From positions 11,204 through 75,203 of the forward strand of contig JAJVHV010000003.1 of the NCBI GenBank assembly GCA_022072445.1: 64,000 nucleotides of DNA, given 5' to 3'. Shown in pieces: positions 1-64,000 of this stretch. This stretch comes from Phycisphaerae bacterium. Its GTDB lineage: Bacteria > Planctomycetota > Phycisphaerae > UBA1845 > Fen-1342. A program made the translations under genes and the position numbers. Position 1 is the stretch's first letter; the number at the start of each line of letters is the position of its first letter. The notes under the pieces were generated by a model. That model searched no databases and was not told the DNA's origin. It saw only the letters and a list, made by a program, of their open reading frames with translations.

Positions 1-127
1 CCATGCAGAATGAGCGTGGCCACGGAGGGCCGACGCTACGGGCAGCGCGCGTGCGGGCGCTTCACCCACCACTGGCGTGGTGGGTTCTGCTAGCGGTTCT
101 TGATCCGCAGCAACTTACCGGCGTGCC
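1..127 (+). repeat. Direct repeat copy A (127 bp) with hairpin
   Basis: Bases 1-127 recur exactly at 195-321, an offset of 194. Within the unit, 64-85 form a stem-loop (ACCCACCAC, loop TGGC, GTGGTGGGT). Bases 13-40 occur reverse-complemented at 49613-49640. The unit may extend left of the window. Short ORFs inside it look spurious. Confidence 0.9.
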
Positions 128-194
128 GCGGCGCGGCGTGGACCATCAGAGCACGAAGCGCCAGCGAGTGCGGACGGAGGCACGCAGGCGACGG

Positions 195-321
195 CCATGC
201 AGAATGAGCGTGGCCACGGAGGGCCGACGCTACGGGCAGCGCGCGTGCGGGCGCTTCACCCACCACTGGCGTGGTGGGTTCTGCTAGCGGTTCTTGATCC
301 GCAGCAACTTACCGGCGTGCC
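195..321 (+). repeat. Direct repeat copy B (127 bp)
   Basis: Identical to 1-127; the match breaks at 322. The hairpin lies at 258-279. The spacer 128-194 holds a 21-nt string (150-170) that recurs exactly at 21291-21311. Downstream, 353-394 carries two GGCAGGTC-type segments resembling the hairpin at 14576-14601. No protein-coding gene is evident in 1-495. Confidence 0.9.
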
Positions 322-495
322 ACGTCACCAGCGCCTATACCGTTCCTCAGCGGCGGCAGGTCGCGCCAGTGCGGCAGGTCACCCAACAGCGACCGGCCCT
401 GCGTCTGCGTGGGCCGGCGGGGTGCATGCGAGGCATTTCGGCGATAGAATGAACGCAGGCGAGCCGGGATGTGGGCTTGGGCAACGGGAAACGTG

Positions 496-1691
496 ATGCG
501 ATTCTTTGTGGCGTTGGTTGTGCTCGCCGGCCTGGGGGTTGGCGGCTACTACAGCTATCAGAAGTGGGGAGGCGCTGCGCCCCCGGTCCGCTACAAGACG
601 GCCGAGGTCAAGCAAGGTCCGATCACCTCGACGGTCTCCGCGACCGGGACGATCGAGCCGCTGGTGAAGGTGCTGGTCGGCTCGCAGGTCAGCGGGACGG
701 TGATGAAGTGGTACGCGGATTTCAACGACCCCGTGACCGCCGGCTTCGTGCTGGCGGAGCTGGACCAGGACCGCTTCAAGGCGACGCTGGAACAGCGGAC
801 GGCGGCGGCGGCGGTGGCCAAGGCACGGGTCGAGGAGGCGGGGGCGCGGCTGGCGGAGGCGGCCCTGGACCGCGAACGAATTCAAGGCGCGTTCGAACGC
901 GAGGCCTCGTCCGATTTCGAGCTCAAGCAGGCGTTGAACGCCGAAGCCGCCGCAACCGCCGCCCTGCACGCGGCCGAGGCGCAGTTCAGCGCGACGGAAG
1001 CGGATCGGCGGCTGGCGGAGATCGAGCTGGGCAAGACGATCATCCGCTCGCCGATCGACGGGATTGTGATCTCGCGTGACGTGGACGCGGGCCAGACGGT
1101 GGCGGCGTCGCTTTCGGCGCCGACGTTGTTTACGATCGCAAACGATCTGTCGAAGATGCGTGTGAACGCGGCGGTGAGCGAGACGGACATCGGGCGGATT
1201 CAGACCGGTATGCCGGCGGAGTTTCGCGTGGATGCGTATCCGGCGCGGCGATTCCGGGGCGTGGTGTCTCAGGTGCGGTTTGCCGAAACGGTGGTCGACA
1301 ACGTGGTGACGTACACAACGCTGATCGACGTGGACAATCCGGACTTGGCGCTGCGGCCGGGGATGACGGCAACGATCCTGTTCGAGGTGGACCGGGCGGA
1401 CGACGTGCTTCAGGTTCCCAACGCGGCCCTGCGCTTCAACCCGAAGGGCGAAAGTGCGGCGGCGGTGGACTGGATGCGTCCGGGGAAGGGACAGGCGCGG
1501 CAGTCGCGGGTCTACGTGCTGCGGAACGACGCTCTGACCGAGGTACCGGTCGAAATGGGGCTCAACGACGGTGCGTTTACTCAGATCAAAGCGGGCGAGC
1601 TGCGGGTGGGCGACCCCGTGGTGATCGAACAGGAGACGAGCGGGAGCGCCGGCAACCGGCCGATGCAGCAGCGCATGCCGCGCATGATGTG

Positions 1692-1692
<1 letters not shown>
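496..1692 (+). CDS. Periplasmic adaptor (HlyD/MacA-like) of an ABC exporter
   Basis: Membrane-fusion protein of about 398 aa that would link an inner-membrane ABC pump to the periplasm or outer membrane. The chosen ATG starts directly with a signal anchor (MRFFVALVVLAGLGVGGYY); an ATG at 469 would add nine residues ahead of it. A lipoyl-like half-motif (VSATGTIEPLVKVLVGSQVSG) precedes an Ala/Glu-rich alpha-hairpin at about residues 85-165. The second lipoyl half (IIRSPIDGIVISRDVDAGQTV) and a beta-barrel region follow. The C-terminus is Met/Arg rich. The stop overlaps the start of the ATPase gene, so the two are probably translationally coupled. The cargo (macrolide, peptide, lipid or lipoprotein) cannot be told from sequence. 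Confidence 0.9.
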
Positions 1693-2416
<724 letters not shown>

Positions 2417-2420
<4 letters not shown>

Positions 2421-2444
2421 CAGAGCTTTTCGGCAGCTTATAAT
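2417..2444 (+). promoter_or_regulatory. Near-consensus sigma-70 promoter
   Basis: TTGACA at 2417-2422 and TATAAT at 2439-2444, with a 16-bp spacer, match both hexamers exactly. The -35 overlaps the ATPase stop codon. The surrounding 2428-2480 is AT-rich in an otherwise GC-rich region. It would drive the gene at 2493, the PIN gene and possibly the downstream permease. Confidence 0.75.
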
Positions 2445-2492
2445 ATATGTGTAGTTTGGACATTTATTATTCTAGAAACTAGGACCTACACC

Positions 2493-3152
2493 ATGAAAAA
2501 TCCCACCCGCACCATTGCTGACCTCCAGTCTGAAATCGCGGCTTGCTTCGCGCGCATGTTGCAGGAGCGCGGGTCGCCCGAGCCGCTGCGAAGGCCGGGC
2601 TTGCGGCCGCGCGTCACGATCCGTACGCGAAAGACCGATCGCAAGCGCCGGCAGACCGCGCAAGCCCGATTTGAGCCCGACGAAGACTGCATCGTGATTG
2701 AGTTCGAGCGTGACGAAGGGCAGTCCGGCGACGCGGTGGGCGGCACGGCGTCGTCGGCAGACGGGGCGACACTTCCGCCGGCCGGTGTACCTGAGCAGCA
2801 CCTGGCGGATCTCATTCGCGCGCTGGACGGAGTCGAGCGTCAGGGCCGGGCGTTTGTATCGCTCGTGTGGTTCCGCGACAACGTGCTTTCGACGTACCCC
2901 TGGGCGACGGACCCGGGTGTGCGACAGTCCGCGATGACTGAGGCTTCGCATCGTCGACTATTCGAGACGTCGAAAGTCAGCAATCCGAAGAACCCACAGT
3001 TTCCAGTGACGGCGATCCGATTGCGGCGTGACGAGCCGCTCGTGCGCGAGACTCTCCGCGCGGGCGGGGGGGCGCCGGTCTTTCGGCCAATCCGGATCGA
3101 AGGTGAACCGCTCTCCGCAACGCTCATCCGCGAACGTCGCGAGTCGCGATGA
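2493..3152 (+). CDS. Hypothetical protein upstream of PIN toxin (possible antitoxin)
   Basis: Protein of 219 aa with no domain I recognise. The N-terminus (MKNPTRTIADLQSEIAACF) looks helical, followed by a basic stretch (RPRVTIRTRKTDRKRRQ) that could bind nucleic acid, and an Asp/Glu segment with DEDCIVIEFERDE. The gene overlaps the PIN gene by ATGA, the usual coupling of antitoxin and toxin, and lies just behind a near-consensus promoter. It is large for a VapB-type antitoxin (usually under 100 aa), so the antitoxin role rests on position only. The pair sits inside an ABC exporter operon and may have been inserted there. Confidence 0.6.
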   Translation: MKNPTRTIADLQSEIAACFARMLQERGSPEPLRRPGLRPRVTIRTRKTDRKRRQTAQARFEPDEDCIVIEFERDEGQSGDAVGGTASSADGATLPPAGVPEQHLADLIRALDGVERQGRAFVSLVWFRDNVLSTYPWATDPGVRQSAMTEASHRRLFETSKVSNPKNPQFPVTAIRLRRDEPLVRETLRAGGGAPVFRPIRIEGEPLSATLIRERRESR

Positions 3153-3604
3153 AATATTTCGTCGACACCAGCGCCCTGGCGAAGCTCTATGTGGAGGAGC
3201 GGGGAACGCCGGACATGATCGAGCTGGCGTCGAGCGTCGCGCCGCTGGCGCTTGTCGTTTCGTCGCTGGCGCGGATCGAGTTTCGATCACTTGTGCGGCG
3301 TCGCGAGCGGTCGGGTTCGATTCGGCGTGCTCAGGCTGCGGACGTACTGGAGCAATTCGACCAGCACTGGGCGACCGTTTTCCTGGTGCAGCCGACCAGT
3401 GACTTCGTGCAAGCCCGCGCGCTTGACATCATAGACCGCCATGGGCTGCGCACGTGCGACAGCATTCAACTGGCCGCGTTTGAGGTGGCGCGCGAGTCAG
3501 ACCCGGATTGTTCAACGTTCATCTGCGCCGACCACGCCCTGTTGAAGGCGGTCAGCGCTGACGGCGTGCTCGGACTCAACCCGGAGATGGGTCCGGTCCT
3601 CTGA
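3149..3604 (+). CDS. PIN-domain ribonuclease (VapC-like toxin)
   Basis: Protein of 151 aa, about the usual VapC length. PIN domains cleave RNA using a cluster of acidic residues around Mg2+. Visible candidates are Asp6 in FVDTSALAKLY, the Glu in LARIEF, the Asp in RTCDSIQLAAFE and the Asp in ICADHALL, in the normal order. The start overlaps the upstream gene's stop (ATGA). Toxin activity follows from the family; the target RNA cannot be predicted. The exporter permease follows 41 bases downstream, so both may share a transcript. Confidence 0.85.
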   Translation: MKYFVDTSALAKLYVEERGTPDMIELASSVAPLALVVSSLARIEFRSLVRRRERSGSIRRAQAADVLEQFDQHWATVFLVQPTSDFVQARALDIIDRHGLRTCDSIQLAAFEVARESDPDCSTFICADHALLKAVSADGVLGLNPEMGPVL

Positions 3605-3645
3605 TCGGCCGGCCGCTTCCGCGTGCTCAGGCGGAGTTGAGACTT

Positions 3646-4863
3646 ATGAACCCCTTCACCGTCATCGCCGAATCGCTCGTCAGCCTCAGCAAGAACAAGG
3701 TGCGCACGTCGCTGTCGATGCTGGGCATCGTCATCGGCATCGGCTCGGTGATCGCCATGGTCGCCGTCGGCGAGGGCGCCCGGCAGAAGATCGAGGCGGA
3801 GATCGCCTCGATCGGCGACGACTGGTTCATGATCATGTACTGGGGCGTGCAGCGCAGCGGCGTGCGCCGGCAGGAGGCGCTGCAGCCGAATCAGACCCGC
3901 GAGGAGGCCGAGGCGATCGTCCGCGAGTGCTCGGCGGTGCGGGCCGCCAGCCCGTCCAACCGCATCAGCATGCAGGCGATTTCGAGCTTCGGGAACTACC
4001 AGACCAGCGCGACCGGCGCCTATCCGACGTACTTTGACATCCGCCGCTGGAGGGTGGCCGACGGGCGGCTGTTCACCAACGACGAGATGCAACTGCACGC
4101 GAAGGTGTGCTGCATCGGGCAGACCGCGGCCCGCGAGCTGTTCGGCAGCGTCAACCCGGTCGGGCAGATCATCCGGCTGAACCGCGTCGCGTTCGAGGTG
4201 ATCGGCCTGCTGGAGGCGAAAGGGACCAGCAGCGACGGCCGCGACAACGACGACGTGATCGTGTTTCCCTACACGTCGTTTCAGCGGCTGATCGCCGGCA
4301 ACGAACGCTCGGGCACCATTTTCGCCGCGGCGCGGCCGGGGTTCGAGCTGGCCGCGGCCAAGAAGCAGATTCGCGAACTGCTGCGGCAGCGGCATCGGCT
4401 GGCCGACGAAGAGGACGACGACTTCCGCATTTTCGACCGCTCGCTCTCGGCCCAGGCCGCCGCCGAATCGACCCAGACATTTAACCTGCTGCTGACGGCG
4501 ATCGCGTCGATCTCGCTGGTCGTCGGCGGCGTCGGCATCATGAACATCATGCTCGTGTCGGTGACCGAGCGGACGCGCGAGATCGGCCTGCGCATGGCGA
4601 TCGGCGCGAACGGCTTCCACGTGCTCGGACAGTTTCTCGCCGAGGCGATCGTGCTGTGCGGCATCGGCGGGGCGTTCGGCTTCGGGCTGGGCTGGCTCAC
4701 GGCGAACGTCGTCTCGTGGAAGCTGGGCTGGTCGATCGCCATTTCCGCGTGGATGGCCGGCGTCGCCATCGCGTTTGCGACCGCGGTCGGCCTGTTTTTC
4801 GGATTCTATCCGGCGTGGCGTGCCAGCCGGCTGAATCCGATCGAGGCGCTGCGCTATGAATGA
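3646..4863 (+). CDS. ABC transporter permease (MacB/FtsX family)
   Basis: Inner-membrane subunit of 405 aa. One N-terminal membrane segment (about 22-43, SMLGIVIGIGSVIAMVAVGEG) is followed by a large periplasmic domain, then three C-terminal segments from ISLVVGGVGIMNIMLVSVTER onward. TEREIGLR-like TERTREIGLRMAIGA is the typical FtsX motif. The ATG is preferred over a TTG nine bases upstream because GGCGGAG lies at ideal spacing. The matching ATPase and adaptor are at 496-2420, beyond the PIN cassette. The gene overlaps the downstream phosphatase gene by eight bases. Confidence 0.92.
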   Translation: MNPFTVIAESLVSLSKNKVRTSLSMLGIVIGIGSVIAMVAVGEGARQKIEAEIASIGDDWFMIMYWGVQRSGVRRQEALQPNQTREEAEAIVRECSAVRAASPSNRISMQAISSFGNYQTSATGAYPTYFDIRRWRVADGRLFTNDEMQLHAKVCCIGQTAARELFGSVNPVGQIIRLNRVAFEVIGLLEAKGTSSDGRDNDDVIVFPYTSFQRLIAGNERSGTIFAAARPGFELAAAKKQIRELLRQRHRLADEEDDDFRIFDRSLSAQAAAESTQTFNLLLTAIASISLVVGGVGIMNIMLVSVTERTREIGLRMAIGANGFHVLGQFLAEAIVLCGIGGAFGFGLGWLTANVVSWKLGWSIAISAWMAGVAIAFATAVGLFFGFYPAWRASRLNPIEALRYE

Positions 4864-5461
4864 ACCCGCAACGAACGTCGACCCGACCCGCCGGACGCAC
4901 GTCGCACGGGGCGCGCTCGTCGGCGGTGCGGCGGTCGTGGCGCTGTTAGCGCTGCTCGTGGCGTTTCAGTTGTACCCGTCGGAGCTGCCGAAACGCTTCG
5001 CGCCCGTGGTCGACGGGCAAATCTACCGCAGCGGCCGGATCACCCCGGAGCAACTGGCGCACGTGCAGCGGACGTACGGCGTGCGGACGGTTCTTTCGCT
5101 GCTGAATCCGGACGCGCCGGAGTGCGCCGCCGAGCGCGAGGCCGCCCGAGAGCTCGGTCTGGAGTGGCACAACGTGCCGCTGCCCGGCGACGGCGAGAGC
5201 AACGCTGAGCAGCGCGACGAAATTCTGCGCGTGATGCGCGACGCCCAGCACGGGCCGCTGCTGGTGCATTGTGCGGCGGGGGCGACGCGCACCGGGCTGG
5301 CGGTGGGGCTGTATCGGATCGCCGAGCAGGGCTGGCCGCTGGAGGCGGCGCTGGACGAGATGCGGGGTTTCGGCTTTGAAGACGAGCCGCACCACGCCAG
5401 CGTGCGCGAGGCACTATCCGCGGCGGCGGAGGCGTCCAGGCCGCGCTCGCCGCCGGAATAA
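4856..5461 (+). CDS. Membrane-anchored dual-specificity/tyrosine phosphatase-like protein
   Basis: Protein of 201 aa with one N-terminal membrane segment (about 19-39) and a Cys-based phosphatase domain. The signature HCAAGATRTG gives nucleophile Cys139 and phosphate-binding Arg145 (HCX5R); Asp112 in LPGDGES is a plausible general acid. IYRSGRITPEQL resembles the entry region of small dual-specificity phosphatases. With one N-terminal anchor the domain could face either side of the membrane. The eight-base overlap with the permease suggests co-expression with the exporter, but the substrate is unknown. Confidence 0.82.
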   Translation: MNEPATNVDPTRRTHVARGALVGGAAVVALLALLVAFQLYPSELPKRFAPVVDGQIYRSGRITPEQLAHVQRTYGVRTVLSLLNPDAPECAAEREAARELGLEWHNVPLPGDGESNAEQRDEILRVMRDAQHGPLLVHCAAGATRTGLAVGLYRIAEQGWPLEAALDEMRGFGFEDEPHHASVREALSAAAEASRPRSPPE

Positions 5462-5477
5462 CACCTCGGGCGCCGCG

Positions 5478-6500
<1,023 letters not shown>

Positions 6501-6502
6501 GG

Positions 6503-8368
6503 TTATTTGGCTCCCAGGACTTCGTCAATCTTGGCGGTGATTTCGCGGATCATGAATGGCCGACCCTGAACCTTGTTCAGGCCGACGGCCTCGACGGCGT
6601 AGCGGCCGCGCAGCAGCAGCAGAAGTTGCCCCATGTTCAGCTCGCAGACCAGCACGTGTTTGAAGCGGTGGACGATCTCGCCCAGGTTGGCGGGGAACGG
6701 GTTCATGTGCCGCAGGTGCACGTGCGACACTTTCCGGCCCTTGGCGCGGGCCCGCTGGCCGGCGGTTCGCACGGCGCCGTACGTCCCGCCCCACGAGACC
6801 AGCAGCACGTCGCCGCTGTCGGGGCCGTCGATCGGCTGCGGCGGAATTTCGTGCACGATGTTGGCGACCTTCTGCGCACGCAGGCCGACCATCTTGTGAT
6901 GGTTGTCCGCGTCGTAGCTGACGTTGCCGGTCACGTCGGCCTTCTCGAGGCCGCCGACGCGGTGCTCCAGGCCGGGCGTGCCGGGGACGGCCCACGGCCG
7001 CGCCCCGTTCTTGTCGCGCAGGTACGGCTGAAACGTGGCGGCGTCGCTGGCGTGACGCACCGTGATCTTCTCGATGCTGGCGTAGGCCGGAATTCGCCAC
7101 GGCTCGGAGCCGTTGGCCAGGAAACCGTCCGTCAGCACAAACACGGGCGTCATGTACTTGAACGCCCAGCGCGTGGCCTCGATGACTGTCCAGAAGCAGT
7201 CGGCCGGCGACTGGGCCGCGATGACCGGCAGCGGGCACTCGCCGTTTCGTCCGAGAATGGCCTGCCAGAGGTCGGCCTGCTCGGTCTTGGTGGGCAGGCC
7301 GGTGCTGGGGCCGCCGCGTTGCACGTTGACGATCAGGCAGGGCAGTTCGGTCATGACGGCCAGGCCGACGCCTTCCTGCTTGAGCGCGATGCCCGGTCCG
7401 CTCGACGCGGTCACCGCGAGGGCTCCGCTGTAGGCAGCGCCGACGACGGCCGCGAAGGCGGCGATCTCGTCCTCGGCCTGATACGTGCGGACGTCGAAGT
7501 TCTTGCGCATCGACAGCTCGTGCAGAATGTCGGATGCGGGGGTGATCGGGTACGTGCCGTAGACCAGCGTCTTGCCGGCCAGCCTGGCGGCCGTGATCAG
7601 GCCCAGGGCGGTGGCCTGGTTGCCGGTGATGTTGCGGTACTTACCGGGGTCGAGCTTCGCCCGGTTCACGCGGTAGCGCACGGGAAACATCTCGGCGGTT
7701 TCGCCGAAGTTGAACCCGGCCTGGATGGCGAGCGTGTTGGCGGCGGCGATCTCGGGCTTCTTGCTGAACTTGTCGTTGATCCAGCGGAGCGTGACGTCGA
7801 GCGGGCGGTCGTACAGCCAGAAGATCAGCCCCAGCGCGTAGAAATTCTTGCAGCGCTCCGCATCCTTGGCCCCGACCCCCGCCTGCTTGACGGCGTCGAC
7901 GGTCTGCCGCGTGATCGGCACCTCAAAGACGCGGAAGTTCTTCAGGCTGCCGTCTTCGAGCGGGTTGTTCGTGTACTTGGCCTTGGCCAGGTTCTGTTTG
8001 GTGAACTCGTCGACGTTGACGACCAGGATTCCCCCGTCCTCCAGGTCGCCCACATTGGCCTTCAGCGAGGCCGGGTTCATCGCGATCAGCGCGTCAACCT
8101 TGTCGCCCGGCGTGTGAATGTCGTGGTTGCTGAAGTTGATCTGAAATCCCGACACGCCGGCGATGGTGCCCGCCGGCGCCCGAATCTCCGCCGGAAAGTC
8201 CGGCAGCGTGCTGACGTCGTTGCCGAACACGGCCGAGGTGTTGGTAAACTGTGTTCCGGCAAGCTGCATGCCGTCGCCGGAATCGCCGACGAAGCGCACG
8301 GCGGCGCTGTCGAGTTCACGGACGGACTTTCCGTTTCGCTTTTGGCCGCCCGCAGTCGCGGTGCTCAT
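6503..8368 (-). CDS. korA: 2-oxoacid:ferredoxin oxidoreductase, alpha (gamma-alpha fusion) subunit
   Basis: Protein of 621 aa. Residues of about 15-190 form the gamma-type domain (AVRFVGDSGDGMQLAG, HTPGDKVDALIAMN). From about 225 the pyrimidine-binding alpha domain begins (GNQATALGLITAARLAG, YGTYPITPASDILHELS), and a C-terminal transketolase-like region includes LLVSWGGTYGAVR. This fusion is typical of KorA/OorA-type enzymes. With korB just downstream it would produce succinyl-CoA and reduced ferredoxin. Citrate synthase and an SdhB-like subunit lie within 11 kb, so several TCA steps are near but not in one operon. Confidence 0.93.
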   Translation of the reverse strand: MSTATAGGQKRNGKSVRELDSAAVRFVGDSGDGMQLAGTQFTNTSAVFGNDVSTLPDFPAEIRAPAGTIAGVSGFQINFSNHDIHTPGDKVDALIAMNPASLKANVGDLEDGGILVVNVDEFTKQNLAKAKYTNNPLEDGSLKNFRVFEVPITRQTVDAVKQAGVGAKDAERCKNFYALGLIFWLYDRPLDVTLRWINDKFSKKPEIAAANTLAIQAGFNFGETAEMFPVRYRVNRAKLDPGKYRNITGNQATALGLITAARLAGKTLVYGTYPITPASDILHELSMRKNFDVRTYQAEDEIAAFAAVVGAAYSGALAVTASSGPGIALKQEGVGLAVMTELPCLIVNVQRGGPSTGLPTKTEQADLWQAILGRNGECPLPVIAAQSPADCFWTVIEATRWAFKYMTPVFVLTDGFLANGSEPWRIPAYASIEKITVRHASDAATFQPYLRDKNGARPWAVPGTPGLEHRVGGLEKADVTGNVSYDADNHHKMVGLRAQKVANIVHEIPPQPIDGPDSGDVLLVSWGGTYGAVRTAGQRARAKGRKVSHVHLRHMNPFPANLGEIVHRFKHVLVCELNMGQLLLLLRGRYAVEAVGLNKVQGRPFMIREITAKIDEVLGAK

Positions 8369-8922
8369 GTGTTTTGGAATCTCGCAAGTGACGCCTCGGT
8401 TCCGGCGCCACCCTGGCGTCGGCGACCGACCTGATATCAGTTGTAATTCACGGTTTCACAGATACTTGCGAAGCGAAAGCGGTTTCGGTCCACTCGCTCA
8501 GCGCGCACCCATTCCGCCGCCGGTTGAGGAGTATAGCGAACGATGCGCGCGCATGCCAGACCGCGCAGCCACGATGACGTCTGGGTCGTTCGCAAGCTGA
8601 CTGGACATTCACAATCGCTCACGCGGTTGACGCACGCCTCCAACGCCGGAGTTGGGCCTATCGGTTCGAGCTCCGCTCCGAGTTCACATCGGTTCGGCCC
8701 CGCTGTCGCCGATCGAGCGCCGCGCGACGAATCGCCGAACTCCAGCGCGTCATCCGCCAACCTGGAAATCGCGGGCAGGATTGTCTCATAACGCTCGACT
8801 TGGTAAAGTCCGGGAAGCATCCGGACGACACGCGCTGTGGGGGCGTACGTCCGGCGTCCGCCCGATAAATCACGTTTGATCGCGCGCGGAATTTCGCTCA
8901 CCTGCAACGAGGTACGAACGCC
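8369..8922. other. Intergenic region between korA and the Ig-repeat gene
   Basis: About 550 bases between divergent genes, which must hold both promoters. I see no convincing hexamers. A short stem-loop (GTCCGG, loop GAAGCAT, CCGGAC) lies near 8808-8826. A GAGG about 12 bases before the ATG at 8923 may be a ribosome binding site. Open frames here have no recognisable protein features. Confidence 0.5.
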
Positions 8923-11900
8923 ATGTCAGCACGTCGGCACGCTCGCATCATCGGGGGATTCGGCTGGATGGTCATCGCGGGCACGGTCTGTATGGTGGTC
9001 GCCATATCCTTGAGCGTCCGGGCGCGCTCGGCGCTGGCGACCGCACGGTCCGAAGAAATCCCCTGGACGGGCGAAGTCGGAATCACCGAGACCGTCGACG
9101 AGATCATGGCCCGTGCCGCCGTGGAGGAGACCTGGGATCCAACCCGCGATGCGCCGATCGACATCGAGCGTCTGAAGGACTACGAGCAGTACGAGGAGGA
9201 GTACAAGGAGTATCGCCAGAGCCTGCCGCAGAACCCGGACTCGCCGGCGGTCGCGCAGTGGCCGCCTGCGGAGGAAACCGGCGGTCGGCCGCTGGATACT
9301 GAGGAGCCGGAGCAGCCCGACGCACCGTTGCTGCCGCAGGTGGTGGGCACGAGTTTTCTGGGACCGGTGCTGAGCGAGTCGGGCTTCGTTCCGCCCGACA
9401 CCGAAGGTGCCGCCGGCCCGACGCAGATCCTGATGTGCGCCAACGGGCGGATCAAGCTCTATGACAAGAGCGGCGTACTCGGCCCGCTGAACGCCAGCAC
9501 CAACACGTTCTTCAACTCGGTCCGCGCCAGCTCGACCACGTCCGATCCGCGCGTCCGCTTCGACCGGCTCACCAATCGCTGGTTTGTGATCTGCATTAAC
9601 GTCTCGAGCCCGAACCGTATTCTGCTGGCGGTGAGCAGCGGCGCGACCATCACGGGTTCGTCGAGCTTCACGTTCTACTTCTTCCAGCAGGACACCGTCA
9701 CCCCGACCAACGCTAACGACACCGGCGGGCTGCTCGACTATCCGTCGCTGGGGATCGACAACAACGCGCTGTACATCGGCGGGAACATGTTCAACCCCGG
9801 ATATCGGGGCAGCACGGGCTTCGTGGTCCGCAAGACGTCGGTGCTGAGCGGCGGCCCGATCGTCGTCACCGCCTTCCGCCAGATGTGTACCAGTTCCGGC
9901 GCCGGAATCTCGACGCCCATGGGCGTCGACAACGCCGACACCGCCGCGACGGAGGGGTACTTCATCGGCGTGGACAACGCGAGCTTCGGGCTTCTGGTTG
10001 CGCGGCGGATTTCGACTCCCGGCGGGACGCCGACGATCTCGGGGAATTTGAATATCACCGTGCCGACGACGGGCTTTCCGCAGGACGTGACCGTTCTGGG
10101 CAGCGGCAGCAACACGCTCGATGGCATCGACGACCGGCTCTTCGCCGCCAAGATGCACAAGAACCAGCTCACTGGCGTTCGCACGCTCTGGACCAGCCAT
10201 AACATGGAGGTGAATTCGAGTGGCGTGTTCAGTTCGTCGGGCAATCGCAACGGCTCGCGCTGGTACCAGATTCAGAACATGACGAGTACGCCGGCGCTGG
10301 TTCAATCCGGCACGCTATTTGACAGCGCTGCGAGCAACCCCAAGAGCTACTGGATGCCCGACGTGGCGATGTCGGGGCAGGGGCACATGGCGCTGGGCTG
10401 CTCGTATGGCGGTCTGGCCGACCGCGCCGGCTGCGCCGTGGCGGGCCGTTTCTCCAGCGACGCGCTGGGCACGATCCAGGCGCCGACGCTCGCGGTGGTC
10501 AGCGCGACGAACTACAACGTGCAGTCGGGCGGGCAGCGCTGGGGTGATTACTCGTTCACGTGTGTCGACCCCAACGACGACATGACGATGTGGACGTTCC
10601 AGGAGTATTGCAACGCGACGGACTCGTGGGGCTGCCGCGCCATGCAGCTCCGCGCTCCGCTTCCGGCGACGCCGGCGAGCTGCGTTCCCGACACGGTCAA
10701 CACCGGGGACACGAACGTCAACGTGGTGGTGACGGGTACGTCGTCATCGGGCTCGGGTTTTTACGACCCGGACGCCACGCATCCCAACCACATCGCTGCA
10801 TCGGTCGGCGGGACGGGTGTGACGGTCAACAGCGTCACATTCAACAGCCCGACGCAGATCACGATCAACGTCACGGTATCGGCCGGTGCGACGCCGGGGG
10901 TGCGGACGATCACTGTGACGAATCCTGACGGGCAGGCCGTCACGTCGGCTGCGGGGATTCTCACGGTCAGCGGCGCGTGCGCCGGGCCGAGCATCACGAC
11001 GCATCCGAGCAATCAGACGGTCTGCGACGGCGGTTCGACCACGTTTACGGTTGTCGCCAACGGTACCCCGCCGCTGAGCTATCAGTGGCAGAAGGACACG
11101 GTGGACATCGGCGGGGCGACCAGCGCGACGCTGAACATCGACCCGGTCGACACCGGCGACGCCGGCAGCTACCGCTGCGTGGTGACGAACGCGTGCGGCA
11201 GCGCCACGAGCAACGCGGCGACGCTGACGGTGAACGTCGCGCCGAGCGTCGGTACGCATCCGAGCGATCAGACGGTGTGCAGCGGCGGCTCGGCGACGTT
11301 TACGGTCGCGGCCAGCGGCACAGGTCCACTGAGTTACCAGTGGCAGAAGAACACCGTGAATATTGGCGGTGCGACCAATGCGTCTTACACGATCGACCCG
11401 GTCGGCACGGGCGACGCCGGCAGCTACCGCTGCGTGGTGACGAACTCGTGCGGCAGCGCGACCAGCAACGCAGCCACGCTGACGGTGAACGTCGCGCCGA
11501 GCATCACGACCCACCCGGGCAGCCAGGCGGTCTGCGACGGCGGCGCGGTCACGTTCAGCGTCGCCGCCAGCGGCACCGGCCCGCTGGGCTACCAGTGGCA
11601 GAAGGACACGGTTGACATTGGCGGCGCGACAAATCCGTCGTACACAATCAATCCGGTGGGTGCGGGCGACGCGGGCAGTTACCGCTGCGTGGTCACGAAC
11701 ACGTGCGGCAGCGCGACCAGCAACGCGGCCACGCTGACGGTCAGTGTTGCGCCGAGCGTTACGACGCAGCCCGACAGCCAGACTGCCTGCGACGGCAGCT
11801 CGGCGACGTTCACCGTGGTCGCGGCAGGCAGCGGGCCGCTGAGCTATCAGTGGCAAAAGAACACGGTAGACATTGGCGGCGCGACGAACAGCTCGTACAC

Positions 11901-14538
11901 GATCAACCCCGTCACAGCCGGAGATGCTGGAAGCTACCGCTGCGTGGTGACGAACGTGTGCGGCAGCGCGACCAGCAATGCGGCGACGCTGACGGTCAAT
12001 GACGGTCCGAGCATTTCGACGCACCCGAGCGACCAATCGGTGTGCGACGGCGGTTCGGCCACGTTCACGATCGTCGCCAACGGCACGCCGCCACTCAGCT
12101 ACCAGTGGCAGAAGGACACAGTAGACATTGGCGGCGCGACGAGCGACTTATACACGATCAACCCGGTCGGCGCCGGCGACGCGGCCAGCTATCGCTGCGT
12201 AGTCACGAATGCATGTGGAAACGCGACCAGCGACGCCGCCACACTCACTGTCAACGTCGCCCCGACTATCACCGATGAGCCCGACGCCCAAACCGCGTGC
12301 ACCGGCGACTCGGTCACGTTCACCGTCGCCGCCAGCGGCAGCGGGCCGCTCAGTTATCAGTGGCAGAAGAACACCGTCGACATTGGCGGCGCGACCAGCA
12401 GTTCGTACACGATCAACCCCGTCACAGCCGGCGATGCCGGCAGTTACCGCTGCGTGGTGACGAACGCCTGCGGCAGCGCCACCAGCGACGCCGCCGCCCT
12501 CACAGTCAACGAGGGCGTCAGCATCTCGCAGCATCCGGCGTCCGCCACGAAGTGCTCCGGCGACAGCGTCACGTTCAGCGTCATCGCCGGCGGTACTCCG
12601 CCGCTCAGCTACCAGTGGCGCAAGGGCGGCGTCGACATCGGCGGCGCGACGAATGCGAGCTACGTGATCGGAAGCGTCGCGCCGGCCGACGCGGGCGACT
12701 ATGACGTGGTCGTCACGAATCCGTGCGGCGGCGTCACCAGCAACGCCGCGACGCTTGCCGTCAACGTCGGGCCCTCGATTACCGATCAGCCCGACGCGCA
12801 GACAGCCTGCTCCGGCGGCAGCGCCACGTTCTCGGTCGTCGCCAGCGGCAGCGAGCCGTTCGGCTATCAGTGGAAGAAGGGCGGCACGGACATTGGCGGC
12901 GCGACGAATTCGTCCTACACCATCGATCCGGTGACGCCGGCCGACGCGGCGATCTACACTTGCGCGGTCACCAACGCATGCGGCGCGACCACGAGCGATC
13001 CGGCCCAGCTCACAGTCAACGAAGGGCCGACGATCACACTGCAGCCGGTCTCGCAGACCGTCTGTGCGGGCACTGTTGTCAACTTCACGGTGAATGCCAA
13101 TGGCACGCCGAATCCGACGTATCAGTGGCAGAAGGACGGTGGCGATCTGGCCGGTGAGACGAGTCAGTTTCTGACACTCAACAACGTCCAGCCGGCCGAC
13201 GCCGGCTCGTACGCCTGCGTCGTGTCGAACGCGTGCGGCAGCGTCACCAGCGACGCCGCCACGCTGACGGTCAACACCGCTCCGCAGATCACGCAGCAGC
13301 CGAGCGAGCAGACCGCGTGCATCGGCGGCTCGGCCACATTTGCGGTCGTCGCGTCGGGCACGCCCGCGCCCACGTATCAGTGGCGCAAGGCTGGCGTCGA
13401 CCTGGTCGACGGCGGGAACATCAGCGGCGCGACGAGCGACACGCTGGTGATCAACCCGGTTTCGCTGGGCGACCAGGACGTCTACGACGTCGTCATCGCC
13501 AACACCTGCGGCAACGTCGGCAGTCTGCCGGCGTCGCTGCTTGTGCAGGAGGGCCCGAGCATCAGCACGCAGCCCACCCCGCAGACGGAGTGCGTCGGCG
13601 GCAGCATCAGCTTCGTCGTCGCGGCCGACGGCACCCCGCCGTTCAGCTTTCAGTGGCGGAAGAACGGCGGTGATCTGGCGGGCGAGACTCAGTCCTCGCT
13701 GACGATCGATCCGGTCGGCGCGGGCGACGCCGGGAATTACGACTGCGTGGTTACGAACGCCTGCGGCAGCGCGACCAGCGACGCCGCTGCGCTGACGGTC
13801 AACACCGCACCGACGATCACGCAGCACCCGGCCAATCAGTCGGCGTGCACGGCCGGCTCGGCGGTCTTCACGGTCGTCGCCACGGGCACGGGGCCGCTGA
13901 GTTATCAGTGGCGCAAGGACGGCGGCGACCTCTCCGGCGAGACGGGCGACACGCTGACGATTGCGTTTGTACAGTCGGTCGACGCGGGCTCGTACGACGT
14001 GGTGGTGACAAACGCCTGCGGAAGCGTCACCAGTAACGCGGCGACGCTCACCGTCGACGTCGGGCCGCTGGTCACCGACCAGCCCGATCCGCTGGCGGTC
14101 GACGTGGGCGACAGCGCGGTGTTCGCGGTGGTCGCTTCGGGCAGCCCGCCGCTGAGCTACCAGTGGCGCAAGGGCGGCGCCAATCTGGCCGACGGGCCGA
14201 CCGGCAGCGGCAGCGTCGTCAGCGGTGCTACCAGCGGCACATTGACCATCACCAACGTGCAGATGGCCGACGCCGACAACTACGACGTGGTCGTGAGCAA
14301 CGCGTGCGGCTCCACGCCGAGCGATCCGGCGGCACTTTCGGTCAGCGCGCCGTGCGTGCCGTGCGACGCCAACTGCGACGGCAGCATCAACGGCTTCGAC
14401 GTCGATCCGTTTGTCGCGCTGCTCTCGGGCAGCGGCACGCCCTGTTCGCCGTGCGCGGGCGACGTGAACGCCGATGGCAGCATCAACGGTTTCGACATCG
14501 ATGGGTTTGTGGCGGCGCTGACCGGCGGCGGCTGCTGA
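8923..14538 (+). CDS. Giant secreted protein with 13 Ig-like repeats and C-terminal dockerin-like motif
   Basis: Protein of 1871 aa. A hydrophobic export segment lies at about 14-36. Residues of about 140-580 form a beta-rich globular region without a clear family, ending near GCRAMQLRAPLP. A short IPT/TIG-like domain follows (about 585-685). Then come 13 tandem Ig-like domains of about 86 aa (roughly 686-1805), each with a pattern like PLSYQWQK...AGSYRCVVTNACGSAT. Most repeats have a Cys near the start, one in YRC and one in NACG; the last lacks the first. The C-terminus has two Ca-binding-type segments (NCDGSINGFDVDPFVALL, NADGSINGFDIDGFVAAL) with flanking Cys pairs. Adhesive or surface-display function is inferred. 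Confidence 0.88.
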   Translation: MSARRHARIIGGFGWMVIAGTVCMVVAISLSVRARSALATARSEEIPWTGEVGITETVDEIMARAAVEETWDPTRDAPIDIERLKDYEQYEEEYKEYRQSLPQNPDSPAVAQWPPAEETGGRPLDTEEPEQPDAPLLPQVVGTSFLGPVLSESGFVPPDTEGAAGPTQILMCANGRIKLYDKSGVLGPLNASTNTFFNSVRASSTTSDPRVRFDRLTNRWFVICINVSSPNRILLAVSSGATITGSSSFTFYFFQQDTVTPTNANDTGGLLDYPSLGIDNNALYIGGNMFNPGYRGSTGFVVRKTSVLSGGPIVVTAFRQMCTSSGAGISTPMGVDNADTAATEGYFIGVDNASFGLLVARRISTPGGTPTISGNLNITVPTTGFPQDVTVLGSGSNTLDGIDDRLFAAKMHKNQLTGVRTLWTSHNMEVNSSGVFSSSGNRNGSRWYQIQNMTSTPALVQSGTLFDSAASNPKSYWMPDVAMSGQGHMALGCSYGGLADRAGCAVAGRFSSDALGTIQAPTLAVVSATNYNVQSGGQRWGDYSFTCVDPNDDMTMWTFQEYCNATDSWGCRAMQLRAPLPATPASCVPDTVNTGDTNVNVVVTGTSSSGSGFYDPDATHPNHIAASVGGTGVTVNSVTFNSPTQITINVTVSAGATPGVRTITVTNPDGQAVTSAAGILTVSGACAGPSITTHPSNQTVCDGGSTTFTVVANGTPPLSYQWQKDTVDIGGATSATLNIDPVDTGDAGSYRCVVTNACGSATSNAATLTVNVAPSVGTHPSDQTVCSGGSATFTVAASGTGPLSYQWQKNTVNIGGATNASYTIDPVGTGDAGSYRCVVTNSCGSATSNAATLTVNVAPSITTHPGSQAVCDGGAVTFSVAASGTGPLGYQWQKDTVDIGGATNPSYTINPVGAGDAGSYRCVVTNTCGSATSNAATLTVSVAPSVTTQPDSQTACDGSSATFTVVAAGSGPLSYQWQKNTVDIGGATNSSYTINPVTAGDAGSYRCVVTNVCGSATSNAATLTVNDGPSISTHPSDQSVCDGGSATFTIVANGTPPLSYQWQKDTVDIGGATSDLYTINPVGAGDAASYRCVVTNACGNATSDAATLTVNVAPTITDEPDAQTACTGDSVTFTVAASGSGPLSYQWQKNTVDIGGATSSSYTINPVTAGDAGSYRCVVTNACGSATSDAAALTVNEGVSISQHPASATKCSGDSVTFSVIAGGTPPLSYQWRKGGVDIGGATNASYVIGSVAPADAGDYDVVVTNPCGGVTSNAATLAVNVGPSITDQPDAQTACSGGSATFSVVASGSEPFGYQWKKGGTDIGGATNSSYTIDPVTPADAAIYTCAVTNACGATTSDPAQLTVNEGPTITLQPVSQTVCAGTVVNFTVNANGTPNPTYQWQKDGGDLAGETSQFLTLNNVQPADAGSYACVVSNACGSVTSDAATLTVNTAPQITQQPSEQTACIGGSATFAVVASGTPAPTYQWRKAGVDLVDGGNISGATSDTLVINPVSLGDQDVYDVVIANTCGNVGSLPASLLVQEGPSISTQPTPQTECVGGSISFVVAADGTPPFSFQWRKNGGDLAGETQSSLTIDPVGAGDAGNYDCVVTNACGSATSDAAALTVNTAPTITQHPANQSACTAGSAVFTVVATGTGPLSYQWRKDGGDLSGETGDTLTIAFVQSVDAGSYDVVVTNACGSVTSNAATLTVDVGPLVTDQPDPLAVDVGDSAVFAVVASGSPPLSYQWRKGGANLADGPTGSGSVVSGATSGTLTITNVQMADADNYDVVVSNACGSTPSDPAALSVSAPCVPCDANCDGSINGFDVDPFVALLSGSGTPCSPCAGDVNADGSINGFDIDGFVAALTGGGC

Positions 14539-14575
14539 CGGCTGCTACTGACCCCTGAGATAAGCAGACAGTCCC

Positions 14576-14601
14576 GGCAGGTCGCCCAGCGGCGACCTGC
14601 C
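14576..14601. repeat. Intergenic hairpin downstream of Ig-repeat gene
   Basis: Perfect 11-bp stem (GGCAGGTCGCC at 14576-14586, GGCGACCTGCC at 14591-14601) with loop CAGC. No T-run follows, so termination is uncertain. Related GGCAGGTC segments occur at 353-394, suggesting a dispersed element. Confidence 0.6.
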
Positions 14602-14811
14602 CTACCTGTGACTGTCGCTGGGCGCTGCCGGACCCACCCGCCGCAGAACCGACGTCTCCACCTGCCTCGTAGCGCCTGGAACGTGGTGCCTACCCGGCAC
14701 CGGAATTCCGTTGCGGCCAGCCCGCCGCGGGCGTAGACTGCAAGACCATCTCCAACGCACCGTTCGTTTCCGGGCCGCTGACAAATCCGATTGTCGTGAA
14801 AGGAGCACACG

Positions 14812-16860
14812 ATGCGCAGCCACCTCATGTCCCTGATGACGTTGATTTCCACCACCGGCGCCGCGCTGGGGGGCGACGGCTCCCCCGTGCTGATGGGCGA
14901 TCCGGTCCGCGTCGCGCCGCGCGCGATGGCCCGCATCGCCCCCGATGGCCAGCTCAGCTCGCCGTGGTACGAAACGGGCGAGGGCGGAATCTCGCAGACC
15001 GTCTGCAGCACGTTGCTGGCCTTCGACAATTTCGAAGTCGACCCAGCCGGCGTGCCGACCGAGTGCTACCCGCCGCCGTGCGGCATGGGCAGCAGCCGCT
15101 GGTTCTTCGGCACCGCCTACGCCAACACGTTTGCCGCCAATGACATGAACGTGGGCTGCGCCGGAGCGCAGGCCAGCGAGTCGTCGCGCGTTGGTTACGC
15201 CTGGTATTGGGGGCCCTGCCCCAGTCAGGGCGGCACGTCGCGCTGCCTGATCGCCGTCTTTACCATGGAGGACTGGCAGGATTGCGCGTTCACCGGGCAG
15301 GGCTATGCCGGGACCTACAGCGGCATCCTCTACGACTTCGGACCGCTGCCCTGCAATCCGGGCAACTACTTCTTCACCGACGTTTCCGACCTGTGCGATT
15401 TCGGGCTCTTTCACCAACTTCCGTTCGATGGCCGCGGCGGCTACGCGATCGTGCTGGCGCAGGGCACGAGCGGCGGTTTTCTGGTGATGGCCGAGAGCGG
15501 TCAGTGCATGCTCTGGGGGACCAAGCAGGGGAATCCCGATCACCAGGGGCCGTTTCAGTACGACGACGACAACCCGCGCGACGGCGTGCATAACTTCGCG
15601 CCCAGCGACCTGGGCGGCGAATGCTACAACTACGTCTTCGGCGTGTGCCCCGACCCGCTGGGCGCCGCGATCGCGTTTTATGGCGATTCGAGCGAGAGCG
15701 GCGGCCACCCGGCGTGCTCGCCAATCTGTCACACGCCATCGCTCGGCCACATCTGCTACCCATGCGACACGAATTGCGATGGTTCGGTGAACGGCTTCGA
15801 CGTCGATCCGTTCGTGAGCATCTTGACCGGCAGCGGAAGCCCCTGCGACGAGTGTTCCGGCGACATGAACGGCGACGGATCGGTAAATGGCTTCGACGTG
15901 GACGGTTTTGTCGACGCGCTGCTGACCACGACCTGTGAGCCGAAGAAGGAGAAGATGTGCGAGATCGTGACGTTTGACGTGCCGAAGAACCGCTCGGGCT
16001 GCGTCAAGGCCGGGACGAGCCCGAACATCACAGTCACGGAGTCGTTCGAAATGGACGCGACTTTCAAGGACGATCCACCCAACAAGAAGTTCTGCGAGTG
16101 CTGCGAATATCGCCAGTACGTCAAGGGCAAATTCGAGCGGAACGGAGCAAAGCTGACGCACCCGCTGTGCGACTACGACGGCGACGGGACGGTCGATTCG
16201 CTGGACGAGAACAACTTCAAGGAAGACGGCGTGATGTGGGATCAGGACAGCGACGGGACGCTGAAGTGCGGCCAGTATGGCCATCGCACGCCCGCCGCCG
16301 GGAATGACACGCTCGGCGCCAACGACGTCTACTCGAAAGCGAACCGCGCCTCCGGCTGCCAGTACGACGGTTTTGACAAGCCCGGGCAGGCCGGGCTGAA
16401 GACCGGCGACACGTACAACACCGATCTGTCGTTCGAGGGCAAGATCATCGACGTGTGCTGCGGCGATAAAGTGCTCGACACGAAGACCTGGACGGTGAAG
16501 TGCAACGGGACGGCGGCGCCGACGCGGCAGGCGGTCGCGGAGCTGGAGTTCGTGGAGCGGGCTGGAAATCTGCCGATCTTCATCCGTGTGATCCAGTGGT
16601 CCGAGCCGGGGCTGACGGTGGTGGTTTCGATCCCCAATGGCGTGAATCAGCCAGCGATTCCGGCCCGCGACCTGGATGTTTCCAGCGACGTGCTGAAGCT
16701 GATTGCCGCGCCGGCGGGCGATCTGCTGGAGACGCACCTGTACGGATCGGTCGCGCACGGGCTGTACGATTTCGAGTTTCCGCCCGAGATGATCGGCCAG
16801 GAATTCGAGATTATCGTGACGTTCCGCGGGCACGTGATGCGTTTGGCGGTACGGATGTAG
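14812..16860 (+). CDS. Secreted Cys-rich protein with internal dockerin-like motif
   Basis: Protein of 682 aa. A signal peptide (MRSHLMSLMTLISTTGAALG) follows a ribosome binding site (AAAGGAG). Residues of about 20-310 are a Cys/Gly/Tyr-rich region with no family I can name. A dockerin-like pair (NCDGSVNGFDVDPFV, NGDGSVNGFDVDGFV) lies at about 315-377, unusually in the middle. A further ~300 aa follow, containing CECCEY, an EF-hand-like DYDGDGTVDSLDENN and DQDSDGTLKCG. In the other dockerin proteins here the motif is terminal, so this may be a fusion. It follows the Ig-repeat gene by 270 bases in the same direction. Confidence 0.82.
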   Translation: MRSHLMSLMTLISTTGAALGGDGSPVLMGDPVRVAPRAMARIAPDGQLSSPWYETGEGGISQTVCSTLLAFDNFEVDPAGVPTECYPPPCGMGSSRWFFGTAYANTFAANDMNVGCAGAQASESSRVGYAWYWGPCPSQGGTSRCLIAVFTMEDWQDCAFTGQGYAGTYSGILYDFGPLPCNPGNYFFTDVSDLCDFGLFHQLPFDGRGGYAIVLAQGTSGGFLVMAESGQCMLWGTKQGNPDHQGPFQYDDDNPRDGVHNFAPSDLGGECYNYVFGVCPDPLGAAIAFYGDSSESGGHPACSPICHTPSLGHICYPCDTNCDGSVNGFDVDPFVSILTGSGSPCDECSGDMNGDGSVNGFDVDGFVDALLTTTCEPKKEKMCEIVTFDVPKNRSGCVKAGTSPNITVTESFEMDATFKDDPPNKKFCECCEYRQYVKGKFERNGAKLTHPLCDYDGDGTVDSLDENNFKEDGVMWDQDSDGTLKCGQYGHRTPAAGNDTLGANDVYSKANRASGCQYDGFDKPGQAGLKTGDTYNTDLSFEGKIIDVCCGDKVLDTKTWTVKCNGTAAPTRQAVAELEFVERAGNLPIFIRVIQWSEPGLTVVVSIPNGVNQPAIPARDLDVSSDVLKLIAAPAGDLLETHLYGSVAHGLYDFEFPPEMIGQEFEIIVTFRGHVMRLAVRM

Positions 16861-16873
16861 CCGATCCGGCGAA

Positions 16874-16916
16874 CCGGGGCGCGCGGCGGATGGCACCACG
16901 CGCCGGAGCGCCCCGG
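16874..16916. terminator. Hairpin between convergent genes
   Basis: CCGGGGCGC (16874-16882) pairs perfectly with GCGCCCCGG (16908-16916), with partial pairing inside. It lies between the convergent dockerin and citrate synthase genes and could act for both, but there is no T-run on either side. Confidence 0.4.
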
Positions 16917-16977
16917 CACCATGAAGCGAACCAGGCGCGAGCCTGAATGGAGGTTCGCAGGCGTTTGCGTCCGCGCT

Positions 16978-18105
16978 TCAGCCGCGACTCTCGAGCGGCG
17001 TCCAGTGTCGCGTGGCCGGACCGTTGTAGCGGCTGGTGGGGCGGATGATCCGGTTGCTGCCCAACTGCTCGATGACGTGTGCACACCAGCCGCTGACACG
17101 CGACGTGACGAACAGCGGCGTGTAGGCGTCGAGCGGCAGGTTCATGAAGTAGTAGAGCGGCCCGCACGGATAGTCCAGATTCATGTGAATCTGCTTGCGC
17201 TCCCACATCGTGTTCTTGATGGCGTGATAGACGTCGAGCCGCCACGCTTCGTTGCGCTCGCGGGCGACCTCGGCCAGGTGCGTTTCGAGAATGCGGGCGC
17301 GATGATCGCCGTGCTTGTAGACGCGATGTCCGAATCCGGAGATTTTCGCCTTGGTTGCGATGGCGTTTTCGGTCCAGGCCCGCGCCTCGTCGGCCGACTT
17401 GAACTGATTGATCAGCTTGACCGTGTCCTCGTTGGCACCGCCGTGCAGCGGCCCGCGCAGCGCGCCGATCGCCCCGACGACCGCGGAGATCATGTCGGAG
17501 AGCGTGCTGGCGATGACGCGGGCGGTGAAGGTCGAGGCGTTGAATTCGTGCTCGGCGTAAAGAATGAGCGTCAGGTTCATCAGCCGCTCGTGCAGCGCCG
17601 CGGGCGGCTGGCCGAAGATCAGGTGCAGAATCTGTGCCGCGTGCGAAAGACCGGGTTTCGGCTCGACCGGCTCCTGCTTGCCCAGCAGCCGGCAGCGCGC
17701 CCCGATCAGGCTGGGTATCACAGCCAGGAGATACGTCGTGCGGCGAATGAGGTTTGCGCGGTCGCCGCCGCTGGTCGGGTCGAAGTGGCCGCACATCGAG
17801 ACCGCGGTGCGCAGCACCTCCATGCCGCTGACGTGCGGCGGGATAGCCCGCAGCGTGTCGAGCACGGCGCGCGGCAGTCGCCGCATGCTGTCGAGCTCGC
17901 TGCGAAACGCCGACAGCTCGCCGCGTCTGGGTAGTTCGCCGTGCAGCAGCAGCCAGGCGACTTCCTCGAAGGTGGCGTGCTCGGCCAGCTCGTCGATCAT
18001 GTAGCCGCGATAGCCCAGGCTGTCCTGCGTGACCGCCGAGATCGCGGTTTCGCCGGCGATGACCCCCTCGAGACCGGGATAGTACTTTTCGGTGGCGTTG
18101 TCCAT
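16978..18105 (-). CDS. gltA: Citrate synthase
   Basis: Protein of 375 aa, matching the short bacterial citrate/2-methylcitrate synthase class. It condenses oxaloacetate with acetyl-CoA at entry to the TCA cycle. The catalytic set is visible: His221 in PLHGGANED, His260 in ISGFGHRVYK and Asp311 in MNLDYPCG; His186 in YAEHEFNAST binds substrate. The gene lies about 110 bases downstream of sdhB on the same strand. A 2-methylcitrate synthase cannot be excluded, but no prpB or prpD genes are near. Confidence 0.9.
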   Translation of the reverse strand: MDNATEKYYPGLEGVIAGETAISAVTQDSLGYRGYMIDELAEHATFEEVAWLLLHGELPRRGELSAFRSELDSMRRLPRAVLDTLRAIPPHVSGMEVLRTAVSMCGHFDPTSGGDRANLIRRTTYLLAVIPSLIGARCRLLGKQEPVEPKPGLSHAAQILHLIFGQPPAALHERLMNLTLILYAEHEFNASTFTARVIASTLSDMISAVVGAIGALRGPLHGGANEDTVKLINQFKSADEARAWTENAIATKAKISGFGHRVYKHGDHRARILETHLAEVARERNEAWRLDVYHAIKNTMWERKQIHMNLDYPCGPLYYFMNLPLDAYTPLFVTSRVSGWCAHVIEQLGSNRIIRPTSRYNGPATRHWTPLESRG

Positions 18106-18215
18106 TCGAATGCTCCGAATTCGCCAGCGGAGTGCGACGGCGACACTGCCGCGACGCGCGACTTTTGGGGGGGGGCGTCGTCGTACGCCCCGGGGGCGCC
18201 GCCGCGCGCGGCGCT

Positions 18216-18980
18216 CTAGCGCAGAAACCAGCGGCGGATCGCGTGCAGCGTGACTTCGCGGCCAGCCTTGCCGATCGCCCAGGTGAGCGGCACTTCCTTA
18301 GGGCAGACCTTGACGCAGTTCTGCGCGTTGCCGCATTCGGCGATTCCGCCGGGGTCCATGAGCGCGTCGAGCCGCGTGTGGGCGGTCATGGCGCCGGTGG
18401 GATGCTGGTTGAACAGCACCGCCTGCGCCACGGCCTGCGGGCCGATGAAGTCGCTGCGCTCGTTAACCTGCGGGCAGACTTCCAGGCAGCAGCCGCAGGT
18501 CATGCAGCGGGAGAGCGGATAGGCGATTTCCTGCTGCTCGATCGACTGCGTCGGTCCCTCGCCCATGTGGTTGTAGGTGTCCACCGGCACCCAGGCCCGG
18601 ACGCGCTTCAGCGCCTCGAACATCCGCTGGCGATTCACCACCAGGTCGCGCACGACCGGGAACTTCGTCATCGGCTGCAGCTCGATTCGCGCATGCGACT
18701 CGAGCAGCGGATCGACCAGCGCCGTGCAGGCCTGCCGCACGCGGCCGTTGATCACCATCGTGCACGCGCCGCAGACCTCCTCCAGGCAGTTGCAGTCCCA
18801 CGCGACCGGCGAGGTCTCCTTGCCCTCGACCGTCACCGGGCGGGCGGCGATTTCCTGCAGGCAGGAAATCACATTCATCCCGCCCGCGTTCGCCAGCTCG
18901 AATGTCTCGTAGTAGGGATGGGCGTCGGGCTGATCCTGCCGCTGCACCTTGACCAGAAACTTCTCAGGCATCGCATGCAC
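18216..18980 (-). CDS. sdhB: Succinate dehydrogenase/fumarate reductase iron-sulfur subunit
   Basis: Protein of 254 aa that passes electrons from the flavoprotein to quinone. The [2Fe-2S] ligands are Cys65, 70, 73 and 85 (CLEEVCGAC, then RQAC). The [4Fe-4S] cluster uses CMTCGCCLEVCP (159-169). The [3Fe-4S] cluster uses Cys216, 222 and 226 (ECGNAQNCVKVCP). No sdhA or membrane-anchor gene is adjacent; upstream is a pseudogene and downstream is citrate synthase. A Met at residue 4 is an alternative start. The gap to citrate synthase carries a run of nine G and a small hairpin (18172-18191). Confidence 0.92.
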   Translation of the reverse strand: MHAMPEKFLVKVQRQDQPDAHPYYETFELANAGGMNVISCLQEIAARPVTVEGKETSPVAWDCNCLEEVCGACTMVINGRVRQACTALVDPLLESHARIELQPMTKFPVVRDLVVNRQRMFEALKRVRAWVPVDTYNHMGEGPTQSIEQQEIAYPLSRCMTCGCCLEVCPQVNERSDFIGPQAVAQAVLFNQHPTGAMTAHTRLDALMDPGGIAECGNAQNCVKVCPKEVPLTWAIGKAGREVTLHAIRRWFLR

Positions 18981-19215
18981 TCGCTTCTGCGCCTCGACCG
19001 CCGCCGACCGCCCGGCACCGCGCCCTGGCCGCGGCCGGTGAACGCAGCCGGCGGCGGCCGTCGATCGTGCGGCGGAGTCGCACGAGTCGAGAATTGTAAC
19101 GGAACGCCGGGCTCGGCGTCACCAGCGCCGGGCCGGCCGGGCGCGGGGGATTCGGTGGCACTCTGAGAGGATGCGCGGGCCGAAGCGGCCGCGCGGACCT
19201 GCGGGTGGAGCCGGA

Positions 19216-19509
19216 CTAGGTTCCGTAGGCCGCGTCAAAGATCTCGTGTGCGATGTACGTCCGCGGGTATTGGTTACGCATCACGACAAGGATGTTCGCA
19301 GCGACTAACCGCTCCAGGTAGCTTTTCGCTGGCCGATAGGAGACGCTGAACTTCCGCTGAACCCCGGCAACCGTCAGGAACGGTGTCGCAAAGAGATCGT
19401 CGAGCAGCAGACGCGCCCGGGTGGATTTCGTGCCCAGGATTTCCTGGTACTTCTGATAAAGTTCATTCCTATCCAGTTGAATTGCAGTGTTCGGCGTGTG
19501 CAGGAGAAA
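19216..19509 (-). pseudogene. Fic-family C-terminal fragment
   Basis: An open frame of about 97 codons ends at TAG (19216-19218) and is bounded upstream by an in-frame stop at 19510-19512, with no usable start. The translation includes LDRNELYQKYQEIL, ARLLLDDLFATPFLTV and YIAHEIFDAAYG. This resembles the winged-helix tail found after the Fic AMP-transferase domain. The catalytic HPFxxGNGR-type motif is absent, so this is a remnant. Downstream of it (18981-19215) and upstream (19510-19676) I see nothing coding. Confidence 0.65.
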
Positions 19510-19676
19510 TCAGTGCAGCTAACGGGGAGCGCAGCCAGCCCGGTCGACGCCTCGTCCGGAGAGTCAGGCTGTTGATGCGGGCCCCACCTTGACGCTGCGG
19601 CCGGTGTCCGGTAATCCGCTGCTACCAAACTGGCCTTCGCCGCGATTCCGGCGCGGTCCGAACGGGAGCATCGTGC

Positions 19677-21272
19677 ATGTGCGATCATCACTTCACGCGT
19701 CGGCAGTTTGTGCGCGGCGCCTCCACCGCCGCCGCGTCGCTCTACCTCTTCGGCTGCCGCTCGCCCGAGGCCGCGGTAGCCCCAAGCGCTGCGACTCCGT
19801 CCGATGAACCGCCACCCTCTGCTTCCGACTGGGACGCACTGGCCGACCTCGCCCTGAAGCGGATTCGCGCCGCCGGGGCGGAGTATGGCGACATCCGGCT
19901 GATCGACACGACGGTGCAGTCGGTCAGCGGCCAGGATCGGCGTATTGCCGGCGTGCGCGACCAGCGCGACCGCGGCTTCGGCGTGCGCGTGCTCTACAAA
20001 GGGGCGTGGGGGTTTGCGTCAAGCTCCGTGATGTCGGGCGGCGACGTGCGGCGGACGGCGGACCTGGCCGCGGAGATCGCGCGCAGCTCCGCCGCGCTGG
20101 TCAGCGAGCCGGTGAAACTGGCCGAGGAGCCGCCGCACCGCGACCGCGTGGAGACGCCGCGGCGCGTCGATCCGCTGGCGGTGTCGCTGGAGGAGAAATC
20201 GCGGCTGCTGTCGGAAGTGATGGAGCGGCTGCACGCTCAGGACGGCATCAGCCGCAGCAACGCCAGCCTGTGGACGCAGCGCGACGTGAAGCTCTTCGCC
20301 TCGACGGAGGGCGCCCTGATCCGCTCCGACCTCCTCGCGACGCACGGTGGCTTCGGCGCCACGGCGGTGCACGAGGACCGGTTTGCCTCGCGCGGCTTCG
20401 AAACGCCCTATCTGCGGTCGGGCTACGAGCTGGTGCTCGAAGCCGGTTTTCTGTCGCAGGCGGCGCGGGTCGCGGCGGAGGCGGTGGAGAAAGTCCGCGC
20501 GCCGCGCGTCGAGCCGGGCGTCTACGACCTGGTGCTCGATCCCGAGCACCTCGCGCTGACGATCCACGAGAGCTGCGGCCACCCGACCGAATTGGACCGC
20601 GCCTTGGGCTACGAGGCCAACTACGCCGGGACCAGCTTCCTGACGCCCGACAAGCTCGGCACATTCCGCTACGGCTCGCCGCACGTCAACCTGGTCGCCG
20701 ACAACGTTGAGCCGGGCACGCTGGCCGCGACCGGCTACGACGACGACGGCGTGGCGGCGCAGCGCTGGCACATCATCCGCGAGGGCATTTTCTGCGGGTA
20801 TTCGACCAACCGTGAAGTAGCCGGGAAGATCGGCGAGACGCGCAGCCGCGGAAGCAACCGGGCGGATAGCTGGGCGAGCATTCCGATCGTTCGCATCTCG
20901 AACGTTGGCCTGGCGCCGGGCAATGGCCGGCTCGACGACATGATCACCGACGTGAAGCGCGGCATCTACATCGAGGGGCACGACTCGTTCTCGATTGACC
21001 AGAAGCGCTATAATTTCCAGTTCGGCGGCGACGTGTTCTGGCTGATCGAGAACGGCAAGCGGACGCACATGCTGCGCGACGTGATCTACACGGGCATCAC
21101 GCCCGAATTCTGGGGCAGTTGCGACGCGGTCGCCGACGCCTCGCACCGCAAGCGTTACGGCTTCATCTCGTGCGGCAAGGGTCAGCCGGGGCAGAGCGGC
21201 TGGATGACGCACGCCGCGGCCCACGCCCGCTTCCGGCGGGTGAACGTGATCTGCGGGCAGACGAGCGGGTAG
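19677..21272 (+). CDS. tldD: TldD/PmbA-family metalloprotease with Tat lipoprotein signal
   Basis: Protein of 531 aa. The metal motif HESCGH (His297, Glu298, His302) fits TldD, a zinc protease that in other bacteria works with TldE to degrade unfolded peptides and process modified peptides. The N-terminus has a twin-arginine segment (TRRQFVRGAS, 7-16), a hydrophobic stretch and Cys27 in YLFGC, consistent with Tat export and lipid attachment. Classical TldD is cytosolic, so location is the unusual point. No TldE partner is in the window. Convergent hppD follows after 118 bases, which include a dispersed 21-nt repeat (21291-21311). Confidence 0.87.
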   Translation: MCDHHFTRRQFVRGASTAAASLYLFGCRSPEAAVAPSAATPSDEPPPSASDWDALADLALKRIRAAGAEYGDIRLIDTTVQSVSGQDRRIAGVRDQRDRGFGVRVLYKGAWGFASSSVMSGGDVRRTADLAAEIARSSAALVSEPVKLAEEPPHRDRVETPRRVDPLAVSLEEKSRLLSEVMERLHAQDGISRSNASLWTQRDVKLFASTEGALIRSDLLATHGGFGATAVHEDRFASRGFETPYLRSGYELVLEAGFLSQAARVAAEAVEKVRAPRVEPGVYDLVLDPEHLALTIHESCGHPTELDRALGYEANYAGTSFLTPDKLGTFRYGSPHVNLVADNVEPGTLAATGYDDDGVAAQRWHIIREGIFCGYSTNREVAGKIGETRSRGSNRADSWASIPIVRISNVGLAPGNGRLDDMITDVKRGIYIEGHDSFSIDQKRYNFQFGGDVFWLIENGKRTHMLRDVIYTGITPEFWGSCDAVADASHRKRYGFISCGKGQPGQSGWMTHAAAHARFRRVNVICGQTSG

Positions 21273-21290
21273 GTGGGCGCGGTTCATCGG

Positions 21291-21311
21291 AGCACGAAGC
21301 GCCAGCGAGTG
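21291..21311 (+). repeat. Dispersed 21-nt intergenic repeat
   Basis: Exact copy of 150-170 (AGCACGAAGCGCCAGCGAGTG). Both copies are intergenic and are followed by CGGAGG- or GGCGGAG-type sequence, so the similarity runs slightly beyond the exact match. Function unknown. Confidence 0.75.
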
Positions 21312-21390
21312 GGGGCGGAGTGCAGCCGGAGGCGGTTGCTCAGCACGGCTCTCCACCGCTCACCACGACACGTTGCAGATCGGACTTCGG

Positions 21391-22479
21391 TTACAGATTT
21401 CCGCGGCGGCGCTGCTCCTCCTCGATCGAGACGAACAGCGCCTTGAAATTCCCGACGCCGAAGCCGCGCGATCCGTGCCGCTCGATGACCTCGAAAAAGA
21501 GCGTCGGGCGGTCCTGGACGGGTTGCGTGAAGATCTGAAGCAGATAGCCGTCTTCGTCGCGGTCGACCAGAATTCCGAGGTCGCGCAGCTCGTCGACGTC
21601 TTCCTCGATGTTGCCGACGCGCTTCAGCAGCGAATCGTAGTATGCGTCGGGCACGCGCAGAAAGTCGATGTCGCGCTGCCGCAGCATGCGCACCGTCTTG
21701 CAGATGTCCTTGGTGCTCATGGCGATGTGCTGCACGCCCGGGCCGCAGTGATAGTCCAGATACTCTTCGATCTGGCTGCGCTTGCGGCCTTCGGCCGGCT
21801 CGTTGATCGGCAGCTTGATCTTGCCGCTGCCGTTCTCCATCACCTTGCTCATCAGCGCGCTGTACTCGGTGCTGATTTCCTTGTCGGTGAAGTGCGTGAG
21901 CTGCGTGAAACCCAGGATGCGCTCGAACCAGCCGGCCCAGTAGTTCATCTCCCCCAGGTAGACGTTCGTCACAATGTGATCGATCGCCGCCAGCCCGACC
22001 GCCTCGCTGCCGAAGGCCTGAATCGGCTCGAAGCCGGGCGCAAACGTGCCGCGATAGTGCTGCCGCTCGACGAACTTGATCACGCAATCGCCGGCGTAGC
22101 GGACGACGCCCGTCTTCAGCACGCCGTTCTTGTCCTCAAAACCCTGCGCCGGCTGAATGACGGTCGCGCCGCGGGCCTTCACTTCGCGCATGGTGGCCTC
22201 GACGTCGCCGACCTCCAGCCCGATCACTTTGGCCGCGTCGCCGTGCAGGGCGCAGAAGCGGTTGATCTCGCTGTCGGGGCTGAGGGCGCTGGTGAAAATG
22301 AGGCGGACGTTGCCCTGCTGCATGTAATAGCTGGCCCGGTCGCGCACGCCGGTCTCGAGGCCGAGCTTGCCGACGGGGCGGAAGCCGAAGACGCGGTCGT
22401 AGAAGTGCGCCGCCTGCTTGGCGTTGCCGACGTACAGCTCGACGTGATCGAAGCCGCGGATGGGCAAGAAATCGGTCAT
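21391..22479 (-). CDS. hppD: 4-hydroxyphenylpyruvate dioxygenase
   Basis: Protein of 362 aa, the usual length. It converts 4-hydroxyphenylpyruvate to homogentisate in tyrosine catabolism using Fe(II). Two VOC-type halves are visible, starting at FDHVELYVGN and IDHIVTNVYL. Iron ligands are His168 (IDHIV), His251 (GVQHIAMST) and Glu330 (LFFEVIERHG). The conserved C-terminal GFGVGNFKALF is present. No homogentisate dioxygenase or other pathway gene is adjacent. Confidence 0.95.
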   Translation of the reverse strand: MTDFLPIRGFDHVELYVGNAKQAAHFYDRVFGFRPVGKLGLETGVRDRASYYMQQGNVRLIFTSALSPDSEINRFCALHGDAAKVIGLEVGDVEATMREVKARGATVIQPAQGFEDKNGVLKTGVVRYAGDCVIKFVERQHYRGTFAPGFEPIQAFGSEAVGLAAIDHIVTNVYLGEMNYWAGWFERILGFTQLTHFTDKEISTEYSALMSKVMENGSGKIKLPINEPAEGRKRSQIEEYLDYHCGPGVQHIAMSTKDICKTVRMLRQRDIDFLRVPDAYYDSLLKRVGNIEEDVDELRDLGILVDRDEDGYLLQIFTQPVQDRPTLFFEVIERHGSRGFGVGNFKALFVSIEEEQRRRGNL

Positions 22480-22854
22480 GTTTCGTCGTCCTCCTGCTCA
22501 AACGGCGAATTGTAACCGCGGATGAACGCCGATGAACGCGGATGGCAGTTCATCTGTCGCGGGCTACAATTCGCGTGAGATGGGACTCGATCTCAACCGT
22601 GGTGTCGCGCTGCGTGAGTTCAACGGTGCGAAATTGCTAATGGCCGAGCTGCTGGACGCACCGTGTGACAAGTTCGCTTGGCGCGGCCAGGCCAGCGACA
22701 TTCGCAAGTGGTCGCTGCGTCCCAGAATCGACCGCCCAGCGAATCGCCGGGATCAGCGCCCAGACCCTTCAATACCCCGCGGCCGATGTCGTGGGAGTGA
22801 AGATTGCGCGCGAGTTCGATGATCGGGGCGGCGCACCCATCCCGCAAAAAGCTA
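22480..22854. other. Non-coding gap between hppD and the kinase gene
   Basis: About 375 bases. The ends carry similar CGGATGAACGCCGATGAACG and CAGCGTTCATCGGCGTCCAT strings in opposite orientation, the second reaching into the kinase 3' end. No recognisable gene is seen; short frames on both strands lack family features. Confidence 0.5.
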
Positions 22855-25800
22855 TCAGCGTTCATCGGCGTCCATCGGCGGTTCCACCGCGAGCAGCGCG
22901 CGAAGCTCCGCCGCGCGAGCGTCGTGGCCCTGGCCGGACTCGGCCGCGTCGCGCTCCTCGTAAAGCCTGACCAGCGACTCGAGCGCCCCGCGGCGCTGAA
23001 CATCCGTCGCCCGGGTGCTCGCGCACACCAGCTCCCACGCCGGAACAAGCTCCTGCTCCGCTTCGTCGAAACGGCGCAACTCCAGCAGCAGCAGCCCCAA
23101 CCCGTTTCGCGTCGCCGCGATGTCGGGATGGTCGGACGGCAGACGCGCCAGTCGAATGTCTAGCGCCTCGCGCAGCAGCGGCTCTGCGGCGGCGAAGTCG
23201 CACAGTTCGGTCATGAGCTGGCCGAGGTTGTTCGCCACGGCTGCCAGTTCTGGATGGTCCGCGGGCAATCTCGCCCGGAAGATGCGCAGTGCTTCCTCAA
23301 GTTCGGCCCGGCCGGCGGCAAGCTCGCCGCGCTCGCGCAGCACCTGCGCAAGATTCGAGCGGCTGACGGCGACCTCCCGATGGCTGTCGCCCAGCAGGCT
23401 CCGCCGCATCGCGAGCGACTCACGAAATGCCGCCTCTGCGCCCTCGATGTCGTGCTGAGCGAGCAATCCGCGGCCCAGGCCGTTCAGGCACGACGCCAGG
23501 GCGGGACTCTGCGCCGCGATCGCCCGCTGGATGTCGACCGCCTCGCGCAGCATCGCCAGCGCTTCGTCGACGTTGTCGCGCGCCAGCAGCGCGAAGCTCA
23601 GGTTGTGCAGGCTCATCGCCACCAGCGGGTGCCGGTCGCCCAGCCGCGCCCGCCGAATCGCGAGCGCCTCGCGGTTCATCGCTTCGGCGGCAGCGTGGTC
23701 CCCGCGCTTCGCCGCGATGTCCGACAGGTTGTTCAGGATCATCGCCACTTCCGGATGATCGGGTCCCAGCGCCGCGCGGCGGATTTCGAGCGCTTCGGTC
23801 CAGGCCGCCTCGGCGCCGGTCAGGTCGCCGCGGCGCATGAGGACGCCGCCGAGCCCGTTCAGCACCTTGGCGACCAGCCAATGGGAATCTCCCAGCAGCG
23901 CGCGATAGACGCGTTCGGCGCGCCGCAGCATTTCCTCGGCCGGCGCAAGCTCGCCCAGCGCATGGAGGATGTTTCCCCGGTTCAGCAGCATCATCGCCAC
24001 GTTCAGCCGCTCATCCGTCTCGGTCGCCGACTCGAAAATTCGATGCGCGCGTCGGTACAAGACCTCGGCCTCGCGCAGTCCGCCGCGCGCCTCGATCACG
24101 CCGGCCAGTGTATTGATGCTATGGGCGACGGTCGGCGCGTTTTCGCCGAAGCGCCGCGTGCGGATGTCCAGCGCCTCGCACAGCAGCGGCTCGGCCTCTG
24201 CGAGCTTGCCGCGCTCGGCCAACACGCCGCCCAGGTTGTTCAGACTGATCGCCAGCACCGGATCGTCGGCGGGCAGGAGCTTCCGCCGGATCGCTAGCGC
24301 CCGCCGCGTCAGCTCCTCCGCCCGGTCGGGGTTGCCGCGCGCGTCTTCGAGCACGCCGAGGTCGTCCAGAGCGGTTGCGGTCTCGGCGTGCTCGATGCCG
24401 TGAAATGCCTCTGCGAGCACCAGCGCGGGGTTGAGCAGCTCGAGTGCTGCGTCGAATTCGCCCAGGGAGCGGTACGTCTTGCCAATCGCCAGCCGCAGGC
24501 GCAGCTCCGCCTGCGGTGCGTCGCGCATCTCGCCGCGCGCGATGCGCCCCGCGGCGAGATCCATCATCTCGCGCAGCAGCGTCCGGTCGCGGCCGACGGC
24601 GATCATCGGATCGGCGCTGGCCAGCGTCTGCGACAGGAACTCCGTGACGCGCAGGGCCTCGTCGCGCGCCCGCTCGGCGCGCCGTCTTTCCTCCCGTTGC
24701 GAGCCTTCGGCGCGCGTCGCGCGAATCGCCTGCACCGACGCGACGACTGTTCCCGCCGCGAGACTGAAGAGCGCCAGCGCCGCTCCGACCACCACGCCCG
24801 TGTGTCTTCGCGCCAGCTTCCGCAACTGATACATCGAGCTGGCCGGGCGGGCGGCAATCGGCTCGTCGGCCAGGAAGCGGCGAATGTCGGCCGCCAGCGC
24901 GGCGGCCGTCTGGTAGCGCCGCTCGCGGTCCTTCTCAAGCGCCTTCAGCACGATCGTCTCGACGTCGCCACGCAGCTCGCGCGCCGTGCGGCGGTCGAGG
25001 CCGCGAACGGCGGTCGGCCGTGCCGGCTCCTGCTCGCGGATGACGCGCACGACCTCGTGCAGCGACAGGTGCTTGGTTTCATAGGGAAGCTGCGCGGTCA
25101 GCAGCTCGTACAGCACGACGCCCAGCGAATACACGTCGCTGCGGGTGTCCACCTCGTCCGGGTTGGCGGCGACCTGCTCCGGCGACATGTACGCCAGCGT
25201 GCCCACCAGCACGCCAGCGTCCGTCTGCGCGGTCGATCGCTGATCCCGGTCGATCAGCCGCGCGACGCCGAAATCGAGAATCTTGGGTTGCGGGATCGAG
25301 GAATAAGGGGGATGAGAGACAGAGGAACCGCCGAGCGAAGCGTTCTTCCCCTGAACCCCTGAATCGCCAATCCCACTCCCGTCCGCGACGAGGATGTTGG
25401 CCGGCTTCAAATCGCGATGGATGATCCCCTTGTTGTGCGCATGCTGGACCGCGTCGGCGATCCGCGCCGCCAGCTCCAGCCGCTCGTGCACGCTGAGCCG
25501 CTCGCGCTCGCAGTACGCGGTCAGCGGCGTCCCCGCGACGTATTCCATCGCAAAGTAGCGCTGCAACTGCCCGTCGCCATACGTCCCGGCCTCGAACACC
25601 TGGGCGATGCACGGATGCTGGAGCCGCCCCAGAGCCAGCGATTCCTGCTCAAAGCGCTTGATCGCGCTCGACGAGGCCAACCCGGGCTTGATGACCTTCA
25701 ACGCCACGATACGCTTCGGCTGGTCCTGCTCCGCCGCGTAAACCGCGCCCATGCCGCCTTCGCCGATCAGGTGAATGATCCGATAGCGGCCGATTCGCTC

Positions 25801-26022
25801 GGGCACCGACACCGACCTCGCCGGCGACAGCGGCGTGTCGTCGGCTCCCGCAACGGCGCGGAACCGCCCCAGGAACGCGTCCTGGCGCATCGCAAGATGC
25901 GCTTCGTTCGCCTGGCACGCGGCGCACTCGGCGAGATGTTGCTCAATCTCGCCGCACAACGCGTCAGACAGCTCGCCCGCCCGAAAGCGCTCCAGCTCCT
26001 GCTCACTCAAGCATGACCGCAC
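22855..26022 (-). CDS. Ser/Thr protein kinase with N-terminal zinc-finger-like motif and C-terminal TPRs
   Basis: Membrane protein of 1055 aa. Residues 20-40 hold HxxxCxxC (His29, Cys33, Cys36), the pattern of zinc anti-sigma domains. The Hanks-type kinase spans about 78-390: GEGGMGAVY (88-96), Lys109 in VALK, HRDLKPAN (202-209), DFG (250-252) and GTLAYMSPEQ. About 30 Gly/Ser-rich residues are inserted between the catalytic loop and DFG. One membrane segment (about 408-430) is followed by many TPR units (about 480-1040) for protein contacts. The start overlaps the upstream ECF sigma gene by 20 bases, so kinase and sigma factor are probably a signalling pair. Confidence 0.92.
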   Translation of the reverse strand: MRSCLSEQELERFRAGELSDALCGEIEQHLAECAACQANEAHLAMRQDAFLGRFRAVAGADDTPLSPARSVSVPERIGRYRIIHLIGEGGMGAVYAAEQDQPKRIVALKVIKPGLASSSAIKRFEQESLALGRLQHPCIAQVFEAGTYGDGQLQRYFAMEYVAGTPLTAYCERERLSVHERLELAARIADAVQHAHNKGIIHRDLKPANILVADGSGIGDSGVQGKNASLGGSSVSHPPYSSIPQPKILDFGVARLIDRDQRSTAQTDAGVLVGTLAYMSPEQVAANPDEVDTRSDVYSLGVVLYELLTAQLPYETKHLSLHEVVRVIREQEPARPTAVRGLDRRTARELRGDVETIVLKALEKDRERRYQTAAALAADIRRFLADEPIAARPASSMYQLRKLARRHTGVVVGAALALFSLAAGTVVASVQAIRATRAEGSQREERRRAERARDEALRVTEFLSQTLASADPMIAVGRDRTLLREMMDLAAGRIARGEMRDAPQAELRLRLAIGKTYRSLGEFDAALELLNPALVLAEAFHGIEHAETATALDDLGVLEDARGNPDRAEELTRRALAIRRKLLPADDPVLAISLNNLGGVLAERGKLAEAEPLLCEALDIRTRRFGENAPTVAHSINTLAGVIEARGGLREAEVLYRRAHRIFESATETDERLNVAMMLLNRGNILHALGELAPAEEMLRRAERVYRALLGDSHWLVAKVLNGLGGVLMRRGDLTGAEAAWTEALEIRRAALGPDHPEVAMILNNLSDIAAKRGDHAAAEAMNREALAIRRARLGDRHPLVAMSLHNLSFALLARDNVDEALAMLREAVDIQRAIAAQSPALASCLNGLGRGLLAQHDIEGAEAAFRESLAMRRSLLGDSHREVAVSRSNLAQVLRERGELAAGRAELEEALRIFRARLPADHPELAAVANNLGQLMTELCDFAAAEPLLREALDIRLARLPSDHPDIAATRNGLGLLLLELRRFDEAEQELVPAWELVCASTRATDVQRRGALESLVRLYEERDAAESGQGHDARAAELRALLAVEPPMDADER

Positions 26023-26602
26023 CGGCCGCCTCCTCCTCGCCCAGCAGATCGACCAGCTTCTCTCTCAGCCGCCGCGTCAACCGCCACTTGAGCTTGTAGA
26101 GCTGCTGCGCTGTCAGGCCGGAGTCGCGCGCCACCTGCTCGGCCGGCTCTTCGAGAATCGCGTAGCGATGAAACGCGTCGAAGGTCGCTCCGTCCGTTTG
26201 CTCACGCACCGCGCGCAGGCAATGCCGCAGGTGCTCTTCGGTCCAGATTCGCTCGAACGCCTCGTCCGGCGACGGCTCGCGCGTGTTGGGCAGCTCGAAC
26301 GCACCGCCCGACGCCGGCTGCTCGCGTCCGCGCCGCGCGAGATTGCGGACGAAATTGTTCGCCAGCGTCGCCAGCCAGCCTCGGAAACGCCCGCGCCGCG
26401 GGTCGTAGTCAAACCCGCCGATGTGGCGATGGATCGCCGCCATGCAGTGCTGCACGACGTCGTCCACGTCCGGCCCGCGCAGACCGCGCGCGGCGGCGAA
26501 GCGCTCCAGAATGGGGCGATAGAGCGCGTCAAACTCGACCCACGCCGTCTGGTCGCGGCCGTCGCGGATGCGCAGCAACAGGCTGGGACGTGTCGTATCC
26601 AT
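26003..26602 (-). CDS. ECF-type RNA polymerase sigma factor linked to kinase
   Basis: Protein of about 199 aa from the ATG giving MDTTRPSLLLRIRDGRDQTAW; a longer frame upstream (to 26794) would add 64 residues of low-complexity sequence. Region 2 is seen in DVDDVVQHCMAAIHRHIGGF and RFRGWLATLANNFVRN, and region 4 near the end (DSGLTAQQLYKLKWRLTRRL). The 20-base overlap with the kinase gene implies one transcript and a functional link. Such ECF-kinase pairs are known in planctomycetes; which genes it controls is unknown. Confidence 0.88.
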   Translation of the reverse strand: MDTTRPSLLLRIRDGRDQTAWVEFDALYRPILERFAAARGLRGPDVDDVVQHCMAAIHRHIGGFDYDPRRGRFRGWLATLANNFVRNLARRGREQPASGGAFELPNTREPSPDEAFERIWTEEHLRHCLRAVREQTDGATFDAFHRYAILEEPAEQVARDSGLTAQQLYKLKWRLTRRLREKLVDLLGEEEAAGAVMLE

Positions 26603-26782
26603 CGGTCCACAAGGGAGTTGGCCGCCCGCCATTATACCGCGGCACCACGGCGCGCTCAGCCGGCCGGCCGGCGCGCGGAATTTTCGCGCCGCCCGCGTGT
26701 ACCGCCCGATGAACGCCGCCCACGGTCGCGCGGAACACGTGCTTCCGCCCCGCGCGGCCCTTTGCCACCCGGGAGAGTCGTC

Positions 26783-27298
26783 ATGAAACTTCACGCCACC
26801 CTGATCGCCGCCAGCCTGTCAATCTTCGCGCCAGCCACCTGTTGTCCATTGGACGGACTCGGCGGCGGCCTGCTCGACGTCGGAGGATCCGGCGGAGGAT
26901 GCCGTACGCTCGACGGCGACTGGCGCGTCACGGCCGGCGCCGACGGCGTCGAGACCGCCGAAGCCACCGTCACATTCGACGACTGTCAGATCGCCGGCAT
27001 CGTCGACCAGGATGTGCCCGGCGCGTGGGGACATGGCGGGCTCGGCGAGTTTACGCCCGTCGCGCTGACCTCCCGCGTCTCAGTCGACGGTAACCACGTC
27101 CAGATCGACTACGTCGTGACCGACACCACGCAAGTCGGCGGCACGTCCGAGCAGACGCATCGCTGGGAAGGCGAGATCGACCCGGCGTCACCCGACGCGA
27201 TCCCGCTGACGTTCAGCAAGACCGTCAAAGTCACCTTCATGGGACAATTGCTCGAACACACCGTCACCGGCACCATCACGCTGGTCCGTGAACCGTAG
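26783..27298 (+). CDS. Small secreted hypothetical protein
   Basis: Protein of 171 aa. The ATG follows a strong GGGAGAG site; the frame extends far upstream but only antisense to the sigma and kinase genes. The N-terminus is signal-peptide-like (MKLHATLIAASLSIFAPATC), with a Gly-rich stretch and Cys residues after it. The remainder reads like a beta-sandwich (GCRTLDGDWRVTAGADG, LTSRVSVDGNHVQIDYVV). No family recognised. The gene is divergent from the sigma-kinase operon. Confidence 0.7.
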   Translation: MKLHATLIAASLSIFAPATCCPLDGLGGGLLDVGGSGGGCRTLDGDWRVTAGADGVETAEATVTFDDCQIAGIVDQDVPGAWGHGGLGEFTPVALTSRVSVDGNHVQIDYVVTDTTQVGGTSEQTHRWEGEIDPASPDAIPLTFSKTVKVTFMGQLLEHTVTGTITLVREP

Positions 27299-27326
27299 AT
27301 CGCGGACACGCGCCCGCAAACCTCGT

Positions 27327-27351
27327 CCGGCCGCTTGGGGGGAGCGGCCGG
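27327..27351. terminator. Hairpin after 26783-27298 gene
   Basis: Perfect 9-bp stem CCGGCCGCT (27327-27335) and AGCGGCCGG (27343-27351), loop TGGGGGG, about 30 bases after the stop codon. No T-run follows, so termination is a guess based on position. Confidence 0.4.
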
Positions 27352-27491
27352 CCCACGCGCACTCACTGCGGCGCACGCGCAGCCGATGACCGGCGGCCCA
27401 CAGCGCGGATTCCATCATCCACGCGATCGCGCCGGCCGCTACAATACGGCGCCGCCTCACCGCCCAGCGTCGGACTGAGTGGCCCGCCAGA

Positions 27492-28007
27492 ATGAAGGTC
27501 ATCCGCGAACGCCGTGATCTGGTCGATCGCTGGGTGATCGCCTACTTCGCGTTTGCTCAGGTGGCCGGTGCCGCGCTCGCGTTTCTGCCGGACGAAGGCG
27601 TGCTGGTGACGCTCGCCGTCGCCGCGGTGGCCTCCGTAACGCTGCAGGCCGGAGTCGTGACCTACTACCTGTCGCCCAAGGGCGGGTCACGCTGGCCGTT
27701 CTCCTTCTTCCTGTTCTTCAGCAACGCTGTCGCGAGCATCACGGCCGGCTTCGTGTTCGGCCTGAGTTGGCTGGACGGCGCCGTGGCGTTCGTCATCGTC
27801 GGGGCTGGGTGGCTCGTGACGACGATTATCGGCGTCCTCGGCGCCGCGGGATCGTTCATTTCGTCGCGGGTGTTCAACTACGTGCGGCGGTTTCCCGAGC
27901 CGGACGAGTGCCCCTGTTGCGGATACAACCTCACCGGGAATACAAGCGGCCGCTGTCCGGAGTGCGGCGAGCAGCCGTTGGAAGCTTGGGTCGCCAGGAC
28001 TCCGTGA
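27492..28007 (+). CDS. Membrane protein with C-terminal zinc ribbon
   Basis: Protein of 171 aa with about four hydrophobic segments (residues of about 12-30, 35-58, 65-88, 95-118). The C-terminal ribbon CPCCGYNLTGNTSGRCPECG has two CxxC pairs. This CGYxLxG...CPECG ribbon is common in planctomycete membrane proteins of unknown function; a variant occurs in the 49853-50404 gene. The next gene (MoaD-MoaE) is 142 bases away, so an operon is doubtful. Confidence 0.72.
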   Translation: MKVIRERRDLVDRWVIAYFAFAQVAGAALAFLPDEGVLVTLAVAAVASVTLQAGVVTYYLSPKGGSRWPFSFFLFFSNAVASITAGFVFGLSWLDGAVAFVIVGAGWLVTTIIGVLGAAGSFISSRVFNYVRRFPEPDECPCCGYNLTGNTSGRCPECGEQPLEAWVARTP

Positions 28008-28149
28008 TGTCGGCACTGCTCAAACGACGCGCCGCTGGAGCGCGCTCACGCGGCTGCTCGCCTGGTCCACTCCCGCGCCGCGACGGCTTGGACCTCGATT
28101 CCAGCCGCGGCCGTCGCGATGCCACTCGGCTCAAGGTACACTGAAGCAC

Positions 28150-28830
28150 ATGTCCGCCCGCGCGACGGTTCACGTACTCGCCTTCGGCAGTGCCGTCGAT
28201 GCGCTCGGCTGGACGCGACGCGACGTGCTCATCGAGCCGGGCGATACCGTCGCCTCCGTCCTCTCGCAGCTCGAAGCCGAGTCGAGCCGCCTGGCGGCCG
28301 CGCGGCAGCGGCTGCGCTTCGCCATCAACCAGCGCTACGCCGAGCTGAGCGCAACGCTCGCCGCCGGCGACGAGCTGGCCATCATTCCGCCGGTGTCGGG
28401 CGGCGCCGAGCCGGCGGCGCGCCTGGTGCGCGAGGTGATCGACCCGCTTGCACTGATTCGCGAGGTCGAAAACGCGGCCGTCGGCGCCATCGCCAGCTTC
28501 TTCGGCACGGTCCGCTATGAAACGCGTGGCGAAGGCGTCGGTCTGCGCGCCCTCGAATACACCGCCTACGACGCCATGGCCCTGTCCGACATGGCCCGCC
28601 TGTGCAGTTTGGCCGCTCAGGAGCATGAGATCTACAAGGCCGTCCTGGTGCACCGCCTGGGCGTGCTCAAGATCGGCGATATTTCGGTCGCCGTGGTGGT
28701 TTCCGCCGCGCATCGCGCGGCGGCGTTCGACGCGTGCCGCATGCTGATTGAGGCGGTCAAGAAGTCGACGCCGATCTTCAAGCGCGAGCTGTGGCACGAC
28801 GGGCGGCAGGATTGGGTGGACGGAGTGTGA
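28150..28830 (+). CDS. moaX: Molybdopterin synthase, fused MoaD-MoaE
   Basis: Protein of 226 aa. Residues 1-85 are MoaD, the ubiquitin-like sulfur carrier, ending in PPVSGG (Gly84-Gly85). Residues of about 91-226 are MoaE, the catalytic subunit: GAIASFFGTVR, ALEYTAYDAM, HRLGVLKIGD and AVKKSTPIFKRE with the expected lysines (204, 205, 211). MoaD normally needs a free C-terminal Gly-Gly for thiocarboxylation, so a fusion must be cleaved after Gly85 or work another way. MoaX fusions of this layout are known in mycobacteria. No other molybdenum-cofactor gene is adjacent. A lipoprotein gene starts four bases after the stop. Confidence 0.92.
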   Translation: MSARATVHVLAFGSAVDALGWTRRDVLIEPGDTVASVLSQLEAESSRLAAARQRLRFAINQRYAELSATLAAGDELAIIPPVSGGAEPAARLVREVIDPLALIREVENAAVGAIASFFGTVRYETRGEGVGLRALEYTAYDAMALSDMARLCSLAAQEHEIYKAVLVHRLGVLKIGDISVAVVVSAAHRAAAFDACRMLIEAVKKSTPIFKRELWHDGRQDWVDGV

Positions 28831-28833
28831 CCC

Positions 28834-29682
28834 ATGACCGCAGCAGCGCGATGCGTGTTTCCCCTCGCCAGTGCGCTGCTGCTGGGGTGTTCGCCGGCGA
28901 CGCCGCCCGCGCGGCCCACGTCGCAGCCGGCGTCAGCCCCCGCCAGTCAACCGGCCACCACCGCGGCGGTTTCGCCCGACGAGCGTTCCTCGCCGCGCAT
29001 CGTCGCGGAATCCGCCGAGTGGGGGCGTGACGAAGCGCTTGCCAACCTGGCCGATCCGCAGCTCGGCCTGAGTGCCGCCGTTCGGCTGGTTCGCATCGCC
29101 GGCGTCGAAACGCCGCTGCTGCCGACGCCGCTCAGTCCTGCCGACGCGGCGCGCCTGCGGCTGGCCGAGTTGGACGATGGCGACTACGTTCTGGGCGAGC
29201 GCGCCGCCGACGCGGAGAACGTGCTGCACAAGCCGCTGTTGATACACGCGACCGGAGAGGTCGTGCCGATCGGCGACGTGGGAGACGCCGTGCTGCATCT
29301 CTCGCGTGATCCCGACGTGTTCCCACACATCTTCCTCAGCCCGCGGCAGGTCATCCTTGCGACGCATCCCGACCGCACCGCGCTGCTGCTCAAAACTGCC
29401 GAGAGTCTGCGCTTCGAGCTGCGCAGCGACGATGGGCACGACTACCTGGCGCTGGTGTACGCCGCCCCCGGCGCAGCATCAGTCGAAGCCGCGCAATACG
29501 CCTGGGACCCGTTCGAGCACACGTTCAGCGGGCCCGCCTCGGACCGCCTGCCCCCGCCGGCCACCGGCTTCTTCGTGCTCGATCTCGACAAGTCTGCGGC
29601 GCTGAACCCCGTCGGCGGCGAGATCGCGCCGCCCGACCCGATCAAGGCGGACGAGTCGCACAAACAGGTTGAGCCGTCATGA
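28834..29682 (+). CDS. Putative lipoprotein
   Basis: Protein of 282 aa. The signal peptide ends in a lipobox (ASALLLGC), with lipid attachment expected at about Cys20. A Pro/Ala/Ser-rich linker (about 21-48) leads to a globular domain with no family I know; it includes HATGEVVPIGDVGDAV and DPDVFPHIFLSPRQVI. The start follows the moaX stop by three bases, and the stop overlaps the endonuclease III start (ATGA), so the three genes probably share a transcript although their roles seem unrelated. Confidence 0.75.
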   Translation: MTAAARCVFPLASALLLGCSPATPPARPTSQPASAPASQPATTAAVSPDERSSPRIVAESAEWGRDEALANLADPQLGLSAAVRLVRIAGVETPLLPTPLSPADAARLRLAELDDGDYVLGERAADAENVLHKPLLIHATGEVVPIGDVGDAVLHLSRDPDVFPHIFLSPRQVILATHPDRTALLLKTAESLRFELRSDDGHDYLALVYAAPGAASVEAAQYAWDPFEHTFSGPASDRLPPPATGFFVLDLDKSAALNPVGGEIAPPDPIKADESHKQVEPS

Positions 29683-30473
29683 CGCCGCGCCCCCCGCGCC
29701 GCAAGCGCCCGACCGCGGGCTCATCCCGCGCCGCGCGCCGTCCGCGGGGCGAGGCGCCGAAAACGCGCCGCGCCGCGTCCCGAACCGCCAAGCCGACCGG
29801 CCGCCGAGTGTCACTCGCCGAACTCCGCCGCCGCGCCGACGCTGTACTCGCGAGCCTGCGAGCGCAGTACGCTGACGCCGGGTGCGCGCTGCATCATCGC
29901 TCGGCGCTGGAGCTGCTCGTCGCGACCATCCTCTCGGCGCAATGCACCGACCAGCGTGTCAATCTCGTGACGCCGGCCCTCTTCCAGCGCTATCCCGACG
30001 CCGCGGCGTTCGCCGCCGCCGACCCTGCCGAGCTCGAAGACCTGATCCGCTCCACCGGCTTCTTCCGAAACAAGTGCCGCAGCCTGATCGGCATGGGACG
30101 CCGGCTGGTCGAAGCCTTCGGCGGCGCCGTGCCCGACAGCATGGACGCGCTGCTGACGCTGCCGGGCGTCGCCCGCAAGACGGCGAATTGCGTGCTGGGC
30201 ACGTGGTTCGGCAGGAACGAGGGCGTGGTGGTCGACACGCACGTCGGCCGCCTGGCTGAGCGGCTCGGCTTTCTTCAGAACGGCCGCGACGCCAAGGACG
30301 CCGTGCGGATCGAGCAGGACCTGATGGCGCTCTTCCCACGCGACGCGTGGACCTGGCTGTCGCACGCCCTGATCGAGCATGGCCGGCGCGTTTGCCTGGC
30401 GCGCAAACCGCGCTGCGGCGAATGCCCGCTCGCGCCGCTCTGCCCTTCCGCGGAAACGGGTGCTCCCACGTAG
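29679..30473 (+). CDS. nth: Endonuclease III (base-excision repair)
   Basis: Protein of 264 aa. DNA glycosylase/AP lyase that removes oxidised pyrimidines. The helix-hairpin-helix LPGVARKTANCVLG holds the catalytic Lys, and VVDTHVGRLAERL holds the catalytic Asp. The C-terminal Cys set (CLARKPRCGECPLAPLC) binds a [4Fe-4S] cluster. An N-terminal extension of about 45 residues is Arg/Lys/Pro/Ala rich and is longer than in E. coli Nth, so some of it may be a start artefact. It overlaps the lipoprotein gene by four bases. Confidence 0.94.
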   Translation: MTPRPPRRKRPTAGSSRAARRPRGEAPKTRRAASRTAKPTGRRVSLAELRRRADAVLASLRAQYADAGCALHHRSALELLVATILSAQCTDQRVNLVTPALFQRYPDAAAFAAADPAELEDLIRSTGFFRNKCRSLIGMGRRLVEAFGGAVPDSMDALLTLPGVARKTANCVLGTWFGRNEGVVVDTHVGRLAERLGFLQNGRDAKDAVRIEQDLMALFPRDAWTWLSHALIEHGRRVCLARKPRCGECPLAPLCPSAETGAPT

Positions 30474-30556
30474 ATCCGACGGAGGCGCGTCGACACGCCG
30501 CCCCGTATCCGTCTGGGGAGCATTCGGGCCGGTGCGTCATGCCGTCAGGCAGAACA

Positions 30557-31351
30557 CTACGCGCCGCGCTTTCCGCCCTTCGCTTCCACCCAGAACACGT
30601 CCGCCACCTGCGTGCGGACGAACTCGTACGTCACTTCGTCAAACCGATTCAGCGCCGAATCCTCGGTCAGGAAAATCCCTCCGCCCGCGGCGCTCGCGTC
30701 ATCGCGATACCCGACCAGCAGTCGGCTGTGGCCCGAGCCCGCCGCTACCGGGAAGCCCGACGCCAGCACACGCTTGATCTCGTCGAACTGAGCGTCGCTG
30801 ACGCCGAAGCGGTCCGGTACCCACGGTACGATCCAACGCGCCTGCAACGCCCCGCGCGCTTCTCTGCCGACGCGCGTCGCTTCCGCGGCGGCCGCGGCTG
30901 GTGGCGCTCGCGCCGCGTCGAACGCCGCTTCGTAGGGCATGCTTGCCTCCGAGCAGATGCCGTAGCGCTCGAAGCCGGCCAGCGCGTTGTGGAAGAAGTT
31001 GCCATCGGAGGGCCGGCCGCTCGCGTGGCCCGCGGCCCAGTTCAGGAACTCCGGGCTCAGCCGCTCGGCCTTCTCGCGCTGCACCGCCAGCGCGTATTCG
31101 ATCGCCGCGCACGTCGTGAAGATCGAGCACGTGCCGCGCGCCCCCTGCGCACGTGGTGTCAGCCCCGCCTCCATCAGCCGCGGCCGAAGATCGACGCTGG
31201 CAGGCAGGGCCGTGGCCGACGACGCCGGGCGCGACGTCGCCGCCGTACCCGCGCGATCGTCGGCGCGCACATTTCCCCACTCGACCGAGAGGCTCGCCAA
31301 GAGCAGGGCGGCGCACGATAGCGACGGGTGGATCGTCCGCGACCACTTCAT
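30557..31351 (-). CDS. Secreted papain-like (C1) cysteine peptidase
   Basis: Protein of 264 aa with a signal peptide (to about residue 30). The nucleophile region QGARGTCSIFTTCAAIEYAL matches the C1 pattern QxxxGxCW(A/S)F, but the usual Trp after Cys is Ser. The catalytic His is likely in GSGHSRLLVGYRDD, and Asn in EDSALNRF is the candidate third residue. It is convergent with nth and downstream of the giant FG-GAP gene. The target is unknown. Confidence 0.75.
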   Translation of the reverse strand: MKWSRTIHPSLSCAALLLASLSVEWGNVRADDRAGTAATSRPASSATALPASVDLRPRLMEAGLTPRAQGARGTCSIFTTCAAIEYALAVQREKAERLSPEFLNWAAGHASGRPSDGNFFHNALAGFERYGICSEASMPYEAAFDAARAPPAAAAAEATRVGREARGALQARWIVPWVPDRFGVSDAQFDEIKRVLASGFPVAAGSGHSRLLVGYRDDASAAGGGIFLTEDSALNRFDEVTYEFVRTQVADVFWVEAKGGKRGA

Positions 31352-31447
31352 GGCGACCCTCGAGCGACAACGGCGCCTGGCCCGCGCGGCTGAAATCCGT
31401 CCGGGGCGGTGAAAGGCCAGTCGACAGCGGCACGTGCCTCAACGAAA

Positions 31448-31479
31448 CGAGTCCCGCGGATACCAATCCGCGGGACTCG
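31448..31479 (-). terminator. Rho-independent-type terminator after FG-GAP gene
   Basis: Perfect 13-bp stem (31448-31460 with 31467-31479) and 6-base loop TACCAA. Read on the minus strand it lies about 30 bases after the FG-GAP stop and is followed by TTTCGTT. It is the best terminator candidate in the window. Confidence 0.65.
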
Positions 31480-31508
31480 CATATTAACAAAGAACCTGGC
31501 CGGACGGC

Positions 31509-34500
31509 TTACGGCTGGAACGGCGGCTCGTCGCCGCGGCCGTAGATCACGTATACCTCACCCGAATTCGTCTTGAACGCCGGATCGGCCAGGATCGCGC
31601 TGATCGAGTAATCATCGCGGCCGTCGCCGTCGATGTCGCCCAGTGCCGCCAGGCCGCGCGAGAAAATCTGCGTCGGCTGGTTGTCGGGGTTCACCGTCAT
31701 GCTCAACTCGCCGCCGCCCAGGAAATCGCCATCCTTGCGGCCAACGTACACGACGCCCGGCGTCGCCGGCGTGCCGACGGTGTCGAGGTCGATCACGCCG
31801 GGCAGGTGCGTCTTGGATCCGTAGATCAGGTACGCCAGACCCTGCCGAACGGCGCCGTCCGAGCGGGCGGCGTTCGGGGCGGCTATGACGATGTCGCCCA
31901 GGCCGTCGCCGTCGACGTCGCCGACGCTGGCAACGTTGGCACCGGCCAGGTCGCCGGCGCGCGCCCCGCGGAAGCGGATCGAACGACCCGCCGCCACGAG
32001 CTGGTCGAGCGTGTAGCCGCCGGCCGGACTGATCAGCGTTCGCGACCCGAGGATCACGATCGCCTCGCCGCGGCCGCTGGCGTCCGAGCTGCTGCCGACC
32101 ACGATGTCATCGACGCCGTCGCCGTTGAAGTCGCCCGCCGTGTCAAAGACCCGCGCGATCGGCTCGGCCGCGGTGCCTTTCAGCAGCACGCCGCTCAGCC
32201 GCTTCGGATCGGAAGGATCGAGACTGAGCTGTTCGAGCAGGTAGTCGCCTTCCAGACCGGTCGAGCGGCCGTACACCACGAAAATCGCGCCGACGATCGG
32301 GCTGTTCGGATTGTTGAAGTCCTCGCGAACGTCGGCCGAGCCGACCGCGAAGTCGCGCACGCCGTCGTCGTTCACGTCGCCCAGCCCGCGCACGAACGAA
32401 ATCTGTGCGTTGTCGTGCGGACCGACGATCTGCGGAATGCGATCCATGTAGTAGTGCGACGTGCCGACCGGCGACGGCTCGTAGCAGCTTCCCGCCACGT
32501 TGGCCTGCGCACCGCCCGACGGACTGCCTTCCGAGCCCGAGTAGGGCGGCGGGCACTCGCCGACGTCGAAGTTGTAATCGAACACCGAGCCGGCATCGTT
32601 ACCGCGGGTCGAACCCACGCTCTCGATGATGTACTGGTGCGGAACTGGCATGGTCAAGTCCGCGCCCTTCACGCCTTCCGCGTCCACGATCGGCCACTCG
32701 GCCGTCGCATCCGCCGAACCGTCGCCGTCCGAGTCATACTGGAACGGCTCCATCCAGAGCTGCGAGCGCGTCGGCGACGTGGGCGTCGAGCGCGAGTCGG
32801 TGCGATACTGATACACCACGCCCGACTTCGTCCGCTCCTGCGTCGGCAGCAGCGGAATGTCGTCCTTACTCGCGGTGTGACGCGGGGCCGAGATGAACAG
32901 CCAGCGGCCGTCGGTGCTCACCGACGTGCCGAAGCGATCGTCCACCGCCTGACCCATCACGCGGGCGCCGATCGAGAACTGCCGGATCGAAACCTGCGGG
33001 CCGTAGAAACCGCACCAGTGGCTGACCCCGCCGCCAACGTCCCACATCACCACCGAATTCAACTGCGAGCACGGGAACGGCGCCAGCGGCTGCGGCGGCC
33101 AGACGTACGGCTTGTTCTTGATCTCGCAGCCCGGCAGATCGCACGGCTTCAGATCGGGGTAGAAAATATACGGCGGCATCGGCGGGTGTGCCGTCGGATT
33201 CGCCAGCGGCGGATCGGCCGGAACCGCCGTCCAAGGCATGTGGAAGCCGCCCGGGGCCTGGTTGTTGAAGACCACGTCCCAGAAGACCGAGTACGAAACG
33301 TATTCGGTTTCCTTCGCGTTGTCGGGGTTGCCGCCGCAATCGCCGTTTTCGCCCGGGATGCAATCGGCACAGCCGCTCGGCGGGTTATTCGGCTGGAAGC
33401 CGATGATGTAGGGCACCAGGCTCGGCCGCGACATCGAGCTGAACATCTGCCCGACCTCGTGCAGATCGAGCACGCGGTCGAACTTGCGGTTCAGCGCGAA
33501 TTCGTTGGTGATGTTGATGTTGTGGCTCGACACAATCACGATGCCGCCACGCGTGAACTGGGCCTCGTCCGTCGCCCAGCCGAACGGCGTCAGCGCGTTG
33601 TACTCCAGGTCGCCCATGCCCGGCAGGTCGGGCAGCAGCTCCGGATGCTGGAAGCCGGGCGTGGACTCGCCCAGGTTTAACGACTCGACGCGCGGGAAGC
33701 TGAACACCAGCTCCGGCAGGAAGTCGCCGTCCATGTCATCCACGACCGCCACGTCCGAGATGCCCTCGGTCCACGTTTCGCTCAGCGGGATGCGGATGCC
33801 GGGGAACGCCAGACCGGGGATGCTGCCGCGGCCGACGGCGTTGAGCGTCTGAGCCCCGTGGAAGCGGCTGCGCGGCTTGATGTTGTTGTTTCCGTTGTCG
33901 CCGTAGATCAGATACGCCTCGCCGAAGCCGACGCCGATGTCGTTGTTGATGATGAACGGCTTGCCGTAGCGCGAGACGATGACGAATTCATCGTCGCCGT
34001 CCTCATCGACGTCCGGCACCGAGACCATCGAGGTTCCGGCCAGGTCGTTGAAGTTGAAGCCCTGCAGCACGCCGCCGCTGGGGCTGTCGTCAAACCGCGA
34101 CACGTCGACAAACCCGATCTCGCGGTCGCGAATCCACAGCACCTGCAAGCCTTCCCGGTTGTCCTCCGGATCGACGTTCTTGGGCGTGTAGTTCTCGGCC
34201 ATCGGCGGCACGCCGTCGGTCACCACCAGGTAGTAGTGGTAGAAGCCGCTCGGCAGCGTCGAGAGGTCGAACGTGAAGTCGCGCTCTGGATCGTCGCCCG
34301 GCACCCACATCTCCGGCGCCCCGCCCGAACCGATCAGGTGGAACCCGTTGAAGCTGTGAGCCGGGCTCCAGAGCTGATCGACGTTGTTGTTGTCGGAGTC
34401 GTTGTCGCGGTCCAGCAGCAGCCAGACAAACGCGCCCGACGTGTCGTCCACGCGCAGGCGGATCGTCATCTCGCCAATGCGGTCCTTTGTCACGTTGCCG

Positions 34501-36437
34501 GTCGGCGACACCAGCGCCAGCACGGGTTCGACGGCATCCAGATACAGGAAGCCGGTGAAGTAGGCCAGCGCCTTCTGCCCGGCGTCATCGACGATCTCCA
34601 CGCCCAGCAGGAACGAGCCAAACCCGTCGTGTGTCGCGTCATTCATGAACGGAACCAGCACGGTCCCGTTGAAGGGGTAGTTGTTCAGGCCGAGCCGCAG
34701 CAGCGGGCTGGTCTCGGTGTAGATCGGGTCGCCATCCGCCGCGCCGTCGAAATCATCGTCGCGGGCGACAACCACCTTGATCCCGCCCACCGGCACCTGA
34801 TTCTCGAAGTCGCGGGCCGTGAACTGCAGCGCAATGCTGCTCGCCGCCGGATCGCTCGGCCGCAGCAGGATGGGCGTTGTCGGCGCCGCCAACAGCAGCG
34901 TCGGCGGATCGTTGTTCACGATGATCTCGCCCTTGGCGTACGAGAGCAGCGTCTTGCCCTGCTTGTCGGTCAGGCGCACGCCGATCAGGTACCGGCCCTT
35001 GAGACCCTGTGTCGAGAGCGAGTGCGTGTTCGTGCCGGGCCGGAATCCGCCAGCCACCGCCGTCGGCGGGCTGTCGGCCTGCTTGTCGTTGTCCGCGTCG
35101 GGCGCCAGCACCACCTCGTGCGCCGCGAACTCCGACTCCGGATACGACGCCGACCAGGCCAGATTCACGGTCTCAGGCGACCGGACCGACTGGTCGTTCG
35201 TCGGGCCGCTGATCGTGATGCCGGGGATCGTCCGCGAGCCGGACGCGTAAGCATGATCAAACACGTCGCCGCTGACGTTGTCGGTAATCCACGCGCCGAA
35301 GCGGTACGAGCCGGGCGCGAAAGTCGTCGTGTCAACGACGTACGACGTGGTGCTCAGCGGCAGATCGGACGCCACTACGTCCTCGTCGCCATTGAACACG
35401 CCGTCGGTGTCGACAAACACCGAAATGGTCGAGACGCCTTCCGAATCGCTCCCCTGGAACGCGACGCTCACCGGATCGCCCGGGTTGATCGTCGCGGAGC
35501 CGGTCGGCTCCGTCACGACGATGCTCGGCGCCGGCACGATGCGGAACGTGCCGGAGGCATACGTCGCGCCGCTCGACTGGCTGAGCGAATCCGTCGCGAC
35601 CACCAGCACCGAGTAGTCGATCCCTTCCTGAAGGCTGTTCGTCTTGATCGTCTGGCTGACCGTCTTGAGCGGCGACGTAAACGCCAGGATTTCGTCGCCC
35701 GAGACGTTGCGATCCGGATCGACGAAAACCTGCGCCGAGATCGACTTCGCCAGCGTCCCGAGCGTGTAAGCCACTCCCACCGGCACATTCGGCCGGATCA
35801 CCAGCTCGCCGCTGGGTGACGTGATCGCGACGGTTGGCGGCGCGACGACTGTCACCTGGCCGGCGGCGAACTGCGTCGTCGTCTTGCTGCTGTTCGCCGC
35901 CCGAATGCCGACGCGATAGACGCCCGCGTCGGCCGACGAGAACTGGGCCTTGCCCTCAACGTTCAAGCCGGTCTTCAGCACGACCGTGTCCGTCGCGCCC
36001 ACAACCTGGAAGACGAGCTCGATCGCGGTCGATTCGCCGTCGACGCGATACTCCACGTCCACGGTCTGGTTCTGCTTCGTTTCAACGCTCGAGACGGGAC
36101 CGAGAATGACGATCCGCAAGTCTTGGCCGCTCGAGCCGCCTCCGCCGCCGCCCCCGCCCCCGTCGCTCGTGCCGTCCCCTCCGCCTGTGTCACCCGTCGT
36201 ATCCCCACCGCCGGCGGCCGAGTCATCGCCGGTGTCGGTCGGGAGCGGCGGGACGGGCCGGTTGCCTTCGCGCTGGTTGTTGTTGGTGGGTTGCTGCGTG
36301 CTGGAGCCGGAATCGTCGGTGGTCGGGTTCGTCGGCTGCTGGGCGACTGGACAACCACCCAGCGAGATGATAGTTAGGCCGACGACGAGCGATGAGAGCA
36401 GTCCCCATCGCCCGATGAGGGAACGCGCGTTATGCAT
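31509..36437 (-). CDS. Giant lipoprotein with FG-GAP (integrin-like) repeats
   Basis: Protein of 1642 aa. A signal peptide with lipobox (TIISLGGC) is followed by an Asp/Gly/Thr-rich linker with a run of Gly (about 85-105). Residues of about 105-700 contain repeated beta-sandwich-like segments resembling cadherin or Ig-like modules. From about 790 onward there are FG-GAP calcium motifs such as DVDEDGDDEF, GDVNDDGVRDFAVGSA, GDFNGDGVDDIVVGS, GDVDGDGLGDIVIAAP and GDIDGDGRDDY, which build integrin-type beta-propellers. A surface adhesion or scaffold role is inferred. A strong hairpin follows the stop. Confidence 0.88.
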   Translation of the reverse strand: MHNARSLIGRWGLLSSLVVGLTIISLGGCPVAQQPTNPTTDDSGSSTQQPTNNNQREGNRPVPPLPTDTGDDSAAGGGDTTGDTGGGDGTSDGGGGGGGGGSSGQDLRIVILGPVSSVETKQNQTVDVEYRVDGESTAIELVFQVVGATDTVVLKTGLNVEGKAQFSSADAGVYRVGIRAANSSKTTTQFAAGQVTVVAPPTVAITSPSGELVIRPNVPVGVAYTLGTLAKSISAQVFVDPDRNVSGDEILAFTSPLKTVSQTIKTNSLQEGIDYSVLVVATDSLSQSSGATYASGTFRIVPAPSIVVTEPTGSATINPGDPVSVAFQGSDSEGVSTISVFVDTDGVFNGDEDVVASDLPLSTTSYVVDTTTFAPGSYRFGAWITDNVSGDVFDHAYASGSRTIPGITISGPTNDQSVRSPETVNLAWSASYPESEFAAHEVVLAPDADNDKQADSPPTAVAGGFRPGTNTHSLSTQGLKGRYLIGVRLTDKQGKTLLSYAKGEIIVNNDPPTLLLAAPTTPILLRPSDPAASSIALQFTARDFENQVPVGGIKVVVARDDDFDGAADGDPIYTETSPLLRLGLNNYPFNGTVLVPFMNDATHDGFGSFLLGVEIVDDAGQKALAYFTGFLYLDAVEPVLALVSPTGNVTKDRIGEMTIRLRVDDTSGAFVWLLLDRDNDSDNNNVDQLWSPAHSFNGFHLIGSGGAPEMWVPGDDPERDFTFDLSTLPSGFYHYYLVVTDGVPPMAENYTPKNVDPEDNREGLQVLWIRDREIGFVDVSRFDDSPSGGVLQGFNFNDLAGTSMVSVPDVDEDGDDEFVIVSRYGKPFIINNDIGVGFGEAYLIYGDNGNNNIKPRSRFHGAQTLNAVGRGSIPGLAFPGIRIPLSETWTEGISDVAVVDDMDGDFLPELVFSFPRVESLNLGESTPGFQHPELLPDLPGMGDLEYNALTPFGWATDEAQFTRGGIVIVSSHNINITNEFALNRKFDRVLDLHEVGQMFSSMSRPSLVPYIIGFQPNNPPSGCADCIPGENGDCGGNPDNAKETEYVSYSVFWDVVFNNQAPGGFHMPWTAVPADPPLANPTAHPPMPPYIFYPDLKPCDLPGCEIKNKPYVWPPQPLAPFPCSQLNSVVMWDVGGGVSHWCGFYGPQVSIRQFSIGARVMGQAVDDRFGTSVSTDGRWLFISAPRHTASKDDIPLLPTQERTKSGVVYQYRTDSRSTPTSPTRSQLWMEPFQYDSDGDGSADATAEWPIVDAEGVKGADLTMPVPHQYIIESVGSTRGNDAGSVFDYNFDVGECPPPYSGSEGSPSGGAQANVAGSCYEPSPVGTSHYYMDRIPQIVGPHDNAQISFVRGLGDVNDDGVRDFAVGSADVREDFNNPNSPIVGAIFVVYGRSTGLEGDYLLEQLSLDPSDPKRLSGVLLKGTAAEPIARVFDTAGDFNGDGVDDIVVGSSSDASGRGEAIVILGSRTLISPAGGYTLDQLVAAGRSIRFRGARAGDLAGANVASVGDVDGDGLGDIVIAAPNAARSDGAVRQGLAYLIYGSKTHLPGVIDLDTVGTPATPGVVYVGRKDGDFLGGGELSMTVNPDNQPTQIFSRGLAALGDIDGDGRDDYSISAILADPAFKTNSGEVYVIYGRGDEPPFQP

Positions 36438-36719
36438 GTGCCACTACCTCCGCAGGGTAGGCGATTACACCACACGTGACCGCGAGCCCGACGCCCAAAC
36501 AGTCACCGGACCAGCTCGCGTCTCTAACACTAACGCTTCCGAAGTGGCCAGTCAACAGAAATGAACGACGCAACGCCGCTCGCACACGAACATGCGCACG
36601 CCCCTTAGTCCCATAGACGCAACAAGTTATGAATATTCAAGACAGTCACCGTCGCGTCAGCGTCGGGGCGTCGCGCCGTCCTTAAGACACGCCGCATCCC
36701 AATTATCGAGCGACCACAA

Positions 36720-38012
36720 ATGAGCATCATTCGACCCTTCCGCGCCATTCGCTTCGCCGGGCCTGCGGGGCAAGATATTTCCAGTCGTATCGCACCCCCG
36801 TATGACGTGCTCGAACAGTCTGATAAGGACCGCCTGCTGCGCGCCGATCCCAGAAATTTCGTCGCCGTTGATCTGCCGCATGTGCCGCCAAAAGCCGCCG
36901 GCCCGCCGGCGGCGTATGACGCGGCCCGCAAGCTGCTGGCGTCGTGGCTGCAAAGCTCGACGATGACGGTAGATACGGCGCCGGCCCTGTACGCCTACTA
37001 CCAGCGCTACACCCACGCCGGCAGAACGTATGACCGAAAAATGTTCTTCGCCGCCCTGCGGTTGACGCCCTTCGGCGATGGGGACGTGTACCCGCACGAG
37101 CAGACATTTGGCGGTCCGAAGGAAGATCGATTGTGCCTGATGCGCGCGACGGCGGCGCAGCTCAGCCCGATTTTCGGACTGTACGAGGATGATCGGAACG
37201 AAATCGCCGCGCGACTCGGATCGTCGCTGGCGCCGACGCCGGCGGCGATCGGGACGATGGACGGGGTCGAGAATCGCATCTGGGCGGTATCGGACGTGGC
37301 GACGGTGCGCGACGTGTCCGAGATGATGCGATCGCGGCCGATATACATTGCCGACGGGCACCATCGTTATGGGACCGCGATGATGTATCGCGACGAGTTG
37401 CGGATGACACGCGACGTTCCCGATTCTCATCCCGCCAACTACGTGCTGTGCGCCTGCTGCGCGATGGGTGACCCGGGCTTGCAGATTCTCCCGACGCACC
37501 GCGTGCTGGACGTCGCCGTCCCGCCGACGGAACTGGCGCGCGACCCGGAGCTGAAGGTCACGGCGCTGCCGATTTCGCGTGCGGCGGACGTTGCGACGGC
37601 GCTGGCGGCGCTCGGGCCGCAGGCCATGGCGCTCTACGACGGCGCTTCGCGCGGCTATCACGTCGTCACGCCGCGCAACCCCGACATCCTGGCCAAACTG
37701 TCGCCGGAGAAGGGCGACGCCTGGCGGAAGCTGGCGCTGGCGTTTCTGCACGTCTATCTGCTCGACCGCGTCGTGCAGCCGCGCTTCAACGGTGGATCGC
37801 CGCCGCACATCGAGTACATCAAATCGGCAGAGGACGCGGTGGCGCAGGCGCAGCGTGAGCGGTCGGCGGCGTTTCTCATGCAGGCGACGACGATGGCGGA
37901 GTTGCGCGCCGTGTGCAAGGCGGGCGACCTGATGCCGCAGAAGAGCACGTTTTTCTTTCCGAAGCTGGCGAGCGGGCTGGTGGTGCATTCGCTGGACGGC
38001 AAGGCGGAATGA
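36720..38012 (+). CDS. DUF1015 family protein
   Basis: Protein of 430 aa. The N-terminus (IRPFRAIRFAGPAGQDISSRIAPPYDVL) and PHEQTFGGPKEDRLCLMRA, YIADGHHRYGTA and ILPTHRVL are hallmarks of DUF1015. Its biochemical activity is unknown to me. The gene is divergent from the FG-GAP lipoprotein (282-base gap, no clear promoter) and 153 bases before the sigma-54 activator. Confidence 0.88.
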   Translation: MSIIRPFRAIRFAGPAGQDISSRIAPPYDVLEQSDKDRLLRADPRNFVAVDLPHVPPKAAGPPAAYDAARKLLASWLQSSTMTVDTAPALYAYYQRYTHAGRTYDRKMFFAALRLTPFGDGDVYPHEQTFGGPKEDRLCLMRATAAQLSPIFGLYEDDRNEIAARLGSSLAPTPAAIGTMDGVENRIWAVSDVATVRDVSEMMRSRPIYIADGHHRYGTAMMYRDELRMTRDVPDSHPANYVLCACCAMGDPGLQILPTHRVLDVAVPPTELARDPELKVTALPISRAADVATALAALGPQAMALYDGASRGYHVVTPRNPDILAKLSPEKGDAWRKLALAFLHVYLLDRVVQPRFNGGSPPHIEYIKSAEDAVAQAQRERSAAFLMQATTMAELRAVCKAGDLMPQKSTFFFPKLASGLVVHSLDGKAE

Positions 38013-38014
38013 AG

Positions 38015-38100
38015 AATGCAGAATGCAGAAGGCAGGAGGCACGCACCTGCCGTCGCGATGGTCGAGTCCCGTTTGCATTCTGCCTTCTGCACGCTGCATT
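38015..38100. repeat. Imperfect inverted repeat (intergenic)
   Basis: Bases 38015-38035 pair with 38080-38100 at 19 of 21 positions, around a 44-base spacer. The arms contain GCAGAAGGCAG/CTGCCTTCTGC. It covers the gap between DUF1015 and the sigma-54 activator. Confidence 0.7.
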
Positions 38101-38165
38101 GCGGCCGCAGCCGGGGCGGCTGTGCCAGGGGCGGCGCGGTGGACACGCCGCTATCATGATCGAAC

Positions 38166-39530
38166 ATGCCGCAGACGGCTTTCATACTGATCCTGACACC
38201 CAACGAGCGCCGCGGCGACGAACTGCGCGAGGTCGTCCGGCAGCGCAGCTCGCACTCGTGCAGCTCGGTGACCACGGTTGACGACGCGATCGCGTCGATC
38301 CGGCGGCGCGGGCCGGACGTGGTGTTCGTCGAGGGTGTCGACCAGGGCCCGCACGTCCTGCCGCGGCTGGTGGAAGCGCTGCGCGACCGCGCACCCGACG
38401 CGGCCCTGCTGCACGTGGCGCCCTCGCCGCCGACGCTGCCGGCCACCGGCGACCTGGAGATCGTGGCGCTGCCGCCGGACGCGACGCTCGACGAGCGTTT
38501 CGACTGGATCTCGCGCGCGGCGCGGTCGGCCGTCGCGCGGCGCGACGAGCGCATCCTGCGCGGCTCGTACGACGAATCGCGGATCGAGAGTTTCGAGGGA
38601 ATCATCGGCGTTTCGGCGCGGATTCGCGCCATCATCGACCGCATCCGCAAAGCGGCCCGCAACAAGCTGACGGTGCTGGTGCTGGGCGAAACCGGGACGG
38701 GCAAGGACCTGATCGCGCGGGCGATTCATCGCGCCAGCGATCGGGCCAGCAAGCCGATGCGGAGCGTCAACTGCGCGGGGTTGAACGAGAACCTGCTGGA
38801 AAGCGAGCTGTTCGGCCACGTCCGCGGGGCGTTCACCTCCGCCGTCGCCGACCGCCGCGGGTACTTCGAGGCGGCCCACGGCGGGACGCTGCTGCTGGAC
38901 GAAGTGGGCGACATGCCGCTGACGATGCAAGCCAAGCTGCTGCGCGTGCTGGAGACGCGCGAGATCACGCCGGTGGGCTCGACCGAAATCCGCCGGATCG
39001 ACGTGCGGGTGGTGGCGGCGACGCACCGCGACTTGAGCGCGATGGTGTCGGACGGCAAGTTCCGCGAAGACCTGTACTACCGGTTGCACCAGTGGGTGAT
39101 CGAGGTTCCGCCGCTGCGCGAGCGGCGCGAGGATATTCCGCTGCTGGTGCAGCACTACATCCGGCAGGCGAACCAGGCGCATGGGCTGGACGTGAGCGGG
39201 GTGACGCCCGAGGCGATGCACGCGCTGCTGCACTACTTCTGGCCAGGCAACGTGCGCGAGCTGGCGAACACGCTGGAGACGCTGGTGGTGGAGACCGAGC
39301 ACGGGCGGATCGACGCCAGCCAGCTTCCGGAGCGCATCCGCGGGACGCGGACGCTGGTGCCGGCGGGCGTGGGGAACATTTCGGGCCTGACGCTGGCGGA
39401 AATCGAGAAGCTCGCCATCCAGCACACGCTGAATCACACCAGCGGCAACCGCGAGCAGGCCGCTAAAATCCTGGGGATCGGCACGCGGACGCTCTATCGC
39501 AAGATCAAGGAGTATGGGCTTGATGGATGA
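38166..39530 (+). CDS. Sigma-54-dependent activator (NtrC family) with degenerate receiver
   Basis: Protein of 454 aa. Residues 1-125 resemble a receiver, but the phospho-acceptor position reads VVFVEG (Glu56) instead of Asp. The AAA+ domain has Walker A GETGTGKD (174-181), the sigma-54 loop GAFTSA (221-226; usual GAFTGA) and Walker B GTLLLDEVGDM (240-250). A Fis-type HTH closes the protein (GNREQAAKILGIGTRTLYRK). It should open promoters used by RpoN. With Glu in place of Asp the protein may be always active or controlled without phosphorylation. No histidine kinase is adjacent. Confidence 0.92.
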   Translation: MPQTAFILILTPNERRGDELREVVRQRSSHSCSSVTTVDDAIASIRRRGPDVVFVEGVDQGPHVLPRLVEALRDRAPDAALLHVAPSPPTLPATGDLEIVALPPDATLDERFDWISRAARSAVARRDERILRGSYDESRIESFEGIIGVSARIRAIIDRIRKAARNKLTVLVLGETGTGKDLIARAIHRASDRASKPMRSVNCAGLNENLLESELFGHVRGAFTSAVADRRGYFEAAHGGTLLLDEVGDMPLTMQAKLLRVLETREITPVGSTEIRRIDVRVVAATHRDLSAMVSDGKFREDLYYRLHQWVIEVPPLRERREDIPLLVQHYIRQANQAHGLDVSGVTPEAMHALLHYFWPGNVRELANTLETLVVETEHGRIDASQLPERIRGTRTLVPAGVGNISGLTLAEIEKLAIQHTLNHTSGNREQAAKILGIGTRTLYRKIKEYGLDG

Positions 39531-39675
39531 TGGACGCGACTGAACCGCGCGGTTATCATGCCGCCCGCCTGTGTGGCGGGTTTCGGTTCGTTCAACGCGT
39601 ATTCAACTTTCACATCCGAGGTTCGTTCCGGCCGGCGTGTTCCGCCGGCTGGGAGAACGGAAGTGAGAAGCGGCT

Positions 39676-40032
39676 GTGAACAAGAACACGACGATCATCG
39701 CCGTCGTGGCGGCCCTGGCGATCGTGGGCGGCGTCGCGGGGTATCAATATCTGTTCGGGGCGGCGGTGCGCACGCCGGCGTATTCGGCGGCGTGCGGCAT
39801 GCCGGGCTGCGCCTGGCAGGGGAACGTCAAGCCGCTCAAGCCGGGCGACTCCTATCCGCCGGTGTGCCCGAAGTGCGGCAAGCAGTCGGTTCTGCCGCTG
39901 GCGACCTGCCGCAAGTGCGGACATAAACAGGTTCTTAACGAAGAATTAAAGAGCTGCATACCCGGAACGGAGAAACTCCCGGGTACGACAAGCTGTGCGA
40001 AGTGCGGCGGGCGGATCGTGCACGGGGATTAA
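39676..40032 (+). CDS. Small membrane-anchored zinc-ribbon protein
   Basis: Protein of 118 aa from a GTG start. One N-terminal membrane segment ([18 protein letters not shown]) is followed by several Cys pairs: CPKCG, CRKCG and CAKCG, plus CGMPGC. These suggest two zinc ribbons. Function is unknown. It lies between the sigma-54 activator and a prepilin-like gene in the same direction, and the next gene is about 100 bases downstream. Confidence 0.65.
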
Positions 40033-40132
40033 CTTTCGTGCCGGTCGGGCCGGCGTGATGCAAGCGGTCAGTGAGTGGAACAGTCGGGCGGCACGGCGCC
40101 GGAACACCGTGCAGAGCGAGAAGGGCGCGGCT

Positions 40133-41200
40133 ATGACTCTCGGCGAAGCGCGAAAGACCGGATTCACGCTGATCGAGCTGCTGGTGGTGGTGGCGATCAT
40201 CGCCCTGCTGATCAGCATCCTGCTGCCGTCGCTGAGCGGCGCGAAACGCGTCGCGCGGCGCGTGGCGTGCGGGTCGAATCTACGGCAGATCGGCCTGGCG
40301 ATGAACGCGTACGCGAACGAGGAAAAGGAGTGGATCGTCGGCGCGCCGAATGGGTCGGGGTTTACGGCAATGATGGGGTTGAGCGAGTCGCAATACGCCG
40401 CGACGGGCGACGTGGCCACGACCCCATGGGACTGGGCAAACCCGCTCGCGAAGCGATACATGGGTTCATCCGAGATGTCGTTGAACCGCTTCAAACGGAT
40501 GGCGAAGTCGCGAGAGGGAGTTTTTCACTGCCCCGGGAATTTCGGCGCGGCGTTGATTCCCTACCCGAGCCCTCCGCCGAAATCGGCGTCGGTTGCTGAG
40601 GACGGCATCGACTACTCGATCCAGCCCGCGGGCAGCTATGTGTCCTTCTGGAAGTACTTGTGCGTCGGCGATTCGTTTACTGGCGACCAGTTCGTGGACC
40701 CGAACACCGGCCGGCGCGTCGTATGGCGCAGATATGATTCCGGATGGGAAACGCGACTTCCGCTTGATTATCTCCCCCGGATTTCACGTGTCGGCCTCAA
40801 CGCGCGCAAGATTTTTCTGATGGATGGGGCCCGCTATGTCACGGATGGGGGCGTCGCCGATTACCACCATGAGCTCGGCAACCATTTGGGAAGCGGGTCG
40901 TATGCGAGCTCAGGTACCGTGTTCGTAGAATCTCAGGAATACGGATACACCGACTCCACCGAGCGAAAGGCCAAGCCCGGACAAGCGCTTAGCTACCGTC
41001 ATCCGGCCGGCAGCACAGCGTCGCAGTTGGGGTTGAATACGCTCTACTTCGACGCGCACGTGGAGTATCTGCTTGAGCGCCGCACGCGCTACCTTCCGCT
41101 GATGGCTCCGACGCGTTCGGTCGTGGTCGACCTGAGCCGGGTCACAAACGCGACCAAGACTGATTACAAATGGAAGGTCGGCGACCTGATTCCCGACTGA
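40133..41200 (+). CDS. Prepilin-type N-terminal domain protein
   Basis: Protein of 355 aa. The ATG follows GAGAAGGG at good spacing. The type IV prepilin signature is [24 protein letters not shown] with cleavage expected at Gly10/Phe11. [19 protein letters not shown] segment is typical of the planctomycete DUF1559-like group. The C-terminus includes the frequent FDAHVEYLL motif. These proteins may be pseudopilins, but no pilus assembly genes lie here. Confidence 0.85.
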
Positions 41201-41398
41201 GATAGCGGCGCGACGCGCAGCTCTGCGCTACTTCCCGCACGGGGATTCACGTCAATCCTGCGGGACACACGTCTGTCGCCCGTTCCCACGTGGCACACGA
41301 ATTGCTGCGCATGATATTGACGAAGTTCGCGGGGACAAGTGGCGCGGCGGTCGTGTCCAATTGGGGCCGAGCGAGCTCGCGTACTTTCGGAGGTGAAC

Positions 41399-42766
41399 AT
41401 GCCCTCGAATCGCGCCTTTTGGTTCAACTGCTGCGTGCTCCTTGCTTTGGCGTTCTGCAATCAGGCGTCGGGGATGCAGGACTGTAGCTGCTCCATTGAC
41501 CGGGTGTGCTCCCCCGAAAGCCAGTGCTGTGTTGCTGGCCAGTCGGTGTCGTGCCTGTATATCTATTACGACTCTGATTTGTTCGAGTTTGTTCCCATCC
41601 TTCACTGCGCACAGGCAGCCGCGTACACCTACTACGGTGGAATCTGCGATTGCGACGCGGACGGCACGTTCGACTTTGAGGGCGAGTGCCGCGTTGGCAA
41701 CGAGAATGTGATGGCCGGTGCCGGTACCTCTGTTTGGGGCTGCCAGGGGGACGGTGGAGGTTTCTCGCACGGGGCGTCCGCCATCTCGCACACTCCGTCC
41801 GATGACTGCTGGGCTGCCACGTCGCGGACCATGAGCAGGCACTTCGCAGCGCAATGCGCCGGAATGGGATGCAATTTCCCGCCGGGATTGGGCTACTGCT
41901 TCGCATTCGTGGATTACAACTTCGAATTGCGTGCATGGGCACCATTGCCCGTGGAGTGGACGGCGCAGGTTCGGTCGACCTTCGAATGGAACTCAGACGA
42001 GGCCGCCCCCGCGACGCTCAATCGACACGTGTCAGTCACTCAGATCGATGAATCTCTGTTCGCGGATTTTCTGATCACCGCCCGAAGCGCCAGTTTGCCG
42101 AGCCCCGGAGTCGAATTCGATTCGCAAAGCGGTACCTGGGGGGCGACCACGACCGTGCCGTGCACGAGCAGCGGGGCTGAAATCACGCTCCGCTCCGGAG
42201 AGTTCACGGACGGATCCTACGACGTGAACGCGGACGGGAGGTTCAACGCCCTCGATGTCGGTGTGTTGGCGTCGGTCGTACCGACACATGAATCCGAGTA
42301 TCAGCAGTGGGATCTGGACGGTGATGGGACCACCGACTCCGACGACCTGGCACACATCGACGTGTTGGTCGACCTGGGCCTTGACTCCGGCGTCTTCGCC
42401 GACTGGGACGCGGATGGTTCGGTCGACTGTGATCAACTGAGTACGATGAACAGCGCCATCGGCTATGAGTTGGGCGATGCAGGCTATTCAGTGCTGCTCG
42501 ACTACAACCTCGACGGTGTGACGGACGGGGTTGACCGGGCAGCACTGCTGAACGTCGCGTGTCTGATCCGCGGCGACATGAACTGCGATGGGGCTGTCGA
42601 CGGCTTTGACGTCGATCCGTTTCTGCTGGCGCTCTCCGATCCGCAAGGCTACGCCAGTTCGTATCCGACGTGCGACTGGCTGCGAGCGGACATGAACCTC
42701 GACGGGAGCGTCAACGGATTCGACGTCGATCCGTTTCTGGAGTGCCTTACTCAGGGTTGCCCGTAG
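41399..42766 (+). CDS. Secreted protein with C-terminal dockerin-like motif
   Basis: Protein of 455 aa. The ATG follows a strong GGAGGTGAAC site; a longer frame starts at 41339. A signal peptide (MPSNRAFWFNCCVLLALAFC) is followed by a Cys-rich stretch (CSCSIDRVC, CCVAGQSVSC) and a region with no family I know. EF-hand-like segments (DVNADGRFNALDVG, DLDGDGTTDSDDLA, DWDADGSVDCDQL) lead to the terminal pair NCDGAVDGFDVDPFLLAL and NLDGSVNGFDVDPFLECL. It follows the prepilin-like gene on the same strand. Confidence 0.82.
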   Translation: MPSNRAFWFNCCVLLALAFCNQASGMQDCSCSIDRVCSPESQCCVAGQSVSCLYIYYDSDLFEFVPILHCAQAAAYTYYGGICDCDADGTFDFEGECRVGNENVMAGAGTSVWGCQGDGGGFSHGASAISHTPSDDCWAATSRTMSRHFAAQCAGMGCNFPPGLGYCFAFVDYNFELRAWAPLPVEWTAQVRSTFEWNSDEAAPATLNRHVSVTQIDESLFADFLITARSASLPSPGVEFDSQSGTWGATTTVPCTSSGAEITLRSGEFTDGSYDVNADGRFNALDVGVLASVVPTHESEYQQWDLDGDGTTDSDDLAHIDVLVDLGLDSGVFADWDADGSVDCDQLSTMNSAIGYELGDAGYSVLLDYNLDGVTDGVDRAALLNVACLIRGDMNCDGAVDGFDVDPFLLALSDPQGYASSYPTCDWLRADMNLDGSVNGFDVDPFLECLTQGCP

Positions 42767-42783
42767 GGAGTGAGCCGCAATCG

Positions 42784-42813
42784 GAAGGGCGGGCGTTTCG
42801 GCGCGCGCCCTTC
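42784..42813. terminator. Hairpin after dockerin gene
   Basis: GAAGGGCGGGCG (42784-42795) pairs with CGCGCGCCCTTC (42802-42813) with one mismatch, loop TTTCGG. It starts 17 bases after the stop codon and lacks a T-run. Confidence 0.4.
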
Positions 42814-42922
42814 GAAGCCCACGCCGCGCTGATGTGACGCTGCGCGCTGGCGCGTCCGGACAGAATCTCCGGCCGGAGAGCGTGCTACTGGGCCGGTTCG
42901 AATGAACAGGCCGCGGTGCTGC

Positions 42923-43654
42923 CTACGGCCGGCACAGCGGACACGGCGCGGCGCCGCGCTCAAAGCACGCATCACGCGACGCCACGCCTTCGCGCGGTAC
43001 AGCGCTCGCGCCCTGTGCGGCCGGTCCGGCCGCTCCGCAGCCCGTGCGGTGAAACAACCCCCCCGCCGGGTCCAGCTCATACGACTTCTCAACGTCGGGC
43101 GGCGGCAGCGACCAGACGCCGAGCCTGGCCTTGCGAGCGCGGGCCTGCGCGGCGAGCAGTTCGGCGGAGCGACGCTGCGTGCCGGGCGTCAGCCGGACCC
43201 ACGCCAGCCCATCCTCCACCAGCCGACTATTGACACACACGCCGTTGCAGTCGACGTAGGCGACGAGGCGGCCATCGGCGTCGCGGTCCTGCGCGTCATA
43301 CGCGATCGTGATCGCCTGGTTGAGCACGAGTTCAGCGCAGCGGCGGCGCGACTCGTCGCATTGCGGCTCGTCGTCGCCAGGCGCGCGAATGCCGGCGAGC
43401 GCGAGCAACTCGTCGTTGCGGTCGATCCGCAGCGTGTCGCCCGAACGGACGCGGACCACGGTCGCCGAGCCGTAGGCCTGACGCGGCGACGGTCGCGCCG
43501 CGTGCCTCAGGCGACACGATAAATTCGCGAGCACACCGGCGGCGATCAGGCCGATGGCAAAGAGAACGATGATGACGATCTGTCGCCGCTCGAAGCGCGG
43601 CAGGCGCGAGAGGTTCAGCCATTGGCGATCGGTCAGCCAGCGTGGCAGGTCCAT
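42923..43654 (-). CDS. Membrane-anchored thermonuclease-like (SNase) protein
   Basis: Protein of 243 aa. One membrane segment (about 25-45, IVIIVLFAIGLIAAGVLANL) precedes an SNase OB-fold domain: VVRVRSGDTLRI (Asp73), LLALAGIRAP (Arg90) and DRDADGRLVAYV (Arg129), which fit Ca2+ and phosphate ligands. The usual active-site Glu position is not clearly conserved. After it a Cys/His-rich tail (FHRTGCG, APCPLCRP) looks metal-binding. It is divergent from the ECF sigma gene starting at 43773. Confidence 0.82.
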   Translation of the reverse strand: MDLPRWLTDRQWLNLSRLPRFERRQIVIIVLFAIGLIAAGVLANLSCRLRHAARPSPRQAYGSATVVRVRSGDTLRIDRNDELLALAGIRAPGDDEPQCDESRRRCAELVLNQAITIAYDAQDRDADGRLVAYVDCNGVCVNSRLVEDGLAWVRLTPGTQRRSAELLAAQARARKARLGVWSLPPPDVEKSYELDPAGGLFHRTGCGAAGPAAQGASAVPREGVASRDACFERGAAPCPLCRP

Positions 43655-43772
43655 GGCGTCCTTTCGCGGGGTTTCGCGGCGGGTACTTCGTCGATCGCCG
43701 ACACGCGGCCCGGTGCGCGAAGAGTCTACCGCGGACGCAGGGGTGGCGGGCGGGCATTGAGCCCACTACATT

Positions 43773-44342
43773 GTGAGGCGGGCCGAAACACGAAACGACC
43801 GGAAATTGCGTCGCAACGACCAGGAACTGATCCGAGCCTGTCTCGACAATGACGCCGGCGCTTGGGACGAGCTGATCGAGCGCTACGGGCGGCTGGTCTA
43901 CTCCATCGCCCTGAAGGTGGGTCTCAGCGGCTCCGACGCCGACGATGTCTTTCAGGTGGTGTTCGGCATCGTCCTGCGGCGGCTGTCGACGCTGCGCGAG
44001 CATGATCGCTTTGCGGCCTGGCTGATTCGCCTGACGTACCGCGAGTCGTTCGGCTTTCGTCGCCGGAACCGGGCGATGTCGGAGCTGTCGGTCGAGCCGG
44101 CGGCGGGGGACATGACGGATGAGGAAGTCGCGGGCTGGGAACAGCGGGCGATTGTGCGACAGGCATTGGCTGAAATCGATGAGCGCTGCCGAAAACTGCT
44201 CGAAGCGCTCTTCTATTGCGCGCAAGAGCCTGCGTATGAAGAGATTGCGCAGCAGTTGTCCATGCCGGTCGGCAGCATTGGTCCGACGCGGGCGCGCTGT
44301 TTCAAAAAGCTCGAGTCAGTCCTGAAGCGGCTGGGTATCTGA
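43773..44342 (+). CDS. ECF-type sigma factor (CHAT-cluster)
   Basis: Protein of 189 aa from a GTG start. Region 2 spans about 18-90 (LIRACLDNDAGAWDELIERY, DADDVFQVVFGIVL, RFAAWLIRLTYRESF) and region 4 about 135-188 (AYEEIAQQLSMPVGSI). It would direct RNA polymerase to promoters controlled by the protein encoded next. Three genes follow in the same direction: a putative anti-sigma at 44460, TPR-CHAT at 45128 and a subtilase at 48022. The 117-base gap to the next gene may hold a separate promoter. No zinc-type anti-sigma is adjacent. Confidence 0.87.
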   Translation: MRRAETRNDRKLRRNDQELIRACLDNDAGAWDELIERYGRLVYSIALKVGLSGSDADDVFQVVFGIVLRRLSTLREHDRFAAWLIRLTYRESFGFRRRNRAMSELSVEPAAGDMTDEEVAGWEQRAIVRQALAEIDERCRKLLEALFYCAQEPAYEEIAQQLSMPVGSIGPTRARCFKKLESVLKRLGI

Positions 44343-44459
44343 TTATGAGACCTGACGACGCTTCGGACGAGTCAGCCGCTGCAAAAACCGCCGTGCTGAC
44401 CCGCCAGGCGGTATTTTCGCCCGCGGTGCCCGCTCATCTGTAGCGAAGGAGTGACCCGC

Positions 44460-45086
44460 ATGTTTGCTCGACCGACATTCGAAGAACTCGTCGCGTACGC
44501 CGCCGGTAAGACCACACCGCAGGACGCCGCGCGGATTGAGCAGCAGTTCGCGAAGCACGCCGCCGATGCGCAGACGGTGAAGTGTCTGCGTGCGGTGCTG
44601 GCCGCGGGTCGTGCCGGTGCGTTGGCCGATCCGCCCGAGGCGACGCTCGCGGCCGCCCGGGCTCTGTATGCGGAGCGGCGCGTGGCAAAGGCGAGTCCGT
44701 CGGTGTGGGCCGAGTTGCTCGAGACGGCTCGGCGGATGATTGCCGAGCTGGTGTTCGACAGCCGGCCGCAGGCGGCGCTGGCGGGGATACGCGGCGCGGG
44801 CGGGGCCTACCAGTTGGCGTACCGCTGCGAGCTGGCGGAGATCGACGTCGAAATCGAGAAGGCCGCGGCGGGCGCGAGCTGGCGTCTGATGGGGCAAATC
44901 AGCCCGACGGGCAGCGCCCAGCCGCGCTGCGTCATGCTTGTGGAGCGCGGCGGCAGCATTCCGCTGACGAGCGTCGATCCGGACGAGCACGGCGTGTTCA
45001 GCCTGGAGGCGGCGCAGGGCGCGTTCGACCTGCTGGTGATTCTGGACAATTCGGTGCTCGTGGTTCCCGGCATCGACATGCAGTGA
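44460..45086 (+). CDS. Putative zinc-less anti-sigma / substrate protein beside CHAT protease
   Basis: Protein of 208 aa. The ATG sits 10 bases after GAAGGA; a GTG nine bases earlier has poor spacing. The N-terminus (FEELVAYAAGKTTPQDAARI...KHAADAQTVKCL) resembles an anti-sigma helical start, but the HxxxCxxC zinc ligands are missing. No membrane segment is visible. The C-terminal half (WRLMGQISPTG, VMLVERGG, DEHGVFSLEAAQGAFDLLV) reads as a small beta-sandwich of the carboxypeptidase-regulatory type. Position between an ECF sigma factor and a CHAT protease suggests it is a regulator or cleavage target; this is inference. Confidence 0.6.
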   Translation: MFARPTFEELVAYAAGKTTPQDAARIEQQFAKHAADAQTVKCLRAVLAAGRAGALADPPEATLAAARALYAERRVAKASPSVWAELLETARRMIAELVFDSRPQAALAGIRGAGGAYQLAYRCELAEIDVEIEKAAAGASWRLMGQISPTGSAQPRCVMLVERGGSIPLTSVDPDEHGVFSLEAAQGAFDLLVILDNSVLVVPGIDMQ

Positions 45087-45127
45087 GGTTGCGGCGGCGC
45101 GACGCCGAGCGCCGCGAGAAACGATCC

Positions 45128-48025
45128 ATGGGCGCTGCCGCGGGCCGGCCGCCACGAAGCGCGGCACGCGCGCCCTACAACGCCATGACGGATGCGCAGC
45201 GCCAACCGGAAACGATGATGGCGGCGCTGCTCGATCTGCCGATCGAGCAGTGCGCGGGGTATGTGCGCGCCCAGGGCGATTGCGACGCGTTTCTTATCTC
45301 ATTGGCTGAGGAATCGGAGAGGCTGGCGGTGGCGGAAGTGTCACGGGGACTGGAGGCCAGCGCGCGGGTGCTGGCGCTGGCCGACGCGCTGGGCGGGCAG
45401 CGCTGCCAGGCTCGGGCGCATCGCGCCCGCGCCCAGACCCTCGCGTACGCCGGCCGATTCGACGATGCGCTGCCGATCTACCGCCGCGCGGATGAGTTGG
45501 CCCGTCGCGCCGGCGATGAAGTTGAGTCGGCGTATGCGAAGATGTCGTCGCTGCACGCGTTGGCCAGCCTGGGCAACTATGACGAGGCGATCGCGGCGGG
45601 CGAGGAGGCGCGGCGCGCGTTTAATCAGGCCGGCGAGAGCCTTGCCGCGGCCCGCGCCGACGTGAATCTCGGCGCGACGCATCAGATGCGCGGCGATCCG
45701 GCCGCGGCGCTGGTTCACCTTGACCGCGCTCGACCGCACTTTTCCGCGGACCCCGTCACGCTCGCCAAGCTCGACAGCAATCGCGGCCACGCCTTGGTGA
45801 ATCTGGACGACTTTCCGGCGGCGGAAGCGGCGTTCGAGTCGGCCTTGCGGACGTTCGTCGAGGCCGGTCTGACGTGGGCCGCGGCGATTGTCGAGGGGAA
45901 TCTTGGCGAGCTGGCGGCGCGGCAGAGCCGGCTGCAGCGCGCCTTCACCCATTACGAAAGCGCCCGCCGGCTGATCGGCGGCGACTCGGCTCCGCTGGAT
46001 TTGGCGCGGATGCGCGCCGAGCAGGCTGACGCATTCGCCACGCTGGGGCTGCTTTCCGACGCGCTGGCCGACTATCAGCGGGCGATACCGACGCTGGACG
46101 AGCATGGGTTGGCGTTTGAGAGCACACGTGCCAGCGCGGGTCTCGGGCGCGTGCTGTTGCGGCTCGGCCGACTGGCCGAGGCGGCGGCCCCGCTTCAGGC
46201 CGCGGCTGACGGTTTTGAGCGTCTGGGGCACGCCGTGCAGCGCGCCCGATTGAACCTTGACCGTGCCGAGCTGCTTGCCGCGGGCGGCCAGCGCGCCGCC
46301 GCCGAGACGCTGGTGCACGAGGCACTTCCCTTGTTGGCGGAGCGGCCGTCGGAACTGGCGGTCGCGCATCAGCGGTTGGCGCGGTATGCGCTGGCCGACG
46401 AGCGGCTTTCGGAGGCTGACGAGCACGCGTCGCGGGCGGTGGGCGACGCGCTGACGCTGGGTCTGGCGCCGCTGCTGGCCGACGCGCTGCACACACGTGG
46501 CGTTGTGCGGCGGGGGCAGCGGCGTGCGGCGGAAGCGCTGGGAGATCTGCGCGCGGCGGTCGAGCAGGTCGAGCGAATTCGCGGCACGCTTCACGCGGAC
46601 CACTTTCGCGCCGCGTTTCAGGCCAATCGTCTGGGCATGTACGAAGACCTGGTGGCCGCCGCCCTGGAGCGCGCCGACGCCGACGGCGTGGCCGAGGCGT
46701 TCCGCACGGTTGAGCGCGCCAAGTCACGCTCGCTGCTGGACCTGGTGGCGCGCGACGTGGACGACACCGCCGGCGTCGAGCCCGGCAGCCCCGATTCGGA
46801 GCTGGCCGCCGAGCTCGCCCGGCTGCGCGCCCGCGTCAACCAGCTCTACAGCCGGCTGGCCGACGATACGCACGAGCGGCGCGACGGCGAGCGGCTCCGC
46901 GCATGGCGCGCGGAGATCGAGCACGCCGAGCGGGCGGCGCGCGAACTCGAAGGGCGGCTCGCCAGCGGGCGTGGCATCATGGAACTGTTCGCCTCGCCGG
47001 CCGAGCTCGACAGCGTGCGTGCCGCCGTCCCGCCGCACGCCGCCCTGGTCGAGTATTACGTCGCGGGTGACGAACTGCTGGCATTCGTGCTTCGGCGCGG
47101 CGGCGTGACGGTCCGGCGGAAGCTCGCGGCGGCGAACGAACTGGCGGACGCCTGCGCCCGCGTGCAGTTTCAGGTCCGCCGGGCGCTGCGGCCCGGAGCG
47201 TTCGACGGCGGGCGCGGCGCGCGGCTCGAAGCGGACGCCCGCCGCGAGTGCGCCGCGCTGCACATGCGTTTGCTTGAGCCGCTGCTGTCGGAGCTGCGGG
47301 GCATCGACGAGCTGATCGTCGTTCCGCACGGCCCGTTGCACGCGCTGCCTTTCGCGGCGCTGAGCGACGAGCGCGGCTACGTTGTTCAACGCTGGCAGGT
47401 GCGCAGTAGCCCCAGCGCCAGCGTGCTGACGAGCCAGCGGGAGCGCGCGGCGCGGCCGACGGGTGGTTCGCTGGTGGTTGGTATTCCTGACGCGCACGCC
47501 CCCCTGATCGAGCACGAAGCCCGGCGTGTAAGGGAAATTCTTAGTGCCGATTTGCTGATCGGCTCCGAGGCGACGGCGGCCGCCGTCCGAGCGCGGGCGG
47601 TGGCTGCGGAAATGGTCCATTTTGCCTGCCACGGCCACTTTTCCGCGGACCAGCCGCTGGCCAGCGGGCTGCGGCTGGCCGACCGCTGGCTGACGGTCGG
47701 CGAGACCTTCGGCCTGCGTCTGGCGGCTCGATTGGTCACGCTGAGCGGTTGCGAGACCGGGCGGGGTATAATCAACACCGGTGATGAGTTCGTGGGCCTG
47801 GCGCGCGGCTTTCTCGCCGCCGGCGCCGCTTCGCTGGTCGTCAGCCTTTGGTCGGTGAATGACGCCAGCACCACCGAGTTCATGGGCTATTTTTATCAGG
47901 CGCTGTGTTCCGCGGGCGCGAGCGAGTCCGTTGCGACCGCGTTGCGCGGCGCACAATTGGCGTTGATGTCGGAGCGGGCGCACCCTGCGTTCTGGGCGCC
48001 CTTTGTGCTGATAGGTGAGGCATGA
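45128..48025 (+). CDS. TPR-CHAT protein (caspase-like peptidase)
   Basis: Protein of 965 aa (start at the ATG with GAGAAACG upstream; an ATG at 45185 is an alternative). Residues of about 60-560 are TPR-like repeats with Ala/Leu periodicity. The C-terminal CHAT domain (about 610-965) contains VHFACHGHFS with His835 before Gly and TLSGCETGRG with Cys875, the two catalytic residues expected in CHAT proteases. GDEFVGLARGFLAAGA and SLVVSLWSVND are typical flanking motifs. CHAT proteins are clan CD peptidases and include the Craspase partner. The stop overlaps the subtilase start (ATGA). A repeat-gated protease acting on a partner is inferred. Confidence 0.9.
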   Translation: MGAAAGRPPRSAARAPYNAMTDAQRQPETMMAALLDLPIEQCAGYVRAQGDCDAFLISLAEESERLAVAEVSRGLEASARVLALADALGGQRCQARAHRARAQTLAYAGRFDDALPIYRRADELARRAGDEVESAYAKMSSLHALASLGNYDEAIAAGEEARRAFNQAGESLAAARADVNLGATHQMRGDPAAALVHLDRARPHFSADPVTLAKLDSNRGHALVNLDDFPAAEAAFESALRTFVEAGLTWAAAIVEGNLGELAARQSRLQRAFTHYESARRLIGGDSAPLDLARMRAEQADAFATLGLLSDALADYQRAIPTLDEHGLAFESTRASAGLGRVLLRLGRLAEAAAPLQAAADGFERLGHAVQRARLNLDRAELLAAGGQRAAAETLVHEALPLLAERPSELAVAHQRLARYALADERLSEADEHASRAVGDALTLGLAPLLADALHTRGVVRRGQRRAAEALGDLRAAVEQVERIRGTLHADHFRAAFQANRLGMYEDLVAAALERADADGVAEAFRTVERAKSRSLLDLVARDVDDTAGVEPGSPDSELAAELARLRARVNQLYSRLADDTHERRDGERLRAWRAEIEHAERAARELEGRLASGRGIMELFASPAELDSVRAAVPPHAALVEYYVAGDELLAFVLRRGGVTVRRKLAAANELADACARVQFQVRRALRPGAFDGGRGARLEADARRECAALHMRLLEPLLSELRGIDELIVVPHGPLHALPFAALSDERGYVVQRWQVRSSPSASVLTSQRERAARPTGGSLVVGIPDAHAPLIEHEARRVREILSADLLIGSEATAAAVRARAVAAEMVHFACHGHFSADQPLASGLRLADRWLTVGETFGLRLAARLVTLSGCETGRGIINTGDEFVGLARGFLAAGAASLVVSLWSVNDASTTEFMGYFYQALCSAGASESVATALRGAQLALMSERAHPAFWAPFVLIGEA

Positions 48026-49452
48026 ATACACAAGTGGTGCGGTGCGGGCTTGGAATGGTGCTGGCCGGGCTGGTGTTGCTGCCGACGGCGCTGGCGGACA
48101 GCAACCCGGTCGATGATCAGGTGGTCGTTCGGCTCGTACCTGGCGCGGACTTGGGGGCGTTTCTGGCGCGCTATCCGCAGGTCGTCGAGGTTCGGGCCGC
48201 CATCGCCTCGCGCGATACGTACCTGCTGATTCTCCAGCATGATGCCGGCGAACTCGAATTCGTCGACATGCTCAACGCGGGCGGCGATCCCGACGCGCTC
48301 TGGGCCGAGGAGAACTACGACACCGAAACACCCGAAGGCACCGGCCGCAACTTCTTTCTGAACACCACGCCCAATCCAACCGTCTATCAGAATCAGTCGG
48401 CCTGGGGTCAGATCAACATGGGAGGCGCGCACACCCGAACCACCGGCGCCGGCATCATCGTCGCGGTGCTCGACACGGGCGTCGACGCCACGCACGTCGC
48501 GCTGAGCGGGCGCGTGTTGGCATACGGCTGGAACTTCATCGATGACAACGCGGACACGGACGACGCGGCGGACTTCATCGACAGCGACGCGGACGGCACC
48601 GTCGATGAGATGTACGGGCACGGCACGCACGTGGCGGGGATCGTCGCCGCCGTGGCCCCGATGTCGCAGATTCTGCCGGTCAAAGTGCTGGACTCGGACG
48701 GCCGCAGCGACAACTTCCGCATCGCGCTGGCGATGGAGTACGCGCTGGACGCAGGCGCGACAGTGATCAACATGAGCCTGGGCTCGACGTACAAGTCCAG
48801 CGCGATCGAAGACGCCGCCGATCGTGCCTACTACCTGGGGGTGCCGGTCGTGGGCGCCGCGGGGAATCTGAACCGCGAGCGGCCCGAGGAATACCCCGCA
48901 TTCTTGTCACACGCGCTGAGCGTGGCGGCGGTCGACGCCAACGACGTGAAGTCCGACTTCAGCAACTACAACAAGGACATGGTGCTGTCGGCGCCGGGCG
49001 AGGGCATCTACAGCACCATTCCGGGTGACCTCTACGCGCAGTGGGACGGCACGAGCATGTCGGCTCCGATGGCAGCCGGCGCCGCCGCCCTGCTCATCGC
49101 CCAACATCCCGAGTGGCCGCCGACCGAGGAGCGGGACGACTTCGTGGCCATTGCCCTCTACAACGCGGGCGTGGACATCAACGCCACGAACCCTGGATAT
49201 CAGGACATGCTGGGACATCGCCTGGACATCGCGGCGGCCGTGGGCGGGCCGTGCACGGTGGGCTGCAAGGGCGACCTGAACTGCGACGGGTTCGTCGACG
49301 GCTTCGACATCGTGCCGTTCGTGGTGGCGCTCTCGAATCCGGCTGACTACGCCGACAAGTACCCGGGCTGCGACATCACCTCGGCCGACTGCAACATCGA
49401 CGGTTCGGTGAACGGTTACGACATCGACTGGTTCATCGAGACGTTGCAGTAA
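48022..49452 (+). CDS. Secreted subtilisin-like (S8) protease with dockerin-like motif
   Basis: Protein of 476 aa. A signal peptide (to about Ala25) and a propeptide-like region (about 26-110) precede the S8 catalytic domain: Asp151 in VLDTGVDATH, His200 in YGHGTHVAG, Asn282 in GAAGN and Ser345 in GTSMSAPMAAG. All catalytic residues are present. The C-terminus has the dockerin-like pair NCDGFVDGFDIVPFVVAL and NIDGSVNGYDIDWFIETL. The gene overlaps TPR-CHAT by four bases, so an intracellular CHAT protein and an exported protease are probably made together. The subtilase may be an effector whose expression the sigma factor controls. Confidence 0.92.
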   Translation: MNTQVVRCGLGMVLAGLVLLPTALADSNPVDDQVVVRLVPGADLGAFLARYPQVVEVRAAIASRDTYLLILQHDAGELEFVDMLNAGGDPDALWAEENYDTETPEGTGRNFFLNTTPNPTVYQNQSAWGQINMGGAHTRTTGAGIIVAVLDTGVDATHVALSGRVLAYGWNFIDDNADTDDAADFIDSDADGTVDEMYGHGTHVAGIVAAVAPMSQILPVKVLDSDGRSDNFRIALAMEYALDAGATVINMSLGSTYKSSAIEDAADRAYYLGVPVVGAAGNLNRERPEEYPAFLSHALSVAAVDANDVKSDFSNYNKDMVLSAPGEGIYSTIPGDLYAQWDGTSMSAPMAAGAAALLIAQHPEWPPTEERDDFVAIALYNAGVDINATNPGYQDMLGHRLDIAAAVGGPCTVGCKGDLNCDGFVDGFDIVPFVVALSNPADYADKYPGCDITSADCNIDGSVNGYDIDWFIETLQ

Positions 49453-49582
49453 TTCGCGCGTGAGCGCGGAGCGACTCCCACAATACCGCTACGGCGGATC
49501 ACCCGCGGCCGGCGCGCTGCTCGGCAACCGGGCACGCCACGCGGCGGCCCGCGCCGCGTCGCCGCGGGCCTCGCGTCATCCC

Positions 49583-49715
49583 GTTATTCTTAACTCGCTA
49601 CTCGCTATCCACCGTAGCGTCGGCCCTCCGTGGCCACGCTGACAAATCGCGAATAACGAATGTCGAATAACGAATTGAGCGGCTCGGCGAATGAGGCGCC
49701 GTTGCGGTTCATTTC
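49583..49715. repeat. Tandem intergenic repeat unit 1
   Basis: First copy of a 133-base unit starting GTTATTCTTAACTCGCTA. It contains 49613-49640, the exact reverse complement of 13-40. The region 49453-49852 holds no gene I can support. Confidence 0.8.
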
Positions 49716-49848
49716 GTTATTCTGAACTCGCTATTCGCTATTCCCCGTAGCGTCGGGCCTCCGTGCCCACGCGGAGTAGCGAGTTTCGAAGACCGAATCA
49801 CGAATTGAACAGCTCGGCAAATGAGGCGCCGTTGCCGTTCGACCCGTC
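49716..49848. repeat. Tandem intergenic repeat unit 2
   Basis: Second copy, starting GTTATTCTGAACTCGCTA and sharing GCTCGGC.AATGAGGCGCCGTTG with unit 1. A partial third start (TCATTCCTACCTCGCGATTC) follows at 49847. Related strings occur at 52015-52133. Confidence 0.8.
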
Positions 49849-49852
49849 ATTC

Positions 49853-50404
49853 CTACCTCGCGATTCGCCGTTCCCTTAGGCCCGCCTCCACGCACGCCCG
49901 GAACTCCTCGATTTCGCGCCGCGAAGCGAAGATCCACGCCAGTTCAATCGGCGCGAAGCGCCGCGCCGTCTCGATCCGCGGGACGCCCAGCAAAACTGAA
50001 ACACCGCGCACGTCGGTCCACGCCAGCACACGGGCCGCGCCGTTGGACTTCACAAGCAGTCCCGCGGGGCCGATCGCCACGAGCGCCGAGTCCCCCCGAA
50101 GGGTCCGCGCCATCCACACGCCGACCGCGGCCGCCGCAAGCCCCACCGACGAAATCGCGACGCGCTGCCGGACGCTCAGCGATCTCCCGCCACGCAGCGC
50201 GTCGTGCACGCGCACCACCGCGGCGACAGCGACGAGGCCGGCGAAAAGCGCCAGCACACGCCGCCGCCAGTGCTGCCGGCAGCGCCAGATGCGTGTCGCC
50301 GGACCGTAGGCGTGGCCGCATTCCGGGCAGGTGTGCGCCGCCGGCAGGCCGGCCAGCGAGTAATCGCAGCTCGGACAGGTGCTGAACGGCGGCTTGGAGA
50401 GCAT
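49853..50404 (-). CDS. Zinc-ribbon membrane protein
   Basis: Protein of about 183 aa from the ATG giving MLSKPPFST; a GTG 48 bases upstream is an alternative. An N-terminal zinc ribbon (CPSCDYSLAGLPAAHTCPEC) is followed by two membrane segments (about residues 48-66 and 78-98) and a cytosolic or periplasmic tail (ALVAIGPAGLLVKSNGAARV). The ribbon resembles that of the 27492-28007 protein. Function unknown. Confidence 0.68.
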   Translation of the reverse strand: MLSKPPFSTCPSCDYSLAGLPAAHTCPECGHAYGPATRIWRCRQHWRRRVLALFAGLVAVAAVVRVHDALRGGRSLSVRQRVAISSVGLAAAAVGVWMARTLRGDSALVAIGPAGLLVKSNGAARVLAWTDVRGVSVLLGVPRIETARRFAPIELAWIFASRREIEEFRACVEAGLRERRIAR

Positions 50405-50518
50405 GTGGTTCGCTTCGCTTGCGTTGCGCGTCCACAGATCGCGGAACGGCACGCCATTGGGGCGCGGTCTGGTCGGTCAGATCATGCGCCTGCCAGGAGC
50501 GTCTCGGCCGCGATGCGA

Positions 50519-51385
50519 TCAACTGTCTGCGAAGATGATATACGTGACCGCGTAGTAAGGGTGCACGTTGTTGAACGGCACGCCGCCGCCGGTGTTACCG
50601 GTGAACTGCGTGCTGGGCCCGGTCGTGGTCACACCCATCGGCGCGGTGACATCGGCCGTCTGCACGTGTTGCAGCCCGGTGACGCCCGAGCCACCCGGAA
50701 CGTCGTGCGTGTGGGTCATGTCGTGCGCGTGCGCCGGCATTTCGGGCACCGTGAGTGCGTGCTTGGATTCGCCGCCGGCGCGTCTGGGCGTTCCTTCCAC
50801 GTCCGTGACGGGCGCGCCATTCACCTCCGCGTTCGAGCCGATGGGTGAACGATTCCGAAAGTCGGGAATGTTGAAGGTCGTGGTGCCGTCGCCGGCGCCG
50901 TAGTTTGTTCCAATAACCGCGAAGAGCTTGGAATGCACAGCCCGGGACACAGCTTGGCCTTCGCACAGGTGCCATCCGGGCGGCACGGCGCCGCGCGGCC
51001 CGGCCCACATCCTGACTTCGCCTACCAGCGCACCCGGCGGTCCCGGCGGGCCCACAGGCCCCGCCGGCCCTTGCGGACCGGGCAGGCCCGCGGCGCCGGG
51101 CGTACCCGGCTCGCCCGTTGGCCCCGGTGTCGTGCCCAGGAAAACCACCAGGTAACGCCCGTCGCTGGCGTTCTGCTGGAGCAGGCCGATTTCCTCGTTC
51201 GTCAGCACGCGCCCCGCCTCGGGCAGCGCGTCGCGGGCGGTGTCGGAGGCGTTGCTTTCGCCGGTCAGCGCGTCGAGCGCCGGCGTGCAGGAGTTGAGTG
51301 ATTGGCCGAGGACGAGGACGGAGCAGGTCGCCAGCAGCGCGGGAGCCACGTAACCCATTCTCTTGAAATACTTTAGATCGGTCAT
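50519..51385 (-). CDS. Collagen-like protein with phage tail-collar domain
   Basis: Protein of 288 aa from the ATG preceded by GGAG; the frame extends upstream over the divergent gene. A hydrophobic N-terminus (about 11-30) may be a signal. About ten Gly-X-Y triplets (88-118) form a collagen-like stretch, and a tail-collar domain follows (GEVRMWAG, PPGWHLCEGQ, GTTTFNIPDFRNRSPIG). The C-terminal beta-rich region ends in VHPYYAVTYII. Such proteins form surface or fibre trimers. No phage genes are nearby, so a cellular surface role is likelier. Confidence 0.82.
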   Translation of the reverse strand: MTDLKYFKRMGYVAPALLATCSVLVLGQSLNSCTPALDALTGESNASDTARDALPEAGRVLTNEEIGLLQQNASDGRYLVVFLGTTPGPTGEPGTPGAAGLPGPQGPAGPVGPPGPPGALVGEVRMWAGPRGAVPPGWHLCEGQAVSRAVHSKLFAVIGTNYGAGDGTTTFNIPDFRNRSPIGSNAEVNGAPVTDVEGTPRRAGGESKHALTVPEMPAHAHDMTHTHDVPGGSGVTGLQHVQTADVTAPMGVTTTGPSTQFTGNTGGGVPFNNVHPYYAVTYIIFADS

Positions 51386-51559
51386 AGTTCGTATCTCCGC
51401 CAGGCGCAGCGGCGGAGTAACCGCGCTGCGCGCAACCGAACTGTTATCGGCCGAACAGCGCGTCCGAGTTGCGATGCGGTGGGGTGACGTGCAGAATGGC
51501 GCCGCCGTGCCCGTCGCGTCGCGGGCGACTCCGGCAATGACCGACCGTGCGAGAGACCG

Positions 51560-52012
51560 TTGATATTCGACCTGCTCGACAGAGCTGACCGCTACACGGC
51601 GCTCGATCCGCGCGTCGCCGCCGGTCTTCGGTTTCTGAGGCAGGCCGATCTTGGGCGATTGGAGTGCGGGCGTTTCGAGATCGAGGGGGAGCACGTTTTC
51701 GCGCTGGTGCAGGAATATGAGACGCGGCCGACGCAGGTCTGCCTGTGGGAAGCTCATCGCCGCTATGCGGACATCCAGTGTGTTGCGAGCGGCAGCGAGC
51801 GGATGGGTTTCGGGCTGCCTGGCAACTTCGTTTCACGCGGCGACTATGACGCGGACCGTGACGTCGAGTTCTTCGACGGTCGCGGCGACGAGTTGCTGCT
51901 GCTGCCCGGCTGCTTCTGCCTGCTGCCGCCGGGGGACGTGCATCGTCCGTGCATGGCGGTTGAGGTGCCCGTTCGCGTGCGAAAGATCGTCGTCAAGGTG
52001 GAGTGGCGGTGA
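51560..52012 (+). CDS. YhcH/YjgK/YiaL family protein (DUF386)
   Basis: Protein of 150 aa from a TTG start with GAGAG upstream. Family motifs include EAHRRYADIQCV, ERMGFG and LLPPGDVHRPCMA with likely metal-binding His/Glu. The family includes E. coli proteins linked to sialic-acid or sugar catabolism (YhcH) and EbgC. No sugar pathway gene is adjacent. It is divergent from the collagen-like gene. Confidence 0.85.
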   Translation: MIFDLLDRADRYTALDPRVAAGLRFLRQADLGRLECGRFEIEGEHVFALVQEYETRPTQVCLWEAHRRYADIQCVASGSERMGFGLPGNFVSRGDYDADRDVEFFDGRGDELLLLPGCFCLLPPGDVHRPCMAVEVPVRVRKIVVKVEWR

Positions 52013-52014
52013 GT

Positions 52015-52133
52015 GGCGAATAGCGAGTTCAGATGACGGATTGCAACGGCGGCGCTCCTCGCGGCTGCGGCGAAGTTCGCCGCTGCGACGCCTGAATTCG
52101 TTATTCGCTGCTCGACATTCGTTATTCCAGCGG
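52015..52133. repeat. Intergenic palindromic element
   Basis: GCGAATAGCGAGTTCA near 52016 and GAATTCGTTATTCGC near 52092 are oppositely oriented. The string GTTATTCG links it to the repeat family at 49583-49876. It lies between the YhcH-like gene and the convergent TPR gene. Confidence 0.6.
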
Positions 52134-52141
52134 TTCCGGCG

Positions 52142-54469
52142 CTACGGCGGCGGGTTGGCGGTTTGGCTGGTCGGCGGCCGCCGGAGCCGGGCCGTGATCC
52201 CCGCCGCGTAGTCGCGCACCAGTTCGTCGGGATCGTCGCGGGCCAGCGCTTCGGCTGTGGCGGCGAAGGGCGCGCCCTCGCGCTCGCCGAGCAGCCGCGC
52301 GGCCATCAGGCGGACGAGCCAGTGCTCGTGCTTGAGGTTGTGCTTCACGGCGGCCAGCATCTGGCGGTCGAAGCCGATGAGCGTGGCGGCTTCGAGGGCG
52401 CGGGTCCGTACCTGCCAGTCGTCGGCCTCCAACGCCGCGAGCAGGGCCGCGGCCAGTCGCGCGGCGGGGACGTACTCGGGCTCGTAGCTCAATCGGCCGG
52501 TGTCGCGCCGCTGCCGCTCGCCCAGCAACTGCGCGCACGTTTCGATCGCGGCGAGCCGCTCGAGCAGCTCGCCGTCGGCGGCGGACTTGATCAAGTCGCG
52601 GACGGTGTCGGGATCGACCTTGGCCGGCAGCCGGTTGAAGTACACGGCGCCAAGCCGTTGGCCGCCGGCGCTGGGTCCCCAACTGCCGTCGGCGGCGCGC
52701 TGCGGATCGAGCAGGGCGTCCATGGTGACGCGCTGGAGCTGCTGCGGCGAGGCGCGCGAGGCGCGGCGCAAGGGTCCCAGGTCGATCGTCTGCCGAAACG
52801 TGATGGTCTGGCCCGGGTTGAGCAGGCTCTCGCGCTCGAAGCGGATCGTCAGCAGATTGTCCATGACGCGATCGCGATCCCCCGACATCTTGAACGAGAG
52901 CATGAGCACCGGGTCGAGCGCGCCGCCGGGGCCCAGCGCCAGCGGCGTCGACGAGCGATTGCTCAGTTTCAGCACGATCCACCAGGGCTCGGCGCTGCCC
53001 GGGGCCGAGTTTTCCACCGAGAGCTCCGCCGACACGAAGCGGGCTGGATCGGCGAGGTACTCGAGTGTGGAGCGGTCGAAATCGTCGAGGACCTCGAGCA
53101 GTTCCGCCTGCCGCGCCTTGGTCGATGCCGCCGGCAGCGTGATGCCCAGCGATGCCAACAGGTCGAAGGCTGGTCCGGCGGTGGGCGGGTTCTGAAGCGT
53201 TTCGAGCAACTTGCGCGCCCCCGACTCGTTGTCGCCGTCGAGCATCAACCGCGCCAACTGATACGCGGCGAAGGGGTCCACCGCCGAGACGCGCAGCAGC
53301 GTCTGCTGAGCCTGCTCGTATCGCCGATTCAGGGCCAGCGCCCAGCCCAGCGTGCGGATCGCGAACGGTTCGGCCGGAAGCGCCTTGGCCGCGGCCTGCG
53401 CCAGCCGCAGGGCGCGCTCAGGCTGTACGTCGATCGTGCAGTAGAACCAGGCGGCCTGCGCCACGCGCTCCGCCGGGTCCCCCTCCGCGACGCGCGACAG
53501 TCCTTCGGCCATCTTGCGGCGCAATGCCAGGGCATCCTCGCCGCGCCCGGCCTTTTCCAGCAGCCAGTGCAGGAACATCCGCGCGTCAAAGTGCTCGGGT
53601 TCGGCGGCGATGGCTCGCTGCACATGCTCGATCGCTCCGGCCAGGTCGTCGCGACGCACACAGCTCAGGGCCAGCGTCAGCAGCGCGTCGGGCGGCACGT
53701 CGCCGTCGCCGGTCGAGCGGCGGTGCACGTCCACGGCGTGCTGGAAGAAGCGGCTGGCGTGCTCGCTGAGGCCGGCGGCGTCGAGCACTTCGGCGGCGCG
53801 CCAGGCGGCTTCGACGTGCAGCGGGTTGACGCGGAGCACGTCGAGCGCGGCTTTCAGCCGCGGCACGGGCCGCGCGCCCGGTTCGAGCGAATCCAGCCGC
53901 AGCATGAGGGCCAGCGGCTGGTGCGCATCGAGCGCCAGAGCGCGGTCGAGCTGCATGCGTGCCCGATCGCGGTCGAGGCGCTGAAAGTCGATCTGGGCGG
54001 CGTGGGCGTGAATAGCGGCCGCAATCGGCACGACGGGTTTGGGATCGGCCTCGAGCAGCTTGAGCAGCGTCGAACGGCGATCCTCCAGGTTCGCGGCACC
54101 GACGTCGCCGAGCGCCAACCAGTTCTGGAGCGCGGCGAGGTTGTCGGTGTCGAGCCGCACGAACTCGCGCAGCGCCGCCTCGGCCTGCGTCACGTCGCCC
54201 GCGACGCTGTAGAGCTCATAGAGCCAGCGCGGCGGGTCGGGCAGCATCGGATCGATCCGCCCGGCGGCCTTCAGCAGTGCCGCCAACTGGCGCACGTCGG
54301 ACGCCATCGGCGGATCGGCACGCCGCGCCAGCGCTTCATCGCGCGCCACGTCGACCAGCCAGCGGGACGTCGGCAGCACCGCCGCGCGCGTCTGACCCCA
54401 CGTCAGCGGCGATACCAGGCCACACGCCACCAGGGCGATGCGGCGCTTCAGCCCGGCGTGGATCTGCAT
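52142..54469 (-). CDS. Exported TPR and HEAT-like repeat protein
   Basis: Protein of 775 aa with a signal-peptide-like N-terminus (RIALVACGLVSPLTWG). TPR-like helices run from about 60 to 430 (ALREFVRLDTDNLAALQNW, AIEHVQRAIAAEPEHFDARM). A beta-rich central segment of about 470-600 is followed by HEAT-like helices at the end (WQVRTRALEAATLIG, HWLVRLMAARLLGE). No enzyme domain is visible. A scaffolding role is a guess from the repeats. Confidence 0.78.
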   Translation of the reverse strand: MQIHAGLKRRIALVACGLVSPLTWGQTRAAVLPTSRWLVDVARDEALARRADPPMASDVRQLAALLKAAGRIDPMLPDPPRWLYELYSVAGDVTQAEAALREFVRLDTDNLAALQNWLALGDVGAANLEDRRSTLLKLLEADPKPVVPIAAAIHAHAAQIDFQRLDRDRARMQLDRALALDAHQPLALMLRLDSLEPGARPVPRLKAALDVLRVNPLHVEAAWRAAEVLDAAGLSEHASRFFQHAVDVHRRSTGDGDVPPDALLTLALSCVRRDDLAGAIEHVQRAIAAEPEHFDARMFLHWLLEKAGRGEDALALRRKMAEGLSRVAEGDPAERVAQAAWFYCTIDVQPERALRLAQAAAKALPAEPFAIRTLGWALALNRRYEQAQQTLLRVSAVDPFAAYQLARLMLDGDNESGARKLLETLQNPPTAGPAFDLLASLGITLPAASTKARQAELLEVLDDFDRSTLEYLADPARFVSAELSVENSAPGSAEPWWIVLKLSNRSSTPLALGPGGALDPVLMLSFKMSGDRDRVMDNLLTIRFERESLLNPGQTITFRQTIDLGPLRRASRASPQQLQRVTMDALLDPQRAADGSWGPSAGGQRLGAVYFNRLPAKVDPDTVRDLIKSAADGELLERLAAIETCAQLLGERQRRDTGRLSYEPEYVPAARLAAALLAALEADDWQVRTRALEAATLIGFDRQMLAAVKHNLKHEHWLVRLMAARLLGEREGAPFAATAEALARDDPDELVRDYAAGITARLRRPPTSQTANPPP

Positions 54470-54522
54470 GCGATTCTCCCGGCACGCGCGGCGCCGCGCG
54501 GATGTAATGACCGTGCCGCGGT

Positions 54523-54624
54523 TCAGCTCCGCCGGGCCGCGGCGCGGCGCTCACGACTGCGGCGCTTGACGCGCTGGCGGGACTTGCGGTGCTTCTTGGC
54601 GGCGTTACGCGTCTTCTTGTGCAC
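54523..54624 (-). CDS. Small basic protein (33 aa)
   Basis: A GTG start lies four bases after GGAGA and gives HKKTRNAAKKHRKSRQRVKR plus more Arg-rich sequence. More than half the residues are Lys/Arg. It resembles the small basic ribosome-associated or mitochondrial-type proteins found in planctomycetes, but I cannot assign a name. The good ribosome binding site and the Lys/Arg composition support a real gene despite its size. Confidence 0.6.
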   Translation of the reverse strand: MHKKTRNAAKKHRKSRQRVKRRSRERRAAARRS

Positions 54625-54788
54625 AGCGTCTCCTTCGGCTGGTATGAATCGGCAGAAATCAGCAACCGGATTGCGGGCCGCGCCGACCCTCAACAATCCC
54701 ACCATCCGGCACGTTCGGCTGGGCGCAGGTCGGCGGCGTTACGCCCGCGCGGCGACCGGCGCCGCCGGCGCCCTCGGCCGCGGGTCTG

Positions 54789-55115
54789 CTAACCGGTCGC
54801 CGGCTCGAGCACGCACGACATCGAACCTTTGCAGCGCTCGATGCGCCAGTCCGGTCCGTACGAAATCACCTGCTCGCGCTTGAACTCGGCCCGTTCCAGC
54901 ACGGTGGTATCGACAATCACGCGCCCGCGGGCATCGACCTCCCGCGCCGCCAGAAACGCCGCCCGCGGATTGATCCGGAAGATCGCGCACAGCATTTCGA
55001 TGACGTAGTCGTAGGTGTGATCGTCGTCGTCCAGCAGGACGACGTGCCAGAGCGGCGCCCGCCTGGTCTGAGGCGGCGCCGGCATGGTCTGGGGCGTCTC
55101 GATCTCCTGCATCAT
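54789..55115 (-). CDS. clpS: ClpS-type Clp protease adaptor
   Basis: Protein of 108 aa. The core motif LWHVVLLDDDDHTYDYVIEML and the late VERAEFKREQVISYG-like VLERAEFKREQVISYG fit the ClpS family, which delivers N-degron proteins to ClpAP. Asp-rich LLDDDDHT occupies the usual NDDYTPM pocket entrance, a variant that could change residue preference. No clpA is in the window. Two consecutive ATGs are possible starts. Confidence 0.88.
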   Translation of the reverse strand: MMQEIETPQTMPAPPQTRRAPLWHVVLLDDDDHTYDYVIEMLCAIFRINPRAAFLAAREVDARGRVIVDTTVLERAEFKREQVISYGPDWRIERCKGSMSCVLEPATG

Positions 55116-55446
55116 ACGACTTGCAGTGTAACTGACGCGCCGCGCGGCGCAAAGACTGCGGTTGCGGACGCTCCGCGCCCACTGCCATGTCTCCGCGCCA
55201 GGGCCGGGTTACGGGCGGGCCAGACGCCGGCACTCGCATGCGCAGTAGTGTCGGGGGCAGTACACATGCACCTCGCCCGGTTCAGACGGTCCCGAGCGCC
55301 GCGGCCCCGCCCGGCCACCAGCCCAACCGCGCACGGAACCACGGCTCAAGGCCTGAATATTATTGACCCTTTGGAATGAACATGTTAGGCTCGTTGTGGC
55401 GCGCAAAGTGCTACCATTTCGCGCCGGAACACGTCGGAGATGAGCC
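55116..55446. other. Intergenic region with possible sigma-54 promoter
   Basis: About 330 bases between divergent clpS and the prepilin-like gene. Short frames lack family features. The last part is AT-richer, with AATATTATTGACC near 55356, and contains the candidate promoter at 55397-55412. Confidence 0.5.
55397..55412 (+). promoter_or_regulatory. Candidate sigma-54 (-24/-12) promoter
   Basis: TGGCGCGCAAAGTGCT has GG and GC separated by 10 bases, as in TGGCACG-N4-TTGCW. It starts 50 bases upstream of the ATG at 55447. The match is imperfect and could arise by chance in GC-rich DNA. Confidence 0.4.
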
Positions 55447-56262
55447 ATGCGAAGGGCCTTCACGCTGATCGAGCTGCTCGTGGTCGTCGCCGTTATCGCA
55501 CTGCTGATATCCATCCTGCTTCCGGCGTTGAACGATGCGAAGAAGCAGGCCCGCACGACCGTGTGCATGAGCAACGTGCGTCAACTGGCGATGGGCTTTG
55601 TGCTCTACTCGCAGGATTGGAACGGCCTGCTGCCCGGCAGCACGTGGGATTTCGTGCCGCCCGGCAATTACAACCGCGGCAAGCCGCTCTGCTGGCTGGG
55701 CACGATCAACGGCAGGGGCGATAAAGACCACGTCCCGAGCTGGGGAACAATCTACAAGCTGATTGGCGAACAGACCGCCGTCTACAAGTGTCCGGAAGAC
55801 AAGCTGGAGAATCGCGCCATGCGGACCAACGGGGTGGCGGACAAGCCACTCTACAGCTACACGGCGCCGCCGTTTCTGACCGGTGCGCCCACGTCGCTGC
55901 TGAAGATGACGCGCTGGCCCGAAAACGTCTCGACCTGGAATACCAACACGGATTGGGACAAGGCGACCGGCCACTCGCTGCCGTGGATGCTGGTTGAGGA
56001 GGACGAAGTCGAGTATCTGGCGTTTGTGACCGACAGTGCCTGGTCGAACGTTGACATTCCGAGCAACCGGCACAAGGAGCGGGCCACGATCGGCCACATT
56101 GACGGCAGCGCGACGGTCCGTAAATACCAGCGCTTTCCGGTGAAACACGACGCGTGGAACACGTACTACGAGTTGAGCGACGGGCGCGTGGTCACGGCCG
56201 GCTGGTGGGGCGGCAGCGTCAAATTCGGCTACATCCGTACGCTCAAGGGCCTGAATCAGTAG
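55447..56262 (+). CDS. Prepilin-type N-terminal domain protein
   Basis: Protein of 271 aa. The short leader MRRA is followed by [22 protein letters not shown], with Ala at the position before the cleavage site (usually Gly). A typical CMSNVRQLAMGFVLYSQDWNG segment and the terminal GHIDGSATV and YIRTLKGLN follow. Similar to the 40133 protein but a separate paralogue. The ECF sigma gene starts about 120 bases downstream. Confidence 0.86.
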   Translation: MRRAFTLIELLVVVAVIALLISILLPALNDAKKQARTTVCMSNVRQLAMGFVLYSQDWNGLLPGSTWDFVPPGNYNRGKPLCWLGTINGRGDKDHVPSWGTIYKLIGEQTAVYKCPEDKLENRAMRTNGVADKPLYSYTAPPFLTGAPTSLLKMTRWPENVSTWNTNTDWDKATGHSLPWMLVEEDEVEYLAFVTDSAWSNVDIPSNRHKERATIGHIDGSATVRKYQRFPVKHDAWNTYYELSDGRVVTAGWWGGSVKFGYIRTLKGLNQ

Positions 56263-56385
56263 CGGCTGAACCCGGCGGCGACGGCCCGGCCCGTCGATCC
56301 CCGTCGTGCCATGGTCCGACGGCCGGCCGCACATGAGTTGCCATCCGGGCCGGCATTTCCAGCGTACACTGCGCGGTGGGTAGCC

Positions 56386-56982
56386 GTGGAACTCACGCGA
56401 AAATCTCTGCTCGTGCGCGTCCGTGACCCGTCCGACGAGGCGGCGTGGCGGGAGTTTTCCGATCAATATCGCGAGTTGCTGGAACGCTACTGCCGCGCGC
56501 GGGGCTTGCAGGCCGCGGACGTGGACGACGTCTGCCAGCTTGCCTTCGTCAATCTGCTTCGCAGCCTGCGGGCGTTCGAATACGACCCGGCCCGCGGCCG
56601 GTTCCGGCATTTCCTCGGCCGCATCGTCCGCAACGCCATCCACACGCATTTCAGCCGCCCGGGCCGCGCCCATCCGGCTCTGGACACGACCATCCTGGCG
56701 GCGATCCCCGATGAACCCGAGCAGGACGCGTCCTGGGAGCAGGAGTGGATGGACCAGCATTATCGCCGGGCGATGCGCGCAGTTCGCGAATCCTTCGACG
56801 CGCGGAGTGTCGAGGTGTTCGACGCGCTTCTGTCGGGCTCGACGGTCGAGGCGGTGGCGGCGGCGCGCGGCATGAGCGACCAGGCGGTCTACAAGATCAA
56901 GCAGCGCATCCGCGACCGGCTGTCGGAGCTGATTGCGCAGCAGGTGGCCGATGAAGACGGCGCGGCCAGCGCGGCGACGTGA
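56386..56982 (+). CDS. ECF-type sigma factor (orphan)
   Basis: Protein of about 198 aa from GTG giving ELTRKSLLVRVRDPSDEAAW; an ATG at 56311 would add 25 residues. Region 2 is seen in LQAADVDDVCQLAFVNLLRS and RFRHFLGRIVRNAIHTHF, and region 4 in AVAAARGMSDQAVYKIKQRI. Its start resembles the kinase-linked sigma at 26003 (MDTTRPSLLLRIRDGRDQTAW), so both may belong to one ECF group. No kinase or anti-sigma gene is adjacent. Confidence 0.86.
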   Translation: MELTRKSLLVRVRDPSDEAAWREFSDQYRELLERYCRARGLQAADVDDVCQLAFVNLLRSLRAFEYDPARGRFRHFLGRIVRNAIHTHFSRPGRAHPALDTTILAAIPDEPEQDASWEQEWMDQHYRRAMRAVRESFDARSVEVFDALLSGSTVEAVAAARGMSDQAVYKIKQRIRDRLSELIAQQVADEDGAASAAT

Positions 56983-57023
56983 GTGCCTCGCCAGGTGGCG
57001 GCGCGCTCCGCGCGCACGCTACG

Positions 57024-57725
57024 CTAGTCCGCAAACGCGTAACGCACGATGCAGAAGATGGCCTTCACGCCGTCTTTCCAGGTGATCTTCTTGCCCTCTT
57101 CGTAGGCCCGGCCGGAGTAGCTGATGCCGACCTCGTAGACGCGCCAGCCGCCGCGGGCGACCTTGGCGGTCACTTCGGGTTCGACGCCGAAGCGGTTGCT
57201 CTTGATGTTGATGCTGCGGATGACTTCGCGTCTGAAGACTTTGTAACAGGTCTCCATGTCGGTGAGGTTGAGGTTGGTGAACATGTTGGAAAGCAGCGTG
57301 AGCACTTTGTTTCCGACGCTGTGCCAGAAGTAGAGCACGCGGTGCTCGTCGCCGCCGACGAAGCGCGAGCCGTAGACCACGTCGGCGCGGCCGTCGAGGA
57401 TGGGCTTGAGCAGCTTGGGGTAGTCGCTGGGGTCGTATTCGAGGTCGGCGTCCTGGACGAGCACGATGTCGCCGTGGGCCTGCTGGTACCCGGTGCGCAG
57501 CGCGGCGCCCTTGCCCTGGTTGACGGCGTGCTTGATGACGCGGATGCGGGCGCCGGGGAACTTGGCGTCGAGCAGCGGGTAGAGCTCCTGGGTTCCGTCG
57601 CGCGAGCAGTCGTCGACCAGGACGATTTCACGCTCCAGGTCGACGGGGGCGTTCAGGACGCGGCGGATGATCTCGAAGAGGGTGTCCTTTTCGTTGTAGA
57701 CCGGAATGACGACGGACAGCAGCAT
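57024..57725 (-). CDS. Family 2 glycosyltransferase
   Basis: Protein of 233 aa from the ATG after GGAG. GT-A motifs: [22 protein letters not shown] and [11 protein letters not shown] (DxD-like). It resembles dolichyl-phosphate mannose or undecaprenyl-sugar synthases (DPM1-like). The next genes upstream on this strand are a hypothetical protein and a GT-C-type transferase, so envelope glycan assembly is plausible. Confidence 0.88.
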
Positions 57726-57785
57726 CCGATTCTCCGTGGCGGGCGGGGCCGCACGGGCGGCGTCCCGACCGGGGTTCACTTGCCT

Positions 57786-58283
57786 TCAGGCCGGCGAAAA
57801 CAGGATCGGGTACTGACCCTGCGAAAGTCCCGCCTGCCGCAACTGCTCGCGCAGCGTTCGAATCGGCAGGCGCCAAAGCCGCCGGGCCAGGACCATCGAG
57901 GCTTCGAACGGCGGCGAGGGGACGGCGAAAGCGTCGAGCAGCGCGCGTTCGCGCGCGGTGCGGTCGAATTCGGGCCGGCGGAATTCGTCCCAGGTGGCCA
58001 GCACGACCGAGAGGATCGGCACGTGCGGGCGGCCGACCCAGTTCAGGCCGGCAAATGCCAGCAGCGCCGCCGACTCGAAGTCGGGCTCGGCGTGGTGGGC
58101 GATCATCACGTGGCGGACGGCGACGGCAGCTTGCCCGCGCTCGAAGCAGTCGCAGCCGGCGACGAAGCGCGCCACTGGGCAACGCGGAGCCGCGGTGAGC
58201 CGCTCGGCGAGAGCCCGCCCGCGCTCTGCGTCTCGCAGGCGCGACAGGGACGCCGCCAACCTGGCTATTTCCGCTGACTTCAT
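57786..58283 (-). CDS. Hypothetical protein between two glycosyltransferases
   Basis: Protein of about 165 aa from an internal ATG (MKSAEIARLAASLSRL); a start at 58325 is possible. It is Ala/Arg/Leu rich, with LLAFAGLNWVGRPHVPILS near the middle. No domain recognised. Position on the glycosyltransferase strand is the only context. Confidence 0.55.
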   Translation of the reverse strand: MKSAEIARLAASLSRLRDAERGRALAERLTAAPRCPVARFVAGCDCFERGQAAVAVRHVMIAHHAEPDFESAALLAFAGLNWVGRPHVPILSVVLATWDEFRRPEFDRTARERALLDAFAVPSPPFEASMVLARRLWRLPIRTLREQLRQAGLSQGQYPILFSPA

Positions 58284-58460
58284 GCCTATTTCGTCAAAAC
58301 CGCGCCGAACGTGCCCGATCGACACGCTACGCGGAGAGCGCTAGTCCGTCAACCGCGGGGTAGGGACGGTGCGGGCGGCGCAGTGCGGCCAAGCAGCGTC
58401 GTCGAGCGTTCGCGGTTGCGGACCGGCTGTGCGCGGTTCGGGGGGCGGGGTATTGAAGCG

Positions 58461-58533
58461 CCTATCAGAACGCCGCACGCGAGTGCGGGGCGGCTGAACC
58501 CACCACTCGCGTGGTGGGTTCTGTTTGCAGTTC
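58461..58533. repeat. Intergenic repeat with perfect palindrome
   Basis: A perfect 11-bp stem GAACCCACCAC (58496-58506) with GTGGTGGGTTC (58511-58521), loop TCGC. Flanks (GCGAGTGCGGGGCGGCT and CTGTTTGCAGTTCTT) match the flanks of the hairpins at 64-85 and 258-279, so this is a third, diverged copy. The gap 58326-58533 has no gene. Confidence 0.75.
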
Positions 58534-60675
58534 TTAAGGAACCGACGTGGCGGGCGCGGAAGTCGGATGGCGGACGGGCTTGCCGGCTTCGTATTGCCGG
58601 AGGCGCGATTCGATCTGATCAGCCAGCACGGAGAGCCGTCGGGTCCGGGCGACGTCGAGGGCGGCGCGGGCCGTGGTCTGCGCCTCGGCGAAGCGTCCGT
58701 TGGCGGCGAGTGCGGCGGCGAGCACGTCGCGTGCCCGCGGATCGCGCGGCGACGCGAGTGCGGCGGCCTGCTTCGCGAGAGTCAACGCGGTTGGCGGGTT
58801 GCGAATCGCGTCGTCCGCACACGTGGCCAAGGCCCAGGCGTGTTCGAGCGTGTAGGCGGATTCGTTGGGCTCGAGTCTGGCGGCGCGGTCGATGTTCCGG
58901 AACGCCTCATGGAACTGTCCCGCCCGGAACTGAACGCACCCGACGATGGCGAGCGCCTCGGCACGATCGGGCCAGAGCCGCAGGGCGGCGTCGGCGTGGC
59001 GGCGCGCACCGGGAACGTCGTCGCGATCCAGCAGCGTGCTGGCGATGGCGACGTGGACCTGGGCGGCCGAGGGTGACAGCTTGAGCGCGTGGTTGAGGGC
59101 GGCGAGGGCTTCGTCGAAACGGCCGGCGCGGGCGAGCGCCTTTCCGAGGCCGAGATGGGCTTCCAGGATGCGCGGTTCGATCGTCAGCGCTGTCTGGAAT
59201 TCACGAATCGCGCGCTCGTTGTCGTCGTCGACGGCCAGGACCGCACCGGCGTTGGCGTAGCTGAGCCCGACTTGTGAGCGCTTGGGGAATTCGATCGGCC
59301 AGTTCGCGAGGATCGCGGCGAGGATCAGGAGCGCGGCGGCCACACCGACGCGCCGGAACCGCCGCTGGCGAATCGCGGCGGGGGCTTCGGTCAGGGCGGC
59401 GGCGGCGAGGATGGCGAGCATCGGCGTCATGGGATAGCGGTAGCGGGCAAAGACGTAGAAGAGGATGACGCTGAGCGCGACGAGCGCGGGCAGGGCGTAG
59501 AGCAGCCACAGCTCGCGCCGCCGGGGCCACGTCAGGGCGGCGCCGGCGACCGCGAGCGGGAGGAGCGTGCCGAAGTGCAGCGGGTAGCGCAGCCAGCGGA
59601 GGATCGAGCAGTGTTCGGCGTAGTAGTCGATGTTTTCGGCGTCGGGAATTTCGTAGCTGTTCAGCGTCCAGAGTGTTTTTCGCCAGGTCAGCGCCAGCCA
59701 TTTGGCCGGCTGAGCGCGGATGAATGACCAGGCCTGTCCCCACCAGTAGCGTGAGACCTGCGAGGGCGTGAGTTTGTGCCCGAGGGCCGCTTCGGCCAGC
59801 TCGGTCGCGTCCTGCCGCTCATTGGGCGTGTCGCTGCGGCCGGGTCGCAGCGGAGCGTAGGAGCCGAACGCACGAGGATTGTTGCCGATGTAGAAGTTCG
59901 TGCCGGCCTGCGACGTCGTCAGGGCAAACTCGCCACCGACAAGCTTGTTGCGCAGGCTCACCGGCAAGAGCACCAGCGCCGCGCCGGCGGCCAGTGCACC
60001 CGCCGAGAGCAGGCGGCGCGCATTCGTTGCGCGCGCGAAGGCGAGCGGGGTGCTCGGACAAAGCAACGCGGCAGTGATGAGCAATGGCGCGAGAATGACG
60101 GCGTTCTCGCGCGTCAGCGTGAGCAGGCCCCACGCCACGCCGATGATCGCCCAGTTCGCCGCGGTGGAACGCGACGCTGCGCTGCTGAGCCGCCAGAGCA
60201 GCAGGCTGAGCCAGAACAGGTCGAGCACGGACTTCTGGATCAGGCCGTCGAAGAAGATGGCGGGCGGATAGAGGGCCATGATGGCGCCGGCGGTCCAGCC
60301 GGCGCGGGGCGAAATCCAGCGTGTCGCCGCCAGGCAGACGAGCGCGCAGGCGGCGGCACCCAGCGCGGCCTGAATCAGGCGTATGGCCCAGAGGTCTTCG
60401 CCGACGAGCAATTGGAATACGGCGAGCACATAGGGATAGAGCGGTGCCTGGTAGAACACGCCGTGCCCCAGCCAGTCGCCGCCAGCGATCGTCCGCGCCC
60501 AGGCGAAGTAGGTCCGTCCGTCCGAAATGAGGTGGTCGAAAAAGACGATCGGACGTGCCTGCTGGAGGTAGGCGGCGCGTACCAGCAGCGCCGCGGCGGC
60601 TACGGCGAGGCAAGGCGGCAGCGCGCGGAGTTTCCCGCCGCGGGGTTGGGCGGACGGGTTTGCGGGGCGCGTCAC
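58534..60675 (-). CDS. GT-C-type membrane glycosyltransferase with C-terminal TPRs
   Basis: Protein of 713 aa from a GTG five bases after the upstream stop; a frame starting at 60834 would overlap the WD40 gene. About 11 membrane segments cover roughly 20-480. The luminal loop HLISDGRTYFAWA and YQAPLYPYVLAV resemble the PMT/ArnT family, which uses polyprenyl-phosphate sugars. After about 490 the protein turns soluble with TPRs (AIREFQTALTIEPRILEAHL, ALAALNHALKLSPSAAQVHV). It shares a strand with the GT2 gene and follows the WD40 gene closely. Confidence 0.83.
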   Translation of the reverse strand: MTRPANPSAQPRGGKLRALPPCLAVAAAALLVRAAYLQQARPIVFFDHLISDGRTYFAWARTIAGGDWLGHGVFYQAPLYPYVLAVFQLLVGEDLWAIRLIQAALGAAACALVCLAATRWISPRAGWTAGAIMALYPPAIFFDGLIQKSVLDLFWLSLLLWRLSSAASRSTAANWAIIGVAWGLLTLTRENAVILAPLLITAALLCPSTPLAFARATNARRLLSAGALAAGAALVLLPVSLRNKLVGGEFALTTSQAGTNFYIGNNPRAFGSYAPLRPGRSDTPNERQDATELAEAALGHKLTPSQVSRYWWGQAWSFIRAQPAKWLALTWRKTLWTLNSYEIPDAENIDYYAEHCSILRWLRYPLHFGTLLPLAVAGAALTWPRRRELWLLYALPALVALSVILFYVFARYRYPMTPMLAILAAAALTEAPAAIRQRRFRRVGVAAALLILAAILANWPIEFPKRSQVGLSYANAGAVLAVDDDNERAIREFQTALTIEPRILEAHLGLGKALARAGRFDEALAALNHALKLSPSAAQVHVAIASTLLDRDDVPGARRHADAALRLWPDRAEALAIVGCVQFRAGQFHEAFRNIDRAARLEPNESAYTLEHAWALATCADDAIRNPPTALTLAKQAAALASPRDPRARDVLAAALAANGRFAEAQTTARAALDVARTRRLSVLADQIESRLRQYEAGKPVRHPTSAPATSVP

Positions 60676-60680
60676 GGCAC

Positions 60681-62501
60681 CTACTGCGCGCTGGCGACGG
60701 CCGGCGGCGCGGGGTTCGTGTCGCAGCGCCAGACGAGCTGTCCCCCGGCGGCGTCGAAGAGCGCGACGCGGCCGGCGTCGTCGCCCGCGGCGATCAGCGC
60801 TCCGGCATCCATGAAGCACGCGCGGGTGATCCAACTCCGCGGCGTCGACGGGTTCGCCGAGCCGGCGTCTGCCGCCGGGACGAGGTCACGCAACGGGCCG
60901 CCATCGGGGTTCCAAAGCTTGATGAGGCCGTCGGCGCCGCCCGTGACGCAACGGCCGTCGGGTGCGAAAGCGACGGTCAAGGCGCTGCCGTGCGCCGTGA
61001 TACTGCGAACCTGGCTCCCGTTCTTCATTTCCCAGAATCGGACGGTACCGTCGTCGGACGCCGAAGCGAGCCATTCGCTATCGCGGCGGAATTCGAGTGC
61101 GTTGATCGCGCCGCCGTGGCCGCGCAGCACGTGAACCGGCCGGCCGGTGGCGGCCTCCCAGACGAACAGCCCGCCGCCGCGGTCGCCCGTGGCCAGCAGG
61201 GTGGCGTCGGGGCTGAAGCGGACGGCGGTGATCCAGTCGTTGTGCTCGGCCAGCTCGAACGCGTTTCGGCCGGCCAGCAAGTCAAACACGCGGACTTTGC
61301 GATTGGAGCCGCCGTAGGCGAGCAGCTCGCGGTACGGGTCGATGGCGGCGGTGATGACGGCGTCGTACATGTGGCCGACGTCGGCGATGCGCTGGCCTGT
61401 GACGACGTCGATGACCTGGACGCTGCCCGAGGCGCCCGGTACACCGCCGGCCGCGAGCAGCCAGCGGCCGTCGGCGGAGAATTCGGCGTGTTGGATGGCG
61501 GCGTTTTCCACGGGGAGCGCGGCGGCAAGTTCGTGCCTGTGGGTGTCGTAGATCAGAAGCTGTTGTGCGCCGTTGATTGCGACGAGCGGCGCGACCGGGC
61601 TGGCGGCCAGCGCGCGGACCGGCGTGGGCACGGGGGTCTGCGCGGCGGGCAGACGCGGGGCGTTGCGCGGCATTGGGATTTCGCCCGCCGGCAGCGTGAC
61701 GGTGGACGCGACGACGGCCATGGGCTGGGCGGCAGCGGGAGCGGCAGGCTCGTCGCTGGCGGTGGCGCGGGCGCCCTGGGCGATCCACTCGCGCAGCAGC
61801 GCCAGGCGGGCATCGTCGAGCTTGGACTGCTGCGGCGGCATAAACGGCTCTTCCAGATGACTGACCAGACGAAACAGCCGGCTGCCGTCGGGGTCGCCGG
61901 GTTGGATAACCTTGCCGCCGGCGCCGCCGGTCATCAGGTCGGTAAAGGAGTCGACGATCAGCCCGGAGCGGGCCTTGTCCTGGTTGTGACAGCCGGCGCA
62001 TTTTTCGAGCAGGATGGGCCGGATGTGCTGGTCGTAGTTGATGCGCGGCTTGGCGTCGGCCGCGGCGACGACCGTCATCGTGGCGGGTGGTGTCGCGGTT
62101 GCCGCCATGGCGGGCGTGGCGCCGGCGGGAGAATTCTCGGCGGCCGGAGGCTGATCGGTGCGGGCCAGCAGGACCTTGAGCAGCTCGACACGCCGGCGGA
62201 TGGCGGCGGCCTGGGCGTCGAGTTCGTCGGCCTGTTTTCGCAGCGCCGCGGCCTGATCGGCGAGCGGCTGAATCTGGGCCTGGTAGCGATTCAGGTGTTC
62301 CTGAAGCGCGGCCTTGTCGAGCTTCGAGAGCTGATCGAGCAATGCATCGACGGATGGGGGCGCCGGCTGTGTGGTCGGGGCGTCCTGAGCGACGGCCGGA
62401 GCGCCCAGCAACGGCACCAGGCATAGAAGCAGTGCCGACGCCGCGCGGCGGCGGGGGCGCGCTGCGAGCGGGTGCGGCGTGAGGCTTGCGGTCAATGGCA
62501 T
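60681..62501 (-). CDS. Planctomycete cytochrome-type/WD40 protein
   Basis: Protein of about 606 aa from the ATG preceded by GGGAG. A signal peptide (ALLLCLVPLLGAPAVA) is followed by a coiled-coil-prone Ala/Gln-rich region (about 50-115). A c-type heme site CAGCH lies in ILLEKCAGCHNQDKARSG. The C-terminal half (about 290-600) is a WD40-like propeller (HNDWITAVRFSPDATLLATG, GHGGAINALEFRRDSEWLAS). Such proteins neighbour DUF1549/DUF1553 genes in planctomycetes, as here (23 bases away). Confidence 0.88.
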   Translation of the reverse strand: MPLTASLTPHPLAARPRRRAASALLLCLVPLLGAPAVAQDAPTTQPAPPSVDALLDQLSKLDKAALQEHLNRYQAQIQPLADQAAALRKQADELDAQAAAIRRRVELLKVLLARTDQPPAAENSPAGATPAMAATATPPATMTVVAAADAKPRINYDQHIRPILLEKCAGCHNQDKARSGLIVDSFTDLMTGGAGGKVIQPGDPDGSRLFRLVSHLEEPFMPPQQSKLDDARLALLREWIAQGARATASDEPAAPAAAQPMAVVASTVTLPAGEIPMPRNAPRLPAAQTPVPTPVRALAASPVAPLVAINGAQQLLIYDTHRHELAAALPVENAAIQHAEFSADGRWLLAAGGVPGASGSVQVIDVVTGQRIADVGHMYDAVITAAIDPYRELLAYGGSNRKVRVFDLLAGRNAFELAEHNDWITAVRFSPDATLLATGDRGGGLFVWEAATGRPVHVLRGHGGAINALEFRRDSEWLASASDDGTVRFWEMKNGSQVRSITAHGSALTVAFAPDGRCVTGGADGLIKLWNPDGGPLRDLVPAADAGSANPSTPRSWITRACFMDAGALIAAGDDAGRVALFDAAGGQLVWRCDTNPAPPAVASAQ

Positions 62502-62524
62502 CGTCGGCTCCCTGGCGCTGTTTG

Positions 62525-64000
62525 TCAGTGCTGAAAGACGAACTCGTTGGAATTCAGCAGCGCCCAGCACAGGTCTTCAAGTCCCTTGCGCGCATCGCCG
62601 GCGGTGGCGAGATAGGCCGCTGCGGCGGTGCGTTCGGCGTCGGTCGGGCGGCGCGTCAGCGTCGCGACGTACAACTCGTCGACGATCTTCTCGGTCGGCG
62701 TCTGCGCGTTCAGCAGGCGCGTCAGGCGGCCGCCGGGGGCGCGAATCTTGTCCCAGACGGTGGCGCCGTTCATGAGATGCAGCGCCTGCGACAGGCTGGG
62801 CTCGTCGCGGCGCTCGCAGGTGCAGGGCGTCTGGCGCGCGGGGCGGCCGAAGGTCTCGAGAAAGTAACTGCCGCTGCGCGCGTCGGAGACCTGCACGGCG
62901 CGGGCCCCGAGCGGAAGGCCCGCGAATTTCTCGGCAGTCTCCGTCGCCGTGGAAACCGCGTCGAGAAGTTGCTCGGCCGGCAGCCGGCGCAGCGTGGCAG
63001 CGGCGAAATTGCGGCGGTCGTGCGCGGCGGTTTCATGGGGGACGGTCGAGAGCTGGTAAGTGCGCGAGGCGCAGATGTCGCGGACCAGCGCGCGGATGTC
63101 GTAATTCCGCTCGACGAATTGCCGGGCGAGCGCGTCGAGCAGCTCGGGATGCGACGCGGGGTTGGTGACGCGCACGTCGTCGGGCGGGTCGACGATGCCG
63201 CGGCCGAAGAAATGCGCCCAGACGCGGTTGACGAAGCAGCGCGCGAACCAGGGATTCTCCGGGGCCGCGAGCCAGTCGGCGAAAACGGCGCGGCGATCGG
63301 CGCCGGGCGGAATGTCGGGCGTCGCACCGCCGAGGAATTTCGGCCGGGCGGGCTTTCCGGTGCGCGGGTGGGTGACTTCGCCGCTGGCGCTGTTGAAGAC
63401 GATGGTTTCGCGCGGGTCTTCGGCGCGCTTGCGTCCGATCTGGGGAAAGAAGGCGGCGAAGGCGTAGTAGTCGTCCTGCGTCCAGCGCTCGAAGGGGTGA
63501 TTGTGACACTGGGCGCACTGGATGCGGATGCCGAGGAATGCCTGCGCGACGTTTTCGGCGACCAGCAGCGGGTCGCTCTCGACAATGTAGAAATTCGCCG
63601 GCGGGACGTGGTAGTTGCCGCCCGTGCCGGTCAGGAGCTGCCGCGCGATCTGGTTCAGCGGGACGTTCCGCTGGACGGCGTCGCGCAAATACGCGCTGTA
63701 GATCTCGACGCCCTTGGTGTTCAGGCGGGTCGACTCGACGCGCAGGATTTCGGCCAGCTTCATGGCCCAGAGCTCGGGGAATTCAGGCCGGCCGAGCAAT
63801 TCGTCGATCAGCCGGGCGCGCTTGTCCGCCGCGCCGTCGGCCATGAAGCGCTCGAACTCGGCCGGCGTCGGCAGCAGACCGACGACGTCGAGATAGGCGC
63901 GGCGGACGAAGATCTCGTCGCTACAGCGCTCGGCCGGCAGCATCTGGAGCTTGCGGAGTTTGGCGAAGACGGCCTGGTCGATGAAGTTGGACGGGGCGAT
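62525..64000 (-). CDS. DUF1549/DUF1553 planctomycete protein (5' end outside window)
   Basis: At least 491 aa are visible and the frame is open at the right edge, so the true start is outside. The visible start reads APSNFIDQAVFAKLRKLQ and CSDEIFVRRAYLDVVGLLPT, typical of DUF1549. The later part (ENPWFARCFVNRVWAHFFGR, SLSQALHLMNGATVWDKI) is DUF1553. The heme-binding C domain seen in longer relatives would lie before the visible part. Role unknown; context with the c-type cytochrome suggests a periplasmic complex. Confidence 0.88.
   Translation of the reverse strand: MAPSNFIDQAVFAKLRKLQMLPAERCSDEIFVRRAYLDVVGLLPTPAEFERFMADGAADKRARLIDELLGRPEFPELWAMKLAEILRVESTRLNTKGVEIYSAYLRDAVQRNVPLNQIARQLLTGTGGNYHVPPANFYIVESDPLLVAENVAQAFLGIRIQCAQCHNHPFERWTQDDYYAFAAFFPQIGRKRAEDPRETIVFNSASGEVTHPRTGKPARPKFLGGATPDIPPGADRRAVFADWLAAPENPWFARCFVNRVWAHFFGRGIVDPPDDVRVTNPASHPELLDALARQFVERNYDIRALVRDICASRTYQLSTVPHETAAHDRRNFAAATLRRLPAEQLLDAVSTATETAEKFAGLPLGARAVQVSDARSGSYFLETFGRPARQTPCTCERRDEPSLSQALHLMNGATVWDKIRAPGGRLTRLLNAQTPTEKIVDELYVATLTRRPTDAERTAAAAYLATAGDARKGLEDLCWALLNSNEFVFQH

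Follow-up and report, generated by a model that had tools for sequence, protein, structure and literature searches.

A conserved four-gene set of an ECF sigma factor, an anti-sigma-type protein, a TPR-CHAT protease and a subtilase as a candidate protease-gated sigma-factor switch

A set of four genes, encoding an ECF sigma factor (SIG), a soluble anti-sigma-type protein (ANT), a TPR-CHAT protease (CHAT) and a subtilase (SUB), was analysed in a 64,000-nucleotide stretch of DNA from a Phycisphaerae bacterium (hereafter the window, to which all coordinates refer unless a locus is named). By computation, the four genes are found to occur together, ANT belongs to the anti-sigma type, the catalytic residues are intact in both proteases, and many loci have a promoter-like motif in front of ANT. 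On this basis, we regard a protease-gated sigma-factor switch as the best explanation of the four-gene set, a reading to which we give about even chances.

The four-gene set in its own genome

The four open reading frames were confirmed on the forward strand, and matches to curated models bear out the preliminary description of a same-strand set that includes an ECF sigma factor, a TPR-CHAT protein and a subtilase. SIG (43773..44342, + strand, 189 aa) matches sigma-70 region 2 (E 1.4e-11) and TIGR02937 (E 4.3e-20), and carries the family signature GS[IV]GPTRxRC in region 4. It is followed by ANT (44460..45086, +, 208 aa), CHAT (45185..48025, +, 946 aa) and SUB (48022..49452, +, 476 aa), the last two overlapping, as described earlier, by an ATGA of four shared bases (48022-48025).

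The genome holds a total of 66 ECF-type sigma, 3 CHAT and 14 S8 matches and, as read from the match lists, only the CHAT gene of the set has an ECF sigma factor within 24 kb. Furthermore, in this genome and in three relatives, the SIG protein of the set outscores the next ECF factor by at least about 150 bits. Beyond the set, a frame at 50519-51757 on the minus strand combines a phage tail collar domain with a collagen-like stretch.

Conservation of the set across genomes and phyla

The gene order is not unique to this genome; it is conserved in other planctomycete genomes, and the four-gene unit recurs across phyla. The first contig scan with CHAT as the query returned no relative. A CHAT search of the genomes of the same family matched 20 of 101 at E <=1e-10, the own genome included; the loci of 13 long matches (L031-L043) were retrieved along with L044-L050, which comprise five weaker matches and the remaining two CHAT genes of this genome, and seven weak rows were left out. 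ANT, CHAT and SUB are adjacent in all 13 loci with long matches, and SIG lies upstream in 12 of them. The remaining locus, L034, lacks SIG; a SIG of the same type is located on another contig of that genome, which shares sequence with L101. In L037 an additional long frame separates SIG from ANT, and the L041 locus is broken, its stretch containing 46 N. No full set was found in L044-L050. A possible variant is seen in L048 (5852-15303), where CHAT is followed by a sigma factor and by an anti-sigma-like frame of 83 aa, with an S8 protease at a distance.

Across Planctomycetota, the ANT profile matched 229 of 392 genomes, most of the matches listed spanning only about the first 90 positions, often within longer proteins. 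We retrieved 20 of these places, namely 18 of the 19 listed matches in other genomes that extend over the C-terminal half of ANT, and two that do not. Of the 18 loci selected on C-terminal coverage, 16 hold the complete set; SUB is absent from L086 and from L097, a short contig. The two places without that coverage contain a sigma factor and lack CHAT and SUB. In five of the 18 loci (L083, L085, L088, L092, L093) SUB lies 5' of SIG, so that the genes stay together despite rearrangement. The position of SUB upstream or on the opposite strand in some loci also counts against a protease-gated switch.

A scan of the genome collection seeded with the sigma signature GS[IV]GPTRxRC, which does not select for CHAT, returned at least 597 stretches, at least 587 of them confirmed, and the best 80 were analysed. 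These come from Planctomycetota, Chloroflexota, Rubrobacter and Acidimicrobiales, Acidobacteriota, Chthonomonas-type bacteria, Krumholzibacteriota, Eisenbacteria and Burkholderiales, many as metagenome bins in which single taxon labels may be wrong; named carriers are Rubrobacter taiwanensis (L129) and Sulfidibacter corallicola (L165, with a weak ANT match). Six of the 80 loci, not counting L101, are contigs of loci retrieved earlier. Of these best 80, 59 have 5.5 kb or more of downstream sequence; 51 of the 59 contain ANT, 54 CHAT, 51 SUB (at any position) and 47 all four genes. The five loci without CHAT (L101, L108, L144, L147, L148) count against the protease-gated switch; L101 has sequence in common with a contig of a genome whose ANT-CHAT-SUB genes sit elsewhere. 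In L140 and L177, one CHAT and one SUB occur with two SIG-ANT pairs, partly on opposite strands, as if the pairs shared one protease.

The 20 Actinomycetota loci, drawn from at least 46 places in 37 of 296 genomes, contain ANT in 18 cases, CHAT in 17, SUB in 18 (weak in L235) and all four in 16. When the first candidates per genome were scored at the thresholds given, prevalence was 25 of 392 Planctomycetota (E 1e-40), 37 of 296 Actinomycetota (E 1e-30) and 10 of 301 Chloroflexota genomes (E 1e-40). ANT and CHAT overlap by four bases in 18 of 63 pairs, with starts chosen by script. Moreover, the pairwise distances of the four proteins correlate over 45 loci (r 0.66-0.81, permuted maximum 0.27), a result that common genome descent alone could yield. 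A search for a fifth conserved gene gave a largest neighbour cluster of 13 of the 80 loci.

ANT is an anti-sigma-type protein

The product of the second gene had been described as a likely zinc-less anti-sigma or substrate protein, of which the anti-sigma type and the lack of zinc ligands are upheld. The family profile of ANT, compared with solved chains, matches in its N-terminal half ChrR (2e-6), RsiW (5.6e-5), DdvA (2e-4) and 3hug_B (0.002), which we take to be RslA, and in its C-terminal half NOMO2 (E 1.2e-17). Among 64 aligned ANT proteins (63 of the 70 sigma-seeded frames, picked by length, plus the window ANT), models matched at E <=0.05 are an anti-sigma equivalog in 37, PRK13920 in 16, zf-HC2 in 15, RsrA in 9 and ChrR in 6; CarboxypepD_reg is matched by 22 of the 64 at the same threshold. 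The window ANT gives no Pfam match at E <=1 and a weak match to the anti-sigma model NF052375 (E 0.016).

The zinc motif HxxxCxxC is absent from the window ANT, which thus falls outside the zinc-binding anti-sigma subgroup defined by H-x3-C-x2-C. In its relatives, H-x3-C-x2-C occurs near the N-terminus in 14 of the 70 sigma-seeded ANT frames and H-x4-C-x2-C in 8 more, against 0 or 1 of 70 in shuffled proteins; these counts include one longer protein of another kind in each group (L127 in one, L112 in the other). Five of 27 Planctomycetota relatives carry H-x4-C-x2-C, and the window ANT carries neither form.

The predicted structure of ANT (mean pLDDT 90.1) shows helices up to residue 77, corresponding to the N-terminal anti-sigma domain (about residues 1-77), a loose segment at about 70-80 (block mean 61) and then a beta-sandwich (about 91-207), whose segment at about 91-116 is conserved; hydropathy revealed no membrane span. 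ChrR heads the VIA rows for this model (Z 8.9, 72 residues, rmsd 10.9) in a tie with Ig-like rows that concern the C-terminal half, and a Z score of this size is not decisive; Foldseek gave no row at E 0.001. The fold match to ChrR is weak alone, and it is the family profile against solved chains, together with the models matched by family members, that places a class I anti-sigma domain in ANT. We conclude that ANT is of the anti-sigma type, joining a ChrR/RsiW-type domain to a carboxypeptidase-regulatory-like beta-sandwich. Its N-terminal part alone, in the 229 Planctomycetota genomes mentioned above, matches anti-sigma-like domains, many of them in long frames, which hints at a large stock of fused anti-sigma sensors.

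The plan of ANT, an N-terminal anti-sigma domain followed by a C-terminal beta domain, is that of ChrR, the soluble anti-sigma factor of SigE in Rhodobacter sphaeroides. The C-terminal domain of ChrR is a cupin. ANT differs from ChrR in that its C-terminal domain is carboxypeptidase-regulatory/Ig-like, the window protein lacks zinc ligands, and its gene is tied to a protease gene. This shared plan favours the main rival to the protease-gated switch, in which ANT itself would be the sensor, its beta-sandwich perceiving a ligand or stress and releasing SIG, and CHAT and SUB would be outputs (e.g., in the proteolysis of damaged or foreign proteins, or in cell death) rather than the trigger. SIG-ANT pairs with no CHAT or SUB nearby (L144, L225, L226) are also consistent with it. 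However, the C-terminal domain of ANT matches CarboxypepD_reg and Ig-like sandwiches, and a sensing ANT would leave unexplained the large TPR protease present in 54 of the 59 loci (of the best 80), often directly coupled to ANT. We consider the sensor reading unlikely.

Two features of ANT count against the protease-gated switch. The set is retained in several relatives, chiefly from Actinomycetota, in which little of the anti-sigma domain is left, and the loose linker (residues 70-80) displays no conserved cleavage site.

A promoter-like motif upstream of ANT

For the region 5' of SIG, promoter searches by de novo pairs and words yielded nothing beyond the level of shuffled sequences. In Actinomycetota loci, GTATCA-N16-CTC was found at 17 sites, against 0-1 in shuffles, with a spacing peak at 16. 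Counted over the whole of the 80 sigma-seeded loci, the exact form gave 9 sites against 2-7 in shuffles, an enrichment that is not clear. A looser form, GTATnn-N15-17-CTC, set after the result for the exact form and the window gap had been viewed, occurs strand-specifically 5' of ANT in 50 of 108 loci (15/32, 31/58 and 4/18 in the three locus sets), against a shuffled mean of 4.2 and maximum of 7. Its absence from the other 58 loci counts against the protease-gated switch.

With the Actinomycetota set left out, a strict form of the motif gave 35 sites and no antisense site in 89 ANT-upstream regions, compared with an all-loci rate of 0.043 per kb, no site in 104 SIG-upstream regions, and a mild enrichment upstream (4 in 79) and downstream (8 in 78) of SUB. 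In fresh loci, from which the duplicates L270, L240, L191, L192 and L193 had been dropped, it was present in 4 of 12 from Planctomycetota and 3 of 11 from Chloroflexota, and in none of 14 from Actinomycetota (0 of 17 in an earlier run), the last result being a further point against the switch. The motif is thus supported in Planctomycetota and Chloroflexota, and is far from universal. In eight loci (L036, L038, L039, L099, L105, L116, L154, L171) a motif lies within 100 nt after SUB and faces downstream, where SIG may drive a variable next gene.

The window carries the site GTATTT-N16-CTC at 44411..44435 (+), 49 nt 5' of the ANT start, with A after CTC where most sites have T; judging from shuffles, a chance match of this kind is expected in about 2% of gaps of that length. 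The form of the motif and its strand bias fit an ECF promoter, and the site is a predicted target of SIG. Such a SIG-type promoter would place CHAT, and often SUB, behind it, an arrangement that also suits the reading in which ANT is the sensor. A search for a regulon elsewhere in the own genome gave 9 motif matches against 5 for the reversed control, with no clear excess.

CHAT resembles Csx29

CHAT contains tetratricopeptide repeats, forming a superhelix at about residues 33-466, and a domain that matches PF12770 at E 1.8e-62. The catalytic pair had been numbered His835/Cys875, which holds if translation starts at ATG 45128; from ATG 45185, the start adopted here, the residues are His816 and Cys856. 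This pair is invariant in all 55 aligned proteins (the window CHAT and 54 of 67 CHAT loci selected by length) and is kept in 30 of 32 Planctomycetota rows; the two exceptions are truncated. CHAT thus has both the domain and the catalytic residues of a CHAT protease.

The predicted structure (pLDDT 92.5) consists of a long TPR superhelix and the CHAT domain. Its best VIA row is Csx29 (8eey_B, from a complex with target RNA and Csx30; Z 34.6, 517 residues, rmsd 4.6), followed by other Csx29 chains, a TPR adaptor and separases. In Foldseek, human separase ranked first and Csx29 third, and the sequence profile of CHAT reaches Csx29-type chains at E 7.4e-14. Against the Csx29 family model NF041237, CHAT scores 40.4 bits over its CHAT part only, below the curated cut-off of 300 bits. 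These comparisons support a resemblance of CHAT to Csx29, which is the closest structural match of the predicted model. The TPR part also matches the peptide sensors Rap and NprR, which is a lead only, since TPR superhelices match one another widely.

Csx29 cuts Csx30, the inhibitor of the ECF sigma factor CASP-sigma, as described in the source consulted in part (PMC10028731). Like this type III-E system (Craspase: Csx29, Csx30, CASP-sigma), the present set places an ECF sigma factor and a likely soluble inhibitor next to a TPR-CHAT protease whose predicted structure has Csx29 as its nearest match. In contrast to Craspase, the set has no CRISPR array nearby, the TPR part is longer, the inhibitor is not detectably related to Csx30, and a subtilase belongs to the set. 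The earlier statement that no CRISPR genes are present agrees with the absence of any CRISPR-like array in positions 30000-60000, where five direct-repeat families of two copies each were found, and of any Cas match in Pfam for the four genes and seven flanking frames; over the same ranges, the CRISPR array and Cas7-11 gene beside the protease that characterise type III-E loci are missing. Homology of ANT to Csx30 found no support, as profile searches of PDB chains disclosed no sequence similarity, which counts against the switch. That Csx30 and other folds are missing from the VIA lists proves nothing and was given no weight.

The subtilase and its export

SUB matches PF00082 (E 7.1e-46). Its description as a subtilase with a dockerin-like tail holds for the catalytic part, with intact Asp/His/Ser residues, while the tail match is weak, at E 0.0011 and 19.6 bits where the cut-off is 22.9. 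The triad is kept in 30 of 31 rows, the exception (L086) not being a subtilase. An upstream protein (41339-42766, +) carries a dockerin-like tail of the same kind (Dockerin_1, E 7.3e-5).

A simple hydropathy test detected a signal-peptide-like start in 39 of 53 sigma-seeded SUB proteins, against 0 of 54 CHAT segments; in Actinomycetota the counts were 4 of 15 and 1 of 12. Export of SUB, as judged by this test, looks usual across lineages and not universal. The earlier term "secreted" suits the window SUB, which has a signal-peptide-like N-terminus, but export is not apparent in every lineage. Among Actinomycetota proteins without such a start (L220-L224, L228, L229), those of L224 and L228 carry runs of a short NPAYQ-type repeat before the catalytic domain.

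Relation to ECF54 and to conflict neighbourhoods

In the portion consulted of a 2022 review (PMC8999054, citing Huang 2015 and Casas-Pastor 2021), members of group ECF54, from Actinobacteria, adjoin carboxypeptidase, subtilase and CHAT proteins, and the sigma factor is proposed to be under the control of proteases, with no anti-sigma factor involved. The set matches this reported neighbourhood, with CHAT, a subtilase and a carboxypeptidase-type protein (CarboxypepD_reg being found in 22 of 64 ANT proteins and the window ANT having no Pfam match); the likeness drawn here is one of gene neighbourhood. The neighbourhood is therefore not new, at least for ECF54 as that text presents it. The set differs from the reported reading, which has no anti-sigma factor, in having an anti-sigma-type third protein, whose anti-sigma domain is more complete outside Actinomycetota, as well as a promoter-like motif and a distribution over more phyla. 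We infer that the "carboxypeptidase" as it appears in that text is the CarboxypepD_reg domain of ANT. With regard to the lack of an anti-sigma factor reported there, an anti-sigma-type ANT is found in 51 of the 59 sigma-seeded loci (of the best 80) and in 18 of 20 Actinomycetota loci, where its N-terminus is mostly reduced. If the set belongs to ECF54, the "carboxypeptidase" protein of that account would be the missing anti-sigma factor.

According to the same portion of the review, the alternative to be weighed is that SIG itself is degraded by CHAT, or by a cytoplasmic SUB, which would keep the system off. Besides having been proposed in print (PMC8999054), this reading would fit Actinomycetota, where most SUB proteins lack a signal-peptide-like start (4 of 15 above the threshold) and ANT is reduced. 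Nevertheless, most loci (51 of 59 of the best 80) retain an anti-sigma-type protein, and SUB would be kept away from SIG in the 39 of 53 sigma-seeded loci where its start resembles a signal peptide. We judge degradation of SIG improbable.

Caspase neighbourhoods with ECF sigma factor and TPR genes have also been reported (EACC2-caspase, DUF1822 TPR; eLife 2021 e70394, as far as consulted). They share with our set the trio of a caspase-like protease, a TPR protein and an ECF sigma factor, and differ in protease class and partners; the term CHAT has no occurrence in the main text of that article, nor in the consulted text of a 2020 eLife paper on conflict systems. Such neighbourhoods lend some weight to a conserved conflict or cell-death cassette, in which CHAT would cleave many cell proteins and SIG-ANT would merely hold expression low until infection or stress. 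The PADLOC model "subtilase" matches SUB (E 4e-27) and a PADLOC TPR model matches CHAT (E 1.8e-7), and occurrence is patchy in Planctomycetota (25/392), Chloroflexota (10/301) and Actinomycetota (37/296). On the other hand, SIG and ANT have no PADLOC match at E 0.1, CHAT matches the caspase-type model BovA only at E 0.022, and no family beyond the four occurs in more than 13 of the 80 loci. We judge the cassette quite improbable.

Proposed mechanism and significance

In the protease-gated switch that we favour, SIG would be held by ANT at rest. A signal met by the TPR part of CHAT would switch on the protease, and active CHAT would cut ANT and free SIG, which may then transcribe the ANT-CHAT-SUB operon from the site at 44411. 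The output of the operon would provide positive feedback through more protease, a reset through more inhibitor, and an effector in the subtilase. Cleavage of ANT by CHAT would be the most likely mechanism; that CHAT could have substrates other than ANT counts against it.

The sigma-TPR-CHAT-subtilase switch of the preliminary description thus finds partial support, in a four-gene unit conserved across phyla, an ANT protein of the anti-sigma type, a Csx29-like CHAT and a promoter-like site before ANT-CHAT-SUB. Its further claim of an independent use of the Craspase logic is not established, because the gene neighbourhood has already been noted for group ECF54 in the portion consulted of PMC8999054. 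No description of the set as an anti-sigma-CHAT switch was recognised in the open-access literature searched, of incomplete coverage; nor did that literature present the identity of ANT, the breadth of the set, the Csx29-like model or the motif.

More broadly, and with somewhat less than even confidence, we propose a CRISPR-independent system of several phyla in which an ECF sigma factor fires once its soluble anti-sigma factor has been cut by a TPR-CHAT protease. Craspase might then be a CRISPR-wired offshoot or parallel of an older switch, and ECF54-type anti-sigma factors might have been overlooked through the "carboxypeptidase" label of their C-terminal domain. In the literature examined, the known setting for a Csx29-type protease that releases a sigma factor is the CRISPR type III-E locus. 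If the proposal is true, it would supply an inhibitor for ECF54-type sigma factors, said in the consulted portion of the review to have none, and the same logic, operating without CRISPR in several phyla, would represent a general type of bacterial signalling.

Follow-up and report, generated by a model that had tools for sequence, protein, structure and literature searches.

A putative anti-sigma factor without zinc ligands, encoded between an ECF sigma factor and a TPR-CHAT protease

Related systems and the cassette

In the CalpL/CalpT/CalpS module of type III CRISPR systems a SAVED-Lon protease releases the sigma factor that an anti-sigma protein holds, and the anti-sigma factor ChrR carries a C-terminal sensing domain. 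PMC11417357 is devoted to CalpL. In the type III-E system the Csx29 protease cleaves Csx30, an inhibitor of CASP-sigma (PMC10028731). Among ECF sigma factors, the ECF54 group is described as having no anti-sigma factor, with an example from Geodermatophilus (PMC8999054), and the passages of that review dealing with the group place it beside carboxypeptidase, subtilase and CHAT domains (Huang 2015 and Casas-Pastor 2021, as cited in PMC8999054).

The locus described here lies in a window of 64,000 nucleotides from a Phycisphaerae bacterium, the window being the whole stretch of DNA that was analysed. The locus contains four genes, which encode in order an ECF sigma factor (43773), a 208-amino-acid protein that is proposed to be an anti-sigma factor (AS), a TPR-CHAT protease (45185) and a secreted S8 subtilase (48022). 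The proposed release of sigma by a protease recalls CalpL/CalpT/CalpS, the protease here being of the CHAT and not the SAVED-Lon type. AS resembles ChrR in being soluble, with an N-terminal helical domain and a C-terminal beta domain; unlike ChrR and class I (ASD) proteins, the window AS has no zinc ligands, its beta-sandwich is CarboxypepD_reg-like where ChrR has a cupin, and CHAT adjoins it. As with Csx29, Csx30 and CASP-sigma (PMC10028731), a TPR-CHAT protease is encoded together with an ECF sigma factor and an inhibitor of sigma, here a proposed one, but no CRISPR effector is seen among the cassette proteins, AS is not Csx30 and an S8 subtilase is usually added.

The AS gene occupies 44460-45086 of the forward strand, as had been predicted originally, and is a real open reading frame: its ATG start at 44460 is preceded by a ribosome-binding site, GAAGGAG (44445-44451, forward strand, read directly), and same-cassette homologues of about 20–42% identity are found in many genomes. 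The other three genes are on the same strand. The sigma factor (43773-44342, 189 amino acids) matches Sigma70_r2 (1.4e-11, Pfam) and TIGR02937 (4e-20), has the sigma-E fold (4lup, Z 13.9; 1or7, Z 13.2) and carries in region 4 the motif GSIGPTRARC, which is conserved across cassettes. No promoter motif shared 5' of the sigma genes rises above shuffled sequences. The TPR-CHAT caspase-like protease (45185-48025, 946 amino acids; PF12770, 1.8e-62) has, as judged from its alignment, the catalytic histidine and cysteine expected of such an enzyme, His816 and Cys856, which are invariant in all 99 homologues that cover both sites; searched by sequence against the PDB, it matches only TPR proteins and no CHAT structure. 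The S8 subtilase (48022-49452; PF00082, 7e-46) has a signal-peptide-like N-terminus, intact triad motifs (DTGVD, HGTHVAG and GTSMSAP) and a dockerin-like C-terminus (Dockerin_1, 1.1e-3, sub-threshold).

Structure and lineage of AS

AS matches no Pfam family and only one NCBIfam anti-sigma entry, weakly (E 0.016). No plasmid match was found, and a scan of genome contigs with the window AS as a single query returned none. The AlphaFold model, built with 28 homologues, has a mean pLDDT of 88 and divides into two parts. Helices at residues 7-14, 20-30, 34-52 and 60-76 form a predicted four-helix anti-sigma domain whose zinc ligands appear to have been lost (residues 1-77, 44460-44690). After a poorly conserved linker with pLDDT 57-68 (residues 71-90, 44670-44729), which may be accessible to a protease, a C-terminal beta-sandwich follows (residues 91-208, 44730-45083), with strands spanning 91-207 and pLDDT mostly above 90. 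Within the sandwich is a conserved loop, FDSRPQAALAGIR (residues 99-111, 44754-44792), where pLDDT is 71 at residues 101-110; its Arg111 is conserved in 99% of the 98 homologues aligned, which span several phyla. The sandwich resembles common beta-sandwiches, and sub-threshold matches to Pfam CarboxypepD_reg occur in homologues, the window AS itself having none.

The original prediction of an anti-sigma-like N-terminus followed by a small beta-sandwich agrees with this model, in which no unrelated enzyme fold is found. When the family profile is compared with PDB sequences, 14 weak matches result, of which six are anti-sigma domains: RslA (3hug), DdvA (8rlz), RskA (4nqw), ChrR (2q1z and 2z2s) and RseA (1or7). 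Individually these are weak (E 0.06-0.36), but all six fall inside profile positions 1-83. The top VIA-align match of the model is again ChrR (2z2s), with a Z of 8.9 over 72 residues in model residues 1-77; unrelated folds, too, can score a Z of about 8, and the rmsd of 11.4 means that the helices agree locally and not as a single rigid body. The helical anti-sigma domain fold of zinc-containing anti-sigma (ZAS) proteins is hence found at the AS N-terminus, weakly in any one match and consistently over the six PDB sequences. Foldseek against the PDB gives nothing significant, its top match, a beta-glucuronidase (E 0.005), being taken as a common sandwich.

The zinc-binding HxxxCxxC motif is missing from the window AS, as originally noted, and the register where it would stand reads IEQQFAKHAADAQTVK. 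Homologues do carry it. Hx3-4CxxC is present in 20 of 98 aligned homologues with the cysteines in one register, namely in all four from Acidobacteriota, nine of 23 from Chloroflexota, one of nine from Actinomycetota, the Eisenbacteria locus and five planctomycetes. Two homologues, L118 from Chloroflexota (HLGGCAAC) and L139, combine the motif with the FDSR loop, and zinc-type homologues such as L118 match zf-HC2 weakly at the same place (E 1e-3 to 2e-2). Because these homologues align in register, the window AS is assigned on sequence to a lineage that includes zinc-type anti-sigma proteins; it has no ligands itself, yet is not unrelated to zinc anti-sigma factors. Loss of the ligands in the group of the window AS would be the simplest reading of this alignment-based comparison.

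YfbK/vWF-A proteins, and others besides, start with the N-terminal module but have no further part of AS. Among six of them that were inspected, five adjoin sigma genes, three reach zf-HC2 at E 0.002 or below (Pfam; best 3e-6) and one also matches RseA_N (3.5e-4). The YfbK-like vWF-A proteins with this module are L074:4225-6759, which lies in the window's own genome, L075:5038-7098, L076:5107-7905 and L077:4391-6580; all but that of L076 are encoded next to an ECF sigma gene.

Contact between AS and the sigma factor was approached in two ways. An AlphaFold model of the two proteins tethered (43773-45083, the in-frame TGA codons being read through) has good domains but, at a pTM of 0.37 and with no interface scores, gives no confident contact; fold searches with it match mainly sigma factors. 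Paired mutual information from 99 AS/sigma pairs (Neff 64) does not single out the anti-sigma domain and gives no clear signal.

Conservation of the gene set

Amongst 39 full-length AS homologues from related planctomycete genomes, the window not counted, a CHAT-family gene lies directly 3' in every case and the sigma gene directly 5' in 37. In the two exceptions the sigma gene is 2.7 kb away (L026) or is represented by a weak, distant match only (L020). An S8 gene is nearby in 37 of the 39 loci, though in some it precedes sigma or lies on the opposite strand. The CHAT gene of L065 has only its TPR part in frame, and in L106 the contig stops within it.

Since the sigma motif is conserved, it was chosen as bait for a cross-phylum scan in which the AS gene plays no part, and GS[IV]GPTRxRC was searched over 84,980 species genomes. 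The best 80 loci, which partly overlap the planctomycete set, come from Chloroflexota, Planctomycetota, Acidobacteriota, Actinomycetota, Armatimonadota, Pseudomonadota and Eisenbacteria, according to record titles, which can be wrong for MAGs. AS is found beside sigma in 68 of these 80, a CHAT gene in 71 and an S8 gene in 63; in six of the nine loci lacking CHAT the contig ends no more than 1.7 kb from sigma. The four-gene set is thus shared by seven or more bacterial phyla. Conserved gene order, the homologues and the structure prediction together support the association of AS with the sigma factor and the TPR-CHAT protease that had been suggested from position. The Eisenbacteria locus (L189:7893-13756) has two facing sigma/anti-sigma-like pairs around a single CHAT gene.

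The same four-part context, together with a locus from Geodermatophilaceae (L170) encoding sigma, CHAT and S8, makes it likely that the cassette is the ECF54 context, so far as gene neighbours and the ECF54 passages of the review (PMC8999054) allow it to be judged, and that the gene called a carboxypeptidase there is AS. As in that account, a sigma gene is accompanied by carboxypeptidase-type, subtilase and CHAT genes, the carboxypeptidase element here being the sub-threshold CarboxypepD_reg match seen in homologues only. In contrast to the group as described in those passages, an anti-sigma domain is present here in the carboxypeptidase-regulatory-like protein, several actinobacteria excepted. 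A sigma group described there as lacking an anti-sigma factor would therefore appear to have one, hidden by the loss of zinc ligands and by the carboxypeptidase-like domain name.

Proposed release of the sigma factor

AS is probably an anti-sigma factor, and would be a soluble, cytoplasmic one of class I type that has lost its zinc ligands. From anti-sigma homology and the near-universal adjacency of the two genes, its N-terminal helical domain would bind the neighbouring ECF sigma factor and hold it inactive. The beta-sandwich and its conserved loop may dock on the TPR-CHAT protease. A signal at the TPR region would then cause CHAT to cut AS in the linker or the Arg111 loop and free the sigma factor, by analogy with Csx29–Csx30–CASP-sigma and with RseA. 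The freed sigma would transcribe its regulon, which perhaps includes the secreted subtilase. The entire relay, including cleavage of AS by CHAT, is given a probability of roughly 0.55.

Release through membrane proteolysis of the RseA/RsiW type is unlikely. As originally predicted, no transmembrane-like helix stands out in the window AS or in its AlphaFold model, and a 19-residue hydropathy window exceeds 1.7 in only one of 68 cross-phylum homologues. Since 67 of the 68 have no such segment, a cytosolic protease becomes a natural candidate. The sole homologue with a transmembrane-like segment (L145:8886-10218, KD 2.61) also has the zinc motif, and its open reading frame runs off the contig.

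Some related clan CD proteases cleave after arginine. Taken with the conservation of Arg111, this makes the Arg111 loop and the linker speculative candidate cut sites, and the FDSRPQAALAGIR loop (residues 99-111) might serve CHAT for either recognition or cleavage. If CHAT does cleave AS, the cassette would represent a general cytosolic proteolytic switch that controls transcription in seven or more phyla, and the CRISPR-linked Csx29 system could plausibly have arisen from it. The fullest version of this idea, in which a widespread, CRISPR-independent TPR-CHAT protease senses a signal and cuts AS at the near-invariant arginine to free the ECF sigma factor, and the type III-E Csx29–Csx30–sigma set is a recruited relative, is put forward tentatively, as less likely than not.

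The best conserved AS residues in the 98-homologue alignment sit mostly in the beta-sandwich, which would also suit an anti-sigma factor that is released by ligand or TPR-domain binding without being cut, CHAT acting on some other target. ChrR, the top structural match, has a C-terminal sensing domain, and the S8 gene is linked in most loci. However, in almost every locus it is the AS gene that separates sigma from CHAT, the catalytic pair is kept in every aligned CHAT, and S8, with its signal-peptide-like N-terminus, would act outside the cytosol and is hence not an obvious CHAT substrate; release without cleavage is accordingly considered rather unlikely.

In several actinobacterial versions little of the helical domain is left, while the beta-sandwich is kept, with CHAT and sigma still linked. 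In L177:8569-9060, L182:3121-3582 and L188:8518-9006 the wider-profile match lies mainly C-terminal to the helical domain (E 2e-14 to 4e-17). These proteins may bind sigma differently or not at all, and the loss may explain the statement that the group has no anti-sigma factor. They also lend something to the view that AS serves chiefly as an adaptor or inhibitor of CHAT with an accessory helical domain, the sigma factor itself being proteolysed. The same part of the review records a proposal that ECF54 is under proteolytic control with no anti-sigma factor involved (PMC8999054). An anti-sigma domain, with or without the zinc motif, is nevertheless retained between sigma and CHAT in several phyla, which leaves the adaptor role improbable.

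It is very improbable that AS belongs to the Csx30 family proper, as part of a CRISPR-linked system: the functional layout of TPR-CHAT protease, sigma factor and third protein is shared, and the window CHAT matches the Csx29 model over its CHAT domain, but at 40 bits against a cut-off of 300, whilst AS, with 208 residues against about 560, gives no match to the NCBIfam Csx30 model (NF041234) up to E 1 and an hhalign probability of 0.1 against the Csx30 of L117. The four cassette proteins, the set scanned for this, show no match to Cas proteins. The original suggestion of a comparison with Csx30 thus finds no match at the sequence level by NCBIfam or hhalign.

As a separate observation, Csx30 and CASP-sigma are encoded in L117 as is usual, whereas another type III-E locus, L116:8685-19899 (G308:C31), with Csx29 at 904 bits and a Cas7-11 split over two open reading frames in the assembly, has at the Csx30 position a 514-amino-acid protein in which a zinc anti-sigma motif is recognised (zf-HC2, 7.6e-8; RsrA, 1.5e-5), and also encodes a weakly sigma-like protein of 410 amino acids. 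A 19% hhalign match of AS to the 514-residue protein (L116:13251-14795) was set aside as a Csx30 link, as it falls on the zinc anti-sigma stretch and the protein is not Csx30. The same stretch is weakly matched (E 0.21) by the N-terminal region of the 991-residue CHAT domain-containing protein 8rot_B in the PDB, a hint that CHAT may there be fused to an anti-sigma domain.
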